Assembly: GCA_913047365.1 (NCBI GenBank) | Contig: CAJWUK010000008.1 | Location: 1 to 32,799 of the forward strand | DNA length: 32,799 nt | Source of the DNA: an uncultured Alphaproteobacteria bacterium | GTDB taxonomy: Bacteria > Pseudomonadota > Alphaproteobacteria > MPNO01 > UBA830 | Direction: 5' to 3' | Shown: piece after piece, positions 1 to 32,799 of the stretch | Layout of the letters: the number at the start of each line of letters is the position of its first letter | Numbering within the stretch: position 1 is the first letter of the stretch | Program-made: the position numbers and the translations under genes | Notes under the pieces: generated by a model | What the model was told of the DNA's origin: nothing | Databases searched by the model: none | Seen by the model: the letters and a program-made list of their open reading frames with translations, nothing else

Positions 1-45
1 GGACTGGTAATCCATCAGATCTTCCGACATGGCGGCGGGACTCAT
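1..45 (-). CDS. sspB: SspB adaptor, N-terminal fragment (cut by window edge)
   Basis: Reading leftwards from position 45 there is an open frame to the window edge, MSPAAMSEDLMDYQS. The stretch MSEDLMDY resembles the start of alphaproteobacterial SspB proteins, which tether ssrA-tagged substrates to the ClpXP protease. Only about 15 codons are visible, so the call rests on this short match and on the adjacent ssrA gene. The start is uncertain. ATG at 45 or at 30 fits the family, but neither has a clear ribosome site. An in-frame ATG at 78 has GAGG four bases upstream and would add eleven residues. Confidence 0.55.
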   Translation of the reverse strand, partial: MSPAAMSEDLMDYQS

Positions 46-162
46 ATGGCATGCCGGGCGAAACCGCAAGCCGAACATTGCACCTCAGAACTGCTCTATT
101 CAGAGAAAGAGTGGGAGGACTTCTGTTGCCCGGCGCCCCCCGGACCGCGCTTACCTAATTAA

Positions 163-195
163 TTAAGCAGCGAGGGCCAAATCGTTATCATTGGC
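163..195 (-). other. tmRNA tag reading frame, ANDNDLALAA-stop
   Basis: Inside the coding piece, the frame GCC AAT GAT AAC GAT TTG GCC CTC GCT GCT TAA encodes ANDNDLALAA. The probable resume codon is GCC (Ala) at 195-193. With the alanine carried by tmRNA itself, the added tag would be A-ANDNDLALAA. The C-terminal LAA-type end is the element recognised by ClpX in studied species, and the ANDN start is typical of alphaproteobacterial tags. At ten encoded residues it is short for the group (the Caulobacter tag is 14) and matches the E. coli tag (ANDENYALAA) in length. A second in-frame TAA follows closely. Confidence 0.92.
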
Positions 196-279
196 ACTTG
201 TAAAAACGGCCCGCTAACGGCGGTACCATACCGGGCAAAAAGCTTGTCTTTAGACGCGTGTCGATCCTGTTTCGCCCCC

Positions 280-324
280 GATACCGTGCGCCGGAATACG
301 TTTCGCGTCCGGCGGAACCAAATT
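280..324 (-). other. tmRNA internal transcribed spacer with processing hairpin
   Basis: These 45 bases separate the CCA end of the acceptor piece (325) from the 5' G of the coding piece (279), and would be cut out to give the two-piece RNA. They contain a perfect 7-bp inverted repeat, CGCCGGA (289-295) and TCCGGCG (308-314). This would hold the two mature ends near each other, as expected for processing like that of a tRNA precursor. Confidence 0.75.
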
Positions 325-410
325 TGGTGGAGGCGCCGGGTACTGCCCCCGGGTCCACTGCGCTTATTACACAATCCGTTTATCACCATAGCCGGCTAAC
401 CGGCACTGTG

Positions 411-439
411 ATTATAGGGTGATTCGGACTTAAATTAAA
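411..439 (-). promoter_or_regulatory. Probable ssrA promoter
   Basis: On the minus strand a perfect -10 box TATAAT (416-411) is preceded, 17 bases upstream, by TTTAAT (439-434), a weak -35. Transcription would start near 404, giving an acceptor piece of about 80 nt, which fits the tmRNA model. The site lies in the divergent gap with thyA. Confidence 0.6.
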
Positions 440-486
440 GTGAATCTGATATACCCTGAAATGAGAAAAACAGCGGAAAACCGCCA

Positions 487-1281
487 ATGCAGCAATATCT
501 CGAACTTTTGCGGCGCGTCCGAGAAGCCGGCGTCTGGAAAGGCGATCGCACAGGAACAGGCACCTACAGCGTGTTCGGTCATCAGATGCGGTTCGACCTT
601 TTGGAGGGGTTTCCGTTGGTCACCACCAAAAAAATCCATACCAAGTCGGTCATTCATGAATTGTTGTGGTTCCTCGCCGGCGATACCAATATCGGCTATT
701 TGAAGGAAAACGGCGTTTCCATCTGGGACGAGTGGGCCGACGAAGACGGCGATCTCGGACCTGTCTACGGAGCGCAGTGGCGCTCCTGGGATGTCGGCGA
801 CGGCACCACCGTCGATCAGATTTCACGGGTCGTAAGTCATATCGAAAACAATCCGGACTCGCGGCGACTGATCGTCAGTGCGTGGAATGTGCCGCAAATC
901 GAACGCATGGCATTGCCCCCCTGTCACTGCCTATTCCAATTCTATGTCGCCGACGGCCGGCTTTCCTGCCAGTTGTATCAGCGCAGCGCCGACATTTTTC
1001 TGGGTGTGCCGTTCAACATCGCCTCCTATGCCTTGCTGACACAGATGATGGCGCAGGTGACGGACCTGAAACCGGGGGAATTCGTCCACACGCTGGGAGA
1101 TGCACATCTTTACGCAAACCATGTTGAGCAGGCCGATGAGCAGCTTCAACGCGAACCCTATGCTTTGCCGACGATGACCCTGAATACCGACGTTTCTGAT
1201 ATTTTCGGTTTCGTCTACGACGATTTCTCCCTCGACGGCTATCGTTTCCACCCGCATATTCCGGCCGCGGTGGCGGTCTGA
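487..1281 (+). CDS. thyA: Thymidylate synthase
   Basis: Converts dUMP to dTMP using 5,10-methylenetetrahydrofolate as both carbon donor and reductant, leaving dihydrofolate. The 264-residue length equals that of E. coli ThyA and the sequence is collinear with it from MQQYLELL to the end. Visible landmarks are the RTGTGT phosphate loop near residue 21, the nucleophile Cys146 in PPCHC, the SRR phosphate-binding motif and [16 protein letters not shown]. The start is supported by this alignment, although the ribosome site is poor: the ATG is immediately preceded by a small GCGG-AAAA-CCGC hairpin. folA follows after five bases, so the dihydrofolate product is handled by the next gene of the same operon. 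Confidence 0.97.
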
Positions 1282-1286
1282 AATCT

Positions 1287-1787
1287 TTGCGCGTTTCATT
1301 GATTGTTGCCGTCGCCGAGAACGGCGTCATCGGCAGGGACGGAGATTTGCCATGGCGGCTTTCAAGCGATCTTCGCTATTTCAAAGCCGTTACGATGGGG
1401 AAGCCGATCATCATGGGGCGGAAAACGTTCCAGTCCATAGGAAGGCCATTGCCCGGCCGGCCCAATTTTGTTGTCAGCCGGAATCCGGAATTTAATGCAG
1501 ACGGCATCACTGTTTTTTCGTCTTTGGGCGCTGCAACCGGCCAGGCCAAGGAGTCAGGCTGCGAAGAGGTCTTGATAATCGGCGGCGCCCGAATTTATGA
1601 GGAAGGCTTGTCCGTTGCGGACAGGATTTACCTCACGCAGGTGCATGCAGACGTGCCCGGCGATGTCACTTTTCCGGCTTTCGATCCGACAGAATGGACG
1701 CGGACGTCCCGCGAACGTAAAACAGCCGGGGAAAACGACGACCATGAACATTCGTTCATTGTCCTGGACCGGATCAAAACCGATTGA
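1287..1787 (+). CDS. folA: Dihydrofolate reductase
   Basis: Reduces dihydrofolate to tetrahydrofolate with NADPH, regenerating the cofactor oxidised by ThyA. The 166-residue protein has the usual bacterial length and signatures: GVIGRDGDLPW at the Met20 loop, the acidic substrate-binding residue in SSDLRYFK, the NADPH-binding segment MGRKTFQSIGRPLPGR and IIGGARIY. The start is TTG at 1287, which places the standard beta-strand SLIVAVAENG at the N-terminus. The five-base gap to thyA indicates one transcript. This is a chromosomal-type DHFR. Confidence 0.95.
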   Translation: MRVSLIVAVAENGVIGRDGDLPWRLSSDLRYFKAVTMGKPIIMGRKTFQSIGRPLPGRPNFVVSRNPEFNADGITVFSSLGAATGQAKESGCEEVLIIGGARIYEEGLSVADRIYLTQVHADVPGDVTFPAFDPTEWTRTSRERKTAGENDDHEHSFIVLDRIKTD

Positions 1788-1800
1788 AATCGGATTTCTT
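1780..1800 (+). terminator. Weak hairpin at the end of folA, possible terminator
   Basis: CCGAT (1780-1784) and ATCGG (1789-1793) can form a five-base stem across the folA stop codon, followed by ATTTCTT. The stem is short and the T-run is interrupted, so this may only be a weak terminator. Confidence 0.25.
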
Positions 1801-1884
1801 CTCCCGGTCCTGTTTGCAATCGGTTAACCTTTTGGCCTAAATATCTTTTTCTAGCCGCGGTGGTTTATTTATCGGGGATTTTAC

Positions 1885-2409
1885 GTGCGTTGTCTTTCAG
1901 CGATTTTATTGATCATTGTCCTGTCGGCCGCCGCCCCCGCGTTTTCACGGTCAGGCGATGTGGCCCTGTTTACGCCGTTGAAGGCGGACAGGGTCGTTGT
2001 CTTGAAAGGGGAACGGCAGTTGGTCCTGATGCGCGGGGACCGGGTGTTGAAAGTGTATCGGGTTGCTCTGGGGCGCTATGCCGAGGGGCGCAAAACTAGA
2101 AAAGGTGATGCCAAAACACCCGAAGGTAACTACACCATCGACTACCGGCTGGATACTGATAGATCCAAGTTCCATCGCGCGCTTCATATCTCCTACCCAA
2201 ATTCTCAGGACCGCGCGCGGGCCGCTAGGCTCGGCGTCGATCCCGGCGGTCAAATCATGATCCACGGCCTGCCGACAAAGTGGAGTGCCAAAGACGTTGG
2301 GCACCCAAAACTCGATTGGACGCAGGGCTGTATTGCCCTCACCAACCGGGAAATGGATGAAGTTTGGAAGATGGTCTCCGACGGGACTACCATCGAAATC
2401 TACCCCTAA
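1885..2409 (+). CDS. Exported L,D-transpeptidase (YkuD) family enzyme
   Basis: A 174-residue YkuD-domain protein that probably acts on peptidoglycan peptides in the periplasm. The GTG start gives a signal peptide (hydrophobic residues 4-16, likely cleavage after APAFS). The domain spans roughly 35-174. The catalytic cysteine is Cys149 in TQGCIALTN and the conserved upstream histidine is His127 in IMIHG. The usual motif is (S/T)HGC; here Gln replaces that histidine, as in the YafK/DpaA-like branch, in which E. coli DpaA cleaves the bond between Braun lipoprotein and peptidoglycan. The sequence therefore shows the fold and nucleophile but not whether the enzyme crosslinks, anchors or cleaves. 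It starts 97 bases after folA and may have its own promoter. Confidence 0.85.
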   Translation: MRCLSAILLIIVLSAAAPAFSRSGDVALFTPLKADRVVVLKGERQLVLMRGDRVLKVYRVALGRYAEGRKTRKGDAKTPEGNYTIDYRLDTDRSKFHRALHISYPNSQDRARAARLGVDPGGQIMIHGLPTKWSAKDVGHPKLDWTQGCIALTNREMDEVWKMVSDGTTIEIYP

Positions 2410-2458
2410 AGAATTCGTCGTCGCCACTTATCGTATCGCGCGCTAACGGCTAAACTTC

Positions 2459-2478
2459 CCGTCCAACACAGGGGACGG
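2459..2478 (+). other. Perfect hairpin just upstream of hyuA
   Basis: CCGTCC (2459-2464) and GGACGG (2473-2478) form a perfect six-base stem with an eight-base loop, ending nine bases before the hyuA ATG. No good Shine-Dalgarno sequence lies between it and the start. It could affect translation initiation, but no regulator is known from the sequence. Confidence 0.35.
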
Positions 2479-2487
2479 CAAGAACTC

Positions 2488-4563
2488 ATGGCGGGTGCGC
2501 GCCTTGCTGCCGATATCGGCGGTACATTCACCGACATCGCAGTCGAATTCGATGACAATTTGCATACCTGTAAAGTGCCGACGACGCCTGACGCGCCGGA
2601 GCAGGGGGTCCTCGACGGTGTCGTTCGTACATTGGACGAAACAGGCCTCGGGCCGGCTGATTTTTCTCTGATCGTTCACGGCACGACATTGGCAACCAAT
2701 GCCCTGATCGAACGAAAGGGTGCGAAGACTGCGATGCTTGTTACCGAGGGATTTCGCGATGCCGTCGAAATGGCCTACGAGAACCGGTTCGAGCAATACG
2801 ATATCTACATGGACAAGCCGCCGCCATTGGTACCCCGAGAATTGCGGTTCGGTGTCGTGGAACGTGTCGATTCGCGCGGGAACGTACTTATCCCGCTCCC
2901 GGACGACGCTCTCGCTTCAATCATTCCCATATTGAGATCTGAGAGGATCGACGCCGTCGCTATCGGGTTGATGCATTCGTATGTTGCGCCTGACCACGAG
3001 CGTCGGATTGCTGCAATTCTCAAAAGCGAACTACCTGGCGTGATGGTATCGCTTTCCAGCGAGGTATCGCCTGAAATTCGGGAATACGAACGCTGGTCGA
3101 CAACGGTGGCGAATGCCTATGTACAGCCGCTGATGTCCAGTTATCTTGGCAGGCTGTCCGATAGCCTCTCCGATCTTGGCTTCGGTTGTTCGCTTTGCCT
3201 GATGACGTCGGGCGGTGGGCTGTGCTCACTTGAAACAGCCCGGCAATTCCCAATCCGTCTGGTGGAATCGGGACCGGCAGGTGGGGCGATCCTGGCAGCA
3301 CGCCTGGCACAGGAATGCGGGCTGGATAAAGTCGTCTCCTTCGATATGGGGGGCACCACTGCCAAAATTTGCCTCATCGACAACGGCGAACCACTACATT
3401 CTCGAAGGTTTGAGGTGGCCCGGCAGTATCGTTTCCTGAAAGGCAGCGGTTTGCCGCTTCGCATACCAGTAATCGAGATGGTTGAAATTGGAGCCGGCGG
3501 CGGTTCCATTGCGCGGGTCGATTCTCTCTCGAGGATTCAGGTTGGGCCAGACAGTGCCGGTGCCGTTCCTGGTCCTGCTTGCTATTCCAAAGGTGGAGCA
3601 GCCGCGACCGTAACAGATGCAAATTTGACCCTCGGGAGGATAGATGGAGAGGCGTTTGCGGGGGGTACGATGAAGTTGGATGCCAACGCTGCCGCGAAGA
3701 CACTGGAGGTCGATGTCGGGGTGCCGCTATCACTTTCTGATGAAGGTGCGGCCTTCGGTATCAGTGAAGTGGTCGAGGAAAATATGGCGAATGCAGCCCG
3801 TGTTCACGCAGTTGAAAGTGGCGCAGAAGTGCGCGGTCGGTCAATGATTGCCTTTGGCGGCGGCGCTCCGCTGCATGCCGCAAGCCTGGCCCGGAAACTT
3901 GAAATCGATGAGGTTGTGGTGCCGGTTGCCGCGGGGGTGGGGTCCGCAGTCGGTTTTCTGCAGGCACCGGCGGCTTACGAAGTCGTCCGTAGCAGATATG
4001 AAATTCTGGATAACAGCTTTGACGTCAGCGCCCTGAACGCGCTGTTCAGTGAAATGCGTGACGAGGCTAGCGGTATCGTACGCGCTGCTGCGTCTGATAA
4101 CGCGTTGGTCGAAAACCGAACCGCCGATATGCGCTATCGCGGGCAGGGGCATGAAATTACCATTGTTTTGCCGGACGGGCCCTATAATTACCAGATCGGT
4201 ATAGACATGATCGACCGGTTTGAAACGTCATACGAAGCGACTTTCTCCCGCCGAATTCCAAATCTGGATGTCGAAGTGTTGAACTGGTCGCTTCGTCTTT
4301 CCGCCGCTGTGCCAGATTCGGAATTGTGTCCGCCGGACCCACCTGCAACCGAACCGGAACCAAACGGAACCAGGATGTTATTCGATCCGGAAACTGCCGC
4401 GCCTATGGAGGTTTCTGTCTATGATCGCGATAGTCTGAAGCCTGGCAATCTGATCGTGGGGCCTGCAATTATTACTGAAGACGAGACAACAACAATTGTC
4501 TTGTCCGGTTACGAGGCCACTGTGAACGCACGGAGCCATATCGTTCTAAGAAGAGCCCCATAA
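2488..4563 (+). CDS. hyuA: Hydantoinase/oxoprolinase subunit A family protein
   Basis: The ATP-binding subunit of a two-subunit, ATP-dependent hydrolase or carboxylase of the HyuA / 5-oxoprolinase / acetone carboxylase family. Its 691 residues match the family (about 680-710). The actin-like ATPase signatures are clear: ADIGGTFTDIAVEF at the N-terminus, HGTTLATNALIERKGA near residue 70, SFDMGGTTAK near residue 287, VEIGAGGGSIA near 335 and FGGGAPLHAASLAR near 453. Together with HyuB it would open a cyclic amide (hydantoin, N-methylhydantoin, oxoproline) or act on a related carbonyl compound. The exact substrate cannot be read from sequence. Its stop codon overlaps the hyuB start as TAATG, implying coupled translation and a stoichiometric complex. 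Confidence 0.92.
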   Translation: MAGARLAADIGGTFTDIAVEFDDNLHTCKVPTTPDAPEQGVLDGVVRTLDETGLGPADFSLIVHGTTLATNALIERKGAKTAMLVTEGFRDAVEMAYENRFEQYDIYMDKPPPLVPRELRFGVVERVDSRGNVLIPLPDDALASIIPILRSERIDAVAIGLMHSYVAPDHERRIAAILKSELPGVMVSLSSEVSPEIREYERWSTTVANAYVQPLMSSYLGRLSDSLSDLGFGCSLCLMTSGGGLCSLETARQFPIRLVESGPAGGAILAARLAQECGLDKVVSFDMGGTTAKICLIDNGEPLHSRRFEVARQYRFLKGSGLPLRIPVIEMVEIGAGGGSIARVDSLSRIQVGPDSAGAVPGPACYSKGGAAATVTDANLTLGRIDGEAFAGGTMKLDANAAAKTLEVDVGVPLSLSDEGAAFGISEVVEENMANAARVHAVESGAEVRGRSMIAFGGGAPLHAASLARKLEIDEVVVPVAAGVGSAVGFLQAPAAYEVVRSRYEILDNSFDVSALNALFSEMRDEASGIVRAAASDNALVENRTADMRYRGQGHEITIVLPDGPYNYQIGIDMIDRFETSYEATFSRRIPNLDVEVLNWSLRLSAAVPDSELCPPDPPATEPEPNGTRMLFDPETAAPMEVSVYDRDSLKPGNLIVGPAIITEDETTTIVLSGYEATVNARSHIVLRRAP

Positions 4564-6293
4564 TGGCGAGTCCGAAAGATCCTTTTTCCCCCATTCGGCT
4601 CCAAATCATGTGGGATCGGCTGATCGCCGTGGTGGAAGAACAGGCCCAGGCACTGATCCGCACGGGGTTCTCCACATCTACGCGCGAAGCCGGCGATTTA
4701 TCCGCGGGTGTCTTCGATGTATCTGGGTATATGCTGGCGCAGGCGGTTACCGGCACGCCGGGACATGTGAATTCTATGGCCCGGTCGGTAAAGCACTTTC
4801 TCGACCGCTTCCCGGTATCGGAGATGGCCGATGGGGATGTGTTTCTGACCAACGACCCCTGGAAGGGAACGGGTCATCTGCATGATTTCACGTTTTTGAC
4901 CCCCTGCTTTAAAGATCAAGACCTGACCGCGCTGTTTGCCAGTACATGTCATGTCGTTGACATCGGTGGCCGTGGAATGACGTCAGATGGACGCACCATC
5001 TATGAAGAAGGCCTCTACATCCCGCTTATGCGGTTCGCCCATGCCGGGAAAATTGACCAGACACTGATCGACATTGTGACGGCGAATGTCCGTGAACCGG
5101 TGCAGGTGGTCGGTGATCTGCATTCTCTGGCAACGTGCAACGATGTTGCGTGTCGGCGGCTTCGGGAAATGCTGGACGAATTCGCTCTTACAGATCTTAA
5201 CCGGCTGGGTAGCCATATTTTGGAAAAGTCCAAATCGGCATCGCTGGAAGCAATTGCAAAGGTGCCGTCTGGCACCTACCGGAACAGCATGCGGATAGAT
5301 GGGCTGGAGGAACCGGTTGATCTGGTAGCCGAGATGACGGTTGGCGAAGACGGCATTCATGTCGATTTTTCGGGTTCTTCCGGCATCTCCTCCTACGGGA
5401 TAAATGTTCCGTTCTGTTACACGGAGGCTTACGCATCGTTCGGCGTGAAATGCATTGTCGCACCAGAGGTTCCAAACAATTCGGGCTCGCTTTCCACGAT
5501 CCGGATTACGGCACCTGAAGGCACCATTTTGAACGCAGAACATCCGGCGCCGGTTTCGGTACGGCACGTCACTGGCCAGATGCTGCCGGATGTCGTTTTT
5601 GGCTGTTTGGCGCAGGCCGTCGATGACGCGGTCCCGGCGGAGGGCACCTCCTGCCTCTGGAATCTCTATGCCTATGGCGGTCCCGGCCGGGTAGAGGCTG
5701 ATCCGAAGCAGCTTGCCGATGCGGATACTTTCACGGTGCTCAGTTTTCATTCCGGCGGTGCGGGTGCACGGCCTGGTAAGGACGGATTATCGGCTACGGC
5801 GTTTCCCAGTGGTGTCCGGAATGTACCGGTCGAGGTAACGGAGGCCATTTCGCCGCTAATTGTCTGGCGCAAAGAATATCGGTTGGATTCCGGCGGAGCA
5901 GGTGAATACCGGGGTGGGTTGGGGCAAACCATGGAACTCGGTCTGTTACAGGATGCACCCTTTGCATTCAGCGCGTTGTTCGACCGGATTGATTATCCGC
6001 CAAGGGGACGCGATGGCGGAGATAACGGTGGCGAGGGGGCGATTTATCTGGCGTCTGGATCTCGATTGAACGGTAAAGGCACCCAGACCATTCCGCGGGG
6101 CGAGAGAGTGGTGGTTGATATGCCTGGAGGTGGCGGTCTGGGTGAGGCAAGAATGCGCGATCCAAGAAGGGTGGTGGATGACGTTCGAGGAGGTCTGGTG
6201 TCTGCGGATGTCGCCAGAAGCACTTATCGTGTTGCAATTGATGACAACGGCGACGTAGATGAGAACGTGACGCAAAAATTGCGCGCCAATTAG
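4563..6293 (+). CDS. hyuB: Hydantoinase/oxoprolinase subunit B family protein
   Basis: Partner of HyuA, 576 residues (family about 550-600). Recognisable segments are the N-terminal FSPIRLQIMWDRL, the DLSAGVFD region, the substrate-domain segment GHVNSMARSVK with NDPWKGTGHLHDF near residue 97-110, and the C-terminal glycine-rich stretches RGGLGQTMEL and VVDMPGGGGLGEAR. The ATG overlaps the hyuA stop by one base. Downstream, a flavin-dependent oxidoreductase begins after 17 bases behind a good ribosome site, so the hydrolase and an oxidative step probably share one pathway. Confidence is high for the family and low for the substrate. Confidence 0.92.
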   Translation: MASPKDPFSPIRLQIMWDRLIAVVEEQAQALIRTGFSTSTREAGDLSAGVFDVSGYMLAQAVTGTPGHVNSMARSVKHFLDRFPVSEMADGDVFLTNDPWKGTGHLHDFTFLTPCFKDQDLTALFASTCHVVDIGGRGMTSDGRTIYEEGLYIPLMRFAHAGKIDQTLIDIVTANVREPVQVVGDLHSLATCNDVACRRLREMLDEFALTDLNRLGSHILEKSKSASLEAIAKVPSGTYRNSMRIDGLEEPVDLVAEMTVGEDGIHVDFSGSSGISSYGINVPFCYTEAYASFGVKCIVAPEVPNNSGSLSTIRITAPEGTILNAEHPAPVSVRHVTGQMLPDVVFGCLAQAVDDAVPAEGTSCLWNLYAYGGPGRVEADPKQLADADTFTVLSFHSGGAGARPGKDGLSATAFPSGVRNVPVEVTEAISPLIVWRKEYRLDSGGAGEYRGGLGQTMELGLLQDAPFAFSALFDRIDYPPRGRDGGDNGGEGAIYLASGSRLNGKGTQTIPRGERVVVDMPGGGGLGEARMRDPRRVVDDVRGGLVSADVARSTYRVAIDDNGDVDENVTQKLRAN

Positions 6294-6310
6294 GAAATAG
6301 GGAGAGCCCG

Positions 6311-7318
6311 ATGCGTGTCAGTGCAGGTTTGCCGACGGGGATGGAAGGGCTGACCTATCCGATCCCGTTTTCCGATCCCGACGCAGTTATCCGAATCGCC
6401 AAGCATGCGGAAAAACTCGATTATCACTCGGTCTGGGGAAACGACCACATGACCACCCAGCACTATGTGCGGGCCGAATTCGAAACTCCGCCGCGATTTT
6501 GGGAGCCGCTCATCACCTATTCCTTCGTTGCGGCGGAGACGACGACCCTTCGGTTTGGTACCGGTATTCTGGTGCTGCCAATGCGGCGAGATATCGTCGT
6601 CGCGGCGAAGCAGCTTGCCACGCTGGATCATTTTTCAGGCGGTCGATTGGAAATCGGCGTGGGCATCGGTGCATACCGGGAAGAGTTTCTTGCCCTCCAG
6701 CCAGGCGAAACTCTGCCGCGAGGTAAAATCGTCGATGAGGGTATTCCGGCGCTGAAGCAATTGCTCACCGACCGGGTTGCGAGTTTTAAGGGTGAATTTT
6801 TTGCCTATGAAGACGTGGAGCTTTATCCCAAGCCTCTGCAGGATCACGTGCCGATCTATATCGGTGGGAATAACGAAAACAATCTCCGCCGAGCAGCGAA
6901 ATGGGGCGATGGTTGGCTGCCGGCCGCGGTGCATTTGGATCGGATCCGCGATGACATCAAGACATTACGGGAATTGACCGAAGCAGAAGGCCGGGATTTC
7001 GCTGACATCGAGGTGGCGCCGCAATACATCGTCCATATCGGAAAAACGAGGGAGGCGGCTCTGGAGAGCTTTAACCAGACCCAGATGTGCGCCCATCTGA
7101 CTTCCTTACGGAAATCCACCCTGAAAGGCCAGGGAGAGCTTAATCACGAAGATATCAATTTGATCGGTACCGTCGAAGATGTGGTTGAACGGGCCAATCT
7201 GCTCGGAGAGGCAGGTGTAACACACCTACTTGGTCTGTATTTCGCTGCGAACAATATCGAAGAGCTTCTCGACCAGATGCAGATCTTCGCAGAAGATGTC
7301 GTCCCCCGGCTATGCTGA
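6311..7318 (+). CDS. Luciferase-like (LLM) flavin-dependent oxidoreductase, TIGR03619-like
   Basis: A 335-residue TIM-barrel enzyme of the bacterial luciferase-like monooxygenase class, which uses FMNH2 or F420 to oxidise or reduce small organic molecules. Supporting segments are DYHSVWGNDHM near residue 40, LRFGTGILVLPMRRDIVVAAKQLATLDHFSGGRLEIGVGIGA (about 80-120), and PIYIGGNNENNLRRAAKWGDGWLP near 185-210, the common substrate and cofactor rim of the family. AGGGAGAG ten bases upstream is a strong ribosome site. It is the third gene of the hyuA-hyuB operon. The cofactor choice (FMN or F420) cannot be decided here. It faces a second LLM gene on the opposite strand only five bases away. Confidence 0.88.
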   Translation: MRVSAGLPTGMEGLTYPIPFSDPDAVIRIAKHAEKLDYHSVWGNDHMTTQHYVRAEFETPPRFWEPLITYSFVAAETTTLRFGTGILVLPMRRDIVVAAKQLATLDHFSGGRLEIGVGIGAYREEFLALQPGETLPRGKIVDEGIPALKQLLTDRVASFKGEFFAYEDVELYPKPLQDHVPIYIGGNNENNLRRAAKWGDGWLPAAVHLDRIRDDIKTLRELTEAEGRDFADIEVAPQYIVHIGKTREAALESFNQTQMCAHLTSLRKSTLKGQGELNHEDINLIGTVEDVVERANLLGEAGVTHLLGLYFAANNIEELLDQMQIFAEDVVPRLC

Positions 7319-7323
7319 ACCGG

Positions 7324-8289
7324 TTATAACAGGGCGCGTAATGTCGATCGGATTTCGTCCGGATCCGCAATACCGCTGATGATCACTTGATCAAGCCCAG
7401 CCGAGAAATACTCTGAAAGACGGTTTCGAACATAGGCGGCATCACCGCATGCAGCATGGGCACCAGCGACCTCCGGTCCTATAATCTTTTCCAACTCGTC
7501 CCAGTCTTGTGCGGAAAAAGCTTGTCGCAATTGGTCCTGGTCGAGGGCTGACCCTCCCATCTCGATATTGGTTGCGTGGTGTTCGCCACGCAGAATGAAT
7601 GCCAATGTGCGCCGTACGGGAGCGATTGCTTTGTCCTGATCGGGGTCGATACAGGTGTAAACAATTCCATAATTCCGAATGGATCGTCCTCCCGCTCCCG
7701 CTGTGACGCGTTTGAGACAGGTCTTCACAAACGGTGCGGCCGTGGCACCTGAGACAATTGCCCCATCGGCATGAGTGCCTCCCAGGGCCAACATTCTGGG
7801 CCCCGATGCTGCGAGGAAAATTGGGATTTCTCTCGCACCGTTTACCAGCCTTCGGCCGGAAATTCGGAACTTCTCCCCCTCGAAATGGACGGCGTCGCCA
7901 GCGAACATTTCCCGGCATATTTCCGTTGCTTCTCGAATTGTCAGTAGAGGCCGGTCGCTCTCGATGCCGGCACCTTTCAGATCATTTGGCGCACCCACAC
8001 CAAGACTGAGGACCACGCGTCCGGGGAACAATTCGTCAAGAGTGGCGGCCGACATCGCGGCGTAGACAGGGTGGACGGAAAAAGGGCTGACAGCCATTAA
8101 GGCGACCTTCAAAGTCTTCGTGGCAGCCAGTGCAGCTGACGCAAGGGCGACGGGATCGCGCTGGAACAAGTGGGTCGCTATCCAGAGCGTTTGTGCTCCA
8201 CCTTCCTCTGCTGCCTTCGCCTGCCCCGCGATGTCGGTGGCGGGAGTAAACCCATCGATGGCAAGACCGAGTTCAGACATGGAAGCCAT
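7324..8289 (-). CDS. Luciferase-like (LLM) flavin-dependent oxidoreductase, reductase-like
   Basis: A 321-residue second LLM-class enzyme, distinct from the plus-strand neighbour and closer to the methylenetetrahydromethanopterin-reductase-like type. Seen: GLAIDGF near the N-terminus, AEEGGAQTLWIATHLFQRDPVALASAALAAT (28-58), ELFPGRVVLSLGVGAPND (about 86-103), and IPIFLAASGPRMLALGGTHADGAI (about 155-178). The start at 8289 overlaps the upstream PLP-enzyme gene by 17 bases; an internal ATG nine bases later is equally possible. The two minus-strand genes therefore look translationally coupled. The reaction is unknown. Confidence 0.87.
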   Translation of the reverse strand: MASMSELGLAIDGFTPATDIAGQAKAAEEGGAQTLWIATHLFQRDPVALASAALAATKTLKVALMAVSPFSVHPVYAAMSAATLDELFPGRVVLSLGVGAPNDLKGAGIESDRPLLTIREATEICREMFAGDAVHFEGEKFRISGRRLVNGAREIPIFLAASGPRMLALGGTHADGAIVSGATAAPFVKTCLKRVTAGAGGRSIRNYGIVYTCIDPDQDKAIAPVRRTLAFILRGEHHATNIEMGGSALDQDQLRQAFSAQDWDELEKIIGPEVAGAHAACGDAAYVRNRLSEYFSAGLDQVIISGIADPDEIRSTLRALL

Positions 8290-9517
8290 AAGCGTTAGAA
8301 AGAGCGCCCAACACCGAGCTGAGGCTGGGATCGACTTCCAGAGCTTCTAACCGGTCAGTACCGGAAGTTCCGTAATCCTTCAGCCCGGATGCGGTTAACA
8401 CTGCAAGCACATTGTCCTCTGGGCCAATAATGTTTCTGGAAGCAAGCACGTCAATTGCCGCGAAGGCCGCTGCAGACGACGTCTCAACTGAGAGCCCGCT
8501 TGTGCGGGCCAGCTTGTTTTTTGCGTCAACAAGTGCAGTGTCATCAAGGGCGATGGCGCAGCCGTGGGATCGTTTCAGTGCTTCATGTGCCTGAAAGGTT
8601 CCCCGTGTTACATCGATGGAGTTAGCAATACTTTTGCTGTTTCGCGACACGGCAGGCGGCATATCTAGGTTTTGATCTGCCGCGGCGGAGAGTGAGCCGG
8701 ATACTTCGGCAGCCACCAGTCGTGGGCAGGCGTCAATCCAACCCCACCGGATCATTTCATCGAAACCTTTCCACATACCGAACAGGGCGTCTCCGTAGCA
8801 AACGGGAAGCACGCACCAGTCTGGCACATTCCAGTTCGACTGTTCCGCGATTTCGTATGCGAGCGTTTTGTAGCCTTCGATTCCAATGGGGTTGCTGCCC
8901 ACAGCGGGCCCGAAAAAGGGAGAAGTCGGAAACCAGCCGAATTCCTCAATGGCTTGCGATAGGATCGTCCATCTGTCCTGCATCTCTGGGACAGTCAACA
9001 CCATGGCGCCGTATGACCGCATCTGGGCGACAATGGCGCCAGCCGCTCCTTTATAAGTAAGGACGATGCAGGGTATGCCTGCCCGGGCAGCATAGGCAGC
9101 AGCAGCGGCCCCGGCATTTCCGGTGGAACTTGTTGCAATGGCTGGAGCGCCAATCATCCTTGCCCAGGAAACTGCCACTGTCGCGAGCCGATCCTTGAAC
9201 GACCAGGTGGGATTCCGGGATTCATCCTTTACGCGGATGGGCTTGTGACCGAACCCTTCGACGTTAACTATTGGAGTGCATCCTTCACCCAGGGACACCG
9301 CGTTATCTATACCTACAGGTAAGAAGTCAGCATACTTCCATAGTGATGAGGGGGTTGCAGGAATATTTCCCCGGTCCGGCATATCTTGATTGGGTGCCTG
9401 GCAGGTGAGGTTGCTGGAAACCCCTTCCAACGCGCATGTCTCACAACAACGGTCTATTGCGGTTAACGGATAGGGTCTGCCGCACCGAATACATTCAAGT
9501 CCGATTGGTTGGGCCAT
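8273..9517 (-). CDS. Threonine-synthase-like PLP-dependent enzyme
   Basis: A fold-type II PLP enzyme, 414 residues from the preferred ATG at 9517 (the ORF track uses a TTG at 9538, adding MGNHSKR). An N-terminal zinc-ribbon-like segment has C9-x2-C12 and C24/C25-C28. The PLP lysine is Lys108 in NPTWSFKDR, and the phosphate-cradling loop is SSTGNAG (130-136). The C-terminus has LTASGLKDYG, as in threonine synthases. In the housekeeping pathway such an enzyme converts O-phosphohomoserine to threonine. Its coupling to an LLM oxidoreductase gene, facing a hyuAB operon, makes a specialised lyase or beta-replacement role as likely (inference). True thrC usually sits elsewhere with hom or a peptidase gene. 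Confidence 0.82.
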   Translation of the reverse strand: MAQPIGLECIRCGRPYPLTAIDRCCETCALEGVSSNLTCQAPNQDMPDRGNIPATPSSLWKYADFLPVGIDNAVSLGEGCTPIVNVEGFGHKPIRVKDESRNPTWSFKDRLATVAVSWARMIGAPAIATSSTGNAGAAAAAYAARAGIPCIVLTYKGAAGAIVAQMRSYGAMVLTVPEMQDRWTILSQAIEEFGWFPTSPFFGPAVGSNPIGIEGYKTLAYEIAEQSNWNVPDWCVLPVCYGDALFGMWKGFDEMIRWGWIDACPRLVAAEVSGSLSAAADQNLDMPPAVSRNSKSIANSIDVTRGTFQAHEALKRSHGCAIALDDTALVDAKNKLARTSGLSVETSSAAAFAAIDVLASRNIIGPEDNVLAVLTASGLKDYGTSGTDRLEALEVDPSLSSVLGALSNAYGFHV

Positions 9518-9592
9518 ACGCTTGCTGTGGTTTCCCAATCCGCAATTGCAGTTTGTGTGGTTTTAAAACACCACCGAAGGACCGTCACGATT

Positions 9593-9619
9593 TAATCCGG
9601 TTCCTGATCTCCGACGTAA
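9593..9619 (+). promoter_or_regulatory. Candidate ECF11 (RpoE-ChrR type) promoter for the DUF6134-SDR operon
   Basis: TAATCC (9593-9598), a 16-base spacer and CGTAA (9615-9619) lie 35 bases upstream of the DUF6134 start. This differs by one base from the TGATCC-N16-CGTAA pattern I recall for RpoE-ChrR promoters, described in Rhodobacter as TGATCC-N18-TAAGA. The same architecture occurs before the FAD gene at 14622-14596. Confidence 0.5.
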
Positions 9620-9653
9620 CAGAAGAGAAGGTCGTAAACGGAACCCTTGGCGA

Positions 9654-10355
9654 ATGCTTTCTCGTCCCTCGATCCACATATCGGTTCTGATATTTGGGTT
9701 GGTGCTTACCACCAACTTTGTCGGTGCATCCCAAAACCCTATTGGTATTTATGGGGACGAGATCGTGTTCGACGTAATTCGCAATGGAAAAACCGTGGGC
9801 GAGCACAAAGTAACGTTCGTACCAACTGAAGAAGGGCTTTCGGTCGATTCGCGCCTTCGTATTGACATCAGATTTCTTGGATTGACGGTCTATAAATATC
9901 GATATGTATCCCGTTCGATCTGGGGGGGAGGACGGCTGTTATATTTGAATGCGGCCGTCGATGATGATGGGAAAAGGCACAATGTAGCTGTGGAGCATTT
10001 CAAAGGCAGATTGCATATTACTGGCCCGGCCGGGCTCAAGTTTGCTTCTCCGAACACGCTCCCCACTAATCACTGGAATGTTTCGGTTCTCCGATCAGAC
10101 CATGTCATCAATACAATTACCGGTAAGGTGAACCGGGTCAGGATTGAGCGTGTAGGGGAGGCCACCGTGACCACGAATGCCGGTCCCAGATATGCAACCC
10201 ACTACCGTTATACCGGGGATCTCGACGTAGATGTCTGGTACGACCAAATGGGTCGCTGGGTAAAATTGCGTTTCGGTGTAAAAGATGGCTCGATCGTAGA
10301 ATACATGTGCAAACGTTGCGGAAAGCCTAAGAGGCAGCCAAATGGCCCGAAGTAA
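9654..10355 (+). CDS. DUF6134 family exported protein
   Basis: A 233-residue protein that I assign to DUF6134 by its overall pattern; its molecular function is unknown. A signal peptide is visible (hydrophobic ISVLIFGLVLTTNFV, likely cleavage after VGA), followed by IVFDVIRNGKTVGEHKVTF and a beta-rich body without obvious catalytic residues. Such proteins look like periplasmic lipid or ligand binders (inference). The C-terminus carries CKRC, a possible metal or disulfide site. It overlaps the following SDR gene by 14 bases and so belongs with it. Its candidate RpoE-ChrR type promoter links it to the opposing CFA cluster. Confidence 0.75.
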   Translation: MLSRPSIHISVLIFGLVLTTNFVGASQNPIGIYGDEIVFDVIRNGKTVGEHKVTFVPTEEGLSVDSRLRIDIRFLGLTVYKYRYVSRSIWGGGRLLYLNAAVDDDGKRHNVAVEHFKGRLHITGPAGLKFASPNTLPTNHWNVSVLRSDHVINTITGKVNRVRIERVGEATVTTNAGPRYATHYRYTGDLDVDVWYDQMGRWVKLRFGVKDGSIVEYMCKRCGKPKRQPNGPK

Positions 10356-11124
10356 ACTTGAGGCGGGCTCCGTTGTCTGGATTACGGGGGCAGGAAAAGG
10401 CATTGGCCGTGCCTTGTCTGTTGAACTCGCCAAGCGCGGAATGAAGATCGCGGCAAGCGCGCGAACTCGATCAGATCTTCAATCGTTGGTTTCGCAATCC
10501 ACTGAGCTAGCCGGATCGATATCCTCCTGGCCTGTCGATGTTACGGAGCGGGAAGAAATGTCGAAAACGGCTTCTGCTATCGAAGCCGAGTTAGGTTCAA
10601 TCGATTTGCTAGTCTGCAACGCGGGCACACACAGCCCTGTCACCGCTGAAAACTTCGATGCGGAGGCTTTCAACCAACTCCTCGACATTAACATCATGGG
10701 CGTGGTTAACGGGATAGCCCCTGTTTTACCTAGGATGACGGCCAGAAGTTCGGGAAGAATTGCTGTCGTTTCCTCCGTTGCGGGTTACCGAGGTTTGCCT
10801 TCGGCCCCCTCATACGGAGCGACCAAGGCGGCGCTCATAAACATGTGTGAGGCGTTGAAGCCGGAACTGGAACACTCTGGTGTCAAACTACATCTTGTCT
10901 GTCCAGGTTTCGTCAGGACCCCCTTAACTGATAGGAACAGCTTCCACATGCCGTTTTTGATGGAACCGGAAGATGCGGCGCGTCGTATCGCTGATGGTAT
11001 CCAGCGCAACAAATTCGAAATTACGTTTCCCTGGCGTTTTGTTTTCTGGCTCAAGTTGGGCCGCATATTGCCCTATTGGGCGTACTTCGCTCTGACCCGT
11101 CGGCTGGCGGCGGCAGGAAAGTAG
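10342..11124 (+). CDS. Short-chain dehydrogenase/reductase (SDR)
   Basis: A 260-residue classical SDR that oxidises or reduces a hydroxyl or keto group with NAD(P)H. Seen: cofactor loop TGAGKGIG (15-22), CNAG (92-95), catalytic serine in VVSSVAG (Ser144/145) and Tyr158-x3-Lys162 in YGATK. An extra C-terminal segment (about 225-260, FVFWLKLGRILPYWAYFALTRRLA) is hydrophobic and amphipathic and suggests membrane association, as expected for an enzyme on lipid substrates. Its start lies inside the DUF6134 gene. It converges on the CFA gene with 16 bases between stops. An acyl or lipid-linked substrate is inferred from these neighbours. Confidence 0.88.
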   Translation: MARSKLEAGSVVWITGAGKGIGRALSVELAKRGMKIAASARTRSDLQSLVSQSTELAGSISSWPVDVTEREEMSKTASAIEAELGSIDLLVCNAGTHSPVTAENFDAEAFNQLLDINIMGVVNGIAPVLPRMTARSSGRIAVVSSVAGYRGLPSAPSYGATKAALINMCEALKPELEHSGVKLHLVCPGFVRTPLTDRNSFHMPFLMEPEDAARRIADGIQRNKFEITFPWRFVFWLKLGRILPYWAYFALTRRLAAAGK

Positions 11125-11140
11125 AGAAACGCGAAGGTCT

Positions 11141-12388
11141 TCAGTTTTTCTGCGTCGATAGGATGTATTGGGAAACATCAATTGTACCGCGCCGAAATCC
11201 TGCTTCACTGTAGGCTAGGTAGTATCGCCAAAGCCGCCGAAAACGCTCGTCCATGCCGAGCTTCTGAATTTCAGGCCAGGCTAACTCGAATCGCTCGCGC
11301 CACCGCGCCAAAGTGTTCGCATACGAATTTCCAAAAGAATATATGTTGTCGATTTGAAGCTTATGTGCGGTCGCTTGGGTTTCGATCGATCTCGGCGACG
11401 GTAACATGCCGCCAGGGAAAATATATGCCTGTATGAAATCGGCCGCTTTTCGATACCGGTCAAAGCGTTCATTGGCGATCGTGATCGCCTGCAGTCCGAT
11501 ACGACCCTCTCGCGCCAGTCTTTCCTTCAAGGTTCCAAAATACGCGGGCCAGAATTTTTCACCTACCGCTTCTATCATTTCGATAGACACGATCCTGTCG
11601 AATTTCCCGGCGATGTCACGGTAATCTTGGAATTTTATCGTTACCTTATCCTGCAGGCCGGCTCGCCGCATTCGATTTCGCGCGTATTTTTCCTGTTCAC
11701 GCGAAACAGTCACAGCTGTTACATCGCACCCGTAAGCAGAAGCAGCGATCTCGGAAAAACCGCCCCAACCACAGCCGATCTCAAGAAGCTTCATACCGGG
11801 TTTAAGTCCTAGTTGGTCGGCAAGACGACGGTATTTTCTTTGCTGAGCGTCTTCCAGTTTTTCAGCAGGGTGACGGAACAGAGCTGATGAATATGTCATA
11901 CTGTCATCTAGCCATCGCCGGTAAAATTCGTTTCCTAGATCGTAGTGTGAGGCGATGTTTTTCCGGCTGCCCAACCGGGAATTGGAGCGAAGAAGATGGC
12001 GGGTCCGGTTCAAGGCTCGAACCGGCCATATTCCTTCCAGGGTTTGTTGAATCTTTGCCTCGTTTCCTATTCCGGCTGAAATTGTTGCGACCAAATCGTC
12101 TGCATCCCATTCACCTTCAATATACGCTTTCACCATTCCCAGATGGCCACCCAAAAATATACGTCTGGCAACGCGCAAAGTATGCAATCGGACTTTCGCG
12201 TCCGGGAGATTGCCTTCTTTGGGTGGAATGGTAGTGCCGTTAGGCATCGTCAGCGCAATATTGTCCGGCGTAAGACGGAGAAGGGTCGTATTAAGAGAAA
12301 AAACGACAATTTTAGGCAGCGATCCTTCGGGAGAGATGGTTGGCGGCACGGGATTTGCGATTGAACTGTTTTGAGTGTCGTTGCTCAT
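11141..12388 (-). CDS. cfa: Cyclopropane-fatty-acyl-phospholipid synthase family methyltransferase
   Basis: A SAM-dependent enzyme that transfers a methylene or methyl group to unsaturated acyl chains of membrane phospholipids. I prefer ATG 12388 (415 residues), eight bases after the DUF1365 stop; the track start at 12430 adds 14 residues inside that gene. An N-terminal region of about 120 residues precedes the catalytic domain. Domain signatures are SHYDLGNEFYRRWLDDSMTYSSALF, the SAM loop LLEIGCGWGGFSE, and SIEMIEAVGEKFWPAYF, all typical of CFA synthases. Some homologues make methylated or furan fatty acid precursors instead of cyclopropanes. Its grouping with DUF1365 and FAD genes resembles that type of cluster. 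Confidence 0.9.
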   Translation of the reverse strand: MSNDTQNSSIANPVPPTISPEGSLPKIVVFSLNTTLLRLTPDNIALTMPNGTTIPPKEGNLPDAKVRLHTLRVARRIFLGGHLGMVKAYIEGEWDADDLVATISAGIGNEAKIQQTLEGIWPVRALNRTRHLLRSNSRLGSRKNIASHYDLGNEFYRRWLDDSMTYSSALFRHPAEKLEDAQQRKYRRLADQLGLKPGMKLLEIGCGWGGFSEIAASAYGCDVTAVTVSREQEKYARNRMRRAGLQDKVTIKFQDYRDIAGKFDRIVSIEMIEAVGEKFWPAYFGTLKERLAREGRIGLQAITIANERFDRYRKAADFIQAYIFPGGMLPSPRSIETQATAHKLQIDNIYSFGNSYANTLARWRERFELAWPEIQKLGMDERFRRLWRYYLAYSEAGFRRGTIDVSQYILSTQKN

Positions 12389-12395
12389 TTCCAAT

Positions 12396-13175
12396 TTATT
12401 CGCCAGGCGATGGCACAACCGTGACCACATTCCTTGGGCTTTCTGGTTTTTTGTAAACCGCTGCGCCCTTTCGCCAAAGCCTCAACGCCTCCCAATGAAT
12501 TCCGACAATTATTTTCAACGTCATTAGAGGATAACGGAAAAAGGCTTGCAACAGGGTTCGATCGGTAAGTGGACGCCGGGTGCCCGTAAATGCCGCCTGC
12601 AAAAGGACTCCCTGGTCATCGCTTTCAGCGATAGTGAGAATGATTTCTTGGCTTGGAGGGCTGATACGGAAATTGTAACGGGCATCCATTCCGATAAAGG
12701 GAGACACATGGAGCTGTTTATCGCAAGATTGCCGGATAGGCCCAGTCCCAGTTCCGTTCGCCCGGATCAGGTAGGCATGTCGCTCGCCAAAGGTATTGTG
12801 AACTTCGTAAAGGATGGCTACCAGCTCTTCATTGGGCCGGTAGCAGAAGTAGACGCTGAGGGGATTGAATACGTACCCAAGGACACGGGGATAGCACAAA
12901 AGCCGGATTGGACCGTTTTGGGTATCTATGCCGGCATCGGATAGTTCTTTTTTGACCCATTGCCTTACCGTGTAGCCCGCTGTCCCATGATCGTTTTCGT
13001 GAAAAGAGAACAGGTTGAAACGGTTCAAAGAGAAAAGACGGCAACTGGCTGCGGTGTCTTCGAGTTTGTCGAGATCGATTAGAAGCGAGAATACACTATA
13101 TCGGAGACGGTGGCGTCGCGGTCGGCTTCTCGTATGAACGACCTCACCGAAATAAAGGGCGCCTTTCATGGTCAC
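12396..13175 (-). CDS. DUF1365 family protein
   Basis: A 259-residue protein with the classic DUF1365 pattern: N-terminal ALYFGEVVHTRSRPRRHRLRY, then NRFNLFSFHENDHG (about 51-64), CYPRVLGYVFNPLSVYFCY (about 94-112), YEVHNTFGERHAY (about 122-134) and FFRYPLMTLKIIVGIHWEALRLW near the C-terminus. The biochemical role is unknown. The family nearly always lies between an FAD-dependent oxidoreductase and a CFA-like methyltransferase and is presumed to help modify acyl chains at the membrane. Here it overlaps the FAD gene by four bases (ATGA type) and is followed by cfa after eight bases, so all three are co-translated. Confidence 0.92.
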   Translation of the reverse strand: MTMKGALYFGEVVHTRSRPRRHRLRYSVFSLLIDLDKLEDTAASCRLFSLNRFNLFSFHENDHGTAGYTVRQWVKKELSDAGIDTQNGPIRLLCYPRVLGYVFNPLSVYFCYRPNEELVAILYEVHNTFGERHAYLIRANGTGTGPIRQSCDKQLHVSPFIGMDARYNFRISPPSQEIILTIAESDDQGVLLQAAFTGTRRPLTDRTLLQAFFRYPLMTLKIIVGIHWEALRLWRKGAAVYKKPESPRNVVTVVPSPGE

Positions 13176-14533
13176 GCAGCTCTCTCCAGCGACTGTTCTC
13201 CCGGCTGTCTCAGATTTATGCGTCCGGATTCATTTGCGACGTTCCAGGGACGCCGAACACCGCCAATGTCCTCCGCAACAGCCAACCCGGCCTGCAGCGC
13301 GTCTTCGTGGAAACCGTATCCAAAATAGCTGCCGCAAAACCAGGTATTTCGGACGCCCTGAATCTGCGAGATTTTTTTTTGGGCACTCAGAGCGCTTAAA
13401 TTAAACATTGGATGATCGTATTCAAACTCTGCTTCGATTGATCCCGGGTGGGGTTCCCGTGACGGGTTTAAGGTGACGAAATAGTTCTTGTCGGTGTCCA
13501 ACCGTTGGAGCTTGTTCATCCAATATGTGACACAAACCGAATTATCTTCGACGTCGCTGTTCCTAACATAGTTCCAGCTTGACCACGCTCTTCGCCGTTT
13601 CGGCATCAGGGTGGAATCCGTGTGCAGCACGGCGCGGTTTTTGGAGTATTTAAATTGTTGAAGGAGAGACCGTTCTGCATGGTCAGTGTCTGAAAGTATA
13701 GAGAACGCCTGATCCGCGTGTGTTGCCAACACCACGGCATCGAAATTCTCTTCCCGACCGAATTGGTCTGTTATAACAGCCCCAACGGGTGTGCGCCTGA
13801 CACTTGTGATGCAGCATCCGGATTGAACTGTAGAAGACATATTCGACCTTAGTCGCTCGACGTAGGAACGGCTGCCTCCGACGACTGTTCGCCAGTCGGG
13901 CCGTTTTCGGAATTTCAATAGGGAATGATTCACATAAAAGCGGAGAAATGCCTCCAGCGGATAATTACGCATTTCATCCGAGGGTGAAGACCAGATTGCG
14001 GCCCCCATAGGCAAAAGATGGTCTCTGACAAACGGTTCCGAATAATTGTTTAGGTCCAGGTATTCTCCTAGAGAAAGATGTGGAATCTCGGATTGTCCCA
14101 ACAGGTCCGGAGCCTCCGAATAAAACCGTCTTATGTCCGAAACCATATTCCAAAATCGAGGTGAAATAGCGTTCAGTGGCCTTGCAAACAAGCCTCCAAA
14201 ATTTCCGGCATATTCGAATTTTCCCCTGTTTATGGAGACAGAAAATGACATATGGCTTGGCGACGTCGTGACATTCAAATAATCGAATAATGCGGTCAGA
14301 TTTGGGTAGTTCGGCTCATTGTAAACGATGAAGCCAGTATCTATCGGAATACGGGCGCCTTCCGAGGTGACGTCCACTGTATTGCTGTGACCGCCCAAAC
14401 GGTTTTCTTTTTCGTAAATTGTAACTTCGTGTTTATTGCTTAAGAGCCAGGCGGCGGATAGGCCGGCAATACCTGTGCCAACGACCGCTATTTTTCGAGG
14501 AATGATTTCTGAGTTCGTATTGCTCGCGGCCAT
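13172..14533 (-). CDS. FAD-dependent amine-oxidase-type oxidoreductase of the CFA/DUF1365 cluster
   Basis: A 453-residue flavoprotein. The Rossmann FAD site is IAVVGTGIAGLSAAWLL (about residues 15-31), followed by the acidic strand end EVTIYEKENRLGGHSNTVDV. Further family segments are DTGFIVYNEPNYPNL and the C-terminal flavin-binding NTWFCGSYFGYGFHEDALQAGLAVAED. Similar proteins are annotated as flavin amine oxidase or cyclopropane-fatty-acid associated dehydrogenase. In Rhodobacter, related genes belong to the singlet-oxygen response and to furan fatty acid synthesis (recalled, not checked). It heads the minus-strand trio, and a near-consensus RpoE-ChrR type promoter lies 63 bases upstream. 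Confidence 0.9.
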   Translation of the reverse strand: MAASNTNSEIIPRKIAVVGTGIAGLSAAWLLSNKHEVTIYEKENRLGGHSNTVDVTSEGARIPIDTGFIVYNEPNYPNLTALFDYLNVTTSPSHMSFSVSINRGKFEYAGNFGGLFARPLNAISPRFWNMVSDIRRFYSEAPDLLGQSEIPHLSLGEYLDLNNYSEPFVRDHLLPMGAAIWSSPSDEMRNYPLEAFLRFYVNHSLLKFRKRPDWRTVVGGSRSYVERLRSNMSSTVQSGCCITSVRRTPVGAVITDQFGREENFDAVVLATHADQAFSILSDTDHAERSLLQQFKYSKNRAVLHTDSTLMPKRRRAWSSWNYVRNSDVEDNSVCVTYWMNKLQRLDTDKNYFVTLNPSREPHPGSIEAEFEYDHPMFNLSALSAQKKISQIQGVRNTWFCGSYFGYGFHEDALQAGLAVAEDIGGVRRPWNVANESGRINLRQPGEQSLERAA

Positions 14534-14595
14534 TCTGGCGGATTCCCGATTTGCAAACTATCGCCGGAACACCCGCGACAATATCAATTACGGCA

Positions 14596-14622
14596 TTACG
14601 TCTGTTTTTTCGATAAGGATCA
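14596..14622 (-). promoter_or_regulatory. Candidate ECF11 (RpoE-ChrR type) promoter for the FAD-DUF1365-cfa operon
   Basis: On the minus strand TGATCC (14622-14617), a 16-base spacer and CGTAA (14600-14596) match the -35 and -10 elements I recall for RpoE-ChrR promoters. The site lies in the 112-base gap between the MBL gene stop and the FAD gene start. The plus-strand partner operon has the same pattern with the same spacing. Confidence 0.6.
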
Positions 14623-14645
14623 GTTGGAATAGCGAATCTTTTTGC

Positions 14646-15545
14646 TCAGCCGCTTCCCGGTGAAAAGCTCGAATTAGCAGAGACCGAACCATTGCATTCG
14701 GCCCGGCCAGTTTCCACCATATGCTCCATATGAGCGAGTACGGAACGGGAGGCGGCACCGTGCATTTTTTCCGGCAGGTGCGTATACATTCTTCGCACCA
14801 TCTCCGGAATCGTGGCCAGGCCTTCCGCAAGGCATTTGGCAATTTCGCCTTCCCGCATCAGTCGATGGTTCAGGTAGGCCCTTACAAAAGGCTTGGTGTC
14901 AGTGATTTCTGGACCGTGACCCGGGAGATAAAGATCTTCGTCACGTTCAAGGCACACCCGAAGAGAATCGAGATATTCCCGCATATTGCCATCGGGTGGC
15001 GAGACGATTGTAGTATTCCAGCCCATCACGTGATCGCCGGAAAAAAGGAGGTTTTGTTCTTTAAAGGTGTAACAGTGGTGGTTGGACATGTGCCCTGGCG
15101 TATGAACCGCTTCCAGGGTCCAGCCTGGTCCTTCAATCGCGTCGCCATCGTCGATTTCTTCGTCCGGGGCGAAATCTTCTTGATGCGCTTCGACGGTTTG
15201 TCCTCCGTCCAGCGGGCGTGGATATGCACCAACGATTGGGGCACCCGTCAGCTCTTTCAGCCAATCGGACGCCGGCGAATGGTCCATATGTGTGTGGGTG
15301 ACGACGATGTGAGTTACCGCCTCTCCAGCTAATGCGTTCCTTATTTTGTCGACGTGCTCTTCAATCATCGGGCCAGGGTCGATAACGGCTACTTCACCCT
15401 TTCCGACCACATAGGTGTTGGTTCCTAAATGTGTGAATGCGCTGGGATTTTCAGCAACGATCCTACGGACCCCCGGGGCAACTTCCTGTGCCACTCCGTA
15501 TTCGAACGGCATTTCCTTACGGAACGGAATTTCTGCTGAACCCAT
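14646..15545 (-). CDS. MBL-fold metallo-hydrolase (LACTB2/GloB-like)
   Basis: A 299-residue zinc hydrolase of the metallo-beta-lactamase fold. The metal site is THTHMDHSP, with His84, His86, Asp88 and His89. Further ligands are in HTPGHMSNHH, FSGDHVMGW and LPGHGPEI. A winged-helix-like C-terminal segment with LNHRLMREGEIAKCLAEGLATIPEMVRRMY matches the LACTB2-like group. The substrate could be a thioester, an RNA or a small ester; the sequence does not decide. GGAG eight bases before ATG 15545 supports the start. It lies 12 bases downstream of mrp and is probably co-transcribed with it. Related MBL genes often sit next to lipid or CoA metabolism, which would fit the downstream cluster. Confidence 0.87.
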   Translation of the reverse strand: MGSAEIPFRKEMPFEYGVAQEVAPGVRRIVAENPSAFTHLGTNTYVVGKGEVAVIDPGPMIEEHVDKIRNALAGEAVTHIVVTHTHMDHSPASDWLKELTGAPIVGAYPRPLDGGQTVEAHQEDFAPDEEIDDGDAIEGPGWTLEAVHTPGHMSNHHCYTFKEQNLLFSGDHVMGWNTTIVSPPDGNMREYLDSLRVCLERDEDLYLPGHGPEITDTKPFVRAYLNHRLMREGEIAKCLAEGLATIPEMVRRMYTHLPEKMHGAASRSVLAHMEHMVETGRAECNGSVSANSSFSPGSG

Positions 15546-15557
15546 CTGCTTGCTCCG

Positions 15558-16649
15558 TCATTCAAAGACGATGTTCGGTGTCTCGACTTGGTTTGAGCCG
15601 ACCTTCGCCCATATTTTTTCGGCGATCGCGCGATAAGCAATGGCATGCGGGCCATCCGGATGTGAGGCAACAATGGGGGTGCCCCCGTCCCCGCCCTCGC
15701 GAATGGCCATGTCCAGCGGGATTTCACCCAGGAAATCGACCCCCATTTGCGCCGCCGTTTCTTCCGCGCCTCCATGAGCGAAAATGTCGGAGCGTTCGCC
15801 GCAACTTGGGCATACGAAATAGCTCATGTTCTCCACGAAGCCGAGGACTGGTACATCCACCTTGCGGAACATATCCAGCCCTTTGCGCGCATCTATCAGC
15901 GACAAATCCTGGGGAGTTGAAACAATCACGGACCCTGCGATGGGCACGCGCTGCGCCATCGTCAATTGCGCGTCGCCCGTTCCGGGTGGCATGTCCACGA
16001 CCAAAATGTCCTGCGGTCCCCATTGAACGTCCCCCATCATCTGTTCAAGAGCACCCATGACCATCGGTCCCCGCCAGATCATCGCCGTTTCCTGCGGAAC
16101 TAGGAGGCCGATGGACATGCAGGTGATTCCGTGCGCCTCCAACGGAATAATGGTTTTGCCGTCGGGTGACGAAGGCCGATCGGTTATGCCCATCATCATC
16201 GGCAACGAGGGTCCATATATATCGGCGTCCAGCATGGCGGTTTTCAGACCCATCTGGAGAAACGCAACGGCCAAATTGGCTGCGGTAGTGGATTTACCGA
16301 CGCCGCCTTTTCCCGATGCCACCGCAATAATAGTGCCGACCTGGGGCAACAATTCTCTCGGTTTCTCCGGTTGGGGCGCTGCTTGCTGGGGCTGAGCCCC
16401 TACGTGGGCCGTTAGAACCGCGGTAACGGAAAGGACACCATCCCTCCCGGTGACAACTGCTTCTGCTGCCTTTCTGACCGGTTCCATCTGCTCTGCTTCG
16501 TTCGGATCTATTTCCAGCGTAAACTGTACATGTCCGTCTTTCAGCACCAGGCCCGACACCAGGCCCGCATCCACGATATTCTGATCCGATCCTGGCAGCG
16601 GGATAGACTTAAGGGCCTCGGTAATATCTGCTTCTGATGGCGGCGCCAT
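15558..16649 (-). CDS. apbC: Mrp/ApbC-type iron-sulfur cluster carrier ATPase
   Basis: A 363-residue P-loop protein of the Mrp/NBP35 family that carries Fe-S clusters to apo-proteins in the cytoplasm. Residues 1-90 form a MIP18/DUF59 domain (ITEALKSIPLPGSDQNIVDAG). A Pro/Gln linker follows. The deviant Walker A is GKGGVGKS at 113-120, with DADIYGPS and VVDMPPGTGDAQLT as the other nucleotide motifs. Cys280-x2-Cys283 in FVCPSCG binds the bridging cluster in the dimer. GGAG nine bases upstream supports ATG 16649. It diverges from hflK, and the promoter for hflK sits in the shared 175-base gap. Confidence 0.95.
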   Translation of the reverse strand: MAPPSEADITEALKSIPLPGSDQNIVDAGLVSGLVLKDGHVQFTLEIDPNEAEQMEPVRKAAEAVVTGRDGVLSVTAVLTAHVGAQPQQAAPQPEKPRELLPQVGTIIAVASGKGGVGKSTTAANLAVAFLQMGLKTAMLDADIYGPSLPMMMGITDRPSSPDGKTIIPLEAHGITCMSIGLLVPQETAMIWRGPMVMGALEQMMGDVQWGPQDILVVDMPPGTGDAQLTMAQRVPIAGSVIVSTPQDLSLIDARKGLDMFRKVDVPVLGFVENMSYFVCPSCGERSDIFAHGGAEETAAQMGVDFLGEIPLDMAIREGGDGGTPIVASHPDGPHAIAYRAIAEKIWAKVGSNQVETPNIVFE

Positions 16650-16704
16650 GCTTGACTTCTCCGTCTGGGTGACAATTTTGCTCTACGAGACCAGTCCCGC
16701 TGCG

Positions 16705-16733
16705 TTGCACAAAAGTACAACCTATCATATAAG
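16705..16733 (+). promoter_or_regulatory. sigma70-type promoter for the hflK operon
   Basis: TTGCAC (16705-16710), a 17-base spacer and TATAAG (16728-16733) form a good housekeeping promoter. Transcription would start near 16740, about 85 bases before the hflK ATG. Confidence 0.65.
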
Positions 16734-16825
16734 GCGCGCGGTCGGGCTCAAAGATCGCACGGGTATACGTGATCGCCCTGCGCGGTTATGGTCCGCGGTT
16801 ATTACTCAAGATAGGAATTAGCGTC

Positions 16826-17932
16826 ATGCCATGGAAACAGCAAGCCGGGGGCGGAGGCGGGCAGGGCCCTTGGGGCGGACGGCCATCTGGCGGCGGCGGC
16901 GGCAGTGCCGGTGGGCCACCCGATATCGAAGACATTTTCCGCAAAGGTCAGGATCGTTTCAAAAGCTTCATTCCTGGCGGGTTCGGTGGTTCCAGAGGCA
17001 TTCTGATCATTGTATTGCTGATCGTGTTTGCTTGGCTTCTGAGCGGATTGTACAGGGTGCAACCGGGCGAGCGAGGCGTCGAACTGCTGTTTGGCAAGTT
17101 CGTTAACACGACCGATGCCGGTTTGAATTACTGGGCGCCATGGCCAGTCGGAACGGTCCAACGGCCCAACGTCGAGAAAACGAACCAGATAAACATCGGT
17201 TTCCGCGGATTGGGATCAGCCGGTCGCTCAGATAGTGTTCGCGACATTCCTCAAGAAAGCCTGATGTTGACCGGCGACCAGAACATCATCGATATCGATT
17301 TCGTTGTGCAGTGGCGCATCAAGAGCGCACCGAATTTTCTTTTCAATATTCGCGATCCGCAGACCACGATTAAACTGGCAGCGGAGAGCTCCATTCGTGA
17401 AATTGTCGGCCAGACGCCTCTGGAAGAGGTTTTGGCGACAAAAAGAACAGAAGTGGAAGCCCGGACGCGGGATGTCCTGCAGCGCATCATGGATGACTAC
17501 AAGGCCGGCGTGTTCATTGCCGACGTAAAAATGCAGCAAGTCGATCCACCGCAAAAGGTGATTGATGCGTTTAATGATGTGCAGCGCGCACGTCAGGATA
17601 AAGAACGCCAACAGAACGAAGCAGAAGCCTATCGGAACGATATCGTACCGAAGGCCAAGGGTGAGGCCTCTCGCCAAGTTGAGCAGGCGGCAGCCTATCG
17701 CGAGAGACTAATCAAGGAAGCTGATGGTGAGGCTAAAAGATTCATTTCCGTTTTCGAGGCCTACAAGACAGGCAAGGATGTGACCCGGCAGCGACTGTAT
17801 CTGGAGCGGATGCAGGATGTTCTTAGCAAGTCCGAAAAGGTCATCGTAGACAAGGGTCAGGGCGGTTCTGGCGTCGTGCCCTATCTGCCCTTGCCTGAAC
17901 TTAGAAAGAGATCCGGGGGAGCGCAGCAATGA
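16826..17932 (+). CDS. hflK: FtsH protease modulator HflK (SPFH/prohibitin family)
   Basis: A membrane-anchored SPFH protein that with HflC forms a cage around the FtsH protease and limits its access to membrane substrates. The start is ATG 16826 (MPWKQQAGGGG), the usual HflK opening, with AGGA about ten bases upstream; the track start at 16769 would add 19 unlikely residues. This gives 368 residues: a Gly-rich cytoplasmic tail (about 7-35), one membrane span (ILIIVLLIVFAWLLSGLY, about 60-77), the SPFH core starting VQPGERGVELLFGKF, a coiled-coil Gln/Arg/Glu-rich region (about 250-310) and the C-terminal VVPYLPLPEL. The stop overlaps the hflC start by four bases. Confidence 0.96.
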   Translation: MPWKQQAGGGGGQGPWGGRPSGGGGGSAGGPPDIEDIFRKGQDRFKSFIPGGFGGSRGILIIVLLIVFAWLLSGLYRVQPGERGVELLFGKFVNTTDAGLNYWAPWPVGTVQRPNVEKTNQINIGFRGLGSAGRSDSVRDIPQESLMLTGDQNIIDIDFVVQWRIKSAPNFLFNIRDPQTTIKLAAESSIREIVGQTPLEEVLATKRTEVEARTRDVLQRIMDDYKAGVFIADVKMQQVDPPQKVIDAFNDVQRARQDKERQQNEAEAYRNDIVPKAKGEASRQVEQAAAYRERLIKEADGEAKRFISVFEAYKTGKDVTRQRLYLERMQDVLSKSEKVIVDKGQGGSGVVPYLPLPELRKRSGGAQQ

Positions 17933-18819
17933 CCAACCTTAGACTTATCGTCATTGGTGTCTTTGTTATAATTGCCGGCATGGTGCTATTTGGCAGCATG
18001 TACACGGTGCATCAGACCCGCCAGGCGCTTATTCTTGAATTTGGCCAGCCTCGAAATGAAGAGCCAAACCCAGGCCTCCATTTCAAATTACCCTGGCGAA
18101 CGGCAACTTATTATGACAAGCGCGTCCTTAGTCTCGATCCGCCTGCGCAGGAAATCATCCTGTCGGATCAGAAACGTATCAACGTCGATGCCTTTGTTCG
18201 GTATCGCATTGTATCGCCTCTGAAATTCAAACTTCGCGCAGATACCGAAACGAACTTTATTGACATTTTTGGTCGCATCCTGAATTCCGCTGTTCGAGCG
18301 GAGGTCGGCCGTGTTCTGCTTGCCGACATGCTATCGAGTAAGCGCGATGACGTGATGAGCCGGATTACGACAGAGCTGAAATCACAGGCCAAGGATTTCG
18401 GGATCGTTGTGGTCGATGTACGGATCGGGCGCACTGACCTTCCGCCAACGACTAGTGAGTCCGTCTACAATCGGATGAGGTCACAGCGTGTCGCACAGGC
18501 GGCTAAGCTTCGCGCCGAAGGTGCAGAAATTAAAGCTCGCATCCAGGCAGAGGCTGATCGCGAACGGACGGTCATTCTCGCAGAAGCGCAGCGAAAAGCA
18601 CAAATTTTGCGTGGTGAAGGCGAGGGTGAACAAACCCTTATTCTTAACCGGGCGTTTGGGCAGGATCCGGAATTCTTTGCGTTCTACCGGTCGATGGAGG
18701 CTTATGAGAAAGCGCTTGGGGACGGAACGACCATGGTCCTGTCGCCCGATAGCGAATTTTTCCGGTTCTTCAATGATCTGCCCGGAAGGGTGCCGGCTAG
18801 GGAAGCGGCTCCCAGATAG
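17929..18819 (+). CDS. hflC: FtsH protease modulator HflC (SPFH/prohibitin family)
   Basis: Partner of HflK, 296 residues, normal length. A single N-terminal membrane span (LIVIGVFVIIAGMVLFGSMYTV) is followed by the SPFH domain with the signature HQTRQALILEFGQP, NPGLHFKLPW and LSLDPPAQEIILSDQKRINVDAFVRYRI. A charged helical region (QRVAQAAKLRAEGAEIKARI, about 185-235) forms the cage wall. FFAFYRSMEAYEKAL and LSPDSEFFRFF near the end are standard. The ATGA overlap with hflK couples their translation, as expected for two proteins assembled in equal number. Confidence 0.97.
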   Translation: MTNLRLIVIGVFVIIAGMVLFGSMYTVHQTRQALILEFGQPRNEEPNPGLHFKLPWRTATYYDKRVLSLDPPAQEIILSDQKRINVDAFVRYRIVSPLKFKLRADTETNFIDIFGRILNSAVRAEVGRVLLADMLSSKRDDVMSRITTELKSQAKDFGIVVVDVRIGRTDLPPTTSESVYNRMRSQRVAQAAKLRAEGAEIKARIQAEADRERTVILAEAQRKAQILRGEGEGEQTLILNRAFGQDPEFFAFYRSMEAYEKALGDGTTMVLSPDSEFFRFFNDLPGRVPAREAAPR

Positions 18820-18834
18820 ACACTTATTCCCCTC

Positions 18835-19023
18835 GTGCCTGATGAACTGATTATTGCGATTGCGCTGATCCTTGTGCTCGAAGGCGCTCTTTACGCTTTG
18901 TTTCCGAACGGCATGAGAAGAATGGCCCTGAAACTTGAACGCATTCCTGTATCATCGCTTCGGAGCGCGGGCTTACTGTCCGCGATCGTGGGGGTTGGAA
19001 TCATTTGGCTCGTCAGAAACTGA
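18835..19023 (+). CDS. DUF2065 small membrane protein
   Basis: A 62-residue protein with two predicted membrane helices (LIIAIALILVLEGALYALF and SAGLLSAIVGVGIIWLV) joined by a short basic segment, PNGMRRMALKLERIP. This is the whole DUF2065 pattern. The GTG start at 18835 lies 15 bases after the hflC stop, and no ribosome site stands out. The family has no known function, but it is typically found between hflC and degP in alphaproteobacteria. A role beside the FtsH-HflKC complex or envelope quality control is plausible but inferred only from this position. Confidence 0.9.
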   Translation: MPDELIIAIALILVLEGALYALFPNGMRRMALKLERIPVSSLRSAGLLSAIVGVGIIWLVRN

Positions 19024-19076
19024 CCGATTGTTTGCGACGTATTATATTGCGTGAAGTTGGTGCCAGTTGCTGATTT

Positions 19077-19104
19077 GGCCGGCTTTTTTGGCACAATGCC
19101 GGTC
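19077..19104 (+). other. Hairpin in the degP leader
   Basis: GGCCGGC (19077-19083) pairs with GCCGGTC (19098-19104) over seven positions, one of them G-U, with a 14-base loop containing six Ts. It ends three bases before the degP ribosome site AAGGAG. It may modulate degP expression, or it may be chance in a GC-rich gap. Confidence 0.35.
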
Positions 19105-19120
19105 CATAAGGAGACCTAAC

Positions 19121-20587
19121 GTGAAGATATCGAGACGTCTTGTTTCTTCGTCGGTTTTCGCCATCGCCTTCTGTGTGATTGGTGCCGGCACAGGCTTTGC
19201 CCGGGGGGCGCCCGATACTTTCGCGGATCTGGCGGCGCGACTGTTACCCTCCGTCGTCAATATTTCGACCACCCAGGTCCAGAAAAAAGATCAGAAGAGT
19301 GGCCCGCAGGTTCCCCATTTCCCGGAAGGATCGCCCTTTCAGGATTTCTTCAAGGAATTCTTCGATCGCCAGCAACGCGATACCCATAAGCGCAGGGCAA
19401 CGTCTCTTGGGTCAGGTTTTATCATCGATGCCAGCGGCTATATCGTAACGAACAATCACGTGATTGCCGAGGCAGATGAGATCACAGTTACGCTGCACGA
19501 TGATACAAAGCTTGAAGCCAAATTGATTGGCCGCGACCCCAAAACCGATTTGGCCCTTTTAAAGGTGAAGCCTAAGACGAAGCTTCCCGCAGTTCCCTTT
19601 GGAGATTCAGATAAAACCCGTGTCGGAGACTGGGTTGTCGCGATTGGGAATCCCTTCGGACTGGGCGGCACGGTTACTGCCGGTATTGTCTCGGCGCGCC
19701 AGCGCGACATAAATTCCGGGCCATATGACGATTTCATTCAGACCGATGCGTCCATCAACCGGGGTAATTCCGGCGGCCCGATGTTCAATCTCGAGGGCGA
19801 GGTTATTGGCATCAATACGGCCATCTTTTCACCGTCTGGCGGCAGTGTGGGAATCGGATTTGCGATCCCGGCAAATCTTGCGCGGCCAATTATCCAACAA
19901 CTTCAGAAATACGGAAAACCGCGGCGTGGATGGCTGGGTGTTCGTATTCAAACCGTAACCGACGAAATCGCCCAAAGCCTCGGTCTTGATGCCGCCACGG
20001 GTGCACTGGTTGCGTCCCTTACGAAGGGCGGGCCAGCCGAAAAGTACAAGATCAAAGTCGGTGACGTGATCTTGAAATTCGACGGTAAGACGGTTGGGGA
20101 AATGCGCCGCCTGCCGAGGATCGTCGCGGAAACAATGATCGGTAAGGCTGTGCAGGTCGAGGTCTGGCGGCAGGGAATGCGGGTCCGTTTGCCTGTTACC
20201 CTCGGCGAATTTCCTGAAAATAGCGCAAAGCTTGCGGCGGAAATGCCTGGTGCGGCGCCCGAAAAAGCGCCCCTGTTAGAACTGAAGGAGCTCGGCATGA
20301 CCTTGTCCATGCTGACGCCGGAACTACGGGAACAGTTCAAGCTGAATCAAAATGCAGACGGTGTCGTGATCACTAAAATAAAGCCTGCCGGACCCGCCGC
20401 TGAAAAGCGGATTCCTGCAGGAGCAATTATCCGGAAAATCGGTCCGGATCAGGAAATTGTGAAGACACCCGATCAGGTAAAACAGAAAGTCGCACAAGCG
20501 CGAAAAGACAACCTGGATACGATCCTCGTTCTGATCGAAGCCGGCGGCGCGCAGCGTTTTGTTGCTTTGAATATCGCCAAGGGTTGA
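19121..20587 (+). CDS. degP: Periplasmic serine endoprotease DegP/HtrA (Do family)
   Basis: Degrades and chaperones misfolded envelope proteins. I start it at GTG 19121, where AAGGAG sits seven bases upstream and a signal peptide begins (KISRRLVSSSVFAIAFCVIGAG); the track start at 19067 adds 18 residues in front. The result is 488 residues. The trypsin-like triad is His113 (TNNHVI), Asp143 (KTDLALL) and Ser217 (GNSGGP). Two PDZ domains follow, about 275-365 (RRGWLGVRIQ, GDVILKFDGKTV) and about 395-485 (GVVITKIKPAGPAAEKR). Its place after hflKC and DUF2065 joins cytoplasmic-membrane and periplasmic proteolysis in one operon. Its stop overlaps the miaA start. Confidence 0.96.
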   Translation: MKISRRLVSSSVFAIAFCVIGAGTGFARGAPDTFADLAARLLPSVVNISTTQVQKKDQKSGPQVPHFPEGSPFQDFFKEFFDRQQRDTHKRRATSLGSGFIIDASGYIVTNNHVIAEADEITVTLHDDTKLEAKLIGRDPKTDLALLKVKPKTKLPAVPFGDSDKTRVGDWVVAIGNPFGLGGTVTAGIVSARQRDINSGPYDDFIQTDASINRGNSGGPMFNLEGEVIGINTAIFSPSGGSVGIGFAIPANLARPIIQQLQKYGKPRRGWLGVRIQTVTDEIAQSLGLDAATGALVASLTKGGPAEKYKIKVGDVILKFDGKTVGEMRRLPRIVAETMIGKAVQVEVWRQGMRVRLPVTLGEFPENSAKLAAEMPGAAPEKAPLLELKELGMTLSMLTPELREQFKLNQNADGVVITKIKPAGPAAEKRIPAGAIIRKIGPDQEIVKTPDQVKQKVAQARKDNLDTILVLIEAGGAQRFVALNIAKG

Positions 20588-21525
20588 CCCGTAAACCTGT
20601 CATCGTTGTTGGCGGACCGACTGCCAGCGGTAAATCGTCGGTAGCACTTGCCATTGCTGAGGCGTTCAACGGTTCTATCGTCAACGCAGATTCGATGCAG
20701 ATATATAACGGATTGGGAATAGTCACAGCCCGGCCCGATAAATCCGCTTTAGCGCGTGTTCCCCATGAACTCTATGGATTGTTTGGCAATGATCGTCGAT
20801 GTTCGGCCGGTGAATGGCGTGACCTCGCTCTGGACGCCATTAATAGAATCAACGATGTAAATCGGGTTCCTATTCTTGTTGGAGGAACCGGTCTCTACCT
20901 ACGGGCGCTCATGACCGGATTTCACAGGATGCCCGCCGTAGCATCCGAAATACGGACCGCGTTGAATGAAAGATTAAAACGGGAAGGGGCGGATGTTCTC
21001 CATACAGAACTCGTGTCTTTTGATCCTGTAACCGCTTCTAGGCTTCACCGCAGCGACGGCCAGCGAATTGTCAGGGCTCTAGAGGTCTTTGCGGCTTCCG
21101 GTAAACCGTTATCGGCGTGGCAATCCGGACAGACGGAGGCGGCACCCGAAAATCTAAGATTCCTAACCGTTCTCAGTCTGCCGGATCGCGAAGAGCTTTA
21201 TGAACGGATCAATTCGCGTTTCGAAAACATGTTGGAATCTGGGGCTATCGAGGAAGTTGAAAGCTTTATTTCTGCTGATCCGCAAGTCGATCATCCTTTA
21301 TGGAAAGCGGTTGGCGTTTTACCGATTTCCACCTTCCTCAAAGGTGAGATAGATCGTAACCATATGATTGAACGGGGAAAACAGGATACCCGAAGATATG
21401 CCAAACGGCAAATGACATGGTTTCGGCATCAGATTATTCCAGATTTATCCATTTCTGAGCAATATTCGAAAAAAATAGAAACAAAAATCTTTTCAAAAAT
21501 TAGTAATTTTCTGTTGACCGGGTAA
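20584..21525 (+). CDS. miaA: tRNA dimethylallyltransferase MiaA
   Basis: Transfers a dimethylallyl group to N6 of adenosine 37 in tRNAs that read codons beginning with U, which helps maintain reading frame. The 313-residue length is normal. Seen: P-loop GGPTASGKSSVALAIA (about 9-24), the catalytic and tRNA-contact motif NADSMQIYNGLGIVTARP (about 36-53), LVGGTGLYLRAL (about 98-109), DGQRIVRALEV and the C-terminal TRRYAKRQMTWFRHQ. Translation begins at TTG 20584, overlapping the degP stop by four bases. In E. coli miaA also lies upstream of hflKC (with hfq and hflX), so a miaA-hflKC association is conserved although the order here is reversed and hfq is absent. Confidence 0.96.
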   Translation: MTRKPVIVVGGPTASGKSSVALAIAEAFNGSIVNADSMQIYNGLGIVTARPDKSALARVPHELYGLFGNDRRCSAGEWRDLALDAINRINDVNRVPILVGGTGLYLRALMTGFHRMPAVASEIRTALNERLKREGADVLHTELVSFDPVTASRLHRSDGQRIVRALEVFAASGKPLSAWQSGQTEAAPENLRFLTVLSLPDREELYERINSRFENMLESGAIEEVESFISADPQVDHPLWKAVGVLPISTFLKGEIDRNHMIERGKQDTRRYAKRQMTWFRHQIIPDLSISEQYSKKIETKIFSKISNFLLTG

Positions 21526-21551
21526 ATTTACGGCGATAGTTTGCGCCCCTC

Positions 21552-21564
21552 GCACAAATTGTGC
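21552..21564. promoter_or_regulatory. 13-bp perfect palindrome upstream of ilvB
   Basis: GCACAA-A-TTGTGC is a perfect inverted repeat, nested within a second one (TCGCA 21550-21554, TGCGA 21567-21571). An AT-rich run (aaatatatata) follows directly. This is the layout of an operator overlapping a promoter. It lacks a T-run, so it is not the miaA terminator. Confidence 0.4.
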
Positions 21565-21595
21565 ATTGCGAAATATATATAGAACTTCATGCCGA

Positions 21596-21616
21596 CCGGC
21601 CCCTAGGCCGGTTTTT
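21596..21616 (+). terminator. Intrinsic terminator between miaA and ilvB
   Basis: CCGGCC-CCTA-GGCCGG followed by TTTTT is a perfect six-base GC stem with a four-base loop and a T-run. It ends 61 bases before ilvB. It would end the hflK-miaA transcript. If ilvB transcription starts upstream of it, it could instead serve as an attenuator. Confidence 0.7.
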
Positions 21617-21677
21617 CATTCTGCGCGGGCGAATCGCTTTTGCGGTAGTCCGGGCCGAATAGGCGGACGGGGAAAAG

Positions 21678-23441
21678 ATGATGTCGGACCAAAAGATGAA
21701 TGGCTCGGAAATAATCATAAAGGCCTTGATCAACGAGGGTGTTGATACCGTTTTCGGTTATCCGGGTGGCGCAGTGCTTCCGATTTACGATGCCATATTC
21801 CAGCAGAACCAACTTCGGCATGTTCTGGTACGGCAGGAAGGCGGCGCCGTCCACATGGCCGAGGGCTATGCGCGTTCGACCGGTAATGTCGGCGTGGTAC
21901 TGGTGACGTCCGGGCCAGGTGCAACAAACGCCGTGACGGGTCTGACCGATGCCCTGATGGATAGTATTCCGATTGTTTGTCTGACCGGTCAGGTTCCCAC
22001 GCATCTGATCGGGAACGATGCGTTCCAGGAAGCTGATACCACCGGCATCACCCGCCCTTGCACAAAGCATAACTACCTTGTGAAGGATATGGCTGACCTG
22101 CCTCGGGTCATGCACGAAGCATTTTATGTTGCCCGTAGCGGCCGGCCGGGCCCGGTCGTGATCGACCTGCCCAAGGATATCCTGATGGGTGAGGGCACTT
22201 ACGAAGATTTCAGTAGCGTCGAACACAGGACATATCAGCCTCGTTTTAAAGCGGCCAAAACCGAAATCGATCGCGCTGTGTCGATGATCGCCGCTTCCAA
22301 AAAACCGGTATTTTATTGCGGCGGGGGCGTGATCAATGCCGGTCCCAAGGCCAGTAAATCGCTTAGGCGTCTCGTAAAGCTGACCGGAGCACCGATTACC
22401 CAAACCTTGATGGGGTTGGGTGCCTACCCCGGTTCCGACAGGCAGTTTCTTGGCATGTTGGGTATGCACGGCACTTACGAAGCCAATCTTGCCATGCACG
22501 ACGCAGATTTGATCGTAGCGGTTGGTGCACGTTTTGACGATCGCATCACAGGCAGGCTCGCGGATTTTGCACCGAACTCCCAAAAGATACATATCGATAT
22601 CGATCCATCATCGATCAACAAGAACGTGGCGGTTGACCTGCCAATTGTGGGTGACGTCGGTGCGGTTCTTGATCAGATGCTTCGTGCCTGGAAGGCGAAA
22701 AACCTGAAGACCAATCAGAAGGCGCTAAAGGCATGGTGGGCCGAGATCAATGAGTGGCGGAAGAAAGATTGTCTGAAGTACAAGCAAGCCGGCGATATCA
22801 TAAAACCGCAATTCGCCATCGAACGTCTTTATGAGCACACCAAAGATCTGGATTGCTACATCACGACCGAGGTCGGACAACACCAGATGTGGGCCGCGCA
22901 GTTTTACAAGTTCGAAGAACCCAACCGTTGGATGACATCCGGTGGACTTGGCACGATGGGCTATGGCCTTCCTGCTGCGATCGGTGTTCAGGTCGCCCAT
23001 CCCAATTCGCTCGTTGTCGATATTTCAGGCGAAGCGTCGTTCCTGATGAACATGCAGGAAATGTCAACCGCAGTTCAGTACCGAGCACCCGTGAAGGTCT
23101 TCGTGACAAACAATCAATATATGGGAATGGTGCGTCAGTGGCAGGAACTTCTGCATGGTGGACGCTATGCGGAGAGTTACACCGATGCGCTGCCGGATCT
23201 CGTAAAGCTCGCCGAAGCGTGCCATTGGGTCGGACTTCGGGCGACCAAACCGGACGAGGTCGATGACGTCATCAAGGAAATGATCGCCGTCGATAAACCG
23301 GTGATCGCCGATGTCTGGGTAGACCAAACAGAGAACTGCTTCCCTATGATTCCTTCAGGCGCGGCACACAACGAAATGCTTCTGGGGCCGGAGGACGAGG
23401 CCGAAAAACCGATCTCCGAAGAGGGGATGGTACTCGTCTAG
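21678..23441 (+). CDS. ilvB: Acetolactate synthase large (catalytic) subunit
   Basis: A TPP- and FAD-dependent enzyme that joins two pyruvates to acetolactate (valine, leucine) or pyruvate with 2-oxobutyrate to acetohydroxybutyrate (isoleucine). It has 587 residues in the normal range. Visible features are TVFGYPGGAVLPIYDAI, the activating glutamate in RQEGGAVHMAEGYARS (near 55-60), TSGPGATN, ARSGRPGPVVIDLPKDI and the C-terminal TPP/metal region GEASFLMNMQEMSTA to NNQYMGMVRQWQ. The metal motif reads GEAS where many homologues have GDGS, a variant I recall in alphaproteobacteria. Start at 21678 or at the next codon, also ATG; GGGG-AAAAG precedes. The ilvN gene follows. Confidence 0.96.
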   Translation: MMSDQKMNGSEIIIKALINEGVDTVFGYPGGAVLPIYDAIFQQNQLRHVLVRQEGGAVHMAEGYARSTGNVGVVLVTSGPGATNAVTGLTDALMDSIPIVCLTGQVPTHLIGNDAFQEADTTGITRPCTKHNYLVKDMADLPRVMHEAFYVARSGRPGPVVIDLPKDILMGEGTYEDFSSVEHRTYQPRFKAAKTEIDRAVSMIAASKKPVFYCGGGVINAGPKASKSLRRLVKLTGAPITQTLMGLGAYPGSDRQFLGMLGMHGTYEANLAMHDADLIVAVGARFDDRITGRLADFAPNSQKIHIDIDPSSINKNVAVDLPIVGDVGAVLDQMLRAWKAKNLKTNQKALKAWWAEINEWRKKDCLKYKQAGDIIKPQFAIERLYEHTKDLDCYITTEVGQHQMWAAQFYKFEEPNRWMTSGGLGTMGYGLPAAIGVQVAHPNSLVVDISGEASFLMNMQEMSTAVQYRAPVKVFVTNNQYMGMVRQWQELLHGGRYAESYTDALPDLVKLAEACHWVGLRATKPDEVDDVIKEMIAVDKPVIADVWVDQTENCFPMIPSGAAHNEMLLGPEDEAEKPISEEGMVLV

Positions 23442-23484
23442 TAAGGCGTCAATAACGGAAAGCTATGCGTAAACGGAGCGGACA

Positions 23485-25072
<1,588 letters not shown>

Positions 25073-25147
25073 TTCCCGGGTTCCTATTTTGTAGAGTTTT
25101 CAGCGAAAAACCGTTGCGTTCGTTGATAAAAACGGCGTAGTAATAAA

Positions 25148-25167
25148 CGTTAACTCAGATCGTTAAC
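25148..25167. repeat. CGTTAAC repeated twice in the ilvC-leuA gap
   Basis: CGTTAAC occurs at 25148-25154 and 25161-25167. Because GTTAAC is its own reverse complement, the pair is both a direct and an inverted repeat, with start-to-start spacing of 13 bases. It could be an operator for the leuA leader transcript. It is unusually AT-rich for the gap. Confidence 0.3.
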
Positions 25168-25174
25168 AGTTGTC

Positions 25175-25387
25175 ATGCCCCGGCTGATCTATACGGTACT
25201 GCCGAGCATGAAAAACCGTATCGGACCCGCTTTTTTGAGCGAAACAACGATGATGACGAGAGACAGCAACGCTATTTCGGTTGACTCCACAGCATTGGAC
25301 TCTGTGGTGCAGTTGGGTTGCGCGTTGACGGCGACTGCGCTGCAACTCTCCTTCGGTGATGGGGCTCTCCGACTTAGGTGCCCCTGA
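25175..25387 (+). CDS. Possible leader ORF of leuA
   Basis: An open frame of up to 70 codons in the 400-base gap before leuA, ending TGA at 25385-25387. In-frame starts are also possible at 25208 and 25250, none with a convincing ribosome site. The last 33 residues contain seven leucines (for example LRLRCP at the end), spread rather than in a run. The ORF does not resemble a protein I know. Its interest is its end: the stop lies inside the nested stem structure described at 25371-25443, so a ribosome finishing it would sit on the structure's left arm, the arrangement of an attenuation leader. It may equally be a chance frame. Confidence 0.25.
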   Translation: MPRLIYTVLPSMKNRIGPAFLSETTMMTRDSNAISVDSTALDSVVQLGCALTATALQLSFGDGALRLRCP

Positions 25388-25443
25388 ATACGGCTGCAAA
25401 TTTCGCAGCTCTGTTTGGGGGACAAGTTTCTAACACCTAGGTC
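25371..25443 (+). promoter_or_regulatory. Nested stem structure in the leuA leader (candidate cis-regulatory RNA)
   Basis: Three nested pairings can be drawn. The outer stem is GACTTAGGTG (25371-25380) with CACCTAGGTC (25434-25443): ten positions, one G-U. The middle stem is CCCC (25381-25384) with GGGG (25417-25420). The inner hairpin is GCTGC (25393-25397) with GCAGC (25405-25409), loop AAATTTC. There is no T-run after the outer stem, so it is not an intrinsic terminator. It ends 17 bases before the leuA ribosome site AGGAG. The rest of the 25073-25472 gap holds only the CGTTAAC repeats and the possible leader ORF. Confidence 0.5.
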
Positions 25444-25472
25444 AAACACGAAGAGACACGAGGAGCTCTCCA

Positions 25473-27038
25473 ATGAGCGTCAACACCGAAGCAACCACTA
25501 CCTCAAATAACGTCATAATATTCGATACCACTTTGCGCGATGGCGAACAGTCGCCGGGCGCTTCGATGAATCTGGACGAAAAACTCCGCATTGCGGAGAC
25601 GTTGGAAGAAATGGGCGTAGATGTGATCGAAGCAGGGTTTCCCATCGCATCAAACGGCGATTTTGAAGCCGTGAACGAGATTGCCAAGTTGGTGAAAAAC
25701 TCTACCGTGTGCGGACTGGCTCGTTCCGGTCGTGGTGACATCGAACGCGCGGCCGAGGCATTGAAGCCCGCCGCTAGGTCGAGGATTCATACCTTCATTG
25801 CGACCAGCCCTCTCCACATGAAGTACAAGCTTCAGATGGAGCCTGATGAGGTCTACCAGCACGTAATCGACAGCGTTTCCCATGCCAGGAATTTCACGGA
25901 TGACGTCGACTGGTCTCCGGAAGACGGAACTCGATCCGATCACGATTTTCTTTGCCGCTGCGTTGAGGCGGCGATCAATGCGGGCGCGAGCTGTATCAAT
26001 CTCCCTGACACGGTGGGGTATTCCGTCCCCACAGAATTTGGCGGTTTGATCAAAATGTTGATCGAACGGGTGCCGAATAGCGATAAGGCGATTTTCTCCA
26101 CTCATTGCCACAACGACTTGGGCCTCGCGGTTGCCAATTCACTGGCCGGTGTCGAAGCCGGCGCCAGACAGGTGGAATGCACGATCAATGGTCTTGGCGA
26201 ACGTGCTGGCAATGCGGCTTTGGAGGAGGTCGTGATGGCCTTGCGTACTCGGCCTGACGCGATGCCTTATTCCACAAACATCAAGACCGAGATGATTACC
26301 AAGGCCTCTCGCCTCGTTTCGGCGATCACAGGCTTCACGGTCCAGCCCAACAAGGCGATTGTTGGTGCCAACGCATTTGCCCATGAATCCGGCATCCATC
26401 AGGACGGCATGCTGAAGAACGCGAGCACCTACGAAATTATGACGCCCGACTCTGTCGGTCTGACGGAATCAAAGTTGGTGTTGGGTAAATTGTCCGGACG
26501 CGCGGCATTTCGCGAAAAGCTGTCCGAGCTTGGGTATAACCTGGGCGACAACGCCTTTCAGGACGCTTTCCGGCGGTTCAAATCACTTGCTGATAAAAAG
26601 CGCGAAATCTTCGACGAAGATATTTTGACCCTGGTTGATGACGAAATCGTACGCGGCAATGATCGGATGCAGTTCGTTTCGCTGCAGGTGGTCTGCGGTT
26701 CCGAGGGCCCTCAAACGGCTGAACTGACCCTCGAAGTGGACGGCGATGCCAGGAAAACCAAGGCAACCGGTGACGGCCCCGTAGATGCGACCTTTAATGC
26801 AATCAAGGAGTTGACCGGATACAACGCGCGTCTGCAGCTTTATCAGGTGCATGCCGTCACCGAGGGTACAGATGCCCAGGCGGAGGTAACCGTGCGGCTG
26901 CAAGAAGACGGCAAAACGGTAAACGGGCAGGGTGCTGATACTGACACGCTAGTCGCTTCAGCCCGGGCCTATATTAATGCGCTGAACAAGTTGCTGGTGA
27001 AACGTGAGAAAACGGCGCCCAGTGCGCTTAGTGCTTGA
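25473..27038 (+). CDS. leuA: 2-isopropylmalate synthase
   Basis: The first committed enzyme of leucine synthesis: condenses acetyl-CoA with 2-oxoisovalerate made by the ilv genes upstream. It has 521 residues, the long form with a regulatory domain. Seen: [16 protein letters not shown] (about 17-32) opening the TIM barrel, the metal ligands HCHNDLGLA (about 210), [15 protein letters not shown], and [14 protein letters not shown]. The C-terminal LeuA dimerisation and leucine-binding domain (about 400-505) includes [24 protein letters not shown] seven bases before ATG is a strong ribosome site. A 400-base structured gap separates it from ilvC, suggesting its own leucine-related control. mreB follows after 83 bases. 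Confidence 0.97.
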
Positions 27039-27064
27039 AATTGAAAACGTCACCTACCCCCTTT

Positions 27065-27094
27065 TTGAAACTGGGGCTGGCGACGGAGTGTAAG
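27065..27094 (+). promoter_or_regulatory. Possible mreB promoter
   Basis: TTGAAA (27065-27070), an 18-base spacer and TGTAAG (27089-27094) make an acceptable sigma70 site with a start about 20 bases before the mreB ATG. It lies in the 83-base leuA-mreB gap. Confidence 0.35.
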
Positions 27095-27106
27095 AACGAA
27101 TGATGA

Positions 27107-28162
<1,056 letters not shown>

Positions 28163-28258
28163 GAGCGTCCGGAGTTTATTTGCGTTTCGTTAACGGCCTA
28201 CAACTGATTTTTTGGCGGCATTCCGGCAGAAGGCAGATGGTCGGATCGGAGGAAATTT

Positions 28259-29143
28259 TTGAAATATCGAGCTGAATCGGTTGCAAAGGTCACGGGATCC
28301 GCCCGTGCCTTACTCAACAGGTTTGCTCTGCTGTTTTTCATCATCGCGGCATTTGCGATTATGATGCTCGGTAAAGCGGAAACTGTTGCAGTGGAACGCG
28401 TGCGTGCGGGTGTGGTGGATGTCATGGCACCGGTAATGGCGGCGTTGTCGCAACCAATCGTAACGGTTTCGGCCGGCTTCGACCGCCTCGAAAATTTCTT
28501 CAACGTTTATGAAAAAAACGAACTTCTTCGCCAACAAAATACCAGGTTGCTGGAATGGCAAAGCGCTGCGCTGGCACTCGCGGCAGAAAATTCGACTTTC
28601 CGAAAAATGTTGAACTTCGTCCCCGAACGAGGTGTCTCATTTTCTACAGCGCGGGTTATCGGTGATTCCGGTGGCGTGTTTGTTCGCTCGGTGCTCATTA
28701 ATGCTGGCAGGGTGTCGGGTATTGAAAAAGGTGATGCAGCTGTTACCGGCAGCGGCCTAGTCGGACGGGTCGCGGTATCTGGCCGGCAATCCGGCCGAGT
28801 TCTTCTGATTACCGACCTTAATTCGCGTATTCCCGTTGTTTCCGAGAAAGAACGCCTGCGAGCAATTCTTTCAGGGGATAACAGCAACAGCCCAAGGCTT
28901 TTATTCCTGCCTCCCAACGCCCGTCTGTCAGTCGGAGAACGTGTCGTTACTTCCGGCCACGGTGGGGTTTTTCCGGCTGGCCTTCCGGTTGGAACCATTT
29001 CCAGCATGGAAGGCGGTGCGATCCGGATTCGGCCATTTGTCGACTTTGATACCCTGGAGTACATCAGAGTAATCACGGAATTTCCGGGTGAGGTCGCAGG
29101 ACACATCGTTCCCTCTAACGCAGCGACTTCCCGCGTGAAATGA
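28259..29143 (+). CDS. mreC: Rod-shape protein MreC
   Basis: A bitopic protein that links MreB and MreD to PBP2 and activates it in the periplasm. It has 294 residues. The TTG start at 28259 has GGAGG six bases upstream. Seen: short cytoplasmic N-terminus, one membrane span (FALLFFIIAAFAIMMLG), a coiled coil (about 80-115, KNELLRQQNTRLLEWQSAAL) and the beta-barrel domain with VFVRSVLINAGRVSGIEKGDAAV, GLVGRV and VLLITDLNSRIPV. ATG of mreD overlaps its TGA. The 96-base gap before it holds nothing else clear. Confidence 0.95.
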   Translation: MKYRAESVAKVTGSARALLNRFALLFFIIAAFAIMMLGKAETVAVERVRAGVVDVMAPVMAALSQPIVTVSAGFDRLENFFNVYEKNELLRQQNTRLLEWQSAALALAAENSTFRKMLNFVPERGVSFSTARVIGDSGGVFVRSVLINAGRVSGIEKGDAAVTGSGLVGRVAVSGRQSGRVLLITDLNSRIPVVSEKERLRAILSGDNSNSPRLLFLPPNARLSVGERVVTSGHGGVFPAGLPVGTISSMEGGAIRIRPFVDFDTLEYIRVITEFPGEVAGHIVPSNAATSRVK

Positions 29144-29661
29144 TAAACGCGATCTTCCAGCGGCTGGATCGATCGGCCCGACTGGTAGCACCGTTTTTCC
29201 TGAGTGTGTTTTTCGTTCTGTTGTCGGCGCTTCCCGTTCATTTGCCTGGATATGGCCAAATAGCAATGGACGTTGGCCTGATGACGGTTTTCTATTGGGC
29301 AATCTACCGCCCTGATCTGTTTCCCGCTTTTGCTGCCTTCGCTCTCGGTCTTTGGCAGGACATACTCGTCGGGGATCCGATCGGGCTTCATGCATTGATA
29401 CTTCTATTGGCCAACTGGGCCATCGTGTCCCAGCGAACGTTTATTCAGGGTAAATCCTTTGGCGTGATCTGGTGGTCGTTTTCGCTTGTCGCGTTAGCTG
29501 CCAGCATTTTGTCCTGGATAATTATTTGTGGACTGAACGTCACACTGGTTAGTCCCATGCCAGTGCTATTCCAGGCAGTACTTACCGTCGGCGCTTTTCC
29601 CTTCATGGCATGGATTCTCGCGCGAACGCAGCATGTAATTCTAAAATCGGCCGATGTATAG
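29140..29661 (+). CDS. mreD: Rod-shape membrane protein MreD
   Basis: An integral membrane protein of 173 residues with about five hydrophobic segments (for example LVAPFFLSVFFVLLSAL and SFSLVALAASILSWIIICGL). Sequence conservation in this family is low. The call rests on length, hydropathy, the PDLFPAFAAFALGLWQDILVGDPIGLHAL segment, which fits the MreD pattern, and on its fixed place between mreC and the PBP2 gene. It overlaps mreC by four bases and mrdA by eight. Confidence 0.92.
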   Translation: MINAIFQRLDRSARLVAPFFLSVFFVLLSALPVHLPGYGQIAMDVGLMTVFYWAIYRPDLFPAFAAFALGLWQDILVGDPIGLHALILLLANWAIVSQRTFIQGKSFGVIWWSFSLVALAASILSWIIICGLNVTLVSPMPVLFQAVLTVGAFPFMAWILARTQHVILKSADV

Positions 29662-31531
29662 AGACGCAACCCGGTTTAAGAGATTTACGCGGCGTGTCGC
29701 GCTTTTAGGGGGCGGGAAATTTGTCCTTCTCAGCCTTCTTGCGGGCCGGATGTACCAACTACAGGTCATCGAATCTGACAAGTACAAAACATTGGCGGAG
29801 GAAAACCGGATCAATCTGCGGCTTTTACCTCCGCCACGCGGCAGAATTCTGGACCGGTTCGGCCGTCCCGTGGCCATCAATCAGGAAAATTACCGGGTTA
29901 CGCTGGTTGCCGAGCAGGTAAGCAATGTCGAGGACCTTCTGGATTCTCTGTCGGGGATACTTTCCCTAAGCGATCATGAGCGGCAGAGAATTCTCCGAGA
30001 AGTGCGGCGACGTAGAGACTTTGTTCCCATTACTGTGCGCGAAAATCTGGAATGGGGCGATGTGTCCCGAATCGAGGTTAATGCACCAGATTTGCCGGGA
30101 CTGTCGATTGAGGTTGGTCAGAGCCGTAAGTATCCCTATGCCAGCGATTTTGCCCATGTGTTGGGTTACGTCTCCGCAGTTTCCGAAAATGATGTGACAG
30201 GCGATCCGTTGCTCGAACTGCCGGGTTTCAAGATCGGAAAGAACGGTGTTGAGCGAGTCTTCGATCTCAGCCTCCGCGGCAAGGCCGGTAACAGTCAAGT
30301 CGAGGTGAACGCCATGGGGCGTGTTATCCGGGAGCTTTCCCGTCAGGAAGGCCAGCCTGGAGATGACATCAAATTGACCATCGACCGGGATTTGCAAAAA
30401 CTGGCGGCTGACCGGCTGAAACAGGAAGAAAGTGCGGCCGCGGTTGTGATGGATGTCCACAATGGCGATGTGCTCGTGCTGTCGTCGGTGCCGGGTTTTG
30501 ATCCCAACCGGTTCGTTACGGGTCTCTCCTCCCGCTCCTGGCGGGAGTTGCTGAACGACCCCAGAACGCCACTAATAAACAAGGCGGCATCCGGTCTGTA
30601 TGCGCCCGGTTCCACATTTAAAATGGCGGTTGCTCTTGCGGCCCTGGAAGCCGGGATTGTCGATCAGGATCACGAGGTATTTTGTAGCGGTCACACGCTA
30701 CTCGGAAACACCAAATTCCATTGTTGGGAGAAACATGGTCATGGCTGGCAGGATATGCTGGACGCTCATCAGAATTCCTGCGACGTGTACTTCTACGATA
30801 TCGCCACGCGGGTCGGCGTTGATCGTATCGCCGCCATGGCTAACAAGCTGGGCTTGGGTCGTAAAACCGGTATTGCTTTGCCGGGGGAAAAGAACGGCAC
30901 TATCCCCACAAGGGCTTGGAAAAAGGCGGCTCTAGGCTCTTCCTGGCAATTGGGCGAGACGCTTATCACAGGGATCGGTCAGGGTTTCGTCCTGACCACT
31001 CCGTTACAATTGGCTGTCATGACGTCCCGGCTGGCAAACGGAGGCTTCGCGGTTACGCCGAGGTTGGTCCGTCCACAACTTGACGACGGCCGCTCCGCCG
31101 ATCCGAAGTTTAAGCCAGTAGGAATTTCCGATCGGGCGCTTGATATTATTCGTGAAGGCATGACCCGGGTAACCAACGTTCAACGTGGTACCGCCTATAG
31201 CGCCCGCATCTCCGACAAAGGTATGGAGATGGCTGGGAAAACCGGCACTGCACAGGTGCGCCGTATCAGTAAGGCGGAGCGAGAAACACGTGTTCTTAAA
31301 AACCATGAACGTCCCTGGAAGGAACGTGATCACGCGTTGTTTGTCGGATACGCCCCAACCAAGAATCCCCGATACGCCGCCGCCGTTGTCGTCGAGCATG
31401 GCGGCGGCGGGTCAAAGGTTGCCGCGCCGATCGCCCGCGATCTGCTAAGGGCCACTCAAATGCGCGATCCGTCCGGTAGCGACGCAGTGCCCAACGACGA
31501 ATTTCTGCCGTCGAAAAGCGAAGAGGCCTGA
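29654..31531 (+). CDS. mrdA: Penicillin-binding protein 2 (elongasome transpeptidase)
   Basis: A class B PBP that crosslinks new peptidoglycan along the side wall with RodA. It has 625 residues. Near the N-terminus is a membrane anchor (ALLGGGKFVLLSLLAGRMYQLQVI), then the PBP dimer domain beginning NRINLRLLPPPRGRILDRFG. In the transpeptidase domain the nucleophile is Ser320 in APGSTFKM. The second motif is S-C-D in HQNSCDVYFYD, the SxD form seen in PBP2 rather than SxN, and the third is KTGTAQ. The start overlaps mreD and rodA follows after four bases. Confidence 0.97.
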   Translation: MYRDATRFKRFTRRVALLGGGKFVLLSLLAGRMYQLQVIESDKYKTLAEENRINLRLLPPPRGRILDRFGRPVAINQENYRVTLVAEQVSNVEDLLDSLSGILSLSDHERQRILREVRRRRDFVPITVRENLEWGDVSRIEVNAPDLPGLSIEVGQSRKYPYASDFAHVLGYVSAVSENDVTGDPLLELPGFKIGKNGVERVFDLSLRGKAGNSQVEVNAMGRVIRELSRQEGQPGDDIKLTIDRDLQKLAADRLKQEESAAAVVMDVHNGDVLVLSSVPGFDPNRFVTGLSSRSWRELLNDPRTPLINKAASGLYAPGSTFKMAVALAALEAGIVDQDHEVFCSGHTLLGNTKFHCWEKHGHGWQDMLDAHQNSCDVYFYDIATRVGVDRIAAMANKLGLGRKTGIALPGEKNGTIPTRAWKKAALGSSWQLGETLITGIGQGFVLTTPLQLAVMTSRLANGGFAVTPRLVRPQLDDGRSADPKFKPVGISDRALDIIREGMTRVTNVQRGTAYSARISDKGMEMAGKTGTAQVRRISKAERETRVLKNHERPWKERDHALFVGYAPTKNPRYAAAVVVEHGGGGSKVAAPIARDLLRATQMRDPSGSDAVPNDEFLPSKSEEA

Positions 31532-31535
31532 CCGT

Positions 31536-32675
31536 ATGGGCACGTTCTTTTCCACCCCCCGCTTGAGTCTCGGGCGTAAAATGCTTCAGATTAATTGGGG
31601 TCTAATCCTTATCGTAACCGCGACGGCAGCCATCGGATTGGCCATGTTGTATTCCGCAGCGAACGGTTCCTGGAACCCCTGGGCCGGCCGTCAACTGATC
31701 CGGTTTGGCGTCGGACTAGCAGTTCTGATCGTTATCGCATTGGTCGATATCCGGTTCTGGTGGCGCTATGCCTTCCTGATTTACGGTGCACTTCTCTGCC
31801 TCCTCGTTGCCGTTGAAGTATTCGGGTCGGTGGGCATGGGCGCCCAAAGGTGGATAAACCTAGGCGTTATCCGGTTGCAACCATCCGAACTGATGAAGGT
31901 GGGACTGGTGCTCGCTCTTGCCCGATATTTTCACGGATTGTCGACAGAGGATGTGGGGCGAATTCCGTATCTGATCGTTCCGCTAATTCTGGTCGCTCTG
32001 CCAACGGCGCTGGTCTTGAAGCAGCCTGACCTTGGAACGGCACTGTTCCTGATCATGATCGCCGGCGCAATTTTCTTTGTCGCCGGTGTGAAACTCTGGA
32101 AGTTTGTTGTTGTGCTCGGGGCGGCGGGCGCGGCGGTCCCGATCGTATGGAGCACCCTTCGATCTTATCAGCAAAAACGCATCCTGACGTTCCTGGATCC
32201 GGAGAGCGACCCGTTGGGAGCCGGTTACCACATACTGCAATCGAAGATCGCGTTGGGGTCTGGCGGCATGTTCGGAAAGGGCTTTATGCAGGGATCGCAA
32301 AGCCATTTGAATTTCCTCCCGGAAAAGCAGACCGATTTTATTTTTACCGTGCTGGCGGAAGAACTCGGTATGGCCGGCGGGTTGGCGCTGCTTGGGCTAT
32401 ACGTCCTGATGATGATTTATGGTTTCGCGATCGGTCTGCGGGCACGCACCCATTTTGGCCGGCTAGTGGCGCTGGGGATTACCAGCATGGTGTTCTTCTA
32501 TGTGTTCATCAATATTGCGATGGTGATGGGTCTGATTCCGGTGGTTGGGGTTCCCCTTCCGCTTATTTCCTATGGTGGTACCGCCATGCTGACGCTGATG
32601 ATCGGTATTGGTTTCCTAATCAACGTTTATGTTCATCGTGATGTGACGATTTCCCGAACCGGCGGTGGTGCCTAG
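31536..32675 (+). CDS. rodA: Peptidoglycan glycosyltransferase RodA (SEDS family)
   Basis: A polytopic SEDS protein that polymerises lipid II into glycan strands for cell elongation, paired with PBP2. It has 379 residues with about ten membrane segments. Seen: INWGLILIVTATAAIGLAMLYSAA as the first helix, GAQRWINLGVIRLQPSELMKVGLVLALARYF (about 100-130), and the large periplasmic loop with the conserved aspartate in LPEKQTDFIFTVLAEE (about 260-275). The C-terminal PVVGVPLPLISYGGTAML is the family signature. It is the last gene of the mre operon. A tRNA gene follows 70 bases later. Confidence 0.97.
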   Translation: MGTFFSTPRLSLGRKMLQINWGLILIVTATAAIGLAMLYSAANGSWNPWAGRQLIRFGVGLAVLIVIALVDIRFWWRYAFLIYGALLCLLVAVEVFGSVGMGAQRWINLGVIRLQPSELMKVGLVLALARYFHGLSTEDVGRIPYLIVPLILVALPTALVLKQPDLGTALFLIMIAGAIFFVAGVKLWKFVVVLGAAGAAVPIVWSTLRSYQQKRILTFLDPESDPLGAGYHILQSKIALGSGGMFGKGFMQGSQSHLNFLPEKQTDFIFTVLAEELGMAGGLALLGLYVLMMIYGFAIGLRARTHFGRLVALGITSMVFFYVFINIAMVMGLIPVVGVPLPLISYGGTAMLTLMIGIGFLINVYVHRDVTISRTGGGA

Positions 32676-32702
32676 GCGTTGGCGAAGCCCGAACAAGGCC
32701 TA

Positions 32703-32731
32703 TCGACAGGCCAAATTCCCTCTGCTATATG
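32703..32731 (+). promoter_or_regulatory. tRNA-Lys promoter
   Basis: TCGACA (32703-32708), a 17-base spacer and TATATG (32726-32731) form a strong sigma70-type promoter. The following ctcgcgccgc is a GC-rich discriminator, typical of stable RNA genes under stringent control. The start would be about seven bases before the tRNA. Confidence 0.6.
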
Positions 32732-32745
32732 CTCGCGCCGCTTGG

Positions 32746-32799
<54 letters not shown>

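Follow-up and report, generated by a model that had tools for sequence, protein, structure and literature searches.

The 400-nt gap between ilvC, which ends at position 25072, and leuA, which starts at 25473, contains a leader whose reading frame and stems recur upstream of leuA in distant relatives of the window, the 32,799-nt stretch of DNA from an uncultured alphaproteobacterium that was analyzed here. Comparison of genomes indicates that this leader is a widespread conserved element found over much of the Alphaproteobacteria, and it probably serves as a leucine-responsive leader-peptide attenuator of leuA, acting most likely at translation initiation. The ten-position outer stem, the CCCC/GGGG stem and the inner hairpin that the original prediction had placed in the gap were all recovered by sequence and folding (Table 1), and the frame with seven leucines in its last 33 codons, ending at a TGA at 25385 inside the structure, was likewise found as described. 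In the window, the outer stem (P1) comprises 10 positions including one G-U pair, and the CCCC stem (P2) contains three G-U pairs; relative to dinucleotide shuffles, folding gave z = -2.35 for 25250-25472 and z = -3.59 for 25073-25500. Elsewhere in the window lie the gene for a permuted tmRNA of the alphaproteobacterial kind, at 110-443 on the minus strand, and a cell-shape cluster at 27122-31528, with mreB after leuA and a gene for penicillin-binding protein 2 further on.

Table 1. Features of the ilvC-leuA region, in coordinates of the window
Feature	Position	Strand	Basis
ilvC (upstream gene), ketol-acid reductoisomerase	24053..25072	+	NCBIfam TIGR00465
Leader ORF, 45 codons plus stop, MMTRDSNAISVDSTALDSVVQLGCALTATALQLSFGDGALRLRCP*	25250..25387	+	start by comparison with L012, L015
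Proposed P1 outer extension GGGGCTCTCC	25361..25370	+	duplex prediction; weak in the window's own ensemble
Further conserved Leu codon CTC, two codons upstream of the sensor	25367..25369	+	Leu there in 97/107 relatives
P1 5' arm GACTTAGGTG, overlapping the last leader codons	25371..25380	+	folding, duplex tests
Sensor Leu codon CTT, then A, 8 nt before P2	25373..25375	+	CTT in 101/107 relatives
P2 5' arm CCCCTGAATA, with the stop TGA 25385-25387 inside	25381..25390	+	folding, covariation
Apical hairpin GGCTGC/GCAGCT (arms 25392-25397/25405-25410); sequence varies among relatives	25392..25410	+	folding
P2 3' arm TGTTTGGGGG with G-U pairs; TCAGGGG in most relatives	25412..25421	+	folding, comparison
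P1 3' arm CACCTAGGTC	25434..25443	+	folding; pairing probability 0.99 in the free state
Probable leuA Shine-Dalgarno GAGGAG	25460..25465	+	sequence
leuA, 2-isopropylmalate synthase, LeuA1 type, 521 aa	25473..27038	+	NCBIfam NF002087, TIGR00973

At the DNA level, a search of relatives found this stretch matched in other families as well, and a pattern scan of named genomes returned at least 120 hits; among the 80 loci listed, which include Gluconobacter, Acetobacter, Asaia, Bombella, Caulobacter, Geminicoccaceae and Micavibrio, leuA follows directly in all 77 for which enough DNA was present. To counter the bias of the pattern, we sought leuA itself in 386 Alphaproteobacteria genomes and read 148 upstream regions from searches of the class and the order. 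In 107 of these 148 regions a leucine codon followed by A begins exactly 8 nt upstream of a stem with 7 bp or more. This count is a minimum: among the 41 regions that were not called positive, some have the motif but with a stem that is shorter or interrupted (e.g. L231, L238, L025 and L030), and others apparently lack the element (e.g. L016 and L033). The latter two belong to the window's own order, and one of them to its own family, and in both the leader before leuA is seemingly absent. A covariance model built from the sensor codon and P2 was run on 398 genomes across the phylum and matched 97, of which 96 are alphaproteobacteria with one match each, and it matched 138 of 386 genomes in the class; its single match in the window's genome was the window locus, and the 30 best matches of the phylum scan all precede leuA. 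Three matches (L374, which lies outside the class, L369 and L375) were set aside as chance, having no leuA behind them and lying in or beside long open frames. The conservation of stems and frame among relatives, which the original prediction had proposed to examine by aligning leuA upstream regions and by covariance analysis, was found to go far beyond chance. At the gathering score, no Rfam family was matched by the window, ten relatives or eight leaders of the LeuA2 type, and no earlier description of the alphaproteobacterial leuA leader was found in the literature searched, which covered few subscription papers, so that a prior description is possible.

In the window the frame is open from the ATG at 25175 to the TGA at 25385-25387 and ends in ...GALRLRCP-TGA; its start is more likely at 25250 (ATG ATG ACG) than at 25175, to judge from comparison with L012 and L015. 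The sensor codon varies only to CTA (5) and CTG (1) among the 107 relatives, the codon between the two conserved leucine codons encodes R or L, and in 99 of the 107 a stop (UGA in 83, UAG in 10 and UAA in 6) stands exactly 12 nt past the first base of the sensor codon. Leucine accounts for 31.8% of the 11 codons preceding the sensor in this frame and for 8.2% and 2.9% when the other two frames are read (p<1e-16), and the share of CTT among leucine codons, 10% in leuA bodies, is 34% in the leaders even when the sensor is left out. The leader peptide matched no known protein family. These patterns indicate that the leader reading frame is real in evolution.

The C-terminal ...LRLxxP* is common to many groups, and a proline before a stop slows release, so one might suppose that a nascent arrest peptide (RLxxP-stop) stalls the ribosome at termination and senses leucine directly. 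We consider this highly improbable, as the arginine is replaced by leucine in 32 of the 107 leaders and the proline by leucine in 7 with the stem kept (e.g. L241 and L256), and the stop has moved in 8. A +1 frameshift at CUU-A (a CUUAGG-like site) was also considered and rejected, because in relatives with CTAA (L269, L274 and L281) the +1 frame runs into a stop, and this frame can moreover close early (L094).

Covariation argues that P2 is a true RNA stem. There were 37 cells in which both sides of a pair had changed, and none of 500 shuffles gave a value as high. Since a stem of at least 7 bp was the rule by which the 107 leaders were selected, the percentage of paired cells is inflated, but the rule does not explain the compensatory changes, which occur at several pairs. 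Examples are CCCCTAAACA/TGTTTAGGGG in L240, CCTCTGAACG/TGTTCAGAGG in L241, where proline becomes leucine, CCTCTAGGCG/CGACTAGAGG in L256, and CCCCAAACGG/CCGTTTGGGG in L232 and CCCCTGGCCG/GCGCCAGGGG in L270, in both of which the stop is shifted downstream. Because such variants change the stop and the final proline while the stem is kept, neither a stop at its usual place nor this proline is essential. In six leaders of the Acetobacteraceae type (L070, L077, L090, L093, L107 and L137), a second CCCCTGAG (CTCAGGGGAACCCCTGAGG) directly follows the 3' arm of P2 and could form a competing hairpin.

Throughout the class, P2 almost always carries the sequence CCCCUGA, found in 80 of the 107 leaders, and this constancy is more than pairing alone would demand. 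This raises the possibility that the leader RNA is a binding site for a regulatory protein, as has been proposed for the actinobacterial LEU element (PMC1262725). We regard a protein site as quite improbable, given that the stem sequence can be wholly changed with the same geometry, as in Ochrobactrum (CGGTCGCCAGG) and Microbacterium (CCGCGACGAG), that leucine codons are selected in frame, and that an isoleucine codon takes the sensor position before threonine ammonia-lyase genes (see below).

Pairing of the leader with the start region of leuA was assessed by duplex prediction in 106 leaders from the less biased set in which leuA itself was sought, which superseded a set of pattern-selected loci. 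The predicted duplex between the last leader codons and the spacer had an energy of -16.4 kcal/mol, compared to -12.4 kcal/mol with spacers of other species (p=2e-14) and -11.8 kcal/mol with shuffled spacers (p=6e-16), and the best 3' arm of P1 overlapped the Shine-Dalgarno core in 58 of the 106. In the window, the outer extension GGGGCTCTCC could pair with GGAGCTCTCC at 25462-25471, over the leuA Shine-Dalgarno. Across the class, pairing of the Shine-Dalgarno with the leader was 0.377 compared with 0.226 in chimeras, although in the ensemble of the window itself it was 0.0016. In these models, P1 pairing between the end of the leader ORF and the leuA start region is stronger than when leaders are combined with the spacers of other species.

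We also estimated the cost of opening the leuA ribosome-binding site (RBS), which was 12.95 kcal/mol in natural leaders and 10.55 kcal/mol in chimeras (p=2e-8). When the sensor codon was treated as occupied, the cost fell by 2.67 kcal/mol, compared with 0.98 kcal/mol in chimeras (p=1e-5), whereas occupation of the stop codon lowered it by 1.81 kcal/mol. Blocking 20-50 nt upstream of the sensor codon lowered the cost by 2.41 kcal/mol on average, and since this is almost as much, the predicted effect does not depend on the sensor codon in particular; the control is itself not neutral, as the blocked stretch is leader too. In the window, the cost fell from 16.4 kcal/mol in the free state to 11.3 kcal/mol with the sensor codon occupied. 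In three of four contexts, the free ensemble leaves the Shine-Dalgarno of the window fairly open (0.73), and it showed no opening upon stalling in the ensemble prediction, so that here the wider RBS measure is the one that agrees with the model; likewise, the gain in openness of the Shine-Dalgarno alone did not differ significantly from that of chimeras (p=0.15).

In the mechanism that we infer from these features, the leader ORF would be translated and the position of the ribosome would set the access to leuA. When leucyl-tRNA is plentiful, ribosomes would pass the leucine codons, stop at the UGA and leave, after which the last leader codons would pair through P1 with a stretch reaching up to, and often including, the leuA Shine-Dalgarno, with P2 holding the two arms of P1 together. 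When leucyl-tRNA is short, a ribosome would wait at the leucine codons with its body covering the 5' arm of P1; as the last of these codons lies exactly 8 nt before P2, the stem would sit about at the mRNA entry of the waiting ribosome, and with the 5' arm covered, the leuA ribosome-binding site would open. The original prediction held that the ribosome governs the outer left arm, which agrees with this arrangement, and that it does so while resting at the stop, which does not: stalling at the leucine codon 12 nt earlier is likelier because the stop has moved in several leaders with the stem kept (L232, L249 and L270).

The layout of a leucine-rich leader ORF whose stop falls within a hairpin is also that of classical transcription attenuation, in which the position of the ribosome would choose between P1/P2 and an intrinsic terminator. 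A minority of leaders are indeed U-rich after P2, with at least 5 T in 8 nt in 14 of 107 (expected 5.7) and at least 6 T in 7 of 107 (expected 1.6). However, of the features of a classical attenuator, the leader peptide with regulatory codons is present while a conserved terminator of hairpin and U-run was not found: a T-run of at least 5 occurs in only 4 of 107 spacers (expected 7.6), and no intrinsic terminator was found on the plus strand of the window, in keeping with the missing T-run of the original prediction. Furthermore, the pairing is specific to the RBS region. We therefore regard transcription attenuation as unlikely, and control at the level of translation as the likelier since the U-run is missing in most leaders. 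Another rival is Rho-dependent termination within the leader, controlled by where the ribosome on the leader ORF stands; it has been proposed for terminator-less leader peptides of cys operons in Actinobacteria (PMC1262725), and most leaders leave the spacer of about 52 nt (median) between P2 and leuA untranslated. It would not, however, require the conserved pairing of P1 with the RBS region, and it appears quite unlikely. The comparative evidence, namely the leucine codons in frame, the fixed distance, the stems and P1, favors leucine-responsive control without a U-run and possibly at translation, as had been predicted.

The same leader was present before LeuA2 genes in six genomes without a LeuA1 match (L372, L373, L376, L379, L380 and L381). 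The LeuA2-type proteins behind it are 26-28% identical to the LeuA of the window, and its presence before this unlike family suggests that the leader follows function. In genome G379, a second match of the covariance model precedes a threonine ammonia-lyase gene. Leaders of such genes in five genomes of one genus read CGA ATT NNN CGC CCC TGA, with isoleucine at the sensor position (L371, on the reverse strand, and L383-L387); the ATT emerged unprompted in G379, whereas in the other four genomes it was part of the search pattern and the Arg codon and the downstream gene were not. A scan of 260 genomes for other amino acids at the sensor position gave only four matches, of which one was a leuA leader read in antisense and three are candidates; no variant like the one before threonine ammonia-lyase was recognized elsewhere in these genomes. 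The restriction of the leader to leuA and the isoleucine sensor codon before a gene of the isoleucine pathway further favor the leucine reading.

If this reading is correct, one RNA-level rule for leucine synthesis, absent from the RNA-family library, would apply to a large class that includes symbionts, industrial strains and marine bacteria. The fixed distance between codon and hairpin, the exchanged codon in the threonine ammonia-lyase leaders and the placement of the leader before two unlike LeuA families would make the sensed amino acid predictable from a single codon change, which is directly testable.

Two well-known systems resemble the leader in part. The enterobacterial leu operon attenuator (leuL) has a leucine-rich leader peptide before leuA and alternative stems; the alphaproteobacterial leader shares the leucine-rich peptide before leuA but has no conserved terminator, its stem reaching the leuA start region instead. 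In translation attenuators of the ermC type, a ribosome stalled in the leader ORF frees a sequestered Shine-Dalgarno, whereas here the signal would be a shortage of charged tRNA-Leu rather than an antibiotic, and no arrest peptide would be needed.

The closest likeness is to the LEU element of Actinobacteria, in which a leader peptide precedes leuA, leucine codons pair with the leuA Shine-Dalgarno and a pseudoknot is formed (Seliverstov et al. 2005, PMC1262725). Both the position upstream of leuA and the leader ORF with a run of leucine codons are found in the alphaproteobacterial leader. In addition, the leaders of Nocardia, Tsukamurella, Microbacterium and Nonomuraea have a stem of 10 bp or more whose first base lies exactly 8 nt beyond that of the last leucine codon, as in the window; this distance is a feature that we noted, outside the published definition of the LEU element, in four of the four actinobacterial leaders looked at. 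It recurs in Rhizobiaceae, Ochrobactrum and Cupriavidus campinensis, whose stems differ completely in sequence (actinobacterial, rhizobial and Cupriavidus loci L392-L395, L401-L403 and L407-L410), while the same scan gave no convincing match for LeuA2 genes of Klebsiella, Acinetobacter and Burkholderia. Since only this distance was sought, the scan shows that it is available, not that other distances are absent. We would tentatively propose, at somewhat less than even confidence, a modular kind of translation attenuator spanning Alphaproteobacteria, Actinobacteria and some Betaproteobacteria, in which the leucine codons would be the anti-Shine-Dalgarno strand, the last of them exactly 8 nt before a hairpin of free sequence, and in which the sensed amino acid could be reset by a codon swap, as in the isoleucine-type leader of one genus.

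There are also differences. The pseudoknot of the LEU element, between the loop and a downstream stretch, was not detected in alphaproteobacteria: in 106 leaders the duplex of the P2 loop with the spacer was -14.6, compared with -14.1 for mismatched partners, and the candidate was rejected for want of any excess. The stem reads CCGCGRCG in Actinobacteria and CCCCUGA in alphaproteobacteria, the stop lies 21-27 nt beyond the last leucine codon in the actinobacterial frames rather than 12, and the actinobacterial leuA genes read here are of the LeuA2 type while that of the window is LeuA1. Mutations in the comparable leuA leader of Streptomyces were reported to depart from what classical attenuation predicts (PMC1262725), which counts against an attenuator model. 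If the preferred reading of a leucine-responsive attenuator holds, it would link the Alphaproteobacteria to a little-studied actinobacterial element whose mechanism was left open in 2005. We do not class the alphaproteobacterial leader as a member of the LEU element, but it would work like one.
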